A stretch of DNA of 64,000 bases from Planctomyces sp. SH-PL62 (lineage in GTDB: Bacteria; Planctomycetota; Planctomycetia; Isosphaerales; Isosphaeraceae): the NCBI RefSeq assembly GCF_001610895.1, contig NZ_CP011273.1, forward strand, positions 1,984,001 through 2,048,000. The letters are read 5' to 3'. The translations under genes and the position numbers were made by a program. Position 1 is the first letter of the stretch; each line of letters begins with the position of its first letter. Shown here piece by piece: positions 1 to 64,000 of this stretch. Below the pieces are notes generated by a model, which had not been told where the DNA came from, made no database searches, and saw nothing but the letters and a program-made list of their open reading frames with translations.

Positions 1-1551
1 CGGCGGTTCGGGGCTGGCGTTCGGGAAGAGGAACCGAACGACCATCATCGAAAGCAGGGCGGCCACGGCGGCCAGCGCGGCCCAGGCCACGATGACCCAC
101 CACGAGGCGTAGACGAGCAGGCCCCGACGATCGACCCGCACCTGGGACCGCGACGGCCGCTCGATCGCCGCTTTCTCGCCCTCCGGGCGGTTGGGAGGCG
201 CGGGAGGCTGGAACGTCGCGGGCCGTCCGGCGGGCTTCGCGGACGACGGCGCGGCGGCGGACTCCGCGGCCTTCCTCGCCCCGGTGCGCCGGAGGGCCTC
301 GGCGAGATCCCTGGGATCGGTCATCTCGGCCAGCGGCGGCAAGACGCGCTCGGACCCGGCGGCGACGGCGGGTGCCGTAGCCGAGGATTGCGAGGGCGTC
401 GCCTGCGGGACCGGCATCGCAGCGTCGGGCTCGACCGCCTGGCCGCGCGCGGCGGCCAGCTTGTCCTTCACCGACATCACCTTACCCGGCGCGGCGGCGG
501 CGGCGGCGGGCGGGGCCGACGGCTGCTGCGTCGGCGGAGGCGCGGAGCCCCCCGAACGAGCCGCGGCCAACTTGTCCTTCACCGACATCGCCTTGCCCGA
601 ACCGGCAGCCCCGGGGTCGGGGGCCGACGGCTGCATCGCTGGCGGCGGAGGCGCGGAGGCCCCCGAACGGGCGGCGGCCAGCTTGTCCTTCACCGACATC
701 GCCTTGCCCGAACCGGCGGCGGGCGGGGCCGAGGCGGATGGGGCGGCCGGGGGGGCGGGCGTCGGCGGTTCGGCCGCCTTTCCGGTGCGTGCGGCCGCGA
801 GCTTCTCCTGGAGGGTGAGCCGGCGACCGCCGGACGAACCGGCTTCCGGTGCAGGCGACGTCGACGGAGCCGCCGCCGGGGGAGGGGGGGCGGCCGCCGG
901 GGCGGACGGGACGTTTCGCCGGGCCGCGGCGAGCTTCTCCTTCAAGGTCAACCGGGGAGCCTCGCCGTTGGCGGGAGGTGTGGGCGCGACCGGCGCGGGC
1001 GCCGATTCGGCGATGGCCCCGGCGGCGCGGGCCTCGCGCTCGACTCGGGCCTTCTCCAGCTTCTCCTGCAAGGTCAGCCGGACCCCGGGGCCTCCCTGGG
1101 GAGGTGCGGGCGACGACGCGCCGGCGGCGCGGGCCTCGCGCTCGATGCGCGCTTTCTCGAGCTTCTCCTGGAGCGTCAGCCGGGGCCGGGGACCGCCCTC
1201 AGACGAGGCGAGCGACGCCCCGGCGACGGTCCCGGCGGCGCGGGATTCGCGCTCGACGCGGGCCTTCTCCAGCTTCTCCTGCAAGGTCAGCCGGACCCCG
1301 GGGCCTCCCTGGGGAGTCGCGGGCGACGACCCGGCGGCGGCGCGGGCCTCGCGCTCGATGCGCGCTTTCTCGAGCTTCTCCTGGAGCGTCAGCCGGGGGC
1401 CGGGAGCGTCGGATGGGGCTTCGGCTCCAACGGCCGGGGCTGGTTGCGGGGCCTCGCTCGAGGGTGGGGCGGGGGCTTCGGGCCGGGAAGGGCTCGGTCC
1501 TCCTTGGCGGGCGGCTTTCAGAATCTCCTGGATGCTCGGTCGTGTCGCCAT
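1..1551 (-). CDS. Rieske-like iron-sulfur protein, N-terminal part (runs off left edge)
   Basis: The first 517 residues are present and the C-terminus lies beyond base 1. Residues 1-480 are Ala/Pro-rich and carry ten short helical motifs: SIQEILKAAR at 6, LTLQEKLEKAR at 54, 88, 124 and 158, LTLKEKLAAAR at 201, LTLQEKLAAAR at 245, and MSVKDKLAAAR at 285, 322 and 359. A basic stretch (VRVDRRG) precedes one membrane segment (about 481-503), followed by RFLFPNASPEPP. A single N-terminal helix followed by FPN...EPP is typical of planctomycete Rieske subunits of quinol-oxidising complexes. The cluster-binding domain would lie off the edge, so the identity is inferred. The start at 1551 has GGAAG upstream. 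The repeat region has no usual counterpart in Rieske proteins and would be cytoplasmic. Alternative: another single-pass membrane protein. Confidence 0.55.
   Translation of the reverse strand, partial: MATRPSIQEILKAARQGGPSPSRPEAPAPPSSEAPQPAPAVGAEAPSDAPGPRLTLQEKLEKARIEREARAAAGSSPATPQGGPGVRLTLQEKLEKARVERESRAAGTVAGASLASSEGGPRPRLTLQEKLEKARIEREARAAGASSPAPPQGGPGVRLTLQEKLEKARVEREARAAGAIAESAPAPVAPTPPANGEAPRLTLKEKLAAARRNVPSAPAAAPPPPAAAPSTSPAPEAGSSGGRRLTLQEKLAAARTGKAAEPPTPAPPAAPSASAPPAAGSGKAMSVKDKLAAARSGASAPPPPAMQPSAPDPGAAGSGKAMSVKDKLAAARSGGSAPPPTQQPSAPPAAAAAAPGKVMSVKDKLAAARGQAVEPDAAMPVPQATPSQSSATAPAVAAGSERVLPPLAEMTDPRDLAEALRRTGARKAAESAAAPSSAKPAGRPATFQPPAPPNRPEGEKAAIERPSRSQVRVDRRGLLVYASWWVIVAWAALAAVAALLSMMVVRFLFPNASPEPP
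1021..1399. repeat. 213-bp in-frame tandem duplication inside the Rieske-like gene
   Basis: Bases from about 1021 to 1186 recur at about 1234 to 1399, an offset of 213 bp or 71 codons, with few differences. Each copy encodes two LTLQEKLEKAR motifs with their linkers. The high DNA identity suggests a recent duplication compared with the more diverged MSVKDKLAAAR copies nearer the membrane segment. Confidence 0.8.
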
Positions 1552-1931
1552 CGTTCGCTTCCGGCCTATCTGGCTCGAATCGCCCGCTCGCATTCCGCTC
1601 GCGACCGCGATGCCGGGGCGGGTCAGGCCGTTTGGCTCCCGGGGACCGCGGGCGGTCCTGGCGGGATGTCTGGTGTTCCGAGCCGTAGGGCTCGTCGCAT
1701 CGGTACGGTCAAGTCCGGCGGTGGGCGATCGGGCGATCCGTGGTGGAAAGCGGGGATCGCGGGTCCGTCTTCGAGCGACCGCGAGGCCCCGGCCCGCGCG
1801 CCGGTCGGCGGCTTGCCGGGGCGGGGCGTCGGACGTCCTCCAGCCTATCACCGGCCCCCGATCGGTTCAACTCACCAGCGATCGGGCGCTCGTTCGAGTG
1901 GGGGCCGGAGGACGCCCCGGAGGCTCGGACC
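1552..1931. other. Intergenic region upstream of the Rieske-like gene
   Basis: This 380-bp stretch lies between the NIPSNAP gene and the Rieske-like gene, both on the minus strand. No convincing coding frame was seen. A 9-bp perfect inverted repeat (CCGGCCCCC at 1851-1859, GGGGGCCGG at 1900-1908) with a 40-base loop sits just past the NIPSNAP stop and could help terminate that transcript. The promoter of the Rieske-like gene should lie here, but no clear -10/-35 pair was recognised. Confidence 0.35.
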
Positions 1932-2339
1932 TCATTTCATCGCGCTGTAGTCGGTCGGTTCGAGGTAGACGGAGTCGACCTTCTCGACGAGGCGGCCGTT
2001 GATCTCGCTCTCGGCCTTGGCCTTCTGCCAGGCCGGGTCCTCGCCGAAGGCTTTCCAGGTCGCGGCGGCGGCCTCGCGGTTGGGGTAGGCGACGAGGTAG
2101 ATCAGGGTCTTCGACTTGCCGTCCTTCTCGTCCAGGGGGGTCCAGAAGCCGACCAGCTCGGCGCCGTGCTTCTTGAGAAGCTCGCAGGTGTGGTCGCGGA
2201 ACCGCTTGTGGAGATCGACGAGTTTGGCGTCGGCCGTGTGATAGGTCCGCAGCTCGAAGACGCGAGACGGCTCGTCGGCGGCCGTGACGGTGGAGGCGAG
2301 GCCCAGGAAGAGCAGGGCGGCGGCCAGGGATCGGAGCAT
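1932..2339 (-). CDS. NIPSNAP family protein, exported
   Basis: A 135-residue protein with a signal peptide (residues 1-20, LLFLGLASTVTA) followed by one NIPSNAP/dimeric alpha-beta barrel domain. The domain opens with VFELRTYHT, the usual first strand, and includes the LVAYPNREAAAATWKAF segment typical of the fold. NIPSNAP proteins have no agreed catalytic role; many planctomycete members are exported, as here. The start has GGAG upstream. It lies 49 bp downstream of ptsI on the same strand and could be co-transcribed, although no functional link is evident. Confidence 0.85.
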   Translation of the reverse strand: MLRSLAAALLFLGLASTVTAADEPSRVFELRTYHTADAKLVDLHKRFRDHTCELLKKHGAELVGFWTPLDEKDGKSKTLIYLVAYPNREAAAATWKAFGEDPAWQKAKAESEINGRLVEKVDSVYLEPTDYSAMK

Positions 2340-2388
2340 CGCGGTGGTCTCCAGGGAGAGGGAGCGGGCGGGGTTGCCGGATTCGGCC

Positions 2389-4158
2389 TCACGCCGAGTC
2401 GAGGGCCTCCAGCAGGCTGGAGACCTCGCGGAGGCGGTCGGAGAGGTACGTGCGGATCTCCTCGCTGGTGGAGAGCTGGAGCACGTGGTGGGCGAAGCGT
2501 TCGGCCTGGGCGGTGGTCACCGAGGAGATCAAGGCCTTGACCTGGGGGATGAACGCCGGGCTCATGCTGAATCGCCGCAGGCCCATGCCGAAGAGGACCA
2601 GGGCCGAGCGGGACTGGCCGGCCATCTCGCCGCAAACCGTGACGGGGGTCCCGGTGCGCTGGCAGGCCTCCAGCACCATGTGGATGACGCGGAAGATCGA
2701 GGGGCTCAGGGGCTCGCAGAGGTGGGCGACCTTGGGATTGTCGCGGTCGGCGGCCACCAGATACTGGATCAGGTCGTTGGAGCCGATCGAGATGAAGTCG
2801 GTCTCGCGAAGCAGGGCGTCGATGCAGACGGCGGCGGCGGGGACCTCGACCATCACCCCGGTCTTGACGTCCTCGGCGAACGGGACCCCCTCGCGCTTGA
2901 GGTTGCTCCGGGCCTCCTTGACCATGGTGTTGAGCCGGCGCAGCTCCTCCACGGTGGTGACCATGGGGAAGAGCATGGAGACCTTGCCGTGCCTCCCGGC
3001 GCGGAGGATGGCGCGGATCTGGGTGATCAGGAGCTTGGGGTTTTCGAAGAAGATGCGCACCGACCGCCAGCCCATGAACGGGTTCGGCTCGTTGCGGCGG
3101 CCGAGGTAGGGGACGGTCTTGTCGCCGCCGAGGTCCAGGGTGCGGATCGTGGCGGTCTTGTTCGGCGCGTTGAGGACGATCTGGCGGTAGTACTCGTACT
3201 GCTCCTCCTCACCCGGGACGTCGTGGTGGGTGAGGAAGAGGTACTCGGTGCGGAGCAGGCCGACGCCGGAGGCGCCCACGGTGTCGGCGGCGTGGGCGTC
3301 GGCCACGTTGTTGATGTTGGCCAGGAGCTCGATCTGGGTGCCGTCGCAGCTCACCGCGGGCTGGTCGCGGTTGGCGATCAGGCTGTCCTTGAAGTTGAAG
3401 AACTCGCGCTGGACCTTGCGGTAGGCGGCGGTGGCCTCGCGGTCGGGGCGGACGATGACGTGCCCTTCGCGGCCGTCGACGACCATCAGGTCGCCGGCGA
3501 CGACGTCGTTCATGATCCCCTCGACGCCGGAGACGGCCGGGATGCCCCGGCTCCTCGCCAGGATGGCGGCGTGGCTGGTCGAGCCGCCGATCTCGGTGAC
3601 GATGGCGGCGATCGGCAGGTCTCCCAGGTTCATCGCCTGGCTGGGGAGGATCTCATGCGCGACCAGGATCACCGGCTCTTCGCCGGGCTGGGAGTCGGTC
3701 GCCCCGTTGTCGGTCCCGCCCGATTTGCGGGTCAGGTGCGAGCAGATCCGGGTCATGACGTCGCGCACGTCGGTGATCCGCTCGCGGAAGTACTCGTGGT
3801 CGATCCGCGCGAACTGGGCCGCGTAGGCGTTCATCACGACCTGGAGCGCCGAGAACGCGGTCAGCCGCTGCTTGCGGATCGCCGCGTGGACCCGCGCGCC
3901 CAACTCGGGGTCGTTGACGATCTGGAGGTGGGATTTGAAAATTTCGGCCGCGGGGGTCCCCAACTCCAGCGCGATCCGCTGGACGAACGTCTCGAGCTCG
4001 GCCGCGGTGTCCTCCACGGCGCGATCGAATCGGGCGATCTCGTCGGGGATGGCCGCGGGATCGTCCAGCGTCTGCGGCTCGCCGGAGCCGAGGACCGACT
4101 CCACCCGATACGCCACGCCGACCACCACGCCAGGGCTGACACCGATGCCTTTATGCAT
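2389..4158 (-). CDS. ptsI: Phosphoenolpyruvate-protein phosphotransferase (PTS enzyme I)
   Basis: A 589-residue enzyme I, near the usual 570-590. It autophosphorylates from PEP and passes the phosphate to HPr in the cytoplasm. The N-terminal HPr-binding/phosphohistidine half carries GGSTSHAAI with His196 as the phosphorylated residue. The C-terminal PEP-binding barrel has the expected GLLRTEYLF, NPFMGWRSVR, SIGSNDLIQY and VCGEMAGQ motifs, the last with the catalytic Cys. The start MHKGIGVSPG is the family's normal N-terminus; the upstream Shine-Dalgarno is weak. No HPr, EIIA or sugar permease gene is in the window, so a regulatory-type PTS is possible, as in other planctomycetes with few transporters. 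That is inference. Confidence 0.96.
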   Translation of the reverse strand: MHKGIGVSPGVVVGVAYRVESVLGSGEPQTLDDPAAIPDEIARFDRAVEDTAAELETFVQRIALELGTPAAEIFKSHLQIVNDPELGARVHAAIRKQRLTAFSALQVVMNAYAAQFARIDHEYFRERITDVRDVMTRICSHLTRKSGGTDNGATDSQPGEEPVILVAHEILPSQAMNLGDLPIAAIVTEIGGSTSHAAILARSRGIPAVSGVEGIMNDVVAGDLMVVDGREGHVIVRPDREATAAYRKVQREFFNFKDSLIANRDQPAVSCDGTQIELLANINNVADAHAADTVGASGVGLLRTEYLFLTHHDVPGEEEQYEYYRQIVLNAPNKTATIRTLDLGGDKTVPYLGRRNEPNPFMGWRSVRIFFENPKLLITQIRAILRAGRHGKVSMLFPMVTTVEELRRLNTMVKEARSNLKREGVPFAEDVKTGVMVEVPAAAVCIDALLRETDFISIGSNDLIQYLVAADRDNPKVAHLCEPLSPSIFRVIHMVLEACQRTGTPVTVCGEMAGQSRSALVLFGMGLRRFSMSPAFIPQVKALISSVTTAQAERFAHHVLQLSTSEEIRTYLSDRLREVSSLLEALDSA

Positions 4159-4678
4159 AGCCGAATCGTCGTCCCGTCCCGGTTGGTGTTCCTGCGACCG
4201 CCGCGTCGACGCCCATGTTTCGATCCGTCCCGCCGAACCGCTTATTCAAGCACGCCCGATCCCGAGCGGGGAGGCGTGGTGGTTCCGAGCGATGAGCCGT
4301 CGCGGCCGAGCTTCGGAGCCACCTCTAGCGTAGGGATTCGCCCGGCGGGCGTCCAGTGCCGAATGTCGGACCGGAAGAGGCCGCGCGTCGTCTTGCGAGA
4401 TCCGGCTGCGGATGATCGCGGCTTTTTCCGAACGATCGCGGTCCGCGTTCGAACTCGGCGACCGGAATGCCGCGCTTCGCCGGCCGATCCCGGGCCGACG
4501 GCTTCCAACCGGCGTTCGCGACCTGAATAATAGGCGTGGGCGCGAAGAATCGCGCGGGGAGGACGAAGACCTCGACGAGGCGAAGCCGCCCGCGCCGAGT
4601 CGTCGCCCTCCCGACCGTCGCGATGGCGGGCGTCGCCCCTGCTCGATCGCCGATCCGGAAACCATGCGGAGCGCATCC
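4159..4678. promoter_or_regulatory. Divergent intergenic region between ptsI and the Hsp70 cluster
   Basis: This 520-bp region separates the minus-strand ptsI start from the plus-strand Hsp70 start, so it must hold promoters for both directions. Open frames crossing it read as low-complexity Arg/Pro/Ser sequence and do not look coding. A short AT-rich patch (GAATAATAG near 4525) is a possible -10 for the Hsp70 cluster. No CIRCE-type inverted repeat was recognised. Confidence 0.4.
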
Positions 4679-6358
4679 ATGTCTCAGGCCGAGGGTTTGA
4701 AGCGCGTCTTCGGGATCGACCTGGGGACGACCTATTCGGTGATCGCGTACGTGGACGAGCACGGCAAGGCGGTCGTGGCCCCGAACCAGGAGAGCGAGCG
4801 GATCACCCCGTCGGTCGTCCTGTTCGACGGCGACTCGGTGATCGTCGGCGACACGGCCAAGGAGTCGGCCAAGGTCGAGCCCCACCGGGTCGTCTCGCGG
4901 GTCAAGCAGCACATGGGCGACCCGAATTTCGTCTTCGAGAGCGAAGGAAAGACGTACAACTCCGAGGACGTCTCGTCGTTCATCCTTCGCAAGGTCGTCG
5001 GCGACGCCGAGATCGCCCTGGGCGAGCCCGTCACCGACGTCGTCATCACCTGCCCGGCCTACTTCGGCACGCCCGAGCGCGAGGCCACCGCCAACGCCGG
5101 CCGGCTCGCCGGCCTGAACGTCCGCGCGATCCTCAACGAGCCCACGGCCGCCGCGATCGCCTACGGGCTCGAACAGGAGTCGGACCAGACCGTCCTGGTC
5201 TACGACCTCGGCGGCGGCACGTTCGACGTCACCATGATCGAGATCAAGGATCGCCTGATCCGCGTCGTCTGCACCGGCGGCGACCACCGCCTCGGCGGCG
5301 CGCTGTGGGACGAGGCGGTCGTCATGTACCTCGCCGAGCAGTTCCGCGAGCAGACCGGCGAGGAGTCCGACCCGCTCGACGACCCCGAGGTCCTCAACGA
5401 CCTGACCCTCCAGGCCGAGCGCGGCAAGAAGACCCTCACCCAGCGCGACAAGGCCCCGTTCCGCGTCACCCACGCCGGCAAGCAGGCCCGCGTCGAGCTG
5501 GAGCGGGCCAAGTTCGAGGAGGTCACGAAGCACCTCCTGGACCGCACCGTCGAGCTGACCCGCGAGATGCTCGAAGACGCCCGTGCCAAGGGCTCCGCCG
5601 CCTTCGACAAGATCATCCTGGTCGGCGGCGCCACCCGCATGCCCCAGGTCCGCGACCGGATCGCCGCCGAGTTCGGCGTCGAGCCCGAGACCTACGACCC
5701 CGACGAGGCCGTCGCCAAGGGCGCGGCGCTCTTCGGGCTGAAGGAGGCGCTCCAGCAAGGGGTCCAGGGGATCCTCGCCGGCGACGCCGCGACGAACGGG
5801 TCGGCCGACGAGGGCCGGAGCCCGATCGACCTGGCCGACGTCCCGGAGGCGGAGGTCGCCGAGGCCCTCGACCGCCTGGAACGCCAGCTCGGCTTCACCC
5901 TCACCGGCCCCGTCCGCGAGCTGGTCGGGACCAAGATCGTCAACGTCCTGTCCAAGAGCCTCGGCGTCGTGGCGCTCGACGATCGGCGCAAGGAAGTCGT
6001 CGTCTATCTCCTCCCGCGCAACACCGAGGTCCCGTTCGAACGCTCCACGGATTTCGGCACCGACGCCGACAATCAGGCCGCCGTCGACATCCGCGTGATG
6101 TCCGGCGAGCGCGACAGCCCCGAGCCGACCGACTGCCAGGAGGTCGGCGTGGCGACCCTGAACCTCCCCGAGCGGCTCCCGGCCCACAGCCCGATCCGCG
6201 TCAAGTTCGCCATCACCCGCGACGGCCGACTGAACGTCACCGCCCTCGACCTGACCGCCGGCGGCGCCATCGAGGTCGACTTCCAGACCGAGGCCGTCTC
6301 CGACTCTGAAGCCGTCGAGGAACGCTCCACCGCGCTGCGGCTGCTGACGGTGTCGTGA
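4679..6358 (+). CDS. Hsp70 family chaperone lacking the C-terminal lid
   Basis: A 559-residue DnaK-like protein. The ATPase domain has phosphate-1 FGIDLGTTYS, phosphate-2 DLGGGTFDVT and adenosine motif VGGATRMPQV. It is followed at about 400-550 by a substrate-binding beta domain with the SLGVVALDD and NTEVPFERS segments typical of Hsp70. It is about 80 residues shorter than DnaK, and the alpha-helical lid with the EEVD-type tail region is missing. An in-frame ATG at 4664 is possible, but 4679 has GGAG eight bases upstream. It is the first gene of a plus-strand cluster with a second Hsp70 fused to a VWA domain, FHA proteins and a VWA protein. It is probably a specialised Hsp70 rather than the housekeeping DnaK; no dnaJ or grpE is nearby. 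Confidence 0.93.
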   Translation: MSQAEGLKRVFGIDLGTTYSVIAYVDEHGKAVVAPNQESERITPSVVLFDGDSVIVGDTAKESAKVEPHRVVSRVKQHMGDPNFVFESEGKTYNSEDVSSFILRKVVGDAEIALGEPVTDVVITCPAYFGTPEREATANAGRLAGLNVRAILNEPTAAAIAYGLEQESDQTVLVYDLGGGTFDVTMIEIKDRLIRVVCTGGDHRLGGALWDEAVVMYLAEQFREQTGEESDPLDDPEVLNDLTLQAERGKKTLTQRDKAPFRVTHAGKQARVELERAKFEEVTKHLLDRTVELTREMLEDARAKGSAAFDKIILVGGATRMPQVRDRIAAEFGVEPETYDPDEAVAKGAALFGLKEALQQGVQGILAGDAATNGSADEGRSPIDLADVPEAEVAEALDRLERQLGFTLTGPVRELVGTKIVNVLSKSLGVVALDDRRKEVVVYLLPRNTEVPFERSTDFGTDADNQAAVDIRVMSGERDSPEPTDCQEVGVATLNLPERLPAHSPIRVKFAITRDGRLNVTALDLTAGGAIEVDFQTEAVSDSEAVEERSTALRLLTVS

Positions 6359-6414
6359 GCGGGAATCGTCCCGACGGCCGGTCGCATCAAGAGTCTCCCG
6401 GGGGGTTGAACCTC

Positions 6415-7068
6415 ATGTCCATCGCCGCCGAGCGATCCCAGAGCGAAGGCCGGAGGCTCGTCCTGTACGACGTCCCCTGGGAGCAGTATCAGTCGCTCCT
6501 CGAGCTCTTCTCAGACCGCCGCCTCCGCTTGACTTACGACCGAGGAACCCTGGAGCTCACGACGCCCCTCTCGATCCACGAGCGCTACAAGATGCTCATC
6601 GGCCGGATGATCGACGTCATGACGATGGAATGGGGCGTCAGAGTGGTTGCAGCAGGCTCGACGACGTTCCATCGCCGGGACGTTCGGCGCGGTCTCGAGC
6701 CGGACCAGTGCTATTACTTCGCGAACGCCGATAAGGTCGTCGATTGGTCGCGTATCGATCTGGGCGTCGATCCCCCCCCGGATCTGGCCGTCGAGATCGA
6801 CGTCACCAGCGACTCGACGCTCCGCATGGACGTCTACGCCGGCCTGGGCATCCCCGAAGTCTGGCGGTTCGACGGCGAACGGCTCGACATCTTGCGGCTC
6901 GAGTCCGGGAGTTACCGCCGCGTCGACCGCAGCGGAGTTCTACCGCTCGCTCCCCTCGCCGAGATGCCTCGATTCCTGCAAGGCCACACGATCGGCGACG
7001 ACACGGCCTGGACGATCGGATTCCGAGATCGGCTGCGCGAAACCGTCGCACCCCGGCAGGAGGGCTGA
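6415..7068 (+). CDS. Uma2 family endonuclease-fold protein
   Basis: A 217-residue protein of the Uma2/DUF820 family (PD-(D/E)xK-like fold), abundant in cyanobacteria and planctomycetes and of unclear function. The core strand PPPDLAVEIDVTSDST and the following YAGLGIPEVWRFDG are diagnostic. The position usually taken by the active-site Lys reads Arg (STLRMDVY). A GTG at 6355 overlaps the upstream Hsp70 stop and could allow coupled translation; ATG 6415 with a G-rich leader is preferred because the family domain starts shortly after. It is wedged between two Hsp70 genes, 3 bp before the second. Composition appears slightly less GC-rich than its neighbours, consistent with insertion into a pre-existing cluster. 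Confidence 0.88.
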   Translation: MSIAAERSQSEGRRLVLYDVPWEQYQSLLELFSDRRLRLTYDRGTLELTTPLSIHERYKMLIGRMIDVMTMEWGVRVVAAGSTTFHRRDVRRGLEPDQCYYFANADKVVDWSRIDLGVDPPPDLAVEIDVTSDSTLRMDVYAGLGIPEVWRFDGERLDILRLESGSYRRVDRSGVLPLAPLAEMPRFLQGHTIGDDTAWTIGFRDRLRETVAPRQEG

Positions 7069-7071
7069 GGC

Positions 7072-9165
7072 ATGGCCGCGTTCGTGGGGATCGACCTGGG
7101 GACGACGAATTCGGTCGTGGCGCGGCGCAACGCGTACGGGCGGCCGGAGGTGGTGCCGAATCGCGAGGGGGCGAACATCACGCCGTCGGTGATCTACTTC
7201 GGCGTCGACCCGCCGGCGGTGGGTCAGGAGGCGAAGGAGTGGGCGCGGCTGGGGGACGCCGAGATCGCCAGCTTCTTCAAGCCCCACATGGGGAGCCCCC
7301 TCTATCAACTGGAGTTCCACGGCAAGCCCTACTCGGCGACCGACCTGTCAGCCCTGGTTTTGAGGCGTCTCAAGGAGGACGCCGAGGCCGCGATGGGCGA
7401 GGAGGTGGACCGCGCGGTCGTCACCGTGCCGGCCTACTTCGGCGACGCCCAGCGCAAGGCGACGATCGCCGCGGGCGAGGCGGCCGGGCTCCGCGTCATG
7501 CGGATCATCAACGAGCCGACCGCCGCCAGCCTCGCCTACGGGCTGAGCCGCACGAGCGACGTCGACGAGACGATCCTCATCTACGACCTGGGGGGCGGGA
7601 CGTTCGACGTCACCGTGGCCCGGATCACCCCGGAGGACGTCGCGGTCCTCGCCACGGCCGGCGACCACGACCTGGGGGGCAAGAACTGGGACGATCGCAT
7701 CGCCACGTTCCTCGCCGAGAAGTTCGCCGAGGAGACCGGCTTCGACCCGCTCGACGACCCCGTCGCCCTCAACGAAGTCCTCGTCCGCAGCGAGCAGGCC
7801 AAGTGGACCCTCTCCGAGCGGGCCGCCGCCCGCGTGACGCTCCAGCTCGGCGCCGAGCGCAAGACGTTCGAGATCACCCGCGACGAGTTCGAGGCGATGA
7901 CCGCCCCGTTGATGGACCGCACGCGGAGGCTCACCGAGGAGGCGCTCGGCGAGGCCGGCCTGGCGTGGCCTCGGGTCGACGGCGTCCTGCTCGTCGGCGG
8001 CTCGACACGCATGCCGATGGTGCGGACTTACGTCGCCGGGATGGCGGGCAAGGCCCCCCGCACCGGCGTGAACGTCGACGAGGTGGTCGCCCTCGGCGCG
8101 GCCGTCCAGGCGGCGATGGAGGCCGGCGAGGCCATCGGCGACGCCCTGCCGAAGTTTACGCTCGGCATGACCGCGAGCCCCCCGCCCGTCCCCGTCCGCC
8201 GCGTCGTCGACGTGATGTCGCACAGCCTGGGGGTCGTCGCCGTCTCGCCCGACGGCTCGTCGTACGTCAACGACCTGGTCATCCGCCGCAACGTACCGAT
8301 CCCCGCCGCGGACGTCCGCACCTACCTGCACGCGACCCACGGCGGCGAGAACACGAAGCTCGAAGTCTATCTGACCCAGGGAGAGAGCGTCACACCCCTG
8401 GATTGCACCATCCTGGGGAAGTACGTCTTCAACGGCATCGCCGCGACCGACGCCGAGGTCGCGGTCGACGTGGGCCTCTCCTACGACGCCGACGGCGTGG
8501 TGCAAGTCCGTGCGACCCAGCGCGACAGCGGCCACCGCCTGGCGATGACCGTCGAGCCCGTCCCCGACGACCTCTCCTGGCTCGCCGGCCCTCCGAAGGT
8601 CCACTCGACGGACGAGATCGGCGGCAAGATCCGCGTCATGCTCCTGGTCGACGGCTCATCGAGCATGATGGGCGACCCGCTGGCCGAGGCCCAGAACGCG
8701 GCTCGCGAGTTCCTGGACCGCTGCGACTTCACGACGACCGAGGTCGGCCTGATCTCGTTCGCGACGCTCGTGACGCTCCAGGCCCCCGCCACCAACAACG
8801 TCCGCCGGCTGCACGCGGCGATCCACCGCCTGGAGGCCGAGGGGAGCACGAACCTGGCCGACGCCCTGGAGCTGGCCCGCGGCGAGCTGGTCGCCGACGA
8901 CGCTCGGCGGTACATCGTCCTGCTCACCGACGGCTATCCCGACGCCGCCGAGGCCGCCGTGGAGCAGGCCGAGGCGGCGCGGGCGCAGGGGATCGAGATC
9001 GTGGCGATCGGCATGGGGACGGCCGACCGCGAGTACCTCGGCCGACTGGCCAGCAGCGAGGCCGCCTCGATCTTCGTCAAGGGGGGCGAGCTGGTGCGGA
9101 CGTTCGGCCACATCGCCCGCGTGATCGCCGAGGGGGGCCGTTCCTTGAGGGTCCTGAGCCGATGA
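7072..9165 (+). CDS. Hsp70-VWA fusion protein
   Basis: A 697-residue protein. Residues 1-500 are an Hsp70 ATPase plus substrate-binding beta domain (FVGIDLGTTNSVVA, DLGGGTFDVTVA, VGGSTRMPMV, SHSLGVVAVSPDG). Residues about 520-690 form a von Willebrand factor A domain with an intact metal-binding site: D527-x-S529-x-S531 in LLVDGSSSM, plus a downstream Thr (EGSTNLADAL) and Asp (LLTDGYPD). The VWA domain replaces the Hsp70 lid. VWA domains bind protein ligands through a metal ion, so the fusion may couple chaperone cycling to binding a partner; that is inference. The stop overlaps the next start (ATGA, 9162-9165), indicating translational coupling. No signal peptide, so probably cytoplasmic. 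Confidence 0.93.
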   Translation: MAAFVGIDLGTTNSVVARRNAYGRPEVVPNREGANITPSVIYFGVDPPAVGQEAKEWARLGDAEIASFFKPHMGSPLYQLEFHGKPYSATDLSALVLRRLKEDAEAAMGEEVDRAVVTVPAYFGDAQRKATIAAGEAAGLRVMRIINEPTAASLAYGLSRTSDVDETILIYDLGGGTFDVTVARITPEDVAVLATAGDHDLGGKNWDDRIATFLAEKFAEETGFDPLDDPVALNEVLVRSEQAKWTLSERAAARVTLQLGAERKTFEITRDEFEAMTAPLMDRTRRLTEEALGEAGLAWPRVDGVLLVGGSTRMPMVRTYVAGMAGKAPRTGVNVDEVVALGAAVQAAMEAGEAIGDALPKFTLGMTASPPPVPVRRVVDVMSHSLGVVAVSPDGSSYVNDLVIRRNVPIPAADVRTYLHATHGGENTKLEVYLTQGESVTPLDCTILGKYVFNGIAATDAEVAVDVGLSYDADGVVQVRATQRDSGHRLAMTVEPVPDDLSWLAGPPKVHSTDEIGGKIRVMLLVDGSSSMMGDPLAEAQNAAREFLDRCDFTTTEVGLISFATLVTLQAPATNNVRRLHAAIHRLEAEGSTNLADALELARGELVADDARRYIVLLTDGYPDAAEAAVEQAEAARAQGIEIVAIGMGTADREYLGRLASSEAASIFVKGGELVRTFGHIARVIAEGGRSLRVLSR

Positions 9166-10070
9166 CCACCGCCACGCCCGCGAACCCTCACGTGATGGCC
9201 GAAGCCGCCCGGACCGGACGACTCGGGGCGAGCGCCCGCCAGGCCTACGACCTGGCGCTGGCGGGCGCGCTCGGCGGCCTGTTCGGACTCTACCTTTACG
9301 TCGAGACGGTCGACGCCAGATCGGTCTACGTCCGGGACGCCTGGGCCGGCGCGATCCTGGGGGGGACGATCGGATTCTTCCTGAACGCGTGGGGCCCGCT
9401 GCGCGACGGCTCGTGGCGACGGATGGCCCGCGCCGCGGCGAGGGCCGCGCCCGCCTCGGCGCTCGGCGGGGCGCTCGGACTGGTGCTCGGAGAGTTCGTC
9501 ATCGGGGCGTTCCAGGGGGGCCTCCTGGGCCGGGCGGCGTCGTGGGCGGTGCTCGGCCTGGGGATCGGGCTGGGGCAGGGGATCGCCGACCGGTCGTTCC
9601 AGCGCCTGACGTTCGGCCTGATCGGCGGCGGGCTCGGCGGGTTCGTCGGCGGGCTCTGCTTCGAAGCCCTCCGCATCGCGCTGGGGAACCGCTACGATCT
9701 CAGCCAGGCCCTCGGGATCGTGATCCTGGGCGGCGGCCTGGGCCTGTTCCTGGCCCTGGTGGAGCAGGCCTTGCGGCGGGCCTGGGTCCAGATCGCGAGC
9801 GGCCGGCAGGAGGGGCGGATCTACCTGCTCGCCCGGCCGACCTGCCGCCTGGGGCTGGACGAACAGGCCGACGTGGGGGTGTTCGGCGACCCGGCCGTCG
9901 AGCGGGCCCACGCCGAGATCGTCCGCTCCGGCGACGGTTACGTCCTCCGCAACCTCTCCCGCTCCGGCGTGACCCGCGTCAACGGCGCCCCCTGCGCCGG
10001 CGAGCGCCGCCTGGGCGACGGCGACCGGATCGAGCTGGGGAAGACCTCTTTGATCTTTCGACGGCGATAG
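9162..10070 (+). CDS. Multi-pass membrane protein with C-terminal FHA domain
   Basis: A 302-residue protein. Residues 30-205 contain about five to six Gly/Ala-rich membrane segments with repeated GG and GxxxG patterns (for example LIGGGLGGFVGGLCF). Residues 215-302 are a forkhead-associated domain with VERAHAEIV, LRNLSRSGVTRVNG and the closing LGKTSLIFRRR strand. FHA domains bind phosphothreonine peptides. The GxxRxxSxxH consensus is only partly kept, with a Gly-Asp-Pro before VERAH, so phosphopeptide binding is uncertain. The start overlaps the Hsp70-VWA stop by ATGA. It probably anchors the cluster's complex to the cytoplasmic membrane. Confidence 0.85.
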   Translation: MTTATPANPHVMAEAARTGRLGASARQAYDLALAGALGGLFGLYLYVETVDARSVYVRDAWAGAILGGTIGFFLNAWGPLRDGSWRRMARAAARAAPASALGGALGLVLGEFVIGAFQGGLLGRAASWAVLGLGIGLGQGIADRSFQRLTFGLIGGGLGGFVGGLCFEALRIALGNRYDLSQALGIVILGGGLGLFLALVEQALRRAWVQIASGRQEGRIYLLARPTCRLGLDEQADVGVFGDPAVERAHAEIVRSGDGYVLRNLSRSGVTRVNGAPCAGERRLGDGDRIELGKTSLIFRRR

Positions 10071-10076
10071 GAACCC

Positions 10077-11600
10077 ATGGCCACGACCGCCACCAAGACC
10101 CGATGGATCCTGGAGATCGCCAAGGGGCGCGAGCCCGGCCGGCGGTACGACCTCGATCGCGACGAGACCACGATCGGCAACGGGCCCTGGGCCCCGGCCT
10201 ACCTGAGCCTCGCCGATCAGGAGGGCGAATCGCCGCGCCGGATGGCGGTGCGCCAGGCCGCGATCGTCCGCGACCGGACCCGAGACGGCCTGTCCATCCG
10301 CGACCTCGACAGCCCCGGCGGCACCTTCGTCAACCGCCAGCGGCTGTTCAGCGGCCAGGATCGGGCGCTCGCCCCCGGCGACGTCGTCCAGGTCGGCGCC
10401 GTCCAGCTCGTGATCAAGCATGAACATGCGAGCAATCCCGAATCCGAGAAGCCGGCGCGGCCCGCGCCTCCTCCCGCGCCCACGGCGACGACGAGCGGGC
10501 CCAGGGCGAAAGCCGCGCCCCCGCCGCAGCCGCCGAAGCCCGAACCGGCCCGGCCGCCGGCCTCGCGCACGGCCCCCCTCGCCGCGCCTTACATCTTCCC
10601 TGACGGCTCGACATCCCGGAGCTGGGACGACTTCCTGACGATCTCCTCCCAGCGATGGGCGATGATCCGCGACGAGCTGGCCTCGGGCCGCCTGGGCGAG
10701 CACCTTCGGAAGACGGGCCGGGGAGACCTCCTGCCGCGTCGCGAGCCAGGCTGGACGGCCGATGAGACGCTCGACGACTGGCTCGGCCGACTGCCGACCA
10801 CGCGGCCGTCCGCGCCGGAACTGGACGTCCACCCGGACGCTTTGGTCATCCCCGCCGTCGCCGTCGGCGGCATGGTGCGACGGTCGCTTCGGATCGCCAA
10901 CGTCGGCTATCGCATCCTCCGGCCGACCGTGGCGATCGAGCCTGCGGCCGGGATGCCCGACGCGATCCGGCTGGCCCCCGAGTGGCGAGCCAAGCCCCTC
11001 CTGACCATCGACGAGACCGAGATCGTCGTGGAGATCGAGCCCCCCGAAGACGCCTTCGACGTGACGCTCGGCGCGATCGTGGTCGTTGCCGGTGGGAAGA
11101 CGCGACGGGTGGGGGTCCGGGTCGAGCGGCCGAGGAGCGAGAAAATCCCCGAAGGCCCCGACGCGACGGTCGGGTCCGGGCCGGGCTGGTCGCCGATCCT
11201 CTCCCTCGGCGAGCGCCTGGAGGGGCTCTCCATCGCCCGGAGGCTCTGGACGTTCCCGCTGACGCTGCTGATCCTCCGAGGCCTGATCGGGCTGGGGAAC
11301 CGGCTGCCGTTCCTGGCGAGCGGGGGAGAGCTCCGGCTCGTCGGGGCCTCGGCCCTGCCCGCGCTGGTCGGAGGGATGATCGGCTGGGCCGTCGGATCGC
11401 GCGGGGGCTTCCTCGACGCGATCGCGTCGACGTTCGCCGGCGTGGTGGTCGGGGTCCTGGCGTCGTCCTTGATCTTCGCGACGATCCGCAGCGTCGAGCC
11501 CATTTTCGGCTCGCCGTTCTTCGCCGCCCTGGCCCTGGGGCTGGCCCTCGCGGGCGTCTCGTGCCTGGCATTCCCGCCGAGGAGGGAGGAGCGGCCATGA
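10077..11600 (+). CDS. FHA domain membrane protein
   Basis: A 507-residue protein. An N-terminal FHA-like domain (about 8-120) includes LDSPGGTFVNRQRL, a good match to the distal FHA motif. A Pro/Ala linker (about 125-175) follows. A middle domain (about 180-370) has an immunoglobulin-like strand pattern (VRRSLRIANVGYRILRPTV) resembling bacterial domains that bind or stack. The C-terminus holds three to four membrane segments (about 395-500). It starts 6 bp after the previous FHA gene and its stop overlaps the next gene by ATGA. No kinase or phosphatase gene is in the cluster, so the phosphoprotein partner is unknown. Confidence 0.82.
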   Translation: MATTATKTRWILEIAKGREPGRRYDLDRDETTIGNGPWAPAYLSLADQEGESPRRMAVRQAAIVRDRTRDGLSIRDLDSPGGTFVNRQRLFSGQDRALAPGDVVQVGAVQLVIKHEHASNPESEKPARPAPPPAPTATTSGPRAKAAPPPQPPKPEPARPPASRTAPLAAPYIFPDGSTSRSWDDFLTISSQRWAMIRDELASGRLGEHLRKTGRGDLLPRREPGWTADETLDDWLGRLPTTRPSAPELDVHPDALVIPAVAVGGMVRRSLRIANVGYRILRPTVAIEPAAGMPDAIRLAPEWRAKPLLTIDETEIVVEIEPPEDAFDVTLGAIVVVAGGKTRRVGVRVERPRSEKIPEGPDATVGSGPGWSPILSLGERLEGLSIARRLWTFPLTLLILRGLIGLGNRLPFLASGGELRLVGASALPALVGGMIGWAVGSRGGFLDAIASTFAGVVVGVLASSLIFATIRSVEPIFGSPFFAALALGLALAGVSCLAFPPRREERP

Positions 11601-12685
11601 TCGATCACCCGAGCCGAATCGAAACGCGATCGGGGCGGGGGGGCTGGCTCGCCGGCTTCCTGATCGCCGTCACCTGTCTGAACATCGCCCGCGCCCAGGA
11701 CCTGGAGCCGACGGCCGAGCCCGGGACTCCCGATGATCTGAACGTCGTCGTCACCGGGGCGAGACAGGACGACTTCCCGAAGATCGGCGTGCAGTTCGAG
11801 CTGCGCAAGCCGGACGGGACGTTCGTCCGCGACGCGAAGAAGGACGAGTTCTGGGTGACGGAGGAGGGGAAGGAGCGGCCGATCCTGGAGTTCCAGGCGC
11901 CGCTGACCAAGGAGAACGTGCCGACGACGATCGTCCTGGTCGTCGACCGGAGCGGCAGCATGAACGAGGAGGCGCGGCTGGCCTCGCTCAAGGGGGCCGT
12001 CGAGCGGTTCGTCGAGAAGATGCCGCAGGGCTCGAAGGTGGCCGTGGTGGCGTTCAGCGGCCAGGTCGAACTGATCCGGCCGTTCACGACCGATCGCGAG
12101 AAGATCCGCCGCGCGGTCGACGACCTGTTCGCCGACGGGCCGACGCGGTTCTACGACGCGGTCGCGATGGCCCTCGACCTGCTCCAGGAGCAGTCCGGGC
12201 GCCGCGTGGTGATCGCCCTGACCGACGGCCAGGACACCTCGAGCGTGACCACGCTCGACGAGAACGCGACCGAGGCGCGCCGGCTCGGCCTGCCGATCTA
12301 CACCCTGGGACTGGGCGACGAGCAGGCGATCGCCGGCCGGGAGCTGGAGAAGCTGGCCAAGGAGACCCGAGGGGAATACTACCCCTCGCGCCGATCCGAC
12401 GAATTGCGGAAGGTCTACGAGGCGATCGCCGAGCGGCTGGGGGCGGGTTACTCGCTGGTCTACCAGAGCGATCGACGGATCCCGGACGGGACGCTCCGCC
12501 CGGTGCAAATCTTCCACCGGGGGAGCCGCAAGGCGGGGGAGACGGCCGTCTTCATCCCCGGCATGGTCGTGCCGGCGTCGGGTTGGTCGCCCTTGTTTCT
12601 GGCCCTGGCCGGGGGCCTCGCCGCGCTGGCGTTCCTGCCGGCGCGGCTGAGGCGAAGGCCGGGGTCGGCGTCGATCAGACCGTGA
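11597..12685 (+). CDS. VWA domain protein, exported with C-terminal membrane anchor
   Basis: A 362-residue protein. A signal peptide (about 15-36, ending in ARAQD) is followed by a beta-rich stretch (about 45-105, KIGVQFELRKPDG) and a VWA domain (about 110-290). The metal site is D117-x-S119-x-S121 (VVDRSGSM) with DGPTRFYDAV and ALTDGQDTS downstream. A final hydrophobic segment (about 330-350) precedes a basic tail, a membrane anchor. It resembles the VWFA-related proteins of acidobacteria and planctomycetes. AGGAGGG precedes the start, which overlaps the FHA gene stop. It closes the cluster and would place a second VWA domain on the outer face of the membrane. The end overlaps the convergent DUF362 gene by 11 bp. 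Confidence 0.9.
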   Translation: MIDHPSRIETRSGRGGWLAGFLIAVTCLNIARAQDLEPTAEPGTPDDLNVVVTGARQDDFPKIGVQFELRKPDGTFVRDAKKDEFWVTEEGKERPILEFQAPLTKENVPTTIVLVVDRSGSMNEEARLASLKGAVERFVEKMPQGSKVAVVAFSGQVELIRPFTTDREKIRRAVDDLFADGPTRFYDAVAMALDLLQEQSGRRVVIALTDGQDTSSVTTLDENATEARRLGLPIYTLGLGDEQAIAGRELEKLAKETRGEYYPSRRSDELRKVYEAIAERLGAGYSLVYQSDRRIPDGTLRPVQIFHRGSRKAGETAVFIPGMVVPASGWSPLFLALAGGLAALAFLPARLRRRPGSASIRP

Positions 12686-13907
12686 CGACGTCGTGGCGGA
12701 TGAGGGGGCCCTTGCCTTCGAAGAGGTAGGTGCCGAGGCCGAGCGTCGCCGCCAGGGCGATGTGCTGGGGCTGTCGGACGTCGAACCCCTCGATGCCGGT
12801 CGGGTCGAGGGCCGTCTTGCCCGAGGCGGCGACCGGCGGCAGGTTCTCGGCGGCGCGACGGGCGTCGATGAGCTTCCACTCCACCCGGTCCATGGCCACG
12901 GCGTCGGTGGCGAAGAGCAGGGCGTTGTTGTCCCAGGTCCAGCGGCCGTCCTGCACGGAGGTCGGCCCGCCATGATACACCCCGCGCACGCCGTCCATGA
13001 TCTGGAGGACGAACTTGGACTTGAGGATCGGGTGGCTGACGACCTGCGGGATGAACTGGTTGCAGACGTTGGTGAAGTTGTTGGCGTGCGACCGCGCCAC
13101 GTTGTTGACCGAGCCGTGGCTGATGTTCTTCAGGGCCCCGGTGACGCCCGCCGAGCGGTGGTCCTTGAGGCAGGGGATCGCCACGACCTTGTTGACGACC
13201 TTGGTCAGCAGCTTGCCCAGGTGGGAGCGATACTGGCGGTCGTCCTTGGGATCGTCGCCGTAGTGGACGAGGTCCATCTGGATGAAGGCGTCGCGGTCGT
13301 AGCCGGCGACCGGATCGTCCTTGAAGCCCTCGAATTCGAGCGCGATCTGGGGGGCCCCGGTGGCGGTCAGCCCGCCCCAGCGGATTCCGGCCGGGAGGAT
13401 CTTGTCGTATCCGGCCTGCATCATCTCGGAGCGGAACCGCTCGAAGACGAAGATGTCGGAGGTCTTCACGCCGGCCGCCTTGAGGCCCTCGATGGTCTCC
13501 AGCACCAGCTCGTGCGAGGAGTAGGCGTGGGGGAAGCCGTTGGGGACGACCTTGATGCCGACGACGTCGCCGGGCTCGAAGAAGGTGCGCCAGCCCTCGA
13601 CCGCGTCGTCCGCGCCGGTCAGTTCCTTGAGCCCGCGATCGAGGCTGACCTTGATGGCCTCGCGGTCCTTCTTGCCCTCGCGGATCATGGCCGGATTTTT
13701 GACCTCGACCACGCGGCCGGGGTAGAGGCCGGGCAGGTCGAACTTGCTGGGCGCGGCCTTCGGCCCGTGGGCCGTCGCGCCGACGACGGACTTCGGCTCG
13801 TCGGCGCGGCTCGACTTCCCGCCCAGCCAGCCCGCCCCGGCGGCCGCGGCCGCCGCGCCCAGGAAGCCACGACGCTTCAACGTGCCGCAAGGATAACGGT
13901 CGCTCAT
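12675..13907 (-). CDS. DUF362 domain protein with Tat signal
   Basis: A 410-residue protein. The N-terminus (MSDRYPCGTLKRRGFLGAAA) is a twin-arginine signal, suggesting export in folded form. The rest is a DUF362 domain, with VVGIKVVPNGFPHAYSSHE and KVVAIPCLKDHRSAGVTGAL typical of the family. Residues AVAMDRVEWKLI near the C-terminus are also characteristic. No CxxCxxC ferredoxin motif is visible, unlike DUF362 proteins fused to 4Fe-4S domains. Function unknown; related planctomycete proteins are common. A longer reading frame to 14072 lacks a plausible start. The chosen ATG has AAGGA upstream and puts the Tat motif at residue 12. The 3' end overlaps the convergent VWA gene. Confidence 0.88.
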   Translation of the reverse strand: MSDRYPCGTLKRRGFLGAAAAAAGAGWLGGKSSRADEPKSVVGATAHGPKAAPSKFDLPGLYPGRVVEVKNPAMIREGKKDREAIKVSLDRGLKELTGADDAVEGWRTFFEPGDVVGIKVVPNGFPHAYSSHELVLETIEGLKAAGVKTSDIFVFERFRSEMMQAGYDKILPAGIRWGGLTATGAPQIALEFEGFKDDPVAGYDRDAFIQMDLVHYGDDPKDDRQYRSHLGKLLTKVVNKVVAIPCLKDHRSAGVTGALKNISHGSVNNVARSHANNFTNVCNQFIPQVVSHPILKSKFVLQIMDGVRGVYHGGPTSVQDGRWTWDNNALLFATDAVAMDRVEWKLIDARRAAENLPPVAASGKTALDPTGIEGFDVRQPQHIALAATLGLGTYLFEGKGPLIRHDVVTV

Positions 13908-14302
13908 CGGCTCTCGTCCTTCGTGTCCAGGGTCATTCGGGTGAGGGCGCCGGGCCGCGGGGGCGAATGCCGACGCCGCGTCCATCCTGCAATCCGGCCG
14001 TCCAGGGACGTGCGACCGCTGCCGGCCGATTCGGGCCGGGGCGGTCCACGCGATCCAGGATATGTCGACCAATGATCCTCAGTCCATCAGAAAATCCGGC
14101 CGCCCGGCGGGCCGACGGCCGCGGCCGAGCTTGGTTGCGGGCCGGCTTGAGTAGGCTCCCGTCGGCCGTTGCGGTCGAGGCGCGCCTGGCCAGCGCTTCC
14201 CGCAACATTCATTTCCACTTCACGAAACTCCAGGCCCAAAAGAGTTACCGTGCACCCTCTCCGAAATGATTCAGCCGCAACCACCCAGCCGAGGACGTTC
14301 CG
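13908..14302. other. Intergenic region with conserved DUF1559 leader at its right end
   Basis: About 395 bp between the DUF362 start (minus) and the DUF1559 remnant (plus). It should contain the DUF362 promoter; none was identified. From about 14242 to 14302 the sequence matches the leader of the intact DUF1559 gene at about 31220-31279 (CGCAACCA and GCCGAGGAYGTTCCGCTGAT are shared), showing that the leader was duplicated with the gene. Confidence 0.5.
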
Positions 14303-15070
14303 CTGATCGAGCTTCATCTCCCAGGGCGCCGCCCGACCAGCCCGGGCTTCACGTTGATCGAGCTTCCGGTGGTGATCGCCGTCATCCCCGTCCTGATCGC
14401 GCTGCTGTTGCCGGCCGCGCAGTCGGCGCGCGAGGCCGCCCGACGCGCCCAGTGCACCAACAACCTGAAGCAGATCGGCCTGGGGATCCACAATTTCGAG
14501 TCGGCGAACGCGTTCCTTCCGCCGGCGGCCGTCGACGCCCCTTTCCTCAAGCTGAACATCAACGTGGCCGGGGGTGGCAACACGCTGCCGCAGGCCCAAT
14601 GGGTCGAGCACGGCTGGGCCGTCCTCCTGCTCCTCGCGCCGGCCCTCCTCGCCGGCCTGGGATGCGGTGAGGGGGAAGTCGCCCGCCTTCCCGTGCACGC
14701 GGCCAGGGGCAAGATCCTCGTCGACGGGAAGCCGGCCGACGCGGCGTTCGTCGCCTTCCATCCCAGGGCCGGCGAGCCGAACCTTCCCCGCCCGACCGCG
14801 TACACCGCCGCCGACGGGTCCTTCGAGCTCCCGACGTACCAGACGTCCGACGGGGCCCCAGCCGGCGAGTATGCGGTCGCCGTCGCCGGAGGGCCTGGCG
14901 TCGATCCGTCGGGCGATTCCGAGGCCGAAGAGGAGCCCGATCGCCTCGGAGGCCGCTACACCAATCCGAAGACCACGGAACTGCAAGCGAGGATCGTCGA
15001 AGCGTCGAACGACCTGCCCGACTTCGAACTGAAGGGGCAGCCCTCGCGGCCCCGGCCCAGAACCCGGTAA
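14303..15070 (+). pseudogene. Decayed DUF1559 gene fused in frame to a lipoprotein-type domain
   Basis: The open frame encodes two unrelated parts. The first about 95 residues match a DUF1559 N-terminus: PGFTLIEL, a hydrophobic helix, [19 protein letters not shown] and a late EHGWAV segment. The rest of DUF1559, including its C-terminal HxxGxN...DGS region, is missing. The reading then enters [16 protein letters not shown], a lipoprotein-like segment, and a small transthyretin/carboxypeptidase-regulatory domain ([19 protein letters not shown]). Such lipoproteins often follow DUF1559 genes, so a deletion probably fused the pair. Two prolines interrupt the prepilin helix ([14 protein letters not shown]) and no ATG precedes it; candidate starts are CTG 14303 or TTG 14354. 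It is probably nonfunctional as a pseudopilin; the downstream domain may still be made. Confidence 0.7.
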
Positions 15071-15197
15071 CTTCGAACGGCGGGCGATCGCCCCCGGCCC
15101 CGTAGGTCGGCGGTCGACGGCCGCCCCATGCGGACCGGCCGCGACGGCCGTCCGGCGACCTTCCGCCAAGCCGCTCAATCGAGCCGAGGAAGACTCC

Positions 15198-17714
15198 ATG
15201 CCCCACGCCTCGCGCCTCCTGGCCGCCGCGCTCTCCGCGACGGCCGTCCTGGCCCTTCCCCTCCTCCTGGCGGCCCAGGACAAGGTCACGGCCCCCCGGA
15301 CCGCAGGGCCGGTCGAGGGGGGCTACCTGCTCCCCAACGGCTGGACCATCACCCCCGCCGGCGAGCAGGTGGTACTGCCCGACCTGCCGCTCAACATCCT
15401 ACCCCTGGCCGACGGCAAGCGCGTCCTGGTCTCCAACAGCGGATACAACGACCACGACCTCAGCCTGATCGACCTCGAGAAGAAGAAGGTCGTCGCCCGC
15501 CAGAACGTCCGCCAGAGCTGGTTCGGCCTGGCGCACGACCCGGCCACCGACCGGCTCTGGTGGGCCGGCGGCGGGAGCGGGCTTCTCCACACCTTCAACC
15601 TGAAAGCGAGCGAGTTGGAGCGAACCAGCCCGGCCGAGCCCGACGACTCGGCCCTGACCAAGCAGGAGCGAAACGCGCTCGCGAGGCGCAAGGACTTCAC
15701 GGGCGGGGTCACGTTCGACCCGTCCGCCAAGGTCCTTTACACGCTCGGCGTCGAGGCCGGGACGATCATGGCCGCGGACCTCACCGGCAAGGCCCCGGAT
15801 CGCATCGCGGAGATCGGCGGTCGGCCCTACGACGTGGCCGTCGCCCGCAACGGCTCCCGGCTCTACGTCTCCGACTGGGCCGGCCGCGCCGTGCTGGCGC
15901 TCGACCCGTCCGACCTCCGGGTCGTCGCCCGGATCGGCGTCGGCGAGCATCCCAACCAGATCGCCGTCCACCCCAAGGACGACCGGATCTTCGTCGCCTG
16001 CGCATCCAGCAACAGCGTCTCGGTGATCGACACGAAGGCGGGATACGTCGTCGAGACGATCATGACGAGCCTGTTCCCCCGGGCCCCCGAGGGGAGCACG
16101 CCCGACGCGGTGGCCGTCAGCCCCGACGGCGAGACCCTCTACGTCGCCAACGCCGATAACAACTGCGTGGCCGTCGTCGACGTCGCCGTGCCGGGCAAGA
16201 GCGGGATCAAGGGCTTCATCCCGACCGGCTGGTACCCGACCGCCGTCGCCGTCACCCCCGACGGCGAGAGTCTCCTCGTCGGCGTCGGTAAGGGGAACCA
16301 GACCCGGGCCAACCCGCTCTTCGCTGAGCCCGACGCCGCCAAGCCCAAGGGGGGGAGAGGCCGGCGCTTCCCCTACATCGGCACCACGCTCTCGGGCGCG
16401 CTCTCGGTCGTGCCGATCCCCGACGAGAAGGCGCTCGCGGCCTACACCGAGCAGGTCTACAAGAACTGCCCGTACTCCGACGAGCTGCTGGTCGACGCCC
16501 CGCATCCGGTCAAGACGGCGATCCCGACCAAGGTCGGCGACCCGTCGCCGATCAAGCACGTCATCTACATCATCAAGGAGAACCGGACGTACGACCAGGT
16601 CTTCGGCGACATCGAGAAGGGCAACGGCGACCCCAACCTGGTGATGTTCGGCCGCGAGGTCACACCCAACCACCACAAGCTGGCCGAGGAGTTCGTCCTG
16701 CTGGACAACCTCTACTGCAACGGCCAGGTCTCGCGCGACGGCCACCCCTGGTCGACGATGGCCTACAACACCGACTACGTCGCCCGCGACTGGATGCTCA
16801 CCTACTCGCGCCGCGAGGGGATCGACGACGACGACGAGGGCAACCTGACGAAGGCCCCCTCGGGCTACATCTGGGACGCCTGCGCCCGCGCGGGGCTGAC
16901 TTATCGCAGCTATCGGGAAGCCGGTCGGCGGGTGAGCGAGCCGGACGGGACCGTCAAGATCGAGGCCTCCGTGCCGGGCCTCGTCGGCCACATGGCCCCC
17001 AATTTCGGCATCCCCAAGGAACCGGGCGGCCGCGCCCGCGACACCGACAACGTCGAGGAGTTCCTCCGCGAATTCCGCGAGTTCGAGAAGAACGACAGCC
17101 TACCCCGGTTCATCGTCATGAGCCTGGGCGAGGATCACACCTCGGGGACCACCCCCGGCGCGTTCACGCCGGAGGCCTGCGTGGCCAGCAACGACCTGGC
17201 CCTCGGCCGGCTCGTCGACGCGGTGAGCAAGTCGAGGTACTGGAAGGAGACGGCCATCTTCGTCATCGAGGACGACGCGCAGAACGGCCCCGACCACGTC
17301 GACGCCCACCGCACCGTCGGCCTGGTCGTCAGCCCCTACACCAAGCGCCAGCACCTGGACAGCACCCAGTACCAGACGGTCAGCATGATCCGGACCATGG
17401 AGCTGATCCTGGGCCTGCCCCCGCTGAGCCAGTTCGACGCGGCCGCGCGGCCGATGTTCGAGTCGTTCACCGACGTCGCCGACCTCACGCCTTACGACCA
17501 CCTGCCGGCCCGGATCGACCTCGAAGCCCGGAACTCGCCCCTCGCCTACGGGGCCGAGCGGTCGTCGAAGATGGACTTCAGCGAGTACGACCGGATCGAC
17601 GACTTCGAGCTGAACGAGATCCTCTGGCACGCCGTCAAGGGCGCGGACGCTCCCCAGCCCCCGGCCGTGAGGCGAGCGATCGCCTACCGGGCCCTCCGCA
17701 ACGCCCCGCGCTGA
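15198..17714 (+). CDS. YncE-like beta-propeller / phosphoesterase fusion, secreted
   Basis: An 838-residue protein. A signal peptide (about 1-27, LLLAAQD) is followed by a YVTN/YncE-type seven-bladed propeller (about 60-400) with repeated blades such as RPYDVAVARNGSRLYVSD and TPDAVAVSPDGETLYVAN. Residues about 450-790 form an alkaline-phosphatase superfamily phosphoesterase domain of the phospholipase-C-like kind: IKHVIYIIKENRTYDQVFGD opens it, with NRTYDQ the expected catalytic-site region, and EDDAQNGPDHVDAHR and DGHPWSTM further metal-site candidates. This architecture is recurrent in planctomycetes and acidobacteria; the substrate is unknown. AGGAAG lies five bases before the ATG. A strong hairpin follows the stop. 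Confidence 0.92.
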   Translation: MPHASRLLAAALSATAVLALPLLLAAQDKVTAPRTAGPVEGGYLLPNGWTITPAGEQVVLPDLPLNILPLADGKRVLVSNSGYNDHDLSLIDLEKKKVVARQNVRQSWFGLAHDPATDRLWWAGGGSGLLHTFNLKASELERTSPAEPDDSALTKQERNALARRKDFTGGVTFDPSAKVLYTLGVEAGTIMAADLTGKAPDRIAEIGGRPYDVAVARNGSRLYVSDWAGRAVLALDPSDLRVVARIGVGEHPNQIAVHPKDDRIFVACASSNSVSVIDTKAGYVVETIMTSLFPRAPEGSTPDAVAVSPDGETLYVANADNNCVAVVDVAVPGKSGIKGFIPTGWYPTAVAVTPDGESLLVGVGKGNQTRANPLFAEPDAAKPKGGRGRRFPYIGTTLSGALSVVPIPDEKALAAYTEQVYKNCPYSDELLVDAPHPVKTAIPTKVGDPSPIKHVIYIIKENRTYDQVFGDIEKGNGDPNLVMFGREVTPNHHKLAEEFVLLDNLYCNGQVSRDGHPWSTMAYNTDYVARDWMLTYSRREGIDDDDEGNLTKAPSGYIWDACARAGLTYRSYREAGRRVSEPDGTVKIEASVPGLVGHMAPNFGIPKEPGGRARDTDNVEEFLREFREFEKNDSLPRFIVMSLGEDHTSGTTPGAFTPEACVASNDLALGRLVDAVSKSRYWKETAIFVIEDDAQNGPDHVDAHRTVGLVVSPYTKRQHLDSTQYQTVSMIRTMELILGLPPLSQFDAAARPMFESFTDVADLTPYDHLPARIDLEARNSPLAYGAERSSKMDFSEYDRIDDFELNEILWHAVKGADAPQPPAVRRAIAYRALRNAPR

Positions 17715-17748
17715 GCGCAGGCCGTGATCGCGGAACCCTTTCGATCGA

Positions 17749-17786
17749 AGGCCGGTGGGATGCGTTGCCCGACGCCCCACCGGCCT
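17749..17786. terminator. Bidirectional hairpin between convergent genes
   Basis: An 11-bp perfect stem, AGGCCGGTGGG (17749-17759) with CCCACCGGCCT (17776-17786), and a 16-base loop. It lies between the stop of the phosphoesterase gene (plus) and the stop of the LEPR-motif gene (minus). No T-tract follows on either side, so it is a terminator by position and stem strength only. Confidence 0.55.
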
Positions 17787-17818
17787 CGTCGCTGCGCCCG
17801 TCCGATGCGGAATCTGGA

Positions 17819-18436
17819 TCAGCGTCGGCCGTGCGAGAAGGTCCCGCGGATCAGGTAGCCCGTCGCGTTGACCGTCGCCGCGCGAGCGGTCTCGATCGCG
17901 TTCAGGGAGCTGGCCGTGTAGAGGGTGGCGACGTTCTGGGGCGAGTCGGCGGGCGGGATCACGTTGGTGGAATTCGGAGGGCCGACGAGGTTGCGCTGGA
18001 GGGAGCTGACGCCGTTCCCGGAGACCCGAGAGCGGAGGAACGACTGGAGGGCGATCGAGCCTTGCGGCGCCCCCGAGGAGACCTGCTTGGTGGCCCTGGG
18101 CAGCTGGACGAAAACCTGGGTCAACTGCTCGGAGAGCAGGCTGATCCGCTGCTCGACCAGGCGGCGGAAATAGGTCGCGCCCAGGGCCCCACCCTCGGCC
18201 GGGTTCGCGCCGGAGCCGTCGTCGAAGTAGGCGCCGAGGGCCGAGAGGTAGTCCTGCGCGAACGAGTCGTACGCCTGATTCACCCGCTCGATGGCGGCCA
18301 CGTTCAACTTGCTCACGCGCCCCGAGAGGTTCAGGGGCGCGACGGCCGCCGGCGCGATGGCGATCCCCCCGCTGAGGACCACCCGAGGTTCGAGCGGTTC
18401 CGTGAGCGTGGGGGTCAGTCGGTGCGTCCGTCGCAT
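17819..18436 (-). CDS. Secreted protein with LEPR-type N-terminal motif, function unknown
   Basis: A 205-residue protein. Near the N-terminus PLEPRVVLSGG matches the LEPR-x-LS motif found at the start of many planctomycete surface proteins. The middle (about 50-120) is helical and polar (RVNQAYDSFAQDYLSALGAY, QRISLLSEQLTQVFVQL). The rest is Ser/Asn/Ala-rich with no recognised domain. A longer frame reaches 18484, but the ATG at 18436 has a near-perfect AGGAGGATGAG leader and puts the motif about 15 residues in. It is transcribed away from another LEPR-like surface protein at 18688 with 251 bp between, so they may share a control region. No function can be assigned. Confidence 0.75.
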   Translation of the reverse strand: MRRTHRLTPTLTEPLEPRVVLSGGIAIAPAAVAPLNLSGRVSKLNVAAIERVNQAYDSFAQDYLSALGAYFDDGSGANPAEGGALGATYFRRLVEQRISLLSEQLTQVFVQLPRATKQVSSGAPQGSIALQSFLRSRVSGNGVSSLQRNLVGPPNSTNVIPPADSPQNVATLYTASSLNAIETARAATVNATGYLIRGTFSHGRR

Positions 18437-18687
18437 CTCATCCTCCTCAGAACGTTCCCGATCCATCCCACGGGCCGCATCCACACAGAGTCATGCTTTT
18501 CCGCACGACCCGCGCATCGCGACGCCCGTTCCTGGTTTTCGACCGTCGGCGTCGGCGTTCATGAGATAGATTTGCGACGAGGCGCCGAGGGCCGACCGCC
18601 GAGGAGCGGCCCGCCGACGATCCGGCCCCTCGATCCGGGCGCGACGGCGCGCGCGATCACCTGGAGTTCGCGTAGGGAGACGCCGCC

Positions 18688-20604
18688 ATGCATTCCGGTC
18701 ACGACGGATCGAACGATTCCGCCAGCGCCGCCGCCACGTCCGCTCGCCGGAGCGGGGGGCGAGGCCGACGATCGCGGCGGTTCCGGCCGACCGCCGAACG
18801 CGTCGAGCGTCGAGAGCTCCTGGCCGCGTTCGGGCTCGTCGCCCACGGCGTCGTCGAGAGGGTCGCGCTCCCCCGGGCCATCCCGGCCCTCGACCCCTCC
18901 TCGACGATCAGCGTGACGGGCCTGGACGTCTCCACCAAGGCCGGAGGGCTGTTCAACGGCGTGGTCGCGACGTTCCAATCGAGCGACCCCGAAGCCAGGG
19001 CCGCGGACTTCACCGCCACGATCGACTGGGGCCCCGGAACGACCACCAACGCCGTCGTCCGGGCGGCGGATGGCGGGGAATTCGAGGTCGTCGGCGCGTA
19101 CTCCTATTCCGGCCCCGGTTCCTACGCAATCAGGACGACCGTGTCGGGCGGCACTGGGATATCAGGGGCCTCGCTCGCCACGGCGACCATCGCCGCTCAG
19201 CCCATCGAGGTCGTCGCTTTGGCGATTACCGCCGAGCCCGGCGGCTTGTTCAACGACACGGTCGCCACCTTCAAGTCCACCGCGCCTCCGGCCGAGGTCC
19301 AGGCGGGGAATTTCACCGCTCTGATCGATTGGGGCGACGGGACGACTCAGGAGGCCGTGGTGCAGCCGGCCGGCGATTCGGGCTTCCAGGTGCTCGGCTT
19401 TCACACCTATCCCGTCGCCGGCTCCTACCCCGTTACGACGACGGTGGTGGACCACGTCCGCAACACCTCGGCCAGGGTTCTCGCCACCGCCACGATCGGC
19501 ACCCCCTCGATCAGCCTGACCGCCTCGTCGTTCGCCGCGCAGCCGGGCGTACCGGCGACCCCGGCGGTAGCCCGGTTCACCTCGACGGCCCCCGGCGCGA
19601 AGGCCGCCGACTTCACCGCCACGATCGATTGGGGCGACGGGACGGCCCAGACGAACGGCGTGGTCCAGGAGGTTGAAGGGGGGAGCTTCGAGGTCAAGGA
19701 CACGCATACCTACGCCGTCGCGGGGGAGTTCCCCGTCCGGGTGACCATCGAGGACGGCATCCGCAAGCAGACGGTCGTCTCGCTCGCGACGGCCGGCGTG
19801 GGCCGGCTCGTCGCCCCGTTGACGGGCGGCCTGGCTCCGTCCAGCGACAGCGGCGTTTCCGGTTCGGACGGGGTGACGAACGTCAGCAGGCCGACCTTCC
19901 TGGGCTCGTCGACGCCCTGGGCGGTCGTGCAGCTTTACGCCGTGCGGGCGTCGTCCTGGCCCACGGAGACGCGGCTGCTCGGCCAGGCGATCGCCGGCGG
20001 CGACGGGACGTGGTCGCTCACTTCGGCGTTCCTGCCCGACGGCGTCTATTCGGTGACGGCCGTGCAGACCCCCTCCAAGGGCTCGCCGAGCCAGCCGGTC
20101 GTGCTGGTCGACTCCTTGACGATCGACACGATCGGTCCGAGGGTCCACGGACTGGCGTTCAACCCCAAGAACGGCACGATCACGACCGTCATAAGCGACG
20201 TCGGGGCCGGGCTGGACGAGTCCTCGGCGCAGGATCCGACCAATTACACCGTGATCCCACCGTCGACGATCATCGGCGTGCATCCGGGCCGCGGGGGAGG
20301 GCAGAATCCGTTCCAGTCGCCGGCGATTTCGGGATTCTACAGCGACGCCTCGGCGTACACGATCCAGCTCGACTTCGGCGGTGGCGAGGGCCGACGTTGG
20401 TCGCGCGGGCGCTACATGTTCCAGGTCCGTTCCGGAGGGGTCGTGGATCGGGCGGGGAACGCGCTTGATGGCGAATTCACCGGGGCCTTGCCGTCGGGCG
20501 ACGGGGTCCCCGGGGGCAACTTCATCGCCAAGCTCATCAACAACCAGAAGGCCAGGCCTCAGCCCCGACGGGCGGCGCCGCCGCGATTCGCCGGCCGGGG
20601 TTGA
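18688..20604 (+). CDS. Surface protein with PKD/Ig-like repeats and LEPR-like motif
   Basis: A 638-residue protein. The basic N-terminus ends in RVERRELLAAFG, a variant of the planctomycete LEPR-x-LL(S/A) motif. Three consecutive repeats of about 95 residues (from about 72, 170 and 270) each contain AADFTATIDWG(D)GT or a close form and end in a (T/S)Y.V.G.(Y/F)...V strand, which fits PKD-like or Ig-like folds. A fourth bacterial Ig-like domain (about 380-490) has GTWSLTSAFLPDGVYSVTAVQT. A Big-type domain (about 495-610) mentions LDESSAQDPTNYTV, as in autotransporter-like filamentous proteins. The basic tail is RRAAPPRFAGRG. It is probably an adhesive or matrix protein; the ligand is unknown. 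GGGAG precedes the start. Confidence 0.85.
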   Translation: MHSGHDGSNDSASAAATSARRSGGRGRRSRRFRPTAERVERRELLAAFGLVAHGVVERVALPRAIPALDPSSTISVTGLDVSTKAGGLFNGVVATFQSSDPEARAADFTATIDWGPGTTTNAVVRAADGGEFEVVGAYSYSGPGSYAIRTTVSGGTGISGASLATATIAAQPIEVVALAITAEPGGLFNDTVATFKSTAPPAEVQAGNFTALIDWGDGTTQEAVVQPAGDSGFQVLGFHTYPVAGSYPVTTTVVDHVRNTSARVLATATIGTPSISLTASSFAAQPGVPATPAVARFTSTAPGAKAADFTATIDWGDGTAQTNGVVQEVEGGSFEVKDTHTYAVAGEFPVRVTIEDGIRKQTVVSLATAGVGRLVAPLTGGLAPSSDSGVSGSDGVTNVSRPTFLGSSTPWAVVQLYAVRASSWPTETRLLGQAIAGGDGTWSLTSAFLPDGVYSVTAVQTPSKGSPSQPVVLVDSLTIDTIGPRVHGLAFNPKNGTITTVISDVGAGLDESSAQDPTNYTVIPPSTIIGVHPGRGGGQNPFQSPAISGFYSDASAYTIQLDFGGGEGRRWSRGRYMFQVRSGGVVDRAGNALDGEFTGALPSGDGVPGGNFIAKLINNQKARPQPRRAAPPRFAGRG

Positions 20605-20611
20605 GGTCGGC

Positions 20612-21475
20612 TCAATTCTCCCGTTGGACGGTCGGCTGCGCGTCGAGGGCGGCAGGTTCGGTGAGCCTCGCCTCCTCGGCTCGGGCCTGGGTCTGCGCGG
20701 CTCCCTCCTGGTGGGCCTGCTCGGCGAGGCTGCCCAGCGGGGTGGCGCGGAGTGCCCGCGAGGCGCCGTCGGTCGCGGTGCGACGGGCTTCGCGGAGGCC
20801 CTGCCTCGCGCCGGCGAGGAGGCGACGGCTCCGATCGCCCAGCCGACGATCGGGCTCTGGGGCCCCCTCGATGCGGTTCACGCCGTTGGCCTCGTCCCGC
20901 TGGCGAGCGCCCGCCTCCTTCATCCGCGTCGCGCCGCTTTCGCTCAGGCGGCCGATCACGCCCCCCCTCGCCCCCTGGCGATAGACGATCTTCGGCGGGC
21001 CGTGCTTGCCCGTGCCGAAGAAGATCTTGATCCCTTGCGGGCCATAGTCGTACTCGATCGAGCCGGCGTCGTAATAGACGCGAGGCGCGCCCGGCGGCAA
21101 GGTGGCCTCAAGGTAGAGCCGCTCGCCGGTCCTCGGGTGGTTCACGACGAGGATGCAGGGGCCGCCCGGCATCATCTTGAACTGGAACGATCGGTCGCCC
21201 GAATAGTAGTAGCGATGCACCAGCACCAGGCGCGGGACGTCGACGAGCATGCGCCCGTCCGGCCCAGGCGTCAGCTCGACGGCCGGATTCCCCACCGGGT
21301 CGGCGTTGGGGTCGAGCATCTCGATCTCCTGCCCGGGCGGCACCGGGGCCGATCGCGGCGGGCCGTGGCCGGCGGACCCGAGCGACGATCGGAGCAACGA
21401 CTGCGCCGACGCTCCCGACGCCGCGCCCCACCAGCAGGCGATCGACAAGGCGCAGACCAGCGTGCGACGAGCCAT
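20612..21475 (-). CDS. Exported protein of unknown function, last gene of the secretin-like cluster
   Basis: A 287-residue protein with a signal peptide (about 1-24, ending ASAQS). The middle contains beta-rich unclassified sequence (RLVLVHRYYYSGDRSFQFK, GPCILVVNHPRTGERLYLE, GSIEYDYGPQGIKIFFG). The last 100 residues are charged and helical (RLLAGARQGLREARRTATD, AEQAHQEGAAQTQARAEEA), likely coiled coil. I do not recognise the family. GGGAGGGAGCT lies before the ATG at 21475; a longer frame upstream is Arg/Pro noise. It is 41 bp downstream of the next minus-strand exported protein and probably co-transcribed with the giant secretin-like gene. Confidence 0.78.
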   Translation of the reverse strand: MARRTLVCALSIACWWGAASGASAQSLLRSSLGSAGHGPPRSAPVPPGQEIEMLDPNADPVGNPAVELTPGPDGRMLVDVPRLVLVHRYYYSGDRSFQFKMMPGGPCILVVNHPRTGERLYLEATLPPGAPRVYYDAGSIEYDYGPQGIKIFFGTGKHGPPKIVYRQGARGGVIGRLSESGATRMKEAGARQRDEANGVNRIEGAPEPDRRLGDRSRRLLAGARQGLREARRTATDGASRALRATPLGSLAEQAHQEGAAQTQARAEEARLTEPAALDAQPTVQREN

Positions 21476-21516
21476 GACGAGCTCCCTCCCGGGACGACGA
21501 TCCCGCGCGACCCGAC

Positions 21517-22311
21517 TCAAGGACGATCCGCCCGGAGTCCCGGCTGCATCTGATAGGAGAATTCGACGCCGATCCGATCTACCAGCCCGTAAGCCCGCGC
21601 GGCCTGGACCGCATCCATCGAGCCCGTCCAGCGCATCCGACGCGGGCGGCCTCGCTGGACCCAGAAGGGGGGGATCGTCGCCTCGAACACGGCCGGGTCG
21701 GTCACGCCCACGGCGGGGGTCGCCGCGCGAGACGCCGGCGCGGCGTAGCCGAAGACGCGAACGTGGAACAGATTCCGAAGGAACTGGTTGGTCTGGAGGA
21801 CCGACTCGCGAACGTCGTCCACCACGACCTGATCGATGAGGCCCTCGCGGCGACGGACCAGGATCGGGTTCTGGTCGGCGCGGAGGCTGACCACCCACTG
21901 GCCCTCCTCGTCGATCACCGCCGCCATCTCGGAGATCATGCAGTGGTCGATCCGGAGCGAGGTCGGATCAATGAACTGGAACATGTTCGCACGGACGCCG
22001 GGTGTCGGCACGGCCGGGAAGGCCTCCGAGGCCGCCTCCAGGCCCGACACGACGAACGGCTCTCCCTTCGCGGCGACCACGCGGGACTCGAACGCCCGGA
22101 GCCGGGCGACCGCCGGGAAAGGGGCGAGCGCGACGGCCGCCGCGCTCACGGCGAAGGCCGTGGCCGAGAAGTCGCGATACTGATAATCCCGCGCCGGGAT
22201 TCCGGGCACGCACTTCACGCGAGTGCGGAGCCGCACGCGGTCGTCGGCCGCTGCGGCGAGCCCGACCGTCAGGCCGGCCGCCGAGATCGTGATCCACTCT
22301 CTGCGCCTCAT
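21517..22311 (-). CDS. Exported protein of unknown function
   Basis: A 264-residue protein starting MRRREWITISAAGLTVGLAAA, a signal peptide with a twin-arginine-like start. The remainder has mixed alpha/beta character with QFIDPTSLRIDHCMISEMAAVIDEEGQWVVSL split over a segment typical of no family I know. A strong leader (GAGGAGGTGACGG) precedes the ATG. It lies 68 bp downstream of the giant secretin-like gene, so it is probably its periplasmic or outer-membrane partner. It contains DQVVVDDVRESVLQTNQFLRN in a helical stretch. The presence of one Cys in the mature part argues against disulfides. Confidence 0.8.
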   Translation of the reverse strand: MRRREWITISAAGLTVGLAAAADDRVRLRTRVKCVPGIPARDYQYRDFSATAFAVSAAAVALAPFPAVARLRAFESRVVAAKGEPFVVSGLEAASEAFPAVPTPGVRANMFQFIDPTSLRIDHCMISEMAAVIDEEGQWVVSLRADQNPILVRRREGLIDQVVVDDVRESVLQTNQFLRNLFHVRVFGYAAPASRAATPAVGVTDPAVFEATIPPFWVQRGRPRRMRWTGSMDAVQAARAYGLVDRIGVEFSYQMQPGLRADRP

Positions 22312-22379
22312 CCGTCACCTCCTCGCCCGGATCGACCGAAAAATCACTGTTTGACTCTTCTACATACCCATTCGACGCT

Positions 22380-25300
22380 TCACCGTCCCCGGAGCCGCGA
22401 GAGGAGGCTCTTGCGGGGGCCGGGGGATGCATCGCCCGCCGAATTCGCGGGGGCGAGCGTCGCGGCCGAGGCCTGGCGCACGGCCGGGTCGACGATCGTC
22501 GTGGGGCGGGGGATCGAGGAGGTCCTCGGGGCGGCGGACGGCGGGATCGAGGCCGGACGAGGCGCCGAGGCCGGCGATCGAGCCGGGGGTGTCGTCGCGG
22601 CTCGGGTCGCGGCGGGGCTCGGCCGGGCGTCTGATGCGGCGCGAGCCGGGGCGACCGGCGGCCGTCGCCAGTTGGTGGGGACGCCCCCCGCCGGGGTCCG
22701 CTGCGCGGCCCCCTCGTCCGAGCCCGGCGGGACGAGCGCCGGGGCCGGGGCCGCGTCGGGCAAGGGATCGAGGGTGAACGGCGAACGCTCGTCGAGCGGT
22801 GCGGACTTCAGATCATCGTTCTCAAAGGGCGAACGCTCGCTCGTCGGTGCAGGTTTCAAATCCTCGTTCTGGAGCCGCGAGGTTCCTCCCGGCGGCGGTT
22901 TCCTCCGGCTGGGCTCTGCCGCGTCGGGCCGATCGAAGCCTCGCAAGGGTGGATTCGGAGGAGCGACTCCTGCGTGGGGGGGACCCCCATGCTCCGGCAT
23001 GATCGGGGCTCCTCCCAGAGGGCGCCCTTCCGGCATGAGAGCCTCCGCCGGGCCCACGGGGAGGCCGACGTCGCCCGCGGGGAGGCCCAGGTCGCTGGAC
23101 GACGAGCTGGGGACGTAGGGGGTCGGCGGGTTCATGGCCTCGGGGTCGTATCCCTCGCGGAGCGGGCTGTCCTTGAGGTTCAGGCCGGGGCCGCGATAGC
23201 CGTTGGGATGGACGTCCGGGATCGTCTCCTGGCTGCGATAGAGATCGGTCCGACGTTCGGCCGCCGGGGTACGGATGAAATCGTCGACGCGCGACGACGA
23301 GCTGTCGAACGCCCGGTTGGAGACCTCGCGCTGACGGCCCCGGACGACGAAGTCGTCGTTGCGGAGCCGGAGCGTATCCAGATCGGCCACGGCCGGCGCC
23401 CAGCGCAGGCCCATCAGGTCGAACAGCGTCGGGAAGATGGCGCTGTGGGCCATGACGATGTTCTCCTGGAGCGACGATTCCGCGTTCGGTAGCGGCCGAA
23501 AGAGTACGCCGAGACCCGGCACATCCTCCAAGAGGGGTACCCCGCGACTCGTCCGCGACGCCTTGAGCGCGACCTGATAGGTACTCACCTCGCGCAGCTC
23601 GTAGTTCGTGAGCTGGACGGGGGTGTGGATGAAGTGGCGCTTGACGCGACCCAGGTGCTTCTCGTCGGCCCGGACGGGCTCGCGGACGTTCGTCGTGTAC
23701 ATATAATTGAAATCGAACGTCACGGCCTGGCCGTCGGGCTGGAGGACCGGGCGGACCTCGTAGCCGGTTCCGGTCTCGAACTTGTAGACGGCCGGGTCGG
23801 GGATGAGGGCCTCCAGGGCCGACCCGAACTCGCGGCGTCCGGGGCCGGCCTGGCGGAGCACCTCCTCGTCGTCGTTGCGAGACAGTTCCGGCAGCACGCT
23901 CCGCACGGCGCTCGCGCCGCCCCCCAGCGTCCCCTGGGCCAGAGAGCTGGTCGGCTGGCCGCTGCGGAGCTTCGTCAGCGACAGGAACGTGGGGTCGTTC
24001 AGCAGCGCGCCGTACTCATCGACCAGCGCCTTGGCGCCGTTCATGGCCTCGGTGATGAGGATGTCGCGCTTGGGGAGGTCGAACTCCATCGTCGCGGTGG
24101 GGTCGACCTTTCCGAAGCCTCGGTTGTTGGTCAGGACGCTGGTCTTCTCGATCTGCGCGAGCTGCACGTCCCAGAACCGGCTGGCCTCGCGAATCCGGCG
24201 GAAGGCCGGGTCGTAATACTGGGTGTTGAAGTCGTCGTCCAGGGCCGTCGCCAGCGCCTTGATGAAGCCGTCCATCACCGCGATGTGCGAGCGCGTCCCC
24301 TCCAGCAATTCGATGTACTTGTCCTCCATGTCGTCGATGTGCATCTCCAGCAGCTTCTTGTGGTCGAAGGCGGAGCGCGCCTCGCGGAGGGCCTTGTCGG
24401 CGAACTGTCGGCGGAGGTTGGCTTCCATCAGCGGCCGGAAGCTCAATTCGATCTCGTTGAAGATGACGTCTGACGTGGCGCGGAGGCTGCCTTGCACCCA
24501 GTTCTCGACGATCGCCCGGATGAGCTGCACCTCACGATGGAGCGCCTTCGGATCCACCTCGCTGTCGCCCAGATTCGCGTTCAACGTATTGAACTTGGCG
24601 ATAAAGCCTTGCATCTCGGCCTGAATGTGTTCGAGCACAGGCCTGTAGGCGAAGAGGAGCGCATGCAATTGGCTGAAATGTGTAAAGTTCAGCTTCTCGC
24701 CCGGCCGCACCTCCCTTAATTTCCGCAACGTCTCGACCTGTGACTTGACCCTCGCATTCATCGAGGGATCGAGCGCGAACTCACTGAACAGGGCGTCGTT
24801 CATATTCCCCGCAAGGTCGACCCACTTGCCGAACATCACGCCGACTTCGGCCAGGACCTGATCGCCATCGACCTCCCCGACCGGCTCGAGTTCCAGAAGA
24901 TCTCCTACGAAATGGAACCTCACCTTGGCCCTGCCAACTGAGACGGTGAACTCCTCGGATGGCTGATCGTTCTTCTGATCAGGAGCATTCAAGAAGCCGT
25001 CCTGGCTCATCAAATCCTTCATTTCGGGAATATTGATATTCGATTCGGACTTCTTGACCACCGATTTATATTGTTCGAGCGCCTTCTCAAGGTCCCGAAG
25101 TATGGTCCTGGAGGAACTTGCGTCCGGCGAAGCCGCCCTGTAACGCGCGACCTGGTTATTCACATCCGCCCTAATGCGACGCGCGTCGTCGACATTCGCC
25201 AGGATTCGGATGTTCTCCAGTTGCGCATAAAGCTCCTGGCTCTCGCCGATACGATTTTGAATCCCCGCGATCTGGGCGCTGAGCGGGGCGAACGCGGCGA

Positions 25301-28300
25301 GGATCCGGGTCCGCTGCTGGTTCAGGGCTTCGAGCTGGGTGGCGAGGGCCTTCTCGGCGGCTTCCTGGCGGTCCTTCTGTTTCTGGAGTTCTTCCAGGCG
25401 GTTGCCCAAGCGTTCCTCGATGATGGCGCGTTCCTTGACGCGCTGGTTGAACTGCATCTCGGTGACGAGGCGGCTCTTGAAGATCTGGGCGAGGCGGATG
25501 AACTCGCGCTGGATGGGATTGAGAGTGTCGTTGCCGTCGAGCTGGTGGTCGAAGTAGCCGATCAGCGACTGGAACCGTGCGTTGTTCGCGAGGAAGACGA
25601 AGTCGTCGTTCTTCTTGTGGGGATGGGCGTGCTTCTTCTTGGGGTCGCGGTCGCCGCCGGCCTCGTAGTAGTTCATCTCGGCGGCGGGGAGTTCGGCGGC
25701 GAGGCTGGCGCGGAACTCGTCGAGAATCTCGACGCGGGTCTCGTTCTTGGCGAGGGCCATCAGGAACAGGGCCGAGGCGAGGCTGGTGGAATCCATCGAG
25801 TGCAGCGAGAGGACCTTGTTGCCGGATTTGAGGAACTCGCTGTCGATTTCGATCAGCTCGCGGAGGAAGTCCTCGCCGAAGAAGGCGGCGATGTACTTCT
25901 GGTCGCGGGTCTCCTGGCTCGCCCCCTCGGGGCACTCGGCGGCGGCCTCGACCGCGCGACGCGCGGCGACCTTGACCACGGCGTTGCGGAGGTACTGGCC
26001 GGACTGCATCGTCAGGAAGCGGGAGTGGTCGATGTAATCCTTGATCCGCGAGGCCACCTTCTCCATGCGGTCGCCGTGCTCGCCGTTGATCTGGACGGTG
26101 TGGATGGCGATGCGGACCTGGCCGGCCGGGCCGTCCAGCTCGTTGATCATCTTGCGGACGATGTTGACCCCCTTCATCGGCCCGCGAAGCTGGATGAGGG
26201 CCTCGCCGACGACGGCGACCGACACCTGTTCGACGGGGTCGATCGACCTCGGGTTGCCGGGGGCGAAGGTGTCCGGGTCCTCGTGGGCGGCGGCGACCTC
26301 CAGGCGGAACTGCTGCTCGCGGGCGCGGTCCTCGTCGAACCCTTCGCGGGCGGACTCGATCCGGGCGGCGGCCTCGGCCTCGCGACGGGACTGGACGAGG
26401 TTGCGAGCGGCGGTGACTCGGTCCTGGGCCCCGCTCAGACCGTCGACCGATTCTGTCTCGTCGCGGGTCGCTTTCTCTAGGGCGATGTTCAGGCCGTCGA
26501 CCTGGGCCTGCGCCTGGAGGGTCCGCTCGGCCGTGCCGACCGGATCGGCGGCCTTCGCCGCAGTCAGTTCGTTCTGGGCGGCGGTGAGATCCGCGCGAAG
26601 CCTGGGGATGCGGCCGACGGCCTGCGCGCCCCGGGCCTGGATCGTCCCCAGGGCTTGCTGGGCCTGCTCCAGCTCGCGCTCGGCGGCGCGGGCCTCCTCG
26701 GCGGCCTTGATGGCGGTCATCTCCTGGATGCGTCGGGTGTCCGTCAGGCGGTCGGCCTCGCGGCGGGTCTCCGTGGCCAGCCGGCGACGGGTATCGACGG
26801 CCACCCGGTTGTACGACTCGACGTGCCGGTTGACGATCTGCGCCACTCGATGCGCATCGCGGTTGTAGTAGAGCCGGACGACGCGGGTCTCCACCTTGTC
26901 GGACGGATTGAACCCGTTGGTCGGGTCCCGGGGCGAGACGAATTCGGGGTAAGCCACGAAGGGCGCCTGGCGAGCCGGCGGGATCGGCGCCAGCTCCAGC
27001 GCGGCGAGCCGATCGCGAGACGTCCCCCCCGCGCCGCCTCCGGCCGTACGCTCGAACATCCGGATCAGGCCCCGTTCCGAATCGCCCTGGACTCCCTGGA
27101 TCGGATTGCCGTAGACGTCTCGCAGCGCGGCCACGCTGGCGGTCAACTCGACGCGGTAATTGCCCGCGATAAGATCCGAGATTTTGATCAGGATCGAGTT
27201 CGTCGGTTCTTCATAACTCACGGTGTACTTGCTGGGGTCGACCGGCGCGTACTTCCCTCCGGCCCCGGCGAGGCTGATGCTGTAATTCGTGGGCTCCTCG
27301 ACGGCCGACTTGAGTAGTTTGTTCCCCCGGAATCGGATCGTGAGCGTCTGCTCGCCGGCCACGACGCCGAAGTCGTAGGGGACGTACTCCTGGATGACCG
27401 GCCCGCTTCGGCGGATCGAGAGCTGGTAGGGCTTGGTGGCATCGGTCCGCGGCGTGCGCTGGAAGTCGCTTCGCGTGGCCCCCTGGATGATCTCAGCGCG
27501 GAGGAGGAAATCCCCCTCGGGTAGGTCGCCGGTCGTCAGGGTCCACGTTCCGTCGTCCTCGGGGGCCGTCACGCCAATCGGCACCTGGGAGTCCTGGTGG
27601 AAGACCGCCACGACCGCCCCGGCCTGAACGGCCGCCTCGGGCACGCCCGCCCCCGCGATCTTGACGCGCTTCGACGCGGTGAAGATGTGTCTGGGGTCCG
27701 CAGTCCCGCCGTCGGAGCCTGCCGAGGACGTGGGCTCGGGCTCGACGCTCGACAGCGTGGGCGGGACTCGGTCCGGGTCGCCCAGCGCCGTCCGTTCCAC
27801 CGGCACGGCCAGCGAGAACGCCTGCCCGTCGGGCCTCTCGTCGATCGCGAAGAGGTGGGACGTCACCTGATCCGGCTGGGGAGCACCCGCGTCGAAGTCG
27901 AGATCCACGTCCCAATCGCCCTTGCTGGACCGCCGCCACGTCCTCGCCCTGGCGTCGTCGGCCCGCCTGATGAAGACGTCCTGGTCTCCGGTCGGGTTGA
28001 AGACGGCGAATTTCAGCGTCTCGGCCGAGCCCGTGGCACCGGCGAGCCGCAGGTAGCCATCGACCGACTCGATCGGGTCGGAACCGGAGATCGGCCCGAC
28101 CGGCTCGATGAACAGGTTTTGGGAGGCCCGTCGAACGGTCGGCCGAGCGGTGACCCCACGCGGATCCTGCAGCAGGACGCGGACGCCGGTCCCGTCGCCC
28201 GAGGTCAAGTCCCAGGCGTCGACGACCCGGATCCGTCGCCTTCCACCGGCGTTCGCATCCAGGGGAATCACGACTTCGGCAGGGGCGGTGGCTGGATCCT

Positions 28301-29018
28301 CGGCGGGCAGACTTCCCAGCACGTCGTCGGCGTCGTCGAGCACGACAAGTTGCCGTCCTCCATGTCCCGTCACGATGACGGAGAGGATCGCGGCCGGATT
28401 GTTGCGGAACTCCCCGCCCCCCGGAATGGGCAACCTCGTCTGATAGAGCGCAGGTCCCTGGATCTTCTCCTGGAAACCTGCGATGCGTGGTTTCCGCACG
28501 GTCCGAATCGGCGCGACCTGGATCACAAGCTGATCGGGGGTCGCTTGACCGAGCCGACGAACCGTGTACTTCCCGCTCGAAGGCAGGGTCGCAGTGAAGG
28601 AATCGCCCGAGGCCGTTCCCATCGCGACCGGCAGCCTCGGGGGAGTGGTGCGCTCGAACTCGTACTCCGCCGGGTCGATTGCACGCCCCTCGTCGGTCTT
28701 CAGCGTCACCGTGACGTCTAGACCCGAGTCCGCGTTCGGCGGTAGACCGGTGACCTTGAACGTCCGCGCCTCAACCTCGGTCGCGGGCGAGCCCTGCTCT
28801 CCGACCACGGCGGCCGACAGGAACGCCGGAGCGATGCCGCCGGCCGGCGTCACGGCCTCGTCGCGCTTCGGGTCGGGCGACTGCGTCAGGATGGGCTCGG
28901 TCGCCTTCCGCGAATCCACAACGCCCGTCGACTTCCAGTAGCCGGCGACCAGGCAACACGCCATGAAAACAAAGAGGATCGGCTTTATTACAGAATCAGG
29001 CCGAGACATCCTTGTCAT
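22380..29018 (-). CDS. Giant secretin-like protein with coiled-coil insertions
   Basis: A 2,212-residue protein anchored or exported through a hydrophobic segment at about 10-28 (ILFVFMACCLVAGY). Ig-like domains cover about 85-165 and 440-640. At about 708-732 VETRVVRLYYNRDAHRVAQI looks like the first half of a secretin N1 domain. It is interrupted by about 180 residues of coiled coil and resumes at about 929 (VSVAVVGEALIQLRGP, then LDGPAGQVRIAIHTVQING, the usual entry to the secretin domain). Long helical/coiled-coil stretches fill about 1000-1700. Near the end GYEVRPVLQPDGQAVTFDF (about 1752) and VPLLEDVPGLGVLFR (1827-1841) match the secretin C-terminal signature. The last 350 residues are Pro/Ser-rich. 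Typical secretins are 400-800 residues. ATG 29018 has GGAG upstream. It may form an outer-membrane pore; no secretion ATPase or platform gene is in the window. Confidence 0.72.
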   Translation of the reverse strand: MTRMSRPDSVIKPILFVFMACCLVAGYWKSTGVVDSRKATEPILTQSPDPKRDEAVTPAGGIAPAFLSAAVVGEQGSPATEVEARTFKVTGLPPNADSGLDVTVTLKTDEGRAIDPAEYEFERTTPPRLPVAMGTASGDSFTATLPSSGKYTVRRLGQATPDQLVIQVAPIRTVRKPRIAGFQEKIQGPALYQTRLPIPGGGEFRNNPAAILSVIVTGHGGRQLVVLDDADDVLGSLPAEDPATAPAEVVIPLDANAGGRRRIRVVDAWDLTSGDGTGVRVLLQDPRGVTARPTVRRASQNLFIEPVGPISGSDPIESVDGYLRLAGATGSAETLKFAVFNPTGDQDVFIRRADDARARTWRRSSKGDWDVDLDFDAGAPQPDQVTSHLFAIDERPDGQAFSLAVPVERTALGDPDRVPPTLSSVEPEPTSSAGSDGGTADPRHIFTASKRVKIAGAGVPEAAVQAGAVVAVFHQDSQVPIGVTAPEDDGTWTLTTGDLPEGDFLLRAEIIQGATRSDFQRTPRTDATKPYQLSIRRSGPVIQEYVPYDFGVVAGEQTLTIRFRGNKLLKSAVEEPTNYSISLAGAGGKYAPVDPSKYTVSYEEPTNSILIKISDLIAGNYRVELTASVAALRDVYGNPIQGVQGDSERGLIRMFERTAGGGAGGTSRDRLAALELAPIPPARQAPFVAYPEFVSPRDPTNGFNPSDKVETRVVRLYYNRDAHRVAQIVNRHVESYNRVAVDTRRRLATETRREADRLTDTRRIQEMTAIKAAEEARAAERELEQAQQALGTIQARGAQAVGRIPRLRADLTAAQNELTAAKAADPVGTAERTLQAQAQVDGLNIALEKATRDETESVDGLSGAQDRVTAARNLVQSRREAEAAARIESAREGFDEDRAREQQFRLEVAAAHEDPDTFAPGNPRSIDPVEQVSVAVVGEALIQLRGPMKGVNIVRKMINELDGPAGQVRIAIHTVQINGEHGDRMEKVASRIKDYIDHSRFLTMQSGQYLRNAVVKVAARRAVEAAAECPEGASQETRDQKYIAAFFGEDFLRELIEIDSEFLKSGNKVLSLHSMDSTSLASALFLMALAKNETRVEILDEFRASLAAELPAAEMNYYEAGGDRDPKKKHAHPHKKNDDFVFLANNARFQSLIGYFDHQLDGNDTLNPIQREFIRLAQIFKSRLVTEMQFNQRVKERAIIEERLGNRLEELQKQKDRQEAAEKALATQLEALNQQRTRILAAFAPLSAQIAGIQNRIGESQELYAQLENIRILANVDDARRIRADVNNQVARYRAASPDASSSRTILRDLEKALEQYKSVVKKSESNINIPEMKDLMSQDGFLNAPDQKNDQPSEEFTVSVGRAKVRFHFVGDLLELEPVGEVDGDQVLAEVGVMFGKWVDLAGNMNDALFSEFALDPSMNARVKSQVETLRKLREVRPGEKLNFTHFSQLHALLFAYRPVLEHIQAEMQGFIAKFNTLNANLGDSEVDPKALHREVQLIRAIVENWVQGSLRATSDVIFNEIELSFRPLMEANLRRQFADKALREARSAFDHKKLLEMHIDDMEDKYIELLEGTRSHIAVMDGFIKALATALDDDFNTQYYDPAFRRIREASRFWDVQLAQIEKTSVLTNNRGFGKVDPTATMEFDLPKRDILITEAMNGAKALVDEYGALLNDPTFLSLTKLRSGQPTSSLAQGTLGGGASAVRSVLPELSRNDDEEVLRQAGPGRREFGSALEALIPDPAVYKFETGTGYEVRPVLQPDGQAVTFDFNYMYTTNVREPVRADEKHLGRVKRHFIHTPVQLTNYELREVSTYQVALKASRTSRGVPLLEDVPGLGVLFRPLPNAESSLQENIVMAHSAIFPTLFDLMGLRWAPAVADLDTLRLRNDDFVVRGRQREVSNRAFDSSSSRVDDFIRTPAAERRTDLYRSQETIPDVHPNGYRGPGLNLKDSPLREGYDPEAMNPPTPYVPSSSSSDLGLPAGDVGLPVGPAEALMPEGRPLGGAPIMPEHGGPPHAGVAPPNPPLRGFDRPDAAEPSRRKPPPGGTSRLQNEDLKPAPTSERSPFENDDLKSAPLDERSPFTLDPLPDAAPAPALVPPGSDEGAAQRTPAGGVPTNWRRPPVAPARAASDARPSPAATRAATTPPARSPASAPRPASIPPSAAPRTSSIPRPTTIVDPAVRQASAATLAPANSAGDASPGPRKSLLSRLRGR
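24570..25260. other. AT-richer patch inside the giant gene
   Basis: Within the giant gene this stretch of about 700 bp is visibly poorer in GC than its flanks (for example GGAATATTGATATTCGA near 25030 and CGATTTATATTG near 25062). It encodes about residues 1250-1480 of the helical region. The reading frame is uninterrupted. GC content was judged by eye, not computed. Confidence 0.55.
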
Positions 29019-29204
29019 CGGGTCGCTCCGGGATCGAGAGGGGCCTGGACATCGCACGGCGCAAGCGCACGAATATCCCGTTTATCGACCGAAGCGTTCT
29101 CTTACTCCATCGGGCTCAAACGTTTTTGCCGGCCTCAACGAAATCGACGATTTTGCGGGATCCAGGGAAAGCACAAGGCGAGCCGTGAAAACGGCCGAGG
29201 CGGA

Positions 29205-30959
29205 TCAGTAGGCCACGAGGGGGTAGGAGCCGAACCGGGCGGTGCCGGTGCGGCGGATCGCAAACGGCCCGTCGTAGACTTCCTGAGGGAAATGCTGCGA
29301 GAAGGACGATCGGGATCGATTCACGAGGGTGCGCATCGCCCAGATCCCCAGCGATTCCCCCAGCCGCGGTTCAGGCCTGACGAGCACCTGGGAGACGCCG
29401 ATGTGACGGACCTTCCAGACGGCGGGTTCGAACTGGCCCCGTGCGTTGGCGTGGGGGGGGAGGTCGATGGCGGGGATGGTGACGGTGTGCTCGGTCCCAT
29501 CCCAGCAGGGGACGTGCAACTGAAGACGGAGCGTCACGGGCATCGCGGGCGTCGAGACGACGAAACGCAGCTCATATGCCCCGCTGGGGGCGACGACGAA
29601 CCGCATCCCCTCATAGATCACCGCGCCTTCATCCTCGAATTCGCACCCTGAGGCGTCGAAACGCGGCACCGCGAACCGGGCGGGCTTGGCGAAATCGAAG
29701 GGCCGGGCCGAGGTGTCGCACTGTTCGAGATAGGGGAACTCCTCGTGATCCGAATCGGTCGATTCGTCAGGCCTTAAGGACCCCCGGCGCACCAGGCGGA
29801 TCACAGTCGGGAGGTCTTGAAAGGCCGTCCCCAGGGGGACCTTGCACTTCTCGTCGTCCGTCGAGGCGAGCTCGGTCCGCGCGGGGGCCGATGGCGATGC
29901 GGGGGCCGCCGGCTGCGTTTCGGCGGCCGGCACGGGCGTCCCGTGTTGCTCGACGTACACCTCGCCGAAGCCGGCCCGCATCCCGCGACCGCCGCCGATC
30001 AGGACGGCCCGTCCCCGGGACCATCCGGTCAGGTTGATCGCCTCATCGACGAGCTGCCAGTTGGACGGGTCTTCCGATTCCGAGTCCATCCAGAATTTGC
30101 CCAGAAGCTTCCCATCGCCGGTGATCGCGAGCTTGAGCCAGATCCATCGCACGGGGGGGGACGCGGCGACCAGATCGACGGCGGAAGGATCCTCCTGAAC
30201 CTCCACGGAGGCGCGTTGATCGGGGGCGTCCCCCGCAGTGAAATCCTCGTCGAAGAGGGAGACCTTGAACTCGCCCGACTGCCGCTCACGGACCACGATC
30301 GAGTACACGCGCAGGCCGTCGGCCGAGGCGATCCCGATCCCTACCTTCGCGTCTTTGCGGTCGGCGACGTCGGAGGACTCGAGGAGGGCGATGCGGGCCG
30401 TGACCTGGGTCGCCGAGCCGTCTGCGTCGAGGAAGATTCGGGAGGAGTCGGAGAGCTTGGGGACGTGCAGCCAATCCAACCTCCCGTCGCGGACGGCCCA
30501 CGCGGATGTCGCTCCCGCTTCGAGCCGGATCTCGCGCGGCTCGAAGGGCTCCATCAGCCTTCCCGCGTCAAAGTCCTCGAAGCGGATCAGCCGGCTGCTC
30601 GGGATGCTAGTCAACTCGACCTTGCGGGGCTCCGATTCCTCCGAGGCGTGCAGGCCGCGGACGGTGTAGAAATAGCTGACCCCTTTCTCCTTCGCGCTCT
30701 GGTCGACAAAGACGCGGGAGTCCGGCCGGCTGCTGGAAGTACGGCCGACGAGTTCCTTGCGGACGGCCTGATTCGGCTTCCGAACCTGTCGCCATATCTC
30801 GTAACCTTCCTCGCCGGCGTCCTGGGCCGTCCAGTCGAGCCGGACCCAGGAGGAATCCCCGATCCGGCTGTGCCTGAGGTTCGACACAGCCTGCCCGCTC
30901 GTCGCCGACGAGGCCGCGAGGGCGAGACCGACGACCAGGCAGGGGAGGCGGGGATTCAT
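29205..30959 (-). CDS. Secreted protein with fibronectin III and LamG-like domains
   Basis: A 584-residue protein with a signal peptide (1-23, SATSGQA). Residues about 25-115 form a fibronectin type III domain (VRLDWTAQDAGEEGYEIWRQ, SYFYTVRGLHASEESEP). Residues about 130-350 have a jellyroll/LamG-like pattern (FEDFDAGRL, WLKLAITGDGKLLGKFWMDS, GGGRGMRAGFGEVYVEQHG) similar to concanavalin-like lectin domains of planctomycete proteins. After a Pro/Ala linker, residues about 390-584 are an unclassified beta-rich domain with Cys residues (KCKVPLG, EQCDTS, ASGCEFED). It is the first gene of the minus-strand cluster, 187 bp upstream of the giant secretin-like gene, and probably acts with it at the cell surface. 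Confidence 0.82.
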   Translation of the reverse strand: MNPRLPCLVVGLALAASSATSGQAVSNLRHSRIGDSSWVRLDWTAQDAGEEGYEIWRQVRKPNQAVRKELVGRTSSSRPDSRVFVDQSAKEKGVSYFYTVRGLHASEESEPRKVELTSIPSSRLIRFEDFDAGRLMEPFEPREIRLEAGATSAWAVRDGRLDWLHVPKLSDSSRIFLDADGSATQVTARIALLESSDVADRKDAKVGIGIASADGLRVYSIVVRERQSGEFKVSLFDEDFTAGDAPDQRASVEVQEDPSAVDLVAASPPVRWIWLKLAITGDGKLLGKFWMDSESEDPSNWQLVDEAINLTGWSRGRAVLIGGGRGMRAGFGEVYVEQHGTPVPAAETQPAAPASPSAPARTELASTDDEKCKVPLGTAFQDLPTVIRLVRRGSLRPDESTDSDHEEFPYLEQCDTSARPFDFAKPARFAVPRFDASGCEFEDEGAVIYEGMRFVVAPSGAYELRFVVSTPAMPVTLRLQLHVPCWDGTEHTVTIPAIDLPPHANARGQFEPAVWKVRHIGVSQVLVRPEPRLGESLGIWAMRTLVNRSRSSFSQHFPQEVYDGPFAIRRTGTARFGSYPLVAY

Positions 30960-31240
30960 GGGCGCGGGCTCCCGAGGGTCGATCGGAGGGGCTCGTCAGG
31001 GTGGGAGTCTCAACCCGCCGAGGAGGCGACGTGGACTCGAAGTAGAACCTATCCCCGAAATCCCCCCTGGTCAAATTCGTGCGCGATGGTTTGAATCGGT
31101 TCCCAGTCCGAGTCTTGAGCCGGGGCTTCATTCAAAGGGACGAGTCGAAGGACCGGAGGCAGGCGGCCACCGAGCTTCTCGCGACCTTCCCGGCCGATTC
31201 ATGAAATCCTGGGAGTGACGAGTTATCCTGACCTTCTTCG

Positions 31241-32326
31241 GTGTGCTCCAGTCGCAACCATCAAGCCGAGGATGTTCCGCTGATCGACCTTCATTCCACA
31301 AAGAACCGTCCGGCTCGTCCGGGTTTCACGCTGATCGAGTTGCTGGTCGTCATCGCGATCATCGCGGTGCTGATCGCCCTGCTGCTCCCCGCCGTCCAGG
31401 CCGCCCGGGAGGCCGCCCGCCGCATCCAGTGCACGAACAACCTGAAGCAACTGGGGCTGGGGCTCCACAATTACGAGAGCATCGCCGCGGCGCTCCCCCC
31501 CGCAGGGGTCCTGAGCGGCAAGGGGAACGTCGTGACCACCTGGATCGGCTGGAGCGTCCACGGGCGCATCCTGCCGCTGATGGAGAACGGGGCGACCTTC
31601 AACGCCATCAACTTCGATCATTCGGGTGAGAGCCCGCAGAATATCACGGTGGCCGCCTTGAGCATCGCCGCCTTCCTCTGTCCCAGCGAGCCCGACGCCC
31701 GGCCGGCCACCGCGAACGTGGGAATCTCCAACGTCACGAATTACGGCTTCTGCATGGGGGACTGGTTCGTGTGGGGCGGCTTCCAGGGACCGGAGAACCG
31801 CAGCGCCTTCGGCCCGAATCGCAGTCGGCGGTGGAGCGACTTCGTCGACGGCGCGAGCAACACCCTCGTCGCCGCCGAAGGCAAGGCCAAGCAGCCGCTC
31901 TACCGGGACTGCGGCGGCCTCTCGCTCGTGAAGAATCCGTCCGCGATCCCGGGCCCCGAACAGGCCCCCCTCGACGTCGTCCCGGAGTACGGGGGCGGCG
32001 GCTGCGAGTTCAAGACCGGCCATTCGGAGTGGTCCGATGGGCAGGCCCACCACACGGGGTTCACGACGGCCTGGACGCCGAACAAGAAGACCGTCGGATC
32101 CTCCCCTTCGGGCGAGCCGGTCGACCTCGACATCACCGGTCAGAGGGAGAAGAAGGGGGGGCCGACGTTCGCCGCCATCACCGCGCGGAGCCATCACGCC
32201 GGCGGCGTCAACGCCTTGTTCGGCGACGGCAGCGTCCGGTTCATCAAAGACGGGATCGCCGGGCCGACGTGGCGGGCGCTCGGCACCGTCGCGGGGGGCG
32301 AGGTCGTCGGCTCCGACTCGTTCTGA
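31241..32326 (+). CDS. DUF1559 protein with prepilin-type N-terminus
   Basis: A 361-residue frame. [11 protein letters not shown] followed by a 20-residue hydrophobic helix is a type IV prepilin/pseudopilin cleavage and methylation signal. [19 protein letters not shown] then marks DUF1559, a hugely expanded planctomycete family. The C-terminal HHAGGVNALFGDGSVRFI motif is intact. Such proteins are probably processed by a prepilin peptidase and displayed in the envelope; individual roles are unknown. The start is uncertain: GTG 31241 has no clear leader. A CTG at 31280 follows GAGG by nine bases and would give the short N-terminus usual in the family, with the same CTG context at the 14.3-kb copy. 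A perfect hairpin lies 44 bp past the stop. Confidence 0.9.
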   Translation: MCSSRNHQAEDVPLIDLHSTKNRPARPGFTLIELLVVIAIIAVLIALLLPAVQAAREAARRIQCTNNLKQLGLGLHNYESIAAALPPAGVLSGKGNVVTTWIGWSVHGRILPLMENGATFNAINFDHSGESPQNITVAALSIAAFLCPSEPDARPATANVGISNVTNYGFCMGDWFVWGGFQGPENRSAFGPNRSRRWSDFVDGASNTLVAAEGKAKQPLYRDCGGLSLVKNPSAIPGPEQAPLDVVPEYGGGGCEFKTGHSEWSDGQAHHTGFTTAWTPNKKTVGSSPSGEPVDLDITGQREKKGGPTFAAITARSHHAGGVNALFGDGSVRFIKDGIAGPTWRALGTVAGGEVVGSDSF

Positions 32327-32369
32327 CGCCGCACCTCGACGGACATCCCCCACGATCCATCAGGCGATT

Positions 32370-32401
32370 CCCGAGCCGAGGAGTCTTCTGCTCGGCTCGG
32401 G
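32370..32401. terminator. Hairpin after the DUF1559 gene
   Basis: An 11-bp perfect stem, CCCGAGCCGAG with CTCGGCTCGGG, around a 10-base loop (GAGTCTTCTG). It sits between the convergent DUF1559 and rarA genes. It lacks a T-tract. Position and stem perfection support a terminator for the plus-strand gene, possibly for both. Confidence 0.6.
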
Positions 32402-32533
32402 GAGCGTCAGGCCGAACCGAGCGGATGGAAGGGACGAACGACCCGACCGATCGTCTGCGGTGAGCGGCCGCCTGTCGGGTCCTCCGCCCCCCACGCCGAG
32501 GGCGGCCGATTCGCCCCTGGCACTCGGGCGGCT

Positions 32534-33868
32534 TTAGGAACGGTCGCGGGCGTTTCGGGCTTCACCGGGCTCGATGTAGACCCGGCCCGCGAGCGATTCG
32601 GGGAGGCAGGCCATCTCCCCCCTGGCGTTCGGATCGTCGTGGACGTAGCGATATCCCTGGCCGTAGCCCGAGGCCTTCATCAGCGACGTGACGGCGTTGC
32701 GGAGGTGGAGCGGGACCGGCTCGCGAGCCGTGGCGGCGGCGTCGGCCGCCGCGGCGAAGTAGGCCCGCTTGATCGCGTTCGATTTGGGCGCGTGGGCCAG
32801 ATAGATCGTCGCCTGGGAGAGCGGATACAGGCCTTCCGGCAGCCCGATCATCTGGACGATCTGCGCCGCGGCCGAGGCCTGCACGATCGCCTGGGGATCG
32901 GCCAGGCCCACGTCCTCCGACGCCAGGATGCAGAGGCGGCGGGCGATGAAGACCGGATCGGCCCCCCCTTCGATCAGCCTGGCGAGCCAGTAGAGTGCGG
33001 CGTCCGCGTCCGAGTTGCGCAGGCTCTTGATCAGGGCTGACGCCAGGTTGTAATGATCCTCGCCCCCCTTGTCGTAGGCGTACCGGGCGCGGCCGAGGGC
33101 TTCCGCCAGGGTCTCGGCCTCGACGGGGCGCGTGCCGTCGGCGGCCGTCGGCGTGGCCAGCACCGCCGTCTCCAGGGCCGTCAGCGCGACCCGCGCGTCC
33201 CCCCCCGAAGCCTTCGCCAGCCGCTCCAGCTCAGCGTCGTCCAGCGTGGGCCTCAGCGAGCCCAGCCCGCGTTCGGGGTCGGTCAGCGCGCGGCGGAGGA
33301 TCGCGGCCACGTCCTCGGGAGTGAGCGGGTTCAGCGTCACGACCCGAGACCGCGAAAGCAACGCCGAATTGACCTCGAACGACGGGTTTTCGGTCGTCGC
33401 GCCGATCAGGATCACGGTCCCGTCCTCGACGGCCTGCAAGAGGGCGTCCTGCTGCGACTTGTTGTAGCGATGGATCTCGTCGATGAAGAGGACCGTGCGG
33501 ACCCCTCGCGAACGTCGGGCGCGGGCCTCGGCGACGGCCTCGCGCAGCTCCTTCACGCCGGAGAGCACGGCCGAAAGTTGCACGAACCGCGCCCCGCTCG
33601 GCCCCGCGACCAGCCTCGCCAGCGTCGTCTTCCCCGCGCCGGGGCCTCCCCAGAAGATCAGGGACGGCAGCGGCCCGCCCCCCTCGACGAGCCGACGGAT
33701 CAGACGGCCCTCGCCGACGAGGTGCTCCTGCCCGACGTACTCCTCCAGCGACCGCGGCCGCATCCGCTCGGCCAGTGGGGCGTCGGCCCCCGCCGACGAG
33801 TCCGCCTCGTCCCGCCACTCCGGTTCATCCGCCCCCCCGAACAGGGAGCCCGTCGATTCGCGTCGCAT
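32534..33868 (-). CDS. rarA: Replication-associated recombination protein A (AAA+ ATPase)
   Basis: A 444-residue RarA/MgsA-family clamp-loader-like ATPase that acts at stalled forks in the cytoplasm. The N-terminal RMRPRSLEEYVGQEHLVGEG is the family hallmark. Walker A is GGPGAGKTT (74-82), Walker B VLFIDEIHR, sensor 1 GATTENPSFEVN, and the C-terminal tetramerisation domain carries ALYWLARLIEGGADPVFIARR and YIEPGEA-type segments. Length matches the family. The ATG at 33868 has GGGAAGG upstream. A TAAAAT box about 55 bp upstream may be its -10. It is followed by a convergent DUF1559 gene and stands alone. Confidence 0.96.
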   Translation of the reverse strand: MRRESTGSLFGGADEPEWRDEADSSAGADAPLAERMRPRSLEEYVGQEHLVGEGRLIRRLVEGGGPLPSLIFWGGPGAGKTTLARLVAGPSGARFVQLSAVLSGVKELREAVAEARARRSRGVRTVLFIDEIHRYNKSQQDALLQAVEDGTVILIGATTENPSFEVNSALLSRSRVVTLNPLTPEDVAAILRRALTDPERGLGSLRPTLDDAELERLAKASGGDARVALTALETAVLATPTAADGTRPVEAETLAEALGRARYAYDKGGEDHYNLASALIKSLRNSDADAALYWLARLIEGGADPVFIARRLCILASEDVGLADPQAIVQASAAAQIVQMIGLPEGLYPLSQATIYLAHAPKSNAIKRAYFAAAADAAATAREPVPLHLRNAVTSLMKASGYGQGYRYVHDDPNARGEMACLPESLAGRVYIEPGEARNARDRS

Positions 33869-33921
33869 CAGATCCCGCCCTTCCCCCGCGTCCGCCCGTC
33901 GTCTCTGTCCAACCGTCCATT

Positions 33922-33927
33922 ATTTTA
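33922..33927 (-). promoter_or_regulatory. Putative -10 box of rarA
   Basis: TAAAAT on the minus strand, 54 bp before the rarA start and in the only AT-rich patch of that upstream region. No good -35 was recognised at the expected spacing. Confidence 0.35.
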
Positions 33928-34127
33928 CCATGCCGTCGCGGCGAGGTCCCGCCGTTCCCCACATCGGACGAACCAACGCGCCTCGGTCGCGATCGGTCCG
34001 AACTGGATCCTCGTCCCTCGCCAACTTCGGAAACGCCATCTTCAGCAAGTTTGGCCGCCGGACCCAGGCGATATCAATTATTCTGAACGGTCATCAATAT
34101 CCTTGACATTAGGATTACCCCTTCTTA

Positions 34128-35243
34128 CTGACTCCAGCCCGGCCAAAGTTACACCGGTCACAAGCGGAGCGGGATCTCGGCGTGGCGGATGAACGAGGCC
34201 AGGAGGTCCGGGTGTCGACGCAGGGCCGACAGCTCTCTGCAGAGCCGGAATCGCAGCTCGGCCGTATCCTCCGGGGCGTAGTTCGGCAGCCGATGGTACT
34301 TGGCCCACCCCCACACCCCCTCGTCCGGGTTGGCCTCCGGGGCGTAGCCGGGGAAGTCCTCGGCGACGATCTCCGGATGCCTCGCCAGGTAGGCCTTCAC
34401 CAAACCCGATCGGCCGTGGATCCGGCTCCGGTCCCAGAGGACCGTCATCGGCCCGCCCAGATGGGCCCGCAGGCCCTTCAGGAAGGCGACGGAGTCCTCG
34501 CCCCGGGCGTCGGCGTCGTCGGGCAGGAGGCGGAAGTAGAGGTTGGGCCTGCGTCGCTTCGGGCTGACGGTCACGGCGCTGATCGCCGAGATCCGACCCT
34601 TGCGATGCCACGCCTCGACGATCGGCGTCCGGCCCCTCGGGGCGTACGTGCGACGGACCACCGGCGTGAGCTGGAAGCCCGATTCGTCCAGGAAGACGAG
34701 GTGGGCCTCCCGCTCGCGAGCCTCCTCGAGGATCCGAGGAAGCTCCTCGGCCCTTCAGTGGTCGATCCGCTCCTGATCGCGTTGCCGGGCCTTCTTCTGC
34801 GGCCGCTGGCTGCTCCAACGCAGCCGCCGCCTGAGGATCTTGCGGACGTGCTCGACGTGGTACTCGACGCCGAAGCGACGACGGACGAGCTCGGCGACCC
34901 GGGCGGCGCTCCACAGGTCGTTGGGCCAGCCGTGCGACCGGGCGCCTTCCAGCAGCAGGCGCTCCAGCTCCCCGACCTGCTCGTCGCTCAGCCGCGCCCG
35001 AGGGCCCGGATGAGGCCTGGCGGCCAGGGCCTCGGGGGACTTTCCGGCCAAGGCCAGCCAGCGATACAGCGAGGTGCGGCCGACGCCCAGGATGCGGGCG
35101 ACGACGGTGGGCGACTCCCCCCGCCGCATCAGTTCCACGGCATGGCGACGGCGACGTTCCAGTTCCTGCGCGGTTCCAACGGGTCTCATGCCCTCACTAC
35201 GACGGAAGCCGTCCGAGTGTTCCTTTGACTACGCTGGAGTCAG
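34128..35243 (-). mobile_element. IS630-family insertion sequence, complete ends
   Basis: An 1,116-bp element. The left end CTGACTCCAGC (34128-34138) and right end GCTGGAGTCAG (35233-35243) are perfect 11-bp inverted repeats, with CAAAG also matching about ten bases further in. A TA dinucleotide flanks both ends (34126-34127 and 35244-35245), the target duplication expected for IS630/Tc1-mariner elements. The single transposase gene on the minus strand carries a nonsense codon. The element sits between rarA and a small exported protein gene without obviously breaking either. Confidence 0.88.
34158..35189 (-). pseudogene. IS630-family transposase interrupted by an in-frame TGA
   Basis: Two open segments lie in the same frame, separated only by TGA at 34757-34755. 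The first (35189 to 34755) has the helix-turn-helix region (VARILGVGRTSLYRWLALAG) and a second DNA-binding domain. The second continues directly with RAEELPRILEEAREREAHLV. Catalytic residues of the DDE domain are visible: Asp in VFLDESGF, Asp in TVLWDRSRIH and Glu in NPDEGVWGW. Related transposases often have Trp just before RAEE, so TGG to TGA is the simplest explanation. A full protein of about 343 residues would be normal for the family. Unless the stop is suppressed, the element cannot move by itself. Confidence 0.88.
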
Positions 35244-35382
35244 TAAGTTTTGAATTCGCCGCGCTGGAGGCGGCCCGATCCAAACATCTCGATATGGACG
35301 ACTCAAAAGAAGTTCATGAGACGCACGAGGGATCTTTCGACGGAACCAAGACGACACGCGCAAGCTGATCAAGGAGTCGACG

Positions 35383-35802
35383 ATGCGAAAACGTCCTCTG
35401 TTCTGCATCTTGCTCGCGGCCTTTTGGAGCGGGGCGCCATCGGTCGCAATCGCCGCCTATTCGATCCAGATCAACACACCTCAAAATGACGAGCTGTACG
35501 CCAGCCTGGCCACCATCGCGGTGGGTGGCGAGTCAAATTGGACCAGTTGGTTCGACTCCACCCCTTCCACCGTCCGCATCAGGGTTTGTTCGCACGACGG
35601 CTCGGTGGTCCCCAACGACTACTTCGCCTCGTCCTTCAGTTCAAGTACGGGTGATTGGCTAGGGACCGCGGTCGCCCCGCTCGGTACGCCGAGCGGCACC
35701 CGGGCATTCCACATTCAAGCCGGGCTCATTGCCAACGGCTCCAGCGTCGTCGCCACCGATTCCGTCTCGCTCACCGTCAAAGCGACGAACACGGGATCGT
35801 GA
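35383..35802 (+). CDS. Small exported protein of unknown function
   Basis: A 139-residue protein with a clear signal peptide (about 1-24, SVAIAAYS). The mature part is beta-rich with many Ser/Thr residues (YSIQINTPQNDELYASLATI, TVRIRVCSHDGSVV, DSVSLTVKATNTG) and reads like one Ig-like domain. I do not recognise a family. AAGGAG lies nine bases before the ATG. It starts 138 bp beyond the right end of the IS630 element and precedes a lipoprotein and a DUF1559 gene, a common planctomycete grouping. A short operon is likely. Confidence 0.72.
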   Translation: MRKRPLFCILLAAFWSGAPSVAIAAYSIQINTPQNDELYASLATIAVGGESNWTSWFDSTPSTVRIRVCSHDGSVVPNDYFASSFSSSTGDWLGTAVAPLGTPSGTRAFHIQAGLIANGSSVVATDSVSLTVKATNTGS

Positions 35803-35882
35803 ACGATTCGACGGGCCGAGCAAGGCTGCTCACGGCGGCCCTTGCTCGGCCGACTCTGGCCGGATCCAGGAGGGACTACGAC

Positions 35883-36359
35883 ATGAAACGTTTCGTCAGC
35901 CGCACCAGCGGGGAATCCCTCAAGCCGCCTCTCGCTCTCCTGATCGCGGCGTTCCTGGTCGTCGGATGTTCGGGGGGCCGGGTCGACGATGAGCCGGATC
36001 GGGGAGCGCCGACGATCCACTTCATCGAGCCGACCGAGGGTCGCCGATACGCCCCCAAGTCGCGGATTGAGGTGGCCTTCCGCCTGGAGGGGAGCCCCCC
36101 CCGCCAAATCGTCATGGCGCGCATCAAGCAAGGCGATACGATTCTCATGGAGACGCCGGCGAGTCAAAACCCCGACGACTCGGCGGAGTCCGGCCCGCTC
36201 CATAGTGCCGTGTTCGAGCGGGGCCCCGCAGCACACGGGAAGTATCGCGTCGAGGTCGTGGCCCGCTCGCGATCCGCCGCATCCGTCCCGAAGCCGGTCG
36301 ATGGAACGCCCCGTCGCATCGCGGCCGAGGCGGGGGTGAACATCGAGGTGGAGCGATGA
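35883..36359 (+). CDS. Lipoprotein with Ig-like domain
   Basis: A 158-residue protein. A signal sequence ends in [14 protein letters not shown], a lipobox with Cys29 as the lipidated residue. The mature part (about 43-158) has the opening [20 protein letters not shown] of Ig-like domains found in cell-surface proteins and strands such as [16 protein letters not shown] lies about ten bases before the ATG. The stop overlaps the next start (ATGA at 36356-36359), so it is translationally coupled to the frameshifted DUF1559 gene. Function unknown. Confidence 0.8.
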
Positions 36360-37373
36360 AGCGCGTGACGAGCCGGCGCCCGGAGGGTGGCGTTCGTCGA
36401 TCCGAGTCGCGGCGCGGTCTGACTTTGATCGAGGTTCTGGTCGTCGTCTCGATCATCGCCCTTCTGGCGGCGATCCTCATACCGGCGGTCCAGCTCGCGC
36501 GGGGGGCCGCGCGAAGGACCAAGTGCCTGAACAATCTCCGCCAGATCGGGATCGCCTTGAACGCGTACGTCGCCGACCACGGCGTCTACTCGCGCACCTA
36601 ATAACGGCCCCGGGTACTCTCCCCACGTCGTCCTCCTCCCCCATCTGGAGCAGAAGGCCCTCTACGATTCCATCAATTTCGTGACGCTCACGGGACCGGA
36701 CCTCCGCCTGGGGGGCGACTCGTCGCCGGCGATCGCCACGGCGTGGCACATGAGGCTGTCCGTCTACCTCTGTCCCGCCGACCCGGCTCGCCCCGATCAG
36801 GGCGCCATGAACTCCGCGGGGAATCGTGGGGTCGGCTATGACCTCGCGGGCGCGTTGGATAATGGGCTGTTCGTCCACCCGACCGCGAGCCTCGCCACTT
36901 CGACCCCGAGCCCCGGCATCGGCCCGGCCGCGATCCGCGACGGCCTGAGCCAGACCGCCGCGTTCAGCGAGTGGCTGATCGGCGCCCCGACGAGGCTGGC
37001 GGGCGAGACGAATCGATCGACCTATCTGACGAGCATCCATCAAGAGCCCGCGGACTTCGGCCGCTTCATGAGCGAGTGCGATTCGCCCGAGGTTCAGGTG
37101 ATCCCGTTCTCCGACGCCGGCAAGGGTTTGACCTGGATGCACGGCGACCTGAAGGCCACGCTGTACAATCACGGCAACGGGCCGAATCGACGGAGTTGCA
37201 GCAACGGCGGTCTGGTCCAGAAAAGCGCATGGACGGCCGGCGGCCTCCACGGGGGAGGCGTCAACACCTTGATGGTCGACGGCCGCGTCACCTTCGTGAA
37301 GGATGCGGTCGCCTTGCCGGTCTGGCGAGCGCTGGGGACTCGCAACGGCGGCGATGTCGCCGACGTCGATTGA
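36356..37373 (+). pseudogene. DUF1559 prepilin-type gene with a one-base frameshift
   Basis: The N-terminal 81 residues ([20 protein letters not shown], then [20 protein letters not shown]) stop at TAA 36599-36601. The following frame continues the same family without a gap: removing one T at about 36599 gives NNGPGYSPHVVLLPHLEQK, then a normal DUF1559 body and the C-terminal GGGVNTLMVDGRVTFVKDA. The intact product would be about 338 residues. It is either a pseudogene or a sequencing error; both halves keep coding quality, so the lesion is recent or artificial. The start overlaps the upstream lipoprotein by ATGA. Confidence 0.85.
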
Positions 37374-37483
37374 AGTCGCGCCCGACCTTCGACGAGGGTT
37401 CCCGCGCGTCGGCGGGCCTGGTAAGCTCCCGAGAAGGTCGTTGCGAGGGTGGACGGACGTTCGGGATGCAGGGAGGTCGACGC

Positions 37484-40342
37484 ATGGACGGACTGCGCGC
37501 GGCGGGAATGGGGATCGTCCTGGGCCTCGGATCGCTGATCGTCGGCGAGGCGTTCGGGCAAGGCGGAGCGGGGCGGGGGACGCCGGTGGTCCGCTGGATC
37601 GGGCAGGACGGCAAGGACTTCGTCGGGCCGCACAACCGGGTCGAACCGAGCGACGTGCAGGACGTCCACATCGCCATCGCCGGGCTCGACCCCCGCCGCG
37701 AGGTCACGTTCGTCGACCTCCTGGCGGTCGGCGGCGACCCCAGCCAGTGGCAGTACAACGCCGATTCCTTCTCGTGGAAGGCCGCCCTCGTGCGCGAGAA
37801 GGGCTCGCCACGCGCCGACCTGTATATCGAGCCGTCGACCTTCACGGCCCCTCGCAAGCATGAGATGACCATCCGTTACGACGACGGCCGCGAGCACAAG
37901 CTCACGATCCAGGGCCGCAAGGTGGACCCCGGCCTGCGCATGCCCGGCGCGGAGATGAAGGCGACCTGGGCGGGCCAGGACGGCCGCGACGCCGTCGGCC
38001 CCGGCGCGTCGGTCGGTCCCGACGGACTCCAGGACGTCCACATCCGGCTGACCGGCGTCTCCAAGGCGGTCCCGATCAAGGCCATCCGCATCGACGGCCC
38101 CGAAGGCGCGAAGTGGGAGAGCCACATCAACCCCGAGATGCTCCCCGCCTGCGAGTTCCGAATGGACCCCGCCAAGCCCGGCGAAGGCGACCTGTTCTTC
38201 CAGCCGACCCGCGACCTGGGCGGGAAGTCGATCGCGATCCGATTCCTCTACGCCAACGACACCGGCGACCGCGCGACCGTCGCTTCTCGCCGGATCGACC
38301 CCAAACGCCGCATGCCCGACCTCCCGGCGGCGTCGGTCCGCATGGCGGAAGCCAGGGCGAAATGGCTGGGTCAGGACGGCGCCGACGTCGTCGGGCCGGG
38401 CGACGTCCACGTCGCGATCTCGGGCCTCGACGCCCCCCGCGACCTCGCCGGCGCCGTGCTCACCGACTCCTCGCGGGGCTCGTGGGTCTTCCAGGCCCCG
38501 GGGAACGACCAGTTGAAGTCCTCCACCGAGTGGGGGGGCGCCGAGGCGCTCGCCGTGCGGCCGGGCGCGACCTCCGGGTCGTTCGACCTCTACTTCCCCC
38601 CGTATCGCGACGAGTCCGACGCCACGTTCACCCTCCGGATGATCGCTCGCGACGGCCGCTCGACGTTCGCGCGCTTCCCCGGCGGACGGTGCGACCCGGA
38701 CAAACGACTCCCCGCGCCCGACGCCTCCCGACGTGCGGCGAAGCCCGGCGACGACCTCCAGAAGCTCGTCGATCAGGGGGGGACGGTGAGCCTCGCCCCG
38801 GGGACTTATCGGCTGACCCGACCCCTGACCCTCAACAAGCCGGTCGTCCTGACGGCGGCCCCCGGCGCGACCCTGGTCTTCTCGCATCCTGCCGGCGAGC
38901 CGCCCTGGACGGCGGCCATCAAAATCCACAAGGGGAGGACGACCCTCGAAGGCTTTGCGATCCGCTTCGAAGGCGCGATCCGCTGGGACCAGCAGGTCGG
39001 CTACGGCCCGGCGATCATCGGCACCAGCGACGACCGCGACTCGAACCCCTGGGAGCGGAAGACGGGGATCGTGATCGCCAGGCTTGACATCGAAGGGCCG
39101 GCGTCGGACGACCCGAGCCGCTGGACCGACGCCGTGCGGGTGATGCGGTTCACCAACGCCAACGGGGGCCGCGTCGAGGGGAATCGGCTCCTGGGCGGGC
39201 CGATCGAGTTCTTCAACGGCCCCTGGTCGTTCGTCGACAACACGTTCCGGGGCGTCCCGGCGAAGACCCGGTCGAACTCGTCCATCGCGGGGCACTTCGT
39301 CAACGACGTCGTCGTCCGGGGGAACCGGGTCAAGGCGGAGCCCCTGGGCAAAGTCTGGCGGTTCCTGGCGCTGACGCACATGGCCTGGAACGCGACCGTC
39401 GAGGACAACGTCGTGGAAGGGGTCGGCGAGATGGACGACGACGGAGTCCCCCGCGTCAACGCCCCGGAGATCATGCTCACCGAGTGCTACCGGATCGGCT
39501 ACGAAGGGGCGGTGCGGGCGGTCTCCCCCGACGGCCTTTTGATCCGCATCGGCGAGCGCCAGGGAGAGCCGATCCGCGCGGGCCAGGTCGCGGCGATCTT
39601 GACCGGCCCGGCCGCGGGGACGTTCCGCAGGCTCTCGCAGCCGATCGACCAGACCACGATCCTGCTGGACGCCCCCATCCCCAAGGAGACGACGGCCGTC
39701 TCGATCGTCGACGGCATGAGCGGGCTACGCTACGCGGGCAACACCGTCGATATCCGGGGGAGTTCGACCTCGTACGGCCTGATCCTGCCGGGGAACCAGT
39801 TCGGCACGGTCGTCGAGAACAACCATTTCCTCGGCGGCGCCGAAGGGCTGACCGCGACGGCCTGCGCCTCGGAGTCGCCGATCCACTGGGGGTGGTCGCG
39901 GTGCCCGGCGATGGGGGTGGTCGTCCGGGGGAACACGTTCGAGGACGTGCGGGAGGGCCTGCGGGTGAGCGTAGCCCACGACCCCAAGCACATCCGATTC
40001 AGCTCAGGTCGCGTGTACATGTCGGCGACCGTCGAGGACAACGTGATCCGCTGGACCGACCCCTTCCTGCGGAAGACGGCCGCCGCGCGCGCCGCCGGCA
40101 AGTCGGGCGACCGCCCGCTGCTCGGCGTGGTCGTGGGCGAGCCCCACTCGCGCGACCCCCGCGAGTTGAGGGTGGCGGCCGCCCGCAACGCGCTCGACGC
40201 CCCCTCCGGCCGTCGACCCGGCCCGTCCCTGGTCGTCCGCGCGGCCGAACTCAACAGCCAGCCGACCCGCGACAAGAACTCGGAACTCCCCCGCGCCGAG
40301 ACCCGGCCCGCCCCCGGCGCGACCAAGGGCGGGGGTCGCTGA
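37484..40342 (+). CDS. Right-handed beta-helix protein with threefold GQDG repeat, exported
   Basis: A 952-residue protein with a signal peptide (about 1-26, GEAFGQ). Three domains of about 120 residues each begin with a shared motif: WIGQDGKDFVGP (about 37), WAGQDGRDAVGP (about 163) and WLGQDGADVVGP (about 292), followed by QDVHI..(A/T)G or DVHVAISG. From about 425 a pectate-lyase-like parallel beta helix runs to about 870, with repeats such as VEGNRLLGGPIEFFNGPWSF, VVRGNRVKAE, VEDNVVEGVG and VVENNHFLGG. It opens with LVDQGGTVSLAPGTYRL, the usual cap. The tail is Pro/Arg-rich. It is probably a polysaccharide-acting or surface carbohydrate-binding protein; the active site is not evident. GGGAGG precedes ATG 37484; ATG 37466 is an alternative. 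Confidence 0.88.
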   Translation: MDGLRAAGMGIVLGLGSLIVGEAFGQGGAGRGTPVVRWIGQDGKDFVGPHNRVEPSDVQDVHIAIAGLDPRREVTFVDLLAVGGDPSQWQYNADSFSWKAALVREKGSPRADLYIEPSTFTAPRKHEMTIRYDDGREHKLTIQGRKVDPGLRMPGAEMKATWAGQDGRDAVGPGASVGPDGLQDVHIRLTGVSKAVPIKAIRIDGPEGAKWESHINPEMLPACEFRMDPAKPGEGDLFFQPTRDLGGKSIAIRFLYANDTGDRATVASRRIDPKRRMPDLPAASVRMAEARAKWLGQDGADVVGPGDVHVAISGLDAPRDLAGAVLTDSSRGSWVFQAPGNDQLKSSTEWGGAEALAVRPGATSGSFDLYFPPYRDESDATFTLRMIARDGRSTFARFPGGRCDPDKRLPAPDASRRAAKPGDDLQKLVDQGGTVSLAPGTYRLTRPLTLNKPVVLTAAPGATLVFSHPAGEPPWTAAIKIHKGRTTLEGFAIRFEGAIRWDQQVGYGPAIIGTSDDRDSNPWERKTGIVIARLDIEGPASDDPSRWTDAVRVMRFTNANGGRVEGNRLLGGPIEFFNGPWSFVDNTFRGVPAKTRSNSSIAGHFVNDVVVRGNRVKAEPLGKVWRFLALTHMAWNATVEDNVVEGVGEMDDDGVPRVNAPEIMLTECYRIGYEGAVRAVSPDGLLIRIGERQGEPIRAGQVAAILTGPAAGTFRRLSQPIDQTTILLDAPIPKETTAVSIVDGMSGLRYAGNTVDIRGSSTSYGLILPGNQFGTVVENNHFLGGAEGLTATACASESPIHWGWSRCPAMGVVVRGNTFEDVREGLRVSVAHDPKHIRFSSGRVYMSATVEDNVIRWTDPFLRKTAAARAAGKSGDRPLLGVVVGEPHSRDPRELRVAAARNALDAPSGRRPGPSLVVRAAELNSQPTRDKNSELPRAETRPAPGATKGGGR

Positions 40343-40354
40343 GGGCTGTCGGAT

Positions 40355-40392
40355 GGGGCGGACGCGCGCCGCTCCGGCGTCTTGCCCGCCCC
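40355..40392 (+). terminator. Putative hairpin after the beta-helix gene
   Basis: GGGGCGG (40355-40361) pairs with CCGCCCC (40386-40392), and an inner GACGC/GCGTC pair can extend it with a bulge. It begins 12 bp after the stop. No T-tract. Confidence 0.4.
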
Positions 40393-40467
40393 TTCCGGAC
40401 GCGCTAGACTCGTGGGCCGTTGCCACTCCGCCTCTCTCTCGGCCACACGAACGAGGACGACACGACG

Positions 40468-41682
40468 ATGACGCGAACGACGACGAAGGCTGTCGGCTGG
40501 CTCTGGCTCGCGGGGGCGATCGGCGCGACGACGATGACGGCCGCGGCCGCGCCGCCGGAACTGGTCAAGCGGCCGATCTTCGAGGCCGAGGCCAAGCACA
40601 ACCACGCCTCCTGCATCTCCGAGACGCCCCGGGGCGACCTGCTGGCCGTCTGGTATTCGGGGACCGGCGAACGCAAGGCGGACGACGTCGTGATCCAGGC
40701 GGCCTGGATGGCCAAGGGCGCCGACTCCTGGAGCCCCCGATTCCAGACCGCCGACACCCCCGGCTATCCCGACTGCAACCCGGCGCTGCTCACGGCCCCG
40801 GACGGCCGGGTCTGGATGTTCTGGCCCACCATCCTCGACCACCGCTGGGAAAGCGCGCTGCTCAAATACTCCGTCGCCGACCCCTCGCAGGGCCCTCCGG
40901 GGCCGATCCGCTGGGAGTCTTCGAACGTCCTGCACATCACGCCCGAGAGCGGACAGTTCGAGAAGGCGATCGCCGCGTCGGTCGCCCAGCTGACCGACGA
41001 GGAACGGACGAAGTACGCCAAGGAGCTGGAGCCCTTCACCGCCCGGTCGACCGATTTGCTCTATCAGCGACTTGGCTGGATGCCCCGGGTCCGGGGGATC
41101 GTCCTCCCCTCGGGACGCTGGATCCTGCCGCTCTACTGCGACACCTTCTCACTCTCACTGATGGGGATCAGCGACGACCAGGGGAAGACCTGGACCGCCA
41201 GCGACCTGACGGTCGGCTTCGGTGCGATCCAACCCACCATCGTCCGCAAGAACGACGGCGGCCTCGTCGCCTACTTCCGCGACAACGGCCCCCACAACAA
41301 GATCCGCATGGCGACCTCGCCCGACGAGGGGAAGTCGTGGACCGACGTGGTCGACACCCCCTTGCCGAACCCGGGCGCGGGGATCGAGGCGATCCGCCTG
41401 GAGAGCGGGGCCTGGGCGATGGTCTACAACGACCTCCCGCGAGGCCGACACTCGCTGGCCGTCTCCCTGTCCGACGATGAAGGGGCGACCTGGCCGATCA
41501 CCCGCCACGTCGAGCTGGACGAGCCCGGCTCCTCGTTCCACTACCCCTCGATGACGCAGGCCCGCGACGGCGCCATCCACCTGAGCTACACCCACTCGCT
41601 GGGCCTCGGCGCCGGCACGGCGAAGAAGAGCACGATCATGCACGCGACCTTCCCCGAAGCCTGGGTTCGCCAGGGGGATTGA
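40468..41682 (+). CDS. Sialidase-like (BNR/Asp-box) exported protein
   Basis: A 404-residue protein with a signal peptide (about 1-26, TMTAAAAPPE). The body is a six-bladed sialidase-type propeller with three Asp boxes: SDDQGKTW, SPDEGKSW and SDDEGATW. HNHASCISETPRGDLLAVWYSGTGE, split over the first blade, is typical of planctomycete exo-alpha-sialidase-like proteins. FGAIQPTIVRKNDGGLVAYF and SSFHYPSMTQARDGAIHLSY provide conserved strands. Whether it cleaves sialic acid or another glycan is unknown; the arginine triad was not located with confidence. A longer frame to 40420 is possible, but ATG 40468 places the signal peptide normally. A strong hairpin lies between this gene and the convergent DUF1501 gene. 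Confidence 0.88.
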   Translation: MTRTTTKAVGWLWLAGAIGATTMTAAAAPPELVKRPIFEAEAKHNHASCISETPRGDLLAVWYSGTGERKADDVVIQAAWMAKGADSWSPRFQTADTPGYPDCNPALLTAPDGRVWMFWPTILDHRWESALLKYSVADPSQGPPGPIRWESSNVLHITPESGQFEKAIAASVAQLTDEERTKYAKELEPFTARSTDLLYQRLGWMPRVRGIVLPSGRWILPLYCDTFSLSLMGISDDQGKTWTASDLTVGFGAIQPTIVRKNDGGLVAYFRDNGPHNKIRMATSPDEGKSWTDVVDTPLPNPGAGIEAIRLESGAWAMVYNDLPRGRHSLAVSLSDDEGATWPITRHVELDEPGSSFHYPSMTQARDGAIHLSYTHSLGLGAGTAKKSTIMHATFPEAWVRQGD

Positions 41683-41695
41683 CCCGCGATTCACG

Positions 41696-41730
41696 GTCCC
41701 GGTCGGTCGCCCAGGCCGACCGACCGGGAC
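41696..41730. terminator. Bidirectional terminator hairpin, 14-bp perfect stem
   Basis: GTCCCGGTCGGTCG (41696-41709) pairs perfectly with CGACCGACCGGGAC (41717-41730) around a 7-base loop. It lies midway between the convergent sialidase-like and DUF1501 gene stops. It lacks a T-tract on either strand, like the other hairpins in this window. Confidence 0.7.
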
Positions 41731-41751
41731 GGCGACGAACCGGGCGATGGC

Positions 41752-43179
41752 TCAGGCCAGGACCTCGCGGATCACATGGCCGTGGACGTCGGTCAGGCGG
41801 CGGTCGATGCCGTCGTGGCGGACGGTCAGCCGTTCGTGGTCGATGCCGAGCAGGTGGAGGATGGTGGCGTGAAGGTCGTAGCCGGTGCTCGCCCCGGAGG
41901 CGGCCCGCCACGACCAGGGGTCGCTCTCGCCGTGGGCCGCGCCCGCCTTGACCCCGGCGCCGGCCAGCCAGGCGACCGACGTACCACCGTTGTGGTCGCG
42001 GCCGGTCGCCCCCTGCGTGAAGGGCATCCGGCCGAACTCGGTGGACCAGACGACCAGGGTGTCGTCCAGCAGCCCCCTCGCCTTGAGGTCGACCAGGAGC
42101 CCGGCGGTGGGACGGTCGACCGACCGGGCGATCGCCGGGAGTTCGTTGGGGATGTCGGTGTGGTTGTCCCAGTTGTCCTTGGGGCCCCCCGCGCCGCTCC
42201 AGACCTGGACGAAGCGGACCCCGCGTTCCAGCAGCCGACGGGCCAGCAGGCAGCGACGGCCGAAGTCGGCGGTCGCCGGCTCGTCGAGGCCGTAAAGTCG
42301 TCGCGTGGCGTCCGACTCGCCCGCCAGTTCGAGGGCCTCGGGGGCGCTGAGCTGCATCCGAGCGGCCAGCTCGTAAGACGCGATCCGGGATTCGAGCCGC
42401 GAGTCTTCCGCGTTCCGGTCGGCGTACCGACGGTTCATCGCGGCGAGGCGCTGGAGCCCGTCGCGCTCGGCCTCGGCGGAGGGCCAGCGGGCGGAGCCGG
42501 GGGGGAACAGGTCGGGGATCGGCTCGGGCGAGGCCGCGTTGATGGTCGTCCCCTGATGGGCCATCGGCAGGAACCCCGCCGAGAAGTTCCCCTTGGCGTT
42601 GTAGGGGAGCCCCCTGGGGTCGGGGAGGACGACGAACGTCGGCAGGTCGTCGCCGAGCGCTCCCAGCCCGTAGGAGACCCACGCCCCGAGGCAGGGGAAG
42701 CCGGGGGTGAGGAAGCCCGTGTTCATGAGATAGCTGGCCGGCCCGTGGACGTTGGTCCGTGAGGTCAACGCCATTACGAACGCCAGGTCGTCGACCCGCG
42801 TCGCCAGGTGGGGGAAGACCTCGCTGACCCATCGGCCCGATTCGCCGTACTGGCGGAAGGCGAACGGCGACTTCATCAACTTGCCCGGCGTGCTGGTGAC
42901 CCCTTCGACGTGCTCGCCGGGGTCGAACGGCCGGTCGTGGAGCCGATCCAGCTCCGGCTTGCGGTCGAACGTGTCCATCTGGCTCACGCCGCCGTTGAGG
43001 AAGATCTGCAAGACCCGGCGGGCCTTCGCCCGGTGATGCAGCCCCCCTTCGAACTCGGGACGGGGGCGATCCGGCCCCGACGCCGCCTCGGCCCGGCCCA
43101 GCAGGTCCGCCAGCGCCAGGCCGCCGAACCCGCCGCCCAGCCCCCAGAGCCATTCCCGTCGCGAGTTCCGTCGATCCAT
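41752..43179 (-). CDS. DUF1501 protein with Tat-type signal
   Basis: A 475-residue protein. The N-terminus MDRRNSRREWLWGLGGG is a twin-arginine-type signal. DUF1501 belongs to the alkaline phosphatase/sulfatase superfamily; visible hallmarks are VLQIFLNGGVSQMDTFDRKP, GFPCLGAWVSYGLG, GPKDNWDNHTDIP and VVWSTEFGRMPFTQG followed by GRDHNGGTSVAWLAGAG. Function is unproven. It lies 23 bp downstream of a gene with cytochrome-C, DUF1549 and DUF1553 domains, a pairing seen throughout planctomycete genomes. The start at 43179 has AAGGGG upstream; a longer frame is antisense-like noise. Confidence 0.94.
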   Translation of the reverse strand: MDRRNSRREWLWGLGGGFGGLALADLLGRAEAASGPDRPRPEFEGGLHHRAKARRVLQIFLNGGVSQMDTFDRKPELDRLHDRPFDPGEHVEGVTSTPGKLMKSPFAFRQYGESGRWVSEVFPHLATRVDDLAFVMALTSRTNVHGPASYLMNTGFLTPGFPCLGAWVSYGLGALGDDLPTFVVLPDPRGLPYNAKGNFSAGFLPMAHQGTTINAASPEPIPDLFPPGSARWPSAEAERDGLQRLAAMNRRYADRNAEDSRLESRIASYELAARMQLSAPEALELAGESDATRRLYGLDEPATADFGRRCLLARRLLERGVRFVQVWSGAGGPKDNWDNHTDIPNELPAIARSVDRPTAGLLVDLKARGLLDDTLVVWSTEFGRMPFTQGATGRDHNGGTSVAWLAGAGVKAGAAHGESDPWSWRAASGASTGYDLHATILHLLGIDHERLTVRHDGIDRRLTDVHGHVIREVLA

Positions 43180-43202
43180 GCCCGGCCCCTTGTGATTCGC
43201 GG

Positions 43203-46200
43203 TCAATCGACGAACAGGAACTCGCTGGTGTTCAGGAGCATCCGACAGAAGTTCGCCGTCCCCCGGTGGGAGGCGTACTCGGCCCACTCGCGGACCTCGT
43301 CCGGGTCGGGCTCGCGGCCCAACGCCAGCGTGAACGCGGCGCGGACGCGGCTCTCGGGGTCGTCCGCGAGACTCTCCAGCCGATGGGCGAAATGCTCGGA
43401 CTGGCGGATCACGAACGGGTCGTTGAGCATCGCCAGCGCCTGGAGCGGCGTGACCGAGGCGTTGCGCGTGGGAGTCAACTGCGAGGCGTCGGCGGCGTCG
43501 AACACGTCCATGAACGGGTCGGGAAGCGTGCGGAACAGGAAGCGATAGACGCCCCGCCTCCCCGAGCCGGGGGCGTCCCAATCATACGCCGTGTAGTCGA
43601 CCGTGGGGGTGACGTGGACGGCCGCTCCCAGCTCGAAATGACGGATCGACGGCCCCCCCATCGTCCGGTCGAGCTTTCCCGAGACGGCCAGGACCGCGTC
43701 GCGAACCGCCTCGGCGTCGAGCCGGGATCGGTTCATGCGCCAGAGCAGCCGATTGTCGGCGTCGACGGCCGAATGGGCCGGGTCGGACCCGGACGCCTGC
43801 CGATACGTCGCCGAGGTGACGATCAGGCGATCGAGCCGCTTGAGCGAGCCGCCGTCCTCGCGGAACGTCCAGGCCAGCCAGTCGAGCAGCTCGGGGTGGC
43901 TCGGCGCGGCGCCCATGCGGCCGAAGTCGCTGGGGGTGTCGACCAGCCCCCGGCCGAAGTGCGCCTGCCAGGCCCGATTGACGATCGACCGCCAGGTCAA
44001 CGGGTTGCCGGGATCGGACAGCCAGCGGGCCAGCTCGGCGCGGCGGTCGGCCTCGCCCGGCCGGTCGAACCGCGCTTCGAGCCCCGCCACGCACCCGAGC
44101 GCCCCGGGGACGGCCGGCTCGCCAGGCTGGCGGATGTCGCCTCGCTTCAGGACGAAGACCGGGCGGGGGGAGGGGACCGGCTTGTGGCTGCCGTCGGGGA
44201 CGAAGTCGCCCGCCGCGGCGTAGACCAGGCGGGCCGGGGGAAGCGCGGCGATCTGACGGTCCAGGGTCTCGGCCAGGTACGCCTCTCCAAGCTCCCGCCG
44301 CTGCTCGGGCGTCCGGCGATCCGGGGGCGTCGCCAGCGAGGCGGCGAGCGAGCCGGGGAGCGAGCCCACCCGGACAGGGCGGGGGGCGGCGACGACGGAA
44401 AGCCGGAAGCGGCCGATCGGATGCCCGGCCGGGAAGGTCTGCCGGAGGACGAACCGAAGCGTCGTCTCGCCCCCTGCGCGGCCGACCTCGTCGCGGAACT
44501 CGAAAACTCCCTCGTGCGGCTTGCCGACCTCGGGATGAATCCCCCAGGCGGTCTTCGGGTCGCCGTCGATCGCGGCGGCGATCCCCCAACCGGCCTGGTC
44601 GAAGTCCGACGTCGCCGTCGCGATCGGCGCAGGCCGCCAGCCGTCGGGCGCGTCGGACGACGCCTCGAAGACGGCGATCTCGGTTAGGTGGAGGTTGCCG
44701 TTGGCGTTGCGGCCGGGGCCGCCGGACGGCAGCCGGTCGTCGGGCAGCAACTCCAACCGAAATGCAGTGATCCCGACCACCTCGGTCGTCGCCGTGATCG
44801 TGTACGTCTCCTCGGCGGGCGTCGGTCCCCCGGCGAGGATCGATCGGTCGGCCTGCGCCTCAAGGATCGTCCCCGCCTCGGTCTTCATGGCCGAGGGGTC
44901 GAGCGGCGTCCAGGGGATCCTCGGCCCCGACCACCGCGCCCCCCAAGCCTCGACTTCGGCCTGGATCGCGTCTCCCTGAAGGGTGTCGAGGAGTTCCGGG
45001 TCACGCTCGGCAAGGGCCTTGCGCCGGGCCGTCGACTCGCGACGCAGGCGGGCGACGGCGGGATCGGTGTCGTACGCGCGGTCGGCCCGGCCGACGCCGG
45101 CGAACACGGCCTGGAGCCCGTAGTATTCGGCCTGGCTGATCGGGTCGAACTTGTGATCGTGGCACCGGGCGCAATGGACCGTGCTGCTGACGAACGTCGA
45201 CATGACCGTGGCCACCATGTCGTCGCGGTCGAGATAGTAGCCGACCTGCCGGTCCTGGCTGTCCTCGCGGATGTCCCGCAGCGAGCTTTCGTCCCAGGGG
45301 CCGGCCGCGAGGAACCCCAGGGCCGCGACCAGCCCCGGCTCGTCGGGATACAGGGCGTCGGCCGCCACCTGCTCCCGGACGAACCGGGCGTACGGCTTGT
45401 CGCGGTTGAACGACTCGACGAGGTAGTCGCGATAAGGCCAGGCGTTGGGCCGGATGCGGTCCTGATCATGGCCGTGGGTCTCCGCAAAGTGGGCCAGGTC
45501 CATCCAGCGCCGGGCCCATCGTTCGCCGTAGTGCGGGCTGGCTAGCAGGCGGTCGACCAGCCGCTCGTAAGCGTCGGACGCCGGGTCGGCGACGAACGCC
45601 CGGACTTCTTCCGGCGTCGGCGGGAGTCCGATCAGGTCGAAGCTCAGCCTTCGGATCAAGGTCCGGCGATCGGCCTCGGGGGAGGGGCCGAGCCCTTCGC
45701 GGCGGAGGCGGTCCCGGATGAAGGCGTCGACCGGCCCGAGGCTCCCCCGCCGGGCCTCGTCGTCGAGGGTGGGCACGGCCGGCCGCTCGATCGGCCGGAG
45801 CGCCCAGCGATCGGCCGAGGATTCCTCGCGAGACGCCTCGGACGCATCCCTCGGGTCGACGGCCCCTTGCTCGATCCAGCGTCGAAGGTCGGCGATCGCC
45901 TCGTCGGGGAGTTTCCCCTTGGGGGGCATCGGCGCGACCTCGCCGTCGTCGGCGTGCTCGACAGCCTGGATCAAGAGGCTCTCGTCGGGGCGCCCGGGCG
46001 TCACGGCCGGTCCCGAGTCCCCCCCGGCGCGGGTCGCCTCGCGGTCGTCGAGCCGCAGGCCCCCCTTCGACTTCGCCGCCTGGGCCGAGTGGCAGGGGTA
46101 GCAATTCTCGATCAGGACCGGACGGACCCGGGCCTCGAAGAAGTCGCGGCCCGAATCGTCGCCGGCCCAGACCGCCGCGGCGGCCTGGAAAACCGCGAGG

Positions 46201-46247
46201 GCCAGCGCCCCGCATCGAACGGCGTCGCGGCGTCCTGGTCGTCGCAT
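43203..46247 (-). CDS. Planctomycete cytochrome C / DUF1549 / DUF1553 protein
   Basis: A 1,014-residue exported protein (signal about 10-28, ending VWAGD). An N-terminal planctomycete cytochrome-C domain carries heme motif C49-YPC-H53 with FFEARVRPVLIENC before it and GEVAPMPPKGKLPDEAI after. DUF1549 (about 165-375) contains FIRDRLRREGL, RRLSFDLIGLPPTPEEV and a second CxxCH (HCARCHDHKFDPIS). A middle insert has jellyroll character. DUF1553 (about 690-960) has LARWLSDPGNPLTWRSIVNR, GRGLVDTPSDFGRMGAAPSH and SRLDAEAVRDAVLAVSGKLD. It probably works with the DUF1501 protein next door in extracytoplasmic electron transfer or polymer breakdown; the substrate is unknown. Confidence 0.95.
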   Translation of the reverse strand: MRRPGRRDAVRCGALALAVFQAAAAVWAGDDSGRDFFEARVRPVLIENCYPCHSAQAAKSKGGLRLDDREATRAGGDSGPAVTPGRPDESLLIQAVEHADDGEVAPMPPKGKLPDEAIADLRRWIEQGAVDPRDASEASREESSADRWALRPIERPAVPTLDDEARRGSLGPVDAFIRDRLRREGLGPSPEADRRTLIRRLSFDLIGLPPTPEEVRAFVADPASDAYERLVDRLLASPHYGERWARRWMDLAHFAETHGHDQDRIRPNAWPYRDYLVESFNRDKPYARFVREQVAADALYPDEPGLVAALGFLAAGPWDESSLRDIREDSQDRQVGYYLDRDDMVATVMSTFVSSTVHCARCHDHKFDPISQAEYYGLQAVFAGVGRADRAYDTDPAVARLRRESTARRKALAERDPELLDTLQGDAIQAEVEAWGARWSGPRIPWTPLDPSAMKTEAGTILEAQADRSILAGGPTPAEETYTITATTEVVGITAFRLELLPDDRLPSGGPGRNANGNLHLTEIAVFEASSDAPDGWRPAPIATATSDFDQAGWGIAAAIDGDPKTAWGIHPEVGKPHEGVFEFRDEVGRAGGETTLRFVLRQTFPAGHPIGRFRLSVVAAPRPVRVGSLPGSLAASLATPPDRRTPEQRRELGEAYLAETLDRQIAALPPARLVYAAAGDFVPDGSHKPVPSPRPVFVLKRGDIRQPGEPAVPGALGCVAGLEARFDRPGEADRRAELARWLSDPGNPLTWRSIVNRAWQAHFGRGLVDTPSDFGRMGAAPSHPELLDWLAWTFREDGGSLKRLDRLIVTSATYRQASGSDPAHSAVDADNRLLWRMNRSRLDAEAVRDAVLAVSGKLDRTMGGPSIRHFELGAAVHVTPTVDYTAYDWDAPGSGRRGVYRFLFRTLPDPFMDVFDAADASQLTPTRNASVTPLQALAMLNDPFVIRQSEHFAHRLESLADDPESRVRAAFTLALGREPDPDEVREWAEYASHRGTANFCRMLLNTSEFLFVD

Positions 46248-46396
46248 GACACCCAGCTCCGTAAGTCCCGGCTGGTCCCCGCCTCGGCCCCATCATACGC
46301 CCCGACCCCGCCGCCGACACGCCCTTTCCGGCGCATCGGGCCGGAACCCGCCGCCATCGCCCGAGTCCCCCACCTCGGGCGGTCCGCGTCCCGAAA

Positions 46397-46426
46397 TCGA
46401 CCGAACGGGTCGATTTTTGCTACAAT
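46397..46426 (+). promoter_or_regulatory. Putative sigma-70-type promoter of the baeRF gene
   Basis: TACAAT at 46421-46426 is preceded by TG one base earlier (an extended -10). TCGACC at 46397-46402 is a partial -35 with an 18-bp spacer. It lies about 115 bp before the gene start, in the only AT-rich patch of the intergenic region. Confidence 0.45.
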
Positions 46427-46545
46427 CGAGAAAATGGATCGAATATCGTCGGTGCCGGGCTTGTGCATCGCCGGGATCGGTCGCGAATCGTGGAGCTTGA
46501 CCATGTGATCGAACTGAAGCGCAGTTGCAGAGGGGATTGATCGTC

Positions 46546-47697
46546 ATGGATTCACTCGACAACGACTACACCGCTGGGGTCTTCCTCGACACCCAGGAAG
46601 CGCCCTGCCTCTCGCTCTATCAGCCGACCCACCGAAGCCATCCAGACAACCAGCAGGACCCGATCCGGTTCCGGAATCTCCTCAGGTCGCTGGAGGATTC
46701 GCTCAAGCGGGAGCCCGCGGCGAAAGACGTCCAGGCGCTCCTGAACCCGTTCCGGAAGCTTGCCGAAGACGCCGACTTCTGGAATCGCACCAACGAGGGG
46801 CTCGTCGCGCTGGGGGCGCCCGGCCTGTTCCGGGTCTACCGGCTCCAGCGGCCGGTCCGGGAGCTGGCAGTCGTAGCCGAGAGCTTCCACATCAAGCCGC
46901 TGCTCCGCATCCTCCAGTCGGCGGACCGCTACCACGTCCTGGGGCTGAGTCGGCAGGGGGTCCAGCTTTTCGAGGGGAACCGCGACGCCCTCGACCCCGT
47001 CCAACTTTCGCCGGACGCCGAGCGGGGGATCTCCGAGGCGGTGAGTACGGACAAGAAGGAGCCGCACGTCCAGGTCTGGACCTTCGGCGCGGGCCCCGGC
47101 CCGGCCGGGGTGCGCCACGGCCACGCCTCGGCGGCCGACGTGGCGGACCAGGACGCGGAACGGATCTTCCGGGCCGTCGACCGCGCGATCCTGGAGAACG
47201 AGACGCGACCGTCCGGCCTCCCCTTGCTGCTCGTCGCCCTGCCGGAGAACCAGGCGCTGTTCCGGCGGATCAGCCGCAACCCCCTCCTGATCGACCAGGG
47301 GATCGAGATCAATTCCGACGCGCTCTCGATCGAGGAACTCCGCGATCGCGCATGGAAGGCCGTCGAGCCCTATTACCTCGCCCGCCTCGCCCGGTTGGTC
47401 GACCTCTTCGGGCTGGCTCAATCGAGGGACCTCGGCGGCGCCGATCTGGCGCAGGTCATGCGAGCCGCGGTGGCCGGACGGGTCGCGACGTTGCTCATCG
47501 AGGCGGATCGCAAGGTCCCCGGCCGGGTCGATCCCGCGACGGGGGCCATCGAGTTCCACGATCTGGCGGACCCGACCGTCGACGACCTGCTCGACGACCT
47601 CGGCGAGTTGGTCCTGAAATACGGCGGCCAGGTCCTCGTCGTCCCATCCGATCGGATGCCGACCCGATCGGGCCTCGCCGCGATCTATCGGGCCTGA
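46546..47697 (+). CDS. baeRF-type (bacterial archaeo-eukaryotic release-factor-like) protein
   Basis: A 383-residue cytoplasmic protein. The arrangement CLSLYQPTHRSHPDNQQDP, then LRILQSADRYHVLGLSRQGV with LFEGNRDALDPV, and the C-terminal GGQVLVVPSDRMP segment match the baeRF families, bacterial relatives of eRF1/Pelota suggested by others to act on stalled ribosomes or in conflict systems. The central release-factor-like catalytic loop is not obvious. The ATG at 46546 follows GAGGGG by ten bases. It appears monocistronic, with its own promoter candidate and a hairpin 90 bp after the stop. I am fairly sure of the family, less of the function. Confidence 0.75.
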   Translation: MDSLDNDYTAGVFLDTQEAPCLSLYQPTHRSHPDNQQDPIRFRNLLRSLEDSLKREPAAKDVQALLNPFRKLAEDADFWNRTNEGLVALGAPGLFRVYRLQRPVRELAVVAESFHIKPLLRILQSADRYHVLGLSRQGVQLFEGNRDALDPVQLSPDAERGISEAVSTDKKEPHVQVWTFGAGPGPAGVRHGHASAADVADQDAERIFRAVDRAILENETRPSGLPLLLVALPENQALFRRISRNPLLIDQGIEINSDALSIEELRDRAWKAVEPYYLARLARLVDLFGLAQSRDLGGADLAQVMRAAVAGRVATLLIEADRKVPGRVDPATGAIEFHDLADPTVDDLLDDLGELVLKYGGQVLVVPSDRMPTRSGLAAIYRA

Positions 47698-47786
47698 TCC
47701 GAAAGGGGGCCGCCCCGAGAGGGGCTGGGTGCTCGCGGCCGAGGCCCGGCCCCCCGGCGCCGGCGTCGAAGAAATCGCCGAGTCTC

Positions 47787-47807
47787 CGGGAGCCCGAACG
47801 GCTCCCG
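47787..47807 (+). terminator. Hairpin downstream of the baeRF gene
   Basis: CGGGAGCC (47787-47794) pairs perfectly with GGCTCCCG (47800-47807) around CGAAC, followed by ACTTTCC. It lies 90 bp past the stop and about 190 bp before cysK. Confidence 0.5.
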
Positions 47808-47993
47808 ACTTTCCGACGTCGACGCAAGTCCCCCCGACGAAACGGCGTCAAAGCCTGACGCTTGAAACGCCAGGGCGCCTTGGCGATACTGGTCCGATCG
47901 GAAATTCGGGCGAGGTCTTGTGAATCGAGCGGCGAGTCGCAGCCGATCTTCAGTAGGACGCGGAATGGCGAGGGAAGGTCGGGGGGGAAGGTT

Positions 47994-48968
47994 ATGAGAG
48001 TCGAGGAGCAGGTTCGGGCGCACGGTCGGATTTACGACGACATCACGCAGACCATCGGGGGCACGCCGCTGGTGCGTCTGCGTCGGATCACCGACGGCGC
48101 GCAGGCGACGGTCGCCGCGAAGCTGGAGAGCTTCAACCCGCTGTGGTCGGTCAAGGACCGAATCGGCGTGGCGATGATCGACGCGGCCGAGGCCGCGGGG
48201 AAGATCACCCCGAGCACGGTGATCGTCGAGCCGACCAGCGGCAACACCGGCATCGCGCTGGCCTTCACCTGCGCGGCCCGGGGCTATCGCCTGATCGTCA
48301 CGATGCCCGAGAGCATGAGCCTGGAACGGCGGCGGCTGATCAAGGCGTTCGGGGCAGAGATCGTGCTCACCCCGGCCTCGGAAGGGATGCCGGGAGCCGT
48401 GCGCAAGGCTGAGGAACTGCTCAAGACCTTCCCCGACGCCTTCATGCCTCAGCAGTTCAAGAACCCGGCGAACCCGGAGATCCACCGCGCGACGACCGCC
48501 CAGGAGATCTGGCGGGACACCGAAGGCGCGGTCGACGTCTTCGTCGCGGGGGTGGGGACCGGCGGCACGATCACGGGAGTCGGCCACGCGCTCAAGAAGT
48601 TGAAGCCGTCGGTCAAGATCGTGGGGGTCGAGCCGGCCAATTCGGCCGTCATCAGCCAGCACCGCCACCATGATCCGCTGCGGCCCGGCCAGCACAAGAT
48701 CCAGGGCCTCGGCGCGGGGTTCATCCCCGACGTGCTCGACGTCGAGGTGCTCGACGAGGTGCTGACGGTGCGCGACGAGGACGCGTTCGAGACCACCCGC
48801 CGGCTCGCCCGCGAGGAAGGGATGCTCTGCGGCATCTCCTGCGGCGCGGCGGCGTCCGCGGCGGTCGCGCTGGCGAAGCGGCCGGAGTACGCGGGCAAGC
48901 TGATCGTGGTTCTGCTCCCGGACCTCGGCGAACGCTACCTCTCGACGCCCCTGTTCCCCGAGGCCTGA
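47994..48968 (+). CDS. cysK: Cysteine synthase (O-acetylserine sulfhydrylase)
   Basis: A 324-residue PLP enzyme making cysteine from O-acetylserine and sulfide in the cytoplasm. The PLP lysine is K54 in NPLWSVKDR. The substrate loop TSGNTG is at 81-86, the phosphate-binding [10 protein letters not shown] at 187-196, and GISCGAA near the C-terminus. Length is typical. ATG 47994 follows GGGGAAGG. It is four bases upstream of a JAMM-type protease gene, with which it probably forms an operon. In some actinobacteria a cysteine synthase and a JAMM protease work with a sulfur-carrier protein, but no carrier gene is present here. The related CysM assignment cannot be excluded by reading alone. Confidence 0.94.
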
Positions 48969-48972
48969 GCCC

Positions 48973-49446
48973 GTGCGCCGACCGCCGTTCGACCCCGAGG
49001 GCTTCAACGGCCCCCTGGAGATCCCCTCGGGCGTCGTCGCGGACATGATCGCGCACTGCCTGCGGGAGTCGCCCCGCGAATGCTGCGGCCTGCTGGGGGG
49101 CGTCCCCCCCCGGGTCTCGTCATTCCACCCGCTGCGCAACGCCGCGGCGACGGCCGAGACCCGGTACGACGCCGACCCCCGCGACCTCATCGACGCCGTG
49201 GTGGACCTCCGCCGCCGCGACGCCGAGATCCTGGCCATCTACCACTCCCACCCGCGCTGGGAGGCCGTCCCCAGCCGGACCGACCTGGAAGAGAACCATT
49301 ACGGGGCCGTCCCCCGAATCATCGTCTCCCTCCTGAACGCCCCCCCCGAGGTCCGCGTCTGGCGGCTCGACCGCGACGATTACCGGGAACTGCCGTGGGT
49401 CGCCGTGGATGAGCCGGCGTTGCACGACCCGCCGGGCGGCGAATAG
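48973..49446 (+). CDS. JAMM/MPN+ metalloprotease (M67 family)
   Basis: A 157-residue protein with a complete JAMM zinc motif: Glu36 in RECCGLLGG and H91-S-H93-x7-S101-x2-D104 in HSHPRWEAVPSRTD. Short bacterial enzymes of this type cleave after a C-terminal Gly-Gly of sulfur carriers or ubiquitin-like proteins. It starts with GTG four bases after cysK, so the two are almost certainly co-transcribed. That arrangement resembles mycobacterial mec-cysO-cysM, where the protease releases cysteine from a carrier; the carrier would have to be elsewhere here. The active-site residues are seen directly, the pathway role is inference. Confidence 0.92.
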   Translation: MRRPPFDPEGFNGPLEIPSGVVADMIAHCLRESPRECCGLLGGVPPRVSSFHPLRNAAATAETRYDADPRDLIDAVVDLRRRDAEILAIYHSHPRWEAVPSRTDLEENHYGAVPRIIVSLLNAPPEVRVWRLDRDDYRELPWVAVDEPALHDPPGGE

Positions 49447-49536
49447 ACTAGGTCGCGGAAAATCCGTTTCCGATCGACGCCCCCCCTTTGTCTCCCCTTT
49501 ATGGAGCGGCGCGCGACGCGCCGCGAGTTGCCTCTC

Positions 49537-49992
49537 ATGCAGAAGACCCTGATCATCTTCAAGCCGGACAGCGTACAGCGTCGGCTGGTGGGCGAGATCC
49601 TCGCCCGGTTCGAGGCCAAGGGGCTGCGGGTCGCCGCCCTCAAGCTCCTCCAGGTCGACCGCGCCCTGGGCGAGAAGCACTACGCCGAACACGCCGGCCG
49701 GCCCTTCTTCGACGGCCTGATCGGTTTCATCACCGGTGGCCCGGTCGTCGTCGGCGTGCTGGAAGGGAACGAGGCCGTCACCGTCGTCCGCACCATGCTC
49801 GGCGCGACCAACGGCACGGCCGCCGCCCCCGGCACCATCCGGGGCGACTACTCCATCAGCAAGCAGAACAACTTGATCCACGGCAGCGACAGCCCCGAGT
49901 CGGCCGCCCGCGAGATCGCCCTCTGGTTCAAGCCCGAAGAGGTCGTCGACTACGCGATCGCCGGCTCCCAGTGGGTCTTCGACGGCGCCTGA
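49537..49992 (+). CDS. ndk: Nucleoside diphosphate kinase
   Basis: A 151-residue cytoplasmic enzyme exchanging gamma-phosphates between NTPs and NDPs. The phosphorylated His is H115 in NNLIHGSDSP. TLIIFKPDSVQRRLVGEIL and MLGATNGTAAAPGTIRGDY are family signatures. A longer frame from 49501 is less likely than ATG 49537, which begins the domain exactly. The nucleotide-binding segment reads GTIRGDYSISKQ, slightly unlike the usual GTIRGDF.... It lies 90 bp after the JAMM gene and 26 bp before a small membrane protein. Confidence 0.97.
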   Translation: MQKTLIIFKPDSVQRRLVGEILARFEAKGLRVAALKLLQVDRALGEKHYAEHAGRPFFDGLIGFITGGPVVVGVLEGNEAVTVVRTMLGATNGTAAAPGTIRGDYSISKQNNLIHGSDSPESAAREIALWFKPEEVVDYAIAGSQWVFDGA

Positions 49993-50018
49993 GTCGCGCC
50001 GAGCCGAAAGGCGTCCGC

Positions 50019-50399
50019 ATGACCCAGCCCCCCCGCAAGGGCGACGTCCTGGCGAACCCGTTCCACCTGGCTTTACTGGCCGTGAGCGCGCTTTTCGTGC
50101 TCACGGCCCTGGCCTACCTGGCCTGCGGGTTCGCATTGGACCCCGCCCGTCCCGTCCCCCAGGCCGAAGGCTCACGACGGGCCGCAATCTGGCTTGACCG
50201 CAACGGTCCCCGCCTCTTGACGGCCGAACTGGCGCTCATGCTGCCGATTTCGGCCCTCATGATCCTGTTCGACCGCCGCCTCGACCAGTCCCGACGCGTC
50301 GAACGCGAGCGTCGGAAGCGGGGGGACGAGCCCTCACGCCCCGAAGCCGCCTCCCTCCCCCGAACATCACACCTTAGCGACAACCAGGAGACGACATGA
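50019..50399 (+). CDS. Small membrane protein with two transmembrane segments
   Basis: A 126-residue protein with hydrophobic segments at about 15-38 (LALLAVSALFVLTALAYLAC) and 65-85 (AELALMLPISALMILF), followed by a charged tail (RRVERERRKRGDEPSR). No family recognised. It follows ndk by 26 bp and its stop overlaps the next lipoprotein start (ATGATG at 50396), suggesting coupled translation. Confidence 0.7.
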   Translation: MTQPPRKGDVLANPFHLALLAVSALFVLTALAYLACGFALDPARPVPQAEGSRRAAIWLDRNGPRLLTAELALMLPISALMILFDRRLDQSRRVERERRKRGDEPSRPEAASLPRTSHLSDNQETT

Positions 50400-50632
50400 T
50401 GCGCACCCGTAAGCTCCTCGTCCCGGCGGCGATCGCCGCGATCAGCATCGGCGCCGTGGGATGCGGCGGCTCGCCCGAGGTCGGCGACGCCGTCGTCGTC
50501 CCCCCGGGCCAGGAGGCCCCGGCCGCCAAAGCTGAGAAGCCGGCGGAAACCCCCGCCGACGTCGTCGACCCGTCGGTCGCCCCCGGCGATCCCCCCCGGA
50601 CGGCCCCGACCGACACCCCGAAGGCCGATTGA
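50396..50632 (+). CDS. Short lipoprotein
   Basis: A 78-residue protein. The signal sequence ends in AISIGAVGCGG, a lipobox-like Cys at about residue 23. The mature part is short, Pro/Ala/Asp-rich and probably disordered. Two adjacent ATG codons (50396 and 50399) may both serve; CAGGAG lies upstream. It overlaps the preceding membrane protein stop. Function unknown. Confidence 0.68.
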   Translation: MMRTRKLLVPAAIAAISIGAVGCGGSPEVGDAVVVPPGQEAPAAKAEKPAETPADVVDPSVAPGDPPRTAPTDTPKAD

Positions 50633-50692
50633 CGCGATCGTCGGATTCGTCCGCCATTCCGGGGTGGAGGCTCAACATAAGCCGACCGCCCT

Positions 50693-50709
50693 GGTATCGT
50701 GAAGATACC
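50693..50709. promoter_or_regulatory. Short inverted repeat upstream of the cupredoxin-like gene
   Basis: GGTATC and GATACC form a 6-bp perfect inverted repeat around GTGAA, 129 bp before the gene start. It could be an operator or a weak terminator of the preceding lipoprotein gene. Evidence is limited to the symmetry. Confidence 0.25.
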
Positions 50710-50837
50710 GCGACCTCCGACCGCGACCCAAGCGTCCCCCGGTCGGGCCGAGGCGTCCCCCCGGCCCGGTCGCTCTCCCCCGATATCCCACCCGCGGATC
50801 AAAGCAGGCTTCTAACAGCGAAGATGGAGGATCCCTC

Positions 50838-51620
50838 ATGTCCCGTGGAGCGCATCTCCTCAAGACCCTGGCCCTCGCCGCCGCGACGGCGGGCCTGACC
50901 ATCGCCCCTGCCGCCGCCGACGAACCCGGCACGATCAAGGGCCGCGTGGTGTGGGCCGGCAGCACCGTCCCGACCCCGAAGGTGCTCGTCGAGAAGGGCA
51001 AGGCGACCAAGGACCTGGAGGTCTGCGGCGTCGACGGCCCGATCGTCTCGCAGGAACTCCAGATCGACCCCGAGACCAAGGGCGTCGCCGGGGCCCTGGT
51101 GTACCTCGTCAAGCCGACCGGCTCCAACCCCGCCGCCGTCGAGGCCCTCATGAAGGCCCACCCCAAGGCCGTGCTCGACCAGAAGAATTGCGAGTTCATC
51201 CCGTACATCCAGGGGATCTACAAGGATCAGCCCCTGGTCATCAAGTCGAGCGACCCGGTCAACCACAACGTCCGCTACAACGGCTTCAGCAACGCCTCGA
51301 TGAACCAGATGCTGGGCGTCGGCGGCTCGATGGAAGTCAAGCTCGAGGCCGAGCGCCGTCCCCTAATGGTCGCCTGCGACATCCACCCCTGGATGAAGGC
51401 CTACATCGCCGTCTTCGACCACCCGTACTTCGCCGTAACCGGCGAGGACGGCTCGTTCGAACTCAAGGGCGTGCCCGCCGGTGCCCAGAACCTCGTGGTC
51501 TGGCAGGAAAAGGCCGGATGGATCAACGAGGGGAAGGCCAAGGGCGCCCCGGTCACCGTCAAGGCCGGCGCCGCGACCGACGTCGGGGAGATCAAGCTCC
51601 AGCCGAATCAGGTCAAGTGA
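50838..51620 (+). CDS. Cupredoxin-like exported protein
   Basis: A 260-residue protein with a signal peptide (about 1-27, APAAADEP). The mature domain has candidate type-1 copper ligands H143 (VNHNVRYNG), C180, H183 and M186 (CDIHPWM), the spacing used by plastocyanin-like proteins. A following beta-sandwich stretch (about 200-258, VTGEDGSFELKGVPAGAQNL) resembles a carboxypeptidase-regulatory-like domain. It is probably a periplasmic electron carrier or copper sensor; a purely structural role cannot be excluded. AGGATCC lies near the start, and a strong hairpin follows the stop. Confidence 0.82.
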   Translation: MSRGAHLLKTLALAAATAGLTIAPAAADEPGTIKGRVVWAGSTVPTPKVLVEKGKATKDLEVCGVDGPIVSQELQIDPETKGVAGALVYLVKPTGSNPAAVEALMKAHPKAVLDQKNCEFIPYIQGIYKDQPLVIKSSDPVNHNVRYNGFSNASMNQMLGVGGSMEVKLEAERRPLMVACDIHPWMKAYIAVFDHPYFAVTGEDGSFELKGVPAGAQNLVVWQEKAGWINEGKAKGAPVTVKAGAATDVGEIKLQPNQVK

Positions 51621-51626
51621 CCCAGA

Positions 51627-51656
51627 CGGGGGGGCGAGCCTCGCTTCGCCCCCCCG
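51627..51656 (+). terminator. Strong intrinsic-type hairpin after the cupredoxin-like gene
   Basis: CGGGGGGGCGA (51627-51637) pairs perfectly with TCGCCCCCCCG (51646-51656) around an 8-base loop. It begins 6 bp after the stop, and the following CGTGTTTC is weakly T-rich. This is the most terminator-like structure in the window. Confidence 0.7.
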
Positions 51657-51749
51657 CGTGTTTCTCGCCTTCCGCTTCCTGCCTCCCACGCTCCCCACCT
51701 CACCTGTCCTGCGGTCCTTCCCTGGGCCTTTTCCCCGCGAGCAAGCCCG

Positions 51750-51920
51750 ATGTCACGCCGACGCGTCGGCCGGTCCCTCCAGTTGCTTGGGCTCATCCTC
51801 GTCCCCTTCGGGATCGCCTCCGAACTGAACGGCGCGGTGGGGCTTCGAGGCTCGCTGCTGATCTCGGGCACGGGCATGGTCGGCTTCTATCTGGGACGTC
51901 TGATCCAGGGTCCGTCCTGA
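51750..51920 (+). CDS. 56-residue membrane protein
   Basis: A short frame encodes a basic N-terminus (MSRRRVGRSLQ) followed by two hydrophobic segments (LLGLILVPFGIASEL and SLLISGTGMVGFYLGR) ending in LIQGPS. The Gly/Leu pattern and FYLGR ending look conserved rather than random, and the frame is bounded by a plausible start and TGA. GCAAG lies upstream but is a weak Shine-Dalgarno. It is probably a small inner-membrane protein; no function is known. Confidence 0.6.
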   Translation: MSRRRVGRSLQLLGLILVPFGIASELNGAVGLRGSLLISGTGMVGFYLGRLIQGPS

Positions 51921-52236
51921 TCGACGAACGTCTCGACTCCTGGGTGAGTCCGGGGGACGAGGCCCAAAGATGTGGCAATCCGCGGCCGTCCCGCCGAAAA
52001 ACGTCGCTCTCGTTGAGAGAGGGACCGAAAGAAAACACCCCGAGGAGCACGGAACCGGGGAGTTCGAGGGTCTGGTATCGGATTTGCCGTTGGGGGTTGC
52101 CAAGCCCGCGCTTGATCGGCGTACAATAACGAGGCGAATGACGTCGGACGTCGTCCGATCGACGAGCGGGATGCGAACGACTGACTGAGGTGCCGATCCG
52201 AAACCGATCACGAGGATCGGGAAGAGGGGAGCGAGG
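51921..52236. promoter_or_regulatory. Upstream region of the PQQ-propeller/TPR gene with a promoter candidate
   Basis: A 316-bp noncoding stretch. TACAAT at 52122-52127 with TTGCCA at 52097-52102 (19-bp spacer) is a plausible promoter, about 110 bp before the gene. Otherwise nothing recognised. Confidence 0.4.
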
Positions 52237-55200
52237 ATGACCTGGTTCCGGCTCCACCGGCGCGACCGCGCCGCGACTCCGTCCCGTACCGTCGGAGTCT
52301 TCCTGGCCTGCGCGCTGGCCGCGATGCTGGCCGGAGTCGCGACCTCGGCCCGAGGCCAGGGGCCGGGGCGAAGCGCCTCCAAGTTCTACCCGGACTCCAG
52401 CGAGGCGGCCGAATCGCTCCTGCGCAACGCGGCCAACCACGCCCGCACGGAGCAGTGGCCCGAGGCCGTGGCCATCTACCAGCGGGTCATCGACCAGTTC
52501 GGAGACAAGGTCGCCCGGCTCCCTCGCGATCTCGCCGCTCCGGGGCGGGCGGCCGACGACGACTTCACCCTCTACGTCGACCTTCGCGCCTACTGCCAAC
52601 GCACGCTGGCGAGCCTCCCCCCGGCGGCCCTGGCGGCCTATCGGGCGCGTCGCGACGCCCAGGCCGAGCGGTGGTACGACGAGGGGAAGGAGAATCGGGA
52701 CGCGGCGCCGCTGCGGCGGATCGTCGACGAGGCGTTCTGCACCTCCTGGGGCGACGACGCGCTGGAACTCCTGGGAGACCTGGCGTTCCAGGACGGTCGG
52801 TTCGCGGAGGCGGTCGCGATGTACCGTCGGCTCGTGCCGGACGATCCCGACAGGCAGCCGGACTTCCCCCACCCCGACCCTTCCGTCGACCTGCCGAGGG
52901 TGGAGGCCAAGAAGATCCTCGCCCGCGCGGCGATGGGAGACGCCGAGACCGTCGCCCGAGAGGCCGCCTCGTTCGCCGAGCGGCGGGGCGGGGCGGCCGG
53001 TGCGTTGGCCGGACGCAAGGGCCCGCTCGCCGAGAGCCTCAAAGCGGCGATCGCCGCCGACGCCCTGGCCCCCCCGGCGCAGGGCGACGCCCGCTGGCCG
53101 ACGTTCGGCGGCGCGCCGACCCGAGACAAGGTGCTCGCCGAGGCCGTGGACGTCGGCTCGCTGCAATGGCGTGCGGCTGTGGACAAGATCACCCCGAGCC
53201 GGGGCGGCTATCCCGGATTCCGGGGCCCGGGCCAGGGGACCACGTTCCCCCCCGACCGCCTGCTGGGCTACCACCCGATCGTCCTGGGAGATCAGGTCCT
53301 CGTCGCCAGCGGCTCGAAGGTGACGGCGTACAACCTGGGCGACCGCCCCGAGACCATGACCGATGGGGAGGGGACGACCGTCGAGCCCGCCTGGACGTAT
53401 AACGCCGAGGGCCCCGAATCGCTGCCCCAATCGCGGATGCCGATCTGGACCATCCCCCGCTACACGCTGACGGCCGTCGGCCGCCGGGTCTACGCCCGGA
53501 TGGGTCCGACCGCCCCCGGCTTCCCCAACATGCCGAGGCTGGCGATGCGGGAGGGGGGCGGAGGGGCCGACGTGGGGAACTCCATCCTGGCGCTCGACCT
53601 CGACCGGCCCGGCGACAAGAAGCTCTGGGTGCGACGCTCCGGCGAGCTGGCCCTCCCCGGCCGACCGGGCGAGGAAGGGGGCCGGACCGTCTCCTTCGAG
53701 GGCTCCCCCGTCGCCGACTCGCGGAACGTGTACGTGGCCGTCACCGACCGCCGCGAGCAGACCGCCACCTACGTCGCCTGCTACGACGCGGCCGACGGCT
53801 CGCCGCGCTGGATTCGCTACCTGGGGGCCGCCTCGTCCGAGAACGACGCCTTCATGGGCCTGATGGGGGCGGGAGGGGGCGATTCAGGGAGTCGGCTTCT
53901 CTCGCTCGACGGCCCGACGCTCTACTACCAGACGAACCTGGGAGCCGTGGCGTCGCTCGACGCCGAGACCGGCGCGATCCTCTGGGTCGCCACCTATCCC
54001 CGGAACAACGCCGTCCGGGGCCCCGGCGGCGGCGAGCGCGACCTGAACCCGGCGGTGGTCCACGACGGCCTGGTGTTCGTCGCCCCCAGCGACGCCTCGG
54101 CGATCTTCGCCTTCGACGCCCAATCCGGCCGCCTGCGCTGGAAGACCGACTCGATCCCCGAAGACGTCAAGATCAGCCACTTGCTGGGGGTCGCCAAGGG
54201 CCGACTGGTGGCGACCGGGGACCGCGTGCTCCTGTTCGACGTGCGCGACGGCCGCCTGCTGCACGCCTGGCCCGACGCCGGGGGCCGCGAAGGGTTCGGC
54301 CGCGGCCTGCTCGCCGGGGGCCGGATCTACTGGCCGACCCGGACCGAGATCCACGTTCTGGACCAGGCGACCGCCACAATCGCCGCGCCGCCGATCCGGC
54401 TGGCGGAGACCTACCGCACGACCGGCGGCAACCTCGTCGCCGGGGACGGCTACCTGATCGTCGCCCAGAACGACGCCCTGATGGTCTTCTGCCAGAACAG
54501 CCGCCTGATCGAGCGCTACCGCGAGCGGATCGCGAACCGCCCCGACGACGCCGAGTCCCACTACCGCCTGGCGCGCGCCGCCGAGGCCGGAGGCGACGCC
54601 GAGCTGGCCCTGGCGTCGTACGACACGGCCGCACGCCTCGCCCGGCCCTCCGCAACGGTCGACGACGCCCCCCTGATCGAGGCGGCGCGGGACCACGAGT
54701 TCCGACTGCTGCTGCGGATCGCCGCCGACCTGAGGCGCGACAAGAAGCCCGAGGCGGCCCTCGAACGGCTCGAATCGGCGGCCCGGGTGGCCCGTTCGCC
54801 GCAAGACCGGCTCCGGGCCCGGCTCACCCTGGCCGACGCCTTCTCTGACCTGCGACGCCCCGCCGAGGCGATCGGCGTCCTGCAACGGCTCCGCGACGAC
54901 GATCGGCTGGGGACGCTCACGGTGGCCTCGGACGACGGCCGCCGGGCCGTGCGCGCCGACCTCTTCGTCGACGACCGCCTGGCCGACGTCGTCCGCGAAG
55001 GGGGGAGGGCGGCCTACGCCGAATACGACCGTAGGGCGCGGGAGATTTATGAGAAAGGCCGGCGCGACCGCGACGCCCGACTCCTGGCCGAAGCCGCACG
55101 AGCCTTCCCCGCCGCCGAGGTCGTCCCCGATGCGCTCCTGGCCCTGGGCGAGACGCTCGAGGCCGAAGCCCGATCGGCCGAGGCGGCGTCGGCCTACAAG

Positions 55201-56778
55201 CGGCTCCTGACCCTCCCGGCGGCCGACGACGAGGCCCGCGCGCGGGCCCTCTGGCGGCTCGCCCGATCCTACGAGGCGCAGGGATTCCTCATCTCGGCCC
55301 GCGACGCTTACCTGCGGCTCCAGTCTCGATTCGCAGGCGTCCGGATCGCCGGCGGGGCGGGAACGGGAGCGGAACCGAAGGAGGCGGACGCCGCCGAGCT
55401 GGCCTCGGCCGAGTTGGCGCGGGAGCCCCTCGCCGGGATCGCCGCCGACCGCGCGCGTCCCGCGTCCCCGTCGCCGATGGTTCGCCGCTGGCGTCGGGAA
55501 GTGGAGACGCTCGCCGACGCCCGGCCGCTGACCGCCGCCGGCGTCCCCCCGGCGCTCGAATCGGGCCGGACCTTCCTCGCCGGCGCGACCGCCCTCACGG
55601 CCCTGGACCCGGCGGGGGGCGAGGGACGCTGGACCGCCGACCTGGGGGGCCGCGCCGTGTGGGTGGGCTATCTCGCGGACAAGCTCGTCGCCGCCACGCC
55701 TCGTCGGGTCGTGGGCCTGGACGCCCGCACCGGCGCGGTCCGCTGGCGGTTCGGCCCCGACGCCGAGCCCGCGGCCGAGCCGAAGCTCGACCCGTTCGCC
55801 CGCGAAGGGACGCCCAAGGCCGACGCGCCCGCCGACGACGACGCCCCCGTCCCCGCCCCCGCCCCCGCCCCCGCCCCCGTCGCCCTGCTGCACGGCTTCC
55901 AGGCGGTCGGCGGCCGGCTCTTCGCGCTTCGCGGCGACGACGAGCTGCTCGCCCTCGACGGCGACTCCGGGCTGATCGACTGGTCGTTCTCGGCTCGCGG
56001 AGGCGGCCTCAATCCGCTGGTCGGCTTCGGCCCCGAACGCCTGGTCCTCCAGACCGGGAAGCCGTCGGAGATCGTCGTGCTTGAGGCGGAGACCGGCCGG
56101 GGCGTCGCGCGGGTCCCGCTCGCCGAGGGGGAGTCGCTCCAACGAGTCCCCGCGGCGCTCGACGAGGACCACGCGATCGTCGTGACCGACCGTCGGACCG
56201 TCAAGAAGCTCGACCTGGCCCGGGGCCGCTTCGACTGGGAGTACCGCGAGAGCGCGGAGCTGCCGACCTACGGCGCGCCCCGCCCCCTGGTCGACGCCGA
56301 GCGTCTGCTGGTCATCCACGACGGCCGGACCCTGATCCGGCTCGACCCGGCGAACGGGGCGCGGCGGTGGTCGGCGCTGCTGGGGGTGGACGACCTGGGC
56401 GAGCGTCCCGACGCCTCGGCGATGGACGAACGGCGGTTCTACTGGACCAGCGGGGCCCGGCTCCGGGCCCTCTCGCTCGAGGACGGCGCCTCGTTGTGGG
56501 GCCGCCCGCTGGCGGGGCCGTCGCCGGCCCGCTGGTCGATCGCCCTGAGCGACCACGCGGTCCTCGCCTACCCCGAGGCCGCGGTCCTGGCCGACGACCC
56601 GTCGGGTCCGCTCCCCGTGGTCGTCCGCCGCCAGCTCGACGGGGCGCTGGTGCAGCGGTTCATGCTGCCGACCGCCATCGAGGCCGTGGCCCTCCGCCTG
56701 GACCCCCGCGGTGCCGTGGTCTCCACCCCCGGCGGCCTCTGGGCCCTGGGCGACCGCCCCCCGGACGGACGCCCCTGA
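52237..56778 (+). CDS. PQQ-type beta-propeller / TPR exported protein
   Basis: A 1,513-residue protein with a signal peptide (about 17-40, SARGQ). Residues 55-120 and about 750-1090 hold TPR-like helical repeats ([39 protein letters not shown]). Residues about 280-720 form a first PQQ/BamB-type propeller ([32 protein letters not shown]). Residues about 1100-1510 form a second ([33 protein letters not shown]). A Pro-Ala linker made by a CCCCGC repeat interrupts the second. Such proteins line the planctomycete envelope and may scaffold outer-membrane assembly. It is the first gene upstream of moxR, 82 bp away. Confidence 0.88.
55850..55879 (+). repeat. CCCCGC microsatellite encoding a Pro-Ala linker
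   Basis: About five tandem copies of CCCCGC inside the PQQ-propeller gene encode a run of alternating Pro and Ala. The unit is a multiple of three, so copy-number change would alter linker length without a frameshift. Confidence 0.7.
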
Positions 56779-57929
56779 CATCCCGCCGCGAACCGCGATA
56801 GACTACCGATCCGACGACCGGATCGGTCGCCGAAGACGACCAACGAAGGGAGGACCCCGCGTGAGCGACGCCGACCCCAACGAGCCCGCCGGCCCGACGA
56901 CGACCGACGAGCCGGTTCCGGCCGCCCCGGACGACATCGCGGCCGTCGAACGCCTCAAGGCCGCCTACGACACCCTCCGCGCCGAGATGAGCAAGGTCAT
57001 CGTCGGCCAGAACAGGGTGGTCGAGGAGCTGCTGGTCTCGATCTTCGCCCGCGGCCACTGCCTGCTGATCGGTGTCCCCGGCCTGGCCAAGACGCTGATG
57101 ATCCACACCCTGTCCGACGCCCTGAACCTCACCTACAACCGGATCCAGTTCACCCCCGACCTGATGCCCTCGGACATCACCGGGACCGAGGTGATCCAGG
57201 AGGACAAGGCCACCGGCGTCCGCCACTTCAAGTTCCTCCGCGGGCCGGTCTTCGCCAACATCGTGCTGGCCGACGAGATCAACCGGACCCCCCCCAAGAC
57301 CCAGGCCGCGCTCCTGGAGGCCATGCAGGAGCGGCAGGTGACCGTGGGGGGAGAGCGGCACCGCCTCCCGGACCCGTTCTTCGTCCTGGCGACCCAGAAC
57401 CCGATCGAACAGGAAGGGACATACCCGCTCCCCGAGGCCCAGCTCGACCGCTTCATGTTCAACGTCCTGGTGGACTACCCGGACGAGGAGGAAGAGGTCG
57501 ACATCGTCCGCAAGACGACGAGCATCGCGCGGCCGGGCGTCTCCAAGGTCCTGTCGGCCAACGAGATCCTGGCGCTTCAGGAGATCGTCCGGCGGGTGCC
57601 GGCGGCCGACCACGCGGTCAAGTACGCCGTGCGGCTGACCCGGGCGACGCGTCGCGACCGCGAGGAGGCGCCGACCTTCGTCCGCGACTACGTGAGCTGG
57701 GGCGCCGGCCCCCGCGCCAGCCAGTACCTCGTGCTGGCCGCCAAGGCGCGGGCCGTGCTCCACGGACGGTTCCACGTCTCGATCGAGGACATCCGCGCGG
57801 TCGCCCAGCCGGTCCTCCGCCACCGGATCATCACCAACTTCAACGCCGAGGCCGAGGGCCTCAAGCCCGACGACGTGGTGGAGCGCCTGATCAAGACCAT
57901 CCCGGTCGACGAACGCGAGGCCGATCAGA

Positions 57930-58829
<900 letters not shown>

Positions 58830-58907
58830 TCCCGGGAACATCCTTCTCCCACGAGGGGAGAGATGATTCGCGCCCGCTTCATCGTGACTTGAGGTGCCGA
58901 CCCCTTG

Positions 58908-61163
58908 ATGGCCGCGTCATTATTCCTCGCACCGATCCTGGCCGTCGGGTTCGCCAACGCGGGGCTCCTCTATGGGCTCGCGGCGGCGTCGATCCCGATC
59001 CTGATCCATCTGCTGAACCGCCGCAAGCGCCGGGAAGTCCGGTGGGCGGCCATGCGGTTTCTCGCCGCGGCGCTGGCCAAGAACCAGCGGCGGATCCGCA
59101 TCGAGCAGTGGCTCTTGCTCGCGCTGCGCTGCCTGCTGGTGGCGTTGGTGGTCGGGGCGATGGCGAAGCCGTTTCTGGAGTCGTTCGGCAACGTCATCCC
59201 GGGGGGACGGACCCATCGGGTGATCGTGATGGACGCCTCGATGAGCATGGCGGCGAAGTCCGGCGGGTCGACCCGGTTCGACCAGGCCAAGGCCGTCGCG
59301 TCCCAGTTGATCAAGGACTCGCGCCGCGGCGACGCCGCGAGCCTGGTGCTGATGAGCGACCCGCCCCGCGTCGTCGTCGGCGAGCCCTCGCCCAACCTCG
59401 ACGCGATCCGCAAGGAGATCGGCGAACTCACCCAGGGGGAAGGGGGCGTCGACCTGGAAGCGACCTTCGAGGCCGTCGACCGCGTATTGGAAGCCTCCTC
59501 GATCGCCCAGAAGGAGTTGGTGTTCCTCTCCGACCTGCAGGCCGCGAGCTGGCGGCCCCGGATCGGGAACGGCGACGGAGGCGAAAAAGGAGACGGAGTT
59601 GAAAAAGGAGAGTCGAGCGGCGACGAGGGGCTGAAACGCTCGATCGACCGGATCGAGGCCCGCCGGCCCCGCTCGGTGGTCATCGACCTGGGGAAGGCGG
59701 GCGGCGGCAACCGCGCCGTGGTGGAGCTGGCGGCGGATCGGCCGGTGATCACGCCGGCGACGACCGTGGCGATCACGGCGCTCGTGAAGAATTTCGGCCC
59801 GACGCCCGCCGAGGGGGTCCGGGTCCGGCTCACGACCGACGGCCGCCTCGGGCCCGAACAGGTCGTCGACCTCCCCGTCGGCGAGGTCGTCCCGGTCGTC
59901 TTCAACCAGCAGTTCACCGCGCCGGGGGACCACGTTTTGGAGGCGACCCTCGACGAGGATGCGCTCCCGCCGGACGACCGCCGCCTGCTGGTCGCGACGG
60001 TGCGCGAGGCCGTGAACGTCCTGCTGGTCGACGGCGACTACAAGTCGGAGGCGTTCCTGGCCGAGACCGACTTCCTCGCCCAGGCGCTGGCCCCCGGCGA
60101 ATCGGCCGAGGGAGAGACCGATCCGATCCGCGTGGAGGTCGTCCCCGAGAGTCGGCTCGCCCGTCGCGACCTGGCGGTCTACGACGTGGTGGCCCTCTGC
60201 AACGTGGCCCAGTTCAGCCCGGTGGAGGTCGAGGCCCTGGAAGGCTTCCTGGAGCAGGGGGGGGGCGTCGTCGTCTTCGGCGGAGATCAGGTCTCGGCGG
60301 ACAACTACAATCGGCTCCTGTTCGCCGACGGCCGGGGGATCCTGCCGGCCGCGGTCGGCGAGGTCGTGGGGGACGCGGCCAAGAAGGAGTCGGCCTTCCG
60401 GTTCGACCCGCTGGGCTTCCGCCACCCGATCCTGGCCGACTTCCGCAACCAGGCCGATCCGGTGATCGCCGGCCTGACCCAGACCCAAATCTGGAGCTAC
60501 CTGAAACTGGCCGTGCCGAAGGACTCGGCGGCCCGCGTCGCGCTGGCGTTCGACGACGGCGACCCGGCCGTGGTCGAGGCGTCGAGACGGCGGGGACGGT
60601 TGTTCCTGTCGGCGATCCCGGCCGACGCCGACTGGTCGAACTGGCCCGCGCACCGGAGCTACCCGCCGGTCATGCACGCCCTGATCATGGAGGCGGCCTC
60701 GGGACGACAGGCCGAGCGGACGATCCAGGTCGGTCAGGCGTTCGATCAGACGTTCCCCGCCGCCTCGGCCGGCGCTCCAGCGACCGTGACGACGCCGAAA
60801 GGCGTGGCGACGGCCGTGAAGCTCAAGGCCGAAGGGGGCCTGGCACGGCTCCACTTCGAACAGACGGACGCCGCCGGGGCCTACCAGGTGAAGCTGGGAC
60901 CGCCGGCCGCGACCGACCTGGCGTTCGCCGCCAACCCCGACCCTGCCGAGAGCGACCCGGCGAGGCTCGAACGGGCGGGCCTGGCGGAACGGCTGCCGGG
61001 CTGGAAGTTCGTGCTCCTGGCCGACGGCCGCGAGCTGGCCCGTAACGCCGCCGCCGTCGGCCGCCGGGGGGAGCTGCACCGGCCGCTCCTGTACGGCGTG
61101 CTGGCCCTCTTGATGATCGAGTCGTTCGCCGCCTGGCGGTTCGGCCGGGTCGGCTCGCGATGA
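58908..61163 (+). CDS. BatA-like VWA membrane protein
   Basis: A 751-residue protein. The N-terminus holds a membrane segment and the BatA_N motif SIPILIHLLNRRKRREVRWA with a second membrane segment at about 65-85. A VWA domain (about 100-250) has VIVMDASMSM with an intact DxSxS site. A glutamine-amidotransferase-like/CARDB-type region (about 260-560) includes VVVFGGDQVS, as in related planctomycete proteins. One C-terminal membrane segment (about 725-745). The ATG at 58908 overlaps a TTG and follows GAGGTG. It is part of the moxR operon and probably a periplasmic VWA partner. Confidence 0.92.
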   Translation: MAASLFLAPILAVGFANAGLLYGLAAASIPILIHLLNRRKRREVRWAAMRFLAAALAKNQRRIRIEQWLLLALRCLLVALVVGAMAKPFLESFGNVIPGGRTHRVIVMDASMSMAAKSGGSTRFDQAKAVASQLIKDSRRGDAASLVLMSDPPRVVVGEPSPNLDAIRKEIGELTQGEGGVDLEATFEAVDRVLEASSIAQKELVFLSDLQAASWRPRIGNGDGGEKGDGVEKGESSGDEGLKRSIDRIEARRPRSVVIDLGKAGGGNRAVVELAADRPVITPATTVAITALVKNFGPTPAEGVRVRLTTDGRLGPEQVVDLPVGEVVPVVFNQQFTAPGDHVLEATLDEDALPPDDRRLLVATVREAVNVLLVDGDYKSEAFLAETDFLAQALAPGESAEGETDPIRVEVVPESRLARRDLAVYDVVALCNVAQFSPVEVEALEGFLEQGGGVVVFGGDQVSADNYNRLLFADGRGILPAAVGEVVGDAAKKESAFRFDPLGFRHPILADFRNQADPVIAGLTQTQIWSYLKLAVPKDSAARVALAFDDGDPAVVEASRRRGRLFLSAIPADADWSNWPAHRSYPPVMHALIMEAASGRQAERTIQVGQAFDQTFPAASAGAPATVTTPKGVATAVKLKAEGGLARLHFEQTDAAGAYQVKLGPPAATDLAFAANPDPAESDPARLERAGLAERLPGWKFVLLADGRELARNAAAVGRRGELHRPLLYGVLALLMIESFAAWRFGRVGSR

Positions 61164-61221
61164 CGCCGAGCCCCCCCGAAATCAACCCGACCCGCGACCG
61201 CCCGAGCAAGGACCGCCTGCG

Positions 61222-63687
61222 TTGATCGAATCGCTGCTCCAGTACCTGGCCGACCGACTGGGCGTCGAACCTCCCCGCGCCGGGGAGGCCGTCTCGCCGC
61301 ACATCCGGTTCGAACAGCCGTGGCCGCAATGGGCGCTCCTGGCCGTCGTGCTGGGAGGCTCGGCGTTCGTCGTCTGGCTCTACCGCCGCGAGCCCCGCGC
61401 GCCGGCCGGGGTCAAGGCGGTCCTCGCGGGGCTCCGCATCAGCCTCGTCCTGCTGACCGTCTTCCTGCTCTCCGAGGCCGCCCTCTCGGTCGACCGGACC
61501 GGGCTCCCCTACCTCGCCGTGCTGGTCGACGATTCGGCGTCCGCGCAGATCGCCGACCAGTACGAGAAGCCCGAGGTCCAGGCCCAGGCCGCCGCCCTGG
61601 CCTCCGACTCGGCGAAGGCCGCGACGGAGGCCGGCAAGGGTTCCGGCGAGACGTCCGCGCCCGGGGCGAACGGCGAGGAGGCGACCCGCCTGGCCGTCGC
61701 CAAGGGGCTGCTCCTGAAGGACGACGCCGCGATGCTCCGGGCCCTCCAGAAGCAGCACCGAGTCCGACTCTATCTGGTCTCGAACGCCACCCGGCTGCTC
61801 GCCGAGATCGACCGGCCCGAGGACGTGGAGCCGGCCGTCGCCAAGCTTCGCGCCGTCGAGCCGGTCGGCCCCCAGACCCGCCTGGGCGACGGCGTCCGCC
61901 AGGTCCTCACCGAACTGCGAGGGGCGCCGCCGTCGGCCCTGATCCTCCTGAGCGACGGCCAGACCACCGAAGGCGAGCCGCTGACCAAGGCCGCCGAGCT
62001 TGCCGCGCGCAAGGGAGTCCCCCTGTTCACCGTGGGCGTCGGCAGCGCCGAGCCGGCGCGGGACCTGGAGCTGACCGACCTGCTCGTCGACGACGTGGTG
62101 TTCGTCGACGACGCCGTCCGGTTCCAGGCCAAGCTCGCCGCGCGCGGCTTCGAGGGCCGCAAGGTCACGCTCCGGCTCCGCGAGCGGCCCCCCGGCGCGA
62201 AGGCCGACGAGCCCGGCGTCGAGATCAAGTCGATCGAAGTCGACGCCCCCCCCGACGGCAAGCCCGCGCGGGTGGAGATCGTCCACGAGCCGAAAGAGAC
62301 CGGGGAGAAGACGTTCGTGCTGGAGGTCGACCCCCGACCCCGCGAGCTGCAAGTCGACAACAACCGGATCGAACGCACCGTCTCCGTCCGCAAGGAGAAG
62401 CTCAAGGTCCTCCTCGTCGAGAGCGAGCCGCGCTACGAATTCCGCTACCTCAAGAACTACCTGGAGCGCGAGGAGACCATCGACCTATCGGTCGTCCTGC
62501 TCTCCTCCGACCCCGAATACAGCGAGCAGGACCGCTCGGCCATCCCCGTCTTCCCGGCGTCGAAGGAGGACCTGTTCGGCTTCGACGTGGTCCTCTTCGG
62601 CGACGTCGACCCGGGCTATCTCAGCCAGGCGCAGATGCGGAACCTCGCCGAGTTCGCGACCGAGAAGGGGGGGGGCGTCCTGTTCGTCGCCGGCCAGCTT
62701 TTCAACCCGCTGGCCTACAGGGGGACCCCCCTGGAAGCGCTCCTGCCGATCGAGCTGTCCGACGCCCGCGACCCGGCCGCCGTGGGCGCGTCGGTCCTCC
62801 CGTTCCACCCCGAGCTGACGCTGGAAGGCCGCGCCAGCCCGATCTTCCGCTTCGGCGGCGACGAGGCCGAGAGCGCCCGCATCTGGCGAGACCTCCCCGA
62901 GTCTTTCTGGTACTTCGAGGCGCCCCGCAAGAAGCCCGCCGCCCTGGTGCTGGTCGATCATCCCACGGCCACCGGCGGCGACGGCAAGCTCCCGCTGATC
63001 CTCTACCAGTTCGCCGGCTCCGGCCGGACCATGTTCCACGCCTTCGACGACACCTGGCGCTGGCGGTTCCGCGCCGGCGATCGGTACTTCGGCCGGTTCT
63101 GGGTCCAGACGATCCGCTTCCTGGCGCGATCTCGGCTGGCCGGCAAGCGCCAGGCCGAGATCCAGACCGACCGACGCGCCTACGAACGAGGCCAACCCGT
63201 GCAGGTCCGCGTCCGATTCCCCAACCCGGGCCTGACGCCGATCGACGACTCGGCCTCGGTGCAGATCGAGCGCCAGGGGGGCGCGTCGCGGACGCTCAAG
63301 CTCCAGCGGTCGCCCGGCGCGCGCAACGTTTTCGAGGGAGTACTGGCGCAGGCGACCGAAGGCGAATACACCGCGAGGCTCCTGCCGCCGCCGGTCCTCG
63401 AAGGGCCGATCCCCACCGCGGCCTTCCGCGTCGAGGCCCCCGCCGGCGAGTTCGAGAAGGTGCAGATGAACGAATCCGAGCTGCGGCGGGCCTCGGCCGT
63501 CTCCCCCGGCGCCTACCTCCCCGCCGTCGCCGCCTCGGGCCTCCTGGACGGCCTCCCCAAGCCCTCCAAGGTCCCGCTCGACACCGACCCGCCCATCCCC
63601 CTGTGGAACTCCTGGCCCATCCTGGCGCTGTTCCTACTGCTGCTGGCCTCGGAATGGATTCTCCGAAAAAGGGCGCGGATGGTATGA
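61222..63687 (+). CDS. VWA domain membrane protein, amidotransferase-like region
   Basis: An 821-residue protein with two N-terminal membrane segments (about 35-55 and 70-90), a VWA domain (about 92-290) beginning LAVLVDDSASAQ, and RLYLVSNATRLL and ALILLSDGQTT typical of the fold. A beta-sandwich domain follows (about 290-395). The C-terminal half has an amidotransferase-like segment (GGGVLFVAGQLFN, VVLFGDVDPGYL) and ends in a membrane helix (IPLWNSWPILALFLLLLAS). The start is TTG 61222 with AAGGA upstream. It pairs with the BatA-like gene 59 bp upstream in the moxR operon. Confidence 0.9.
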   Translation: MIESLLQYLADRLGVEPPRAGEAVSPHIRFEQPWPQWALLAVVLGGSAFVVWLYRREPRAPAGVKAVLAGLRISLVLLTVFLLSEAALSVDRTGLPYLAVLVDDSASAQIADQYEKPEVQAQAAALASDSAKAATEAGKGSGETSAPGANGEEATRLAVAKGLLLKDDAAMLRALQKQHRVRLYLVSNATRLLAEIDRPEDVEPAVAKLRAVEPVGPQTRLGDGVRQVLTELRGAPPSALILLSDGQTTEGEPLTKAAELAARKGVPLFTVGVGSAEPARDLELTDLLVDDVVFVDDAVRFQAKLAARGFEGRKVTLRLRERPPGAKADEPGVEIKSIEVDAPPDGKPARVEIVHEPKETGEKTFVLEVDPRPRELQVDNNRIERTVSVRKEKLKVLLVESEPRYEFRYLKNYLEREETIDLSVVLLSSDPEYSEQDRSAIPVFPASKEDLFGFDVVLFGDVDPGYLSQAQMRNLAEFATEKGGGVLFVAGQLFNPLAYRGTPLEALLPIELSDARDPAAVGASVLPFHPELTLEGRASPIFRFGGDEAESARIWRDLPESFWYFEAPRKKPAALVLVDHPTATGGDGKLPLILYQFAGSGRTMFHAFDDTWRWRFRAGDRYFGRFWVQTIRFLARSRLAGKRQAEIQTDRRAYERGQPVQVRVRFPNPGLTPIDDSASVQIERQGGASRTLKLQRSPGARNVFEGVLAQATEGEYTARLLPPPVLEGPIPTAAFRVEAPAGEFEKVQMNESELRRASAVSPGAYLPAVAASGLLDGLPKPSKVPLDTDPPIPLWNSWPILALFLLLLASEWILRKRARMV

Positions 63688-63692
63688 TGATT

Positions 63693-63712
63693 ATCAGGTC
63701 ACCTCGCCTGAT
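63693..63712. promoter_or_regulatory. Small hairpin in AT-rich gap
   Basis: ATCAGG (63693-63698) pairs with CCTGAT (63707-63712) around TCACCTCG. TATGAT at 63683-63688 is a possible -10. It may mark an internal promoter or attenuator before the last gene. Confidence 0.25.
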
Positions 63713-63769
63713 TACAGAGCCCGGTCTCAGCCGTCGCTGCTGCGTCGGCCCGTCCTCGGGAGGGTCTCG

Positions 63770-64000
63770 ATGAGCCGGCCCCGCACACGACTGGAAACGC
63801 GCCTGGCCTCGTTCCGCAACCGCATCCGTCGGCTCTTGCTGGCGTACGGGGCGAGCCGGGTCGCGGCGGCGGCGATCCCCCTCATCCTGGCGGCCTGCCT
63901 GGCCGACTGGGCGTTCCACCTGGATCCGCTGGTCCGGCTGGCGGCGCTCGTGGCGATCGTCGCGGCGGTCGGCTGGTCGGCCTGGCTGCGGGTCGTCCGA
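63770..64000 (+). CDS. Membrane protein, N-terminal part (runs off right edge)
   Basis: The first 77 residues are present. A basic start (MSRPRTRLETRLASFRNRIR) is followed by two hydrophobic segments (VAAAAIPLILAACLADWAF and LVRLAALVAIVAAVGWSAWL). This matches the opening of DUF4175-like or related membrane proteins that close planctomycete moxR operons, but the visible part is too short to be certain. GGGAGGG lies six bases before the ATG, 82 bp after the VWA gene. Confidence 0.65.
   Translation, partial: MSRPRTRLETRLASFRNRIRRLLLAYGASRVAAAAIPLILAACLADWAFHLDPLVRLAALVAIVAAVGWSAWLRVVR

Follow-up and report, generated by a model that had tools for sequence, protein, structure and literature searches.

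Protein S is a giant secretin-like protein encoded in a 64,000-nucleotide stretch of the genome of Planctomyces sp. SH-PL62 (the window). S appears to belong to the secretin superfamily as a divergent member in which an N domain, entry strand and C-terminal gate with its lip are retained and two large helical blocks have been added. Judged by sequence comparison, S and its relatives appear to form a real, unusual branch of this superfamily, accompanied by a conserved cassette of exported-looking proteins. The homology of S to secretins is considered highly probable, with the evidence leaning on the lip motif. Descriptions of secretins place them at the outer-membrane end of a small number of motor-driven machines, and a motorless branch with helical towers and a conserved exported cassette would widen this picture. 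S scores below the standard cut-off of the secretin family PF00263 and is therefore probably annotated as a hypothetical protein. A literature search, mostly of papers outside subscription, found no description of such a protein.

Architecture of S and its family

The features of S and its three partner genes are listed in Table 1. The initial annotation had described a frame of 2,212 residues with secretin-like motifs, and this description holds. The frame is single, starts with ATG and contains every quoted motif: YYNRDAHRVA (from residue 717), HRVAQIVNR (723), VEQVSVAVVG (929), QVRIAIHTVQ (967), GYEVRPVLQ (1752) and VPLLEDVPG (1827). An alternative in-frame GTG start at 29057 would give 2225 aa. 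The G+C content at third codon positions is 0.69-0.97 in all 22 blocks of 100 codons, as expected for one coding gene. In the 28-row family alignment (27 members and L009, which is cut off by a contig end), mean column conservation is 0.54-0.75 at residues 701-750, 901-1100, 1551-1650 and 1751-1850 of S, and only 0.13-0.14 at residues 1251-1400. Since the motifs fall in the best-conserved blocks, they represent more than chance. Conservation across the family is particularly high in the lip and the strand preceding it.

Table 1. Positions in the window of S, its parts and its partner genes.
Feature	Coordinates	Strand	Basis or remark
S, giant secretin-like protein, 2212 aa	22380..29018, stop codon included	-	frame, G+C, family alignment
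N-terminal hydrophobic segment, residues 9-27	28938..28994	-	hydropathy 1.96 over 19 residues
Variable N-terminal region, residues 35-690	26949..28916	-	without Pfam match; short or absent in compact members
Candidate first half of secretin N domain, residues 709-745, RVVRLYYNRDAHRVAQIVNR	26784..26894	-	conserved in family, weak secretin match
First helical insertion, residues 746-918	26265..26783	-	modelled as two helices
N domain second half and secretin entry strand, residues 919-985	26064..26264	-	profile comparisons, HofQ match
Second helical insertion, residues 986-1630	24129..26063	-	both ends conserved, middle variable
Divergent secretin domain, residues 1747-1842	23493..23780	-	PF00263 positions 55-149
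Lip motif VPLLEDVPGLGVLFRPL, residues 1827-1843	23490..23540	-	motif location, profile tests
C-terminal tail, residues 1960-2212	22383..23141	-	proline-rich, conservation poor
Partner A, 584 aa	29205..30959	-	signal-like N-terminus; N-part variable, C-terminal domain conserved
Partner B, 264 aa	21517..22311	-	signal-like N-terminus; 68 bases downstream of S
Partner C, 287 aa from conserved start	20612..21475	-	signal-like N-terminus, VHRYYYSGDRSFQ domain; 41 bases downstream of B

The proposal that insertions split the secretin modules was likewise upheld. The coil separating the N-domain halves is 173 residues long in S, with a range of 87-270 in the 27 members. For the stretch at residues 1000-1600, the length is 600 residues in S and 265-636 in the members. 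The family ranges from 820 to 2369 aa. Four compact members (820-891 aa) have coils of 87-90 residues, second blocks of 265-266 residues and almost no N-terminal extension. The intermediates L088, L089 and L087 measure 1232-1411 aa and the giants about 1420-2369 aa (L007 being cut at a contig end); in these two groups, the coil measures 116-270 and the second block 292-636 residues. The family grows through two helical insertions and an N-terminal extension.

In two intermediates (L088:4128-7823 and L089:3680-7819), PDZ matches were observed in the N-terminal part, above the cut-off of 27 only in L089 (35.0 bits). The PDZ domain is known from GspC.

In structure modelling with AlphaFold, residues 686-1880 of S (8 alignment rows) gave a mean pLDDT of 56 without a barrel, and residues 1545-1895 (7 alignment rows) gave a pLDDT of 36 with an unusable barrel. 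The usable confidence of the large model is confined to helices. Residues 733-823 and 830-912 are modelled as a helical hairpin, with mean pLDDT mostly 74-86 per 10-residue block; at 0.15 nm per residue, the predicted hairpin in the first insertion would be roughly 13 nm long.

Relationship to known secretins

Homology of the C-terminal part to secretins had been proposed at the outset, and the relatives bear it out: PF00263 matches 22 of the 27 members at E<=1 (best 6.4e-8), and one of these, the compact L016 (820 aa), reaches 32.4 bits, above the curated cut-off of 27.5. S itself gives 15.2 bits (E 0.017) over residues 1747-1842, below this cut-off. The match begins at profile position 54-57 in S, L016, L088 and L087, and the first third of the domain is replaced or unrecognisable in S. 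No other Pfam family is found in more than three of the 27 members; matches to FCH, HetE-N, RepB_C and SMC-like families were discounted as helix-composition noise. Among the NCBIfam secretin models, PilQ matches 17 of the 27 members, SctC 13, MshL 10 and HofQ 4, and positions 161-202 of the HofQ model match residues 939-981 of S, the junction of N domain and entry strand. The Pfam scan gave no PF03958 match in S or the family members, and S shows no evident counterpart of the GGL signature strand found in PF00263 secretins. In a PDB search, the top matches are nine designed beta-propellers, via their 22-31-residue repeats; these were discounted as repeats of one short strand match, each of 5-7 bits. 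Thirteen secretin chains rank after them (E 0.03-0.65).

In hhalign comparisons with 17 secretins, the C-terminal part of the family scored 80.7 (shuffle maximum 18.4 in 10 shuffles and 21.4 in 20), an insert-free composite 93.8 and the second half of the N domain 36.1 (shuffle maximum 15.0 in 20 shuffles). As a control, partners B and C gave no match to this set. Apart from L001 and L002, the templates (15 of 17) had been picked with the C-terminal profile of the family itself; of 25 secretins, 8 with a mislocated, duplicated or cut lip had been left out. The first result looked too strong because of this template choice, and two unselected sets and HMM searches were added; the N-domain result cannot be biased by templates picked with a C-terminal profile. 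Against 12 sequences chosen by PF00263 (L111 being wrongly extracted), only 21 lip columns align (48.5 versus at most 26.2 in 20 shuffles); the score of the N domain, 11.0, falls within the shuffle range. In the comparison with 11 L002-type secretins, the C-part reaches 31.6, with 31.3 for shuffles, and the lip-free part lies within the shuffle range.

The HMM searches covered 733 ORFs. The HMM of the whole C-part spans the secretin domain in L104 (4.6e-4), L115 (9.3e-4) and L105 (2.9e-3), all absent from the family-profile picks among the matches listed. The lip-free HMM found the strand preceding the lip in the secretins L094 (E 0.096) and L062 (E 0.15); its best matches also include the unrelated ORFs L108 (0.39) and L122 (0.62), and in group B four of eight matches are ORFs without the lip motif, two of these being the same secretin strand. 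The N-domain/entry HMM matches N domains in L052 (9.7e-5), L104 (0.07), L058 (0.11) and others. The lip-free and N-domain profiles find the right places in ordinary secretins, weakly.

The match of the N-domain/entry profile to the corresponding region of secretins agrees with the position first assigned to the entry strand. The split N1 domain proposed with it stands in part. The second half and the entry strand are supported as a secretin match on the 17-template set and not on the two unselected sets, whereas the assignment of the first half is weak: on one template, this half alone scored 16.1, with a maximum of 11.3 among 10 shuffles; it was not above shuffles on two others and brought no gain in the joint score, and its HMMER matches are as frequent elsewhere as at the expected place. 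As to an isolated lip motif, which had been named as a point against secretin homology, the lip is dominant (none of seven fragments matched PF00263 after lip removal), yet it is not wholly isolated.

Like the PF00263 secretins (GspD, PilQ, SctC, MshL, HofQ), S has a probable N domain followed by an entry strand, an apparently exported N-terminus, a C-terminal strand, a TP-like final strand and a lip. Unlike these, S has an unrecognised first third of the domain, two helical insertions (87-270 and 265-636 residues in the family), three unknown partner genes and no ATPase in the window. The claim that known secretins are three to five times shorter than S had to be given up, as ordinary planctomycete secretins reach 1415 aa (L094) and 2084 aa (L092); the sheer length of S is not the surprise. 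S shares class, size and the secretin C-domain with these two. Unlike S, they have full PF00263 domains (137.0 bits in L094 and 156.5 bits in L092), and their length comes partly from 5 and 7 Secretin_N stretches, respectively, whereas S grows by helical blocks. These ordinary secretins lie at L094:1650-5897 and L092:133-6387, and open frames near their length recur in other genomes of the class.

Gene cassette and distribution

The partners A, B and C look exported, based on signal-like N-termini judged by eye. Of the 26 relative loci, 20 have C beside S, 14 have B and 13 have A. The gene order A-S-B-C occurs in 13 loci including the window, A-S-B in L072 and S-B-C in L005, and C lies upstream of S on the same strand in seven loci (C-S). 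The giants are found in cassettes of the A-S-B-C or the C-S type. Six loci lack C: the four compact ones, L007, where S leaves the contig, and L072, where the stretch ends in B. At E<=0.1, Pfam gives only weak lectin-like and noise matches for the partners, in three copies of A, two of them laminin-G-like and below cut-off; the window copy of A has no Pfam match. In a maximum-likelihood tree rooted on the compact members, a clade of L080, L007, L008, L083 and L090 has a support of 97; the support of the A-S-B-C group is only 31, so a single origin of this group is not shown.

The N-terminus of several A-S-B-C members (e.g., L006, L015, L076) is hydrophobic without an evident cleavage site, a lipobox-like cysteine closes the hydrophobic segment in L003 and L072, and AXA-like sites occur in several C-S and compact members (L008, L087, L090), all judged by eye. 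Most A-S-B-C members appear to be held at the N-terminus by a lipid anchor or by a membrane anchor that is not cleaved off. The hydrophobic segment of S was judged by eye to be a signal anchor or signal peptide, with no clear AXA site.

The genome contains two ordinary secretins above the PF00263 cut-off (L001, L002) and eight matches to the assembly ATPase family PF00437; none of the eight lies in the window, and the nearest is about 175 kb off. Two PF00437 ATPase clusters were observed at genome positions 2222888-2225686 and 3916795-3921474, and neither secretin found adjoins them.

A pattern-based scan of named genomes gave seven loci and was the only route by which phyla beyond Planctomycetota were reached. 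A profile of the C-terminal part (A2) matched 69 of 397 genomes of the class at E<=0.001. At least 44 of the 397 are clear carriers (E 3.4e-13 or better) and 25 are weak matches (8.3e-7 to 8.1e-4); since six candidates were scored per genome in the profile searches, carrier counts are lower bounds. Ten of 24 weak matches were scanned, of which nine are ordinary secretins above the PF00263 cut-off and one is a PSD1/laminin-G protein. In a draw of 392 genomes from the phylum, at least 38 matched, and all six clear matches belong to the window's class, which fits the view of S as planctomycete-specific, within the searches made. A 30-genome search with a 210-aa query matched four genomes including that of S (candidates fully scored among the matches listed). 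S was found in none of five same-genus genomes, and no relatives were found in plasmid records. From the 44 clear carriers, 20 stretches were taken in one round and three in another. L073 and L074 (from the genomes of L006 and L008) and duplicate copies of the window and of L003, L004, L007 and L015 were not counted, and the truncated L009 was kept only in the alignment and its segment and N-terminus tables. One locus, L005 (JABMRB010000982.1), is a 7.8-kb contig labelled Candidatus Nealsonbacteria with a planctomycete-type S-B-C order, and is probably mis-binned.

Possible functions and alternative explanations

The preferred reading, held at even chances, is that S is a motorless secretin-type gate or tether of the outer membrane. 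S would form a multimeric ring in the outer membrane, with one helical hairpin of ~13 nm per subunit extending from the N domain into a tall periplasmic collar. The helical block of roughly 600 residues may replace the first part of the barrel domain and act as a cap or collar. Since the N-termini in most A-S-B-C members are anchor-like, the chain may link the gate, across the wide periplasm of planctomycetes, to a membrane, and A, B and C could be ring partners or surface subunits. With no assembly ATPase linked, the proposed role of the complex is that of a tether, or of a gate that is passive or opened by a ligand, and not that of an ATPase-driven exporter. In an extended form, which is speculative and unlikely, S would span the envelope, with its N-terminus in the inner membrane, hairpins across an enlarged periplasm and an outer-membrane gate, as a motorless macromolecule channel together with A, B and C. 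If true, this would add a new class of secretin machine to those of type II, type III, type IV pilus and phage export, and would be a candidate explanation for how some planctomycetes take up macromolecules, a process so far unexplained.

A secretin-derived S could also be no channel at all, with an altered C-domain that inserts in or binds the outer membrane and helical blocks that serve as an envelope tether or scaffold. The replaced or unrecognisable first third of PF00263, the long predicted helices and the lack of a linked motor would suit this, but the strong conservation of the lip and its preceding strand suggests a kept gate, and this alternative is given an appreciable minority chance. 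It is rather improbable that an ordinary type II or type IV pilus machine, with its genes at another site of the genome, uses S as its outer-membrane secretin, despite the eight ATPase matches beside only two ordinary secretins and the PDZ matches in L088 (subthreshold) and L089 (above threshold). The window has no PF00437 ATPase, and A-C match no Pfam family at E<=0.1 save for the weak matches in three A copies. PF00263 counts in family f1 (2, 2, 2, 4 and 3 in carriers; an average of 2.6 in 16 non-carriers) indicate that S replaces no secretin. Outside f1, the means are 8.6 in 15 carriers and 7.0 in 12 non-carriers. On these counts, the idea of S as a substitute for an ordinary secretin was dropped.

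The dominance of the lip in the secretin matches leaves room for a convergent lip motif in a protein that is no secretin. The tests on the unselected sets raised this alternative and took the preferred reading from slightly better than even to even chances; a separate match of N domain and entry strand in the correct order and the one member above the curated PF00263 cut-off (L016) make convergence very unlikely all the same. Least probable of all, and hardly credible, is that S builds crateriform pits, a link that the initial annotation had suggested. As far as the available part of the source goes, such pits join the outer and cytoplasmic membrane and bear fibres in two species (PMC5394234), and the accessible portions of species descriptions give pits as a typical feature, Isosphaeraceae included. 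Such a joint would be a fitting place for a long, anchored secretin, and the proposed S outer-membrane complex would contact the inner membrane like the crateriform structures of Planctopirus limnophila and Gemmata obscuriglobus. Unlike these typical structures, S appears too patchy for a general component (44 clear carriers among 397 class genomes, none of five same-genus genomes), and the suggested link is not supported.

The available part of PMC5394234 leaves open by which route macromolecules pass through the outer membrane of planctomycetes. The S cassette would be a concrete, deletable candidate for such crossing in carrier strains. Two further genes of the window were observed on the plus strand: downstream of the cassette, a protein that carries Big_13 and PKD domains (18688-20604), and a von Willebrand A domain fused to an Hsp70-like protein (7072-9162).
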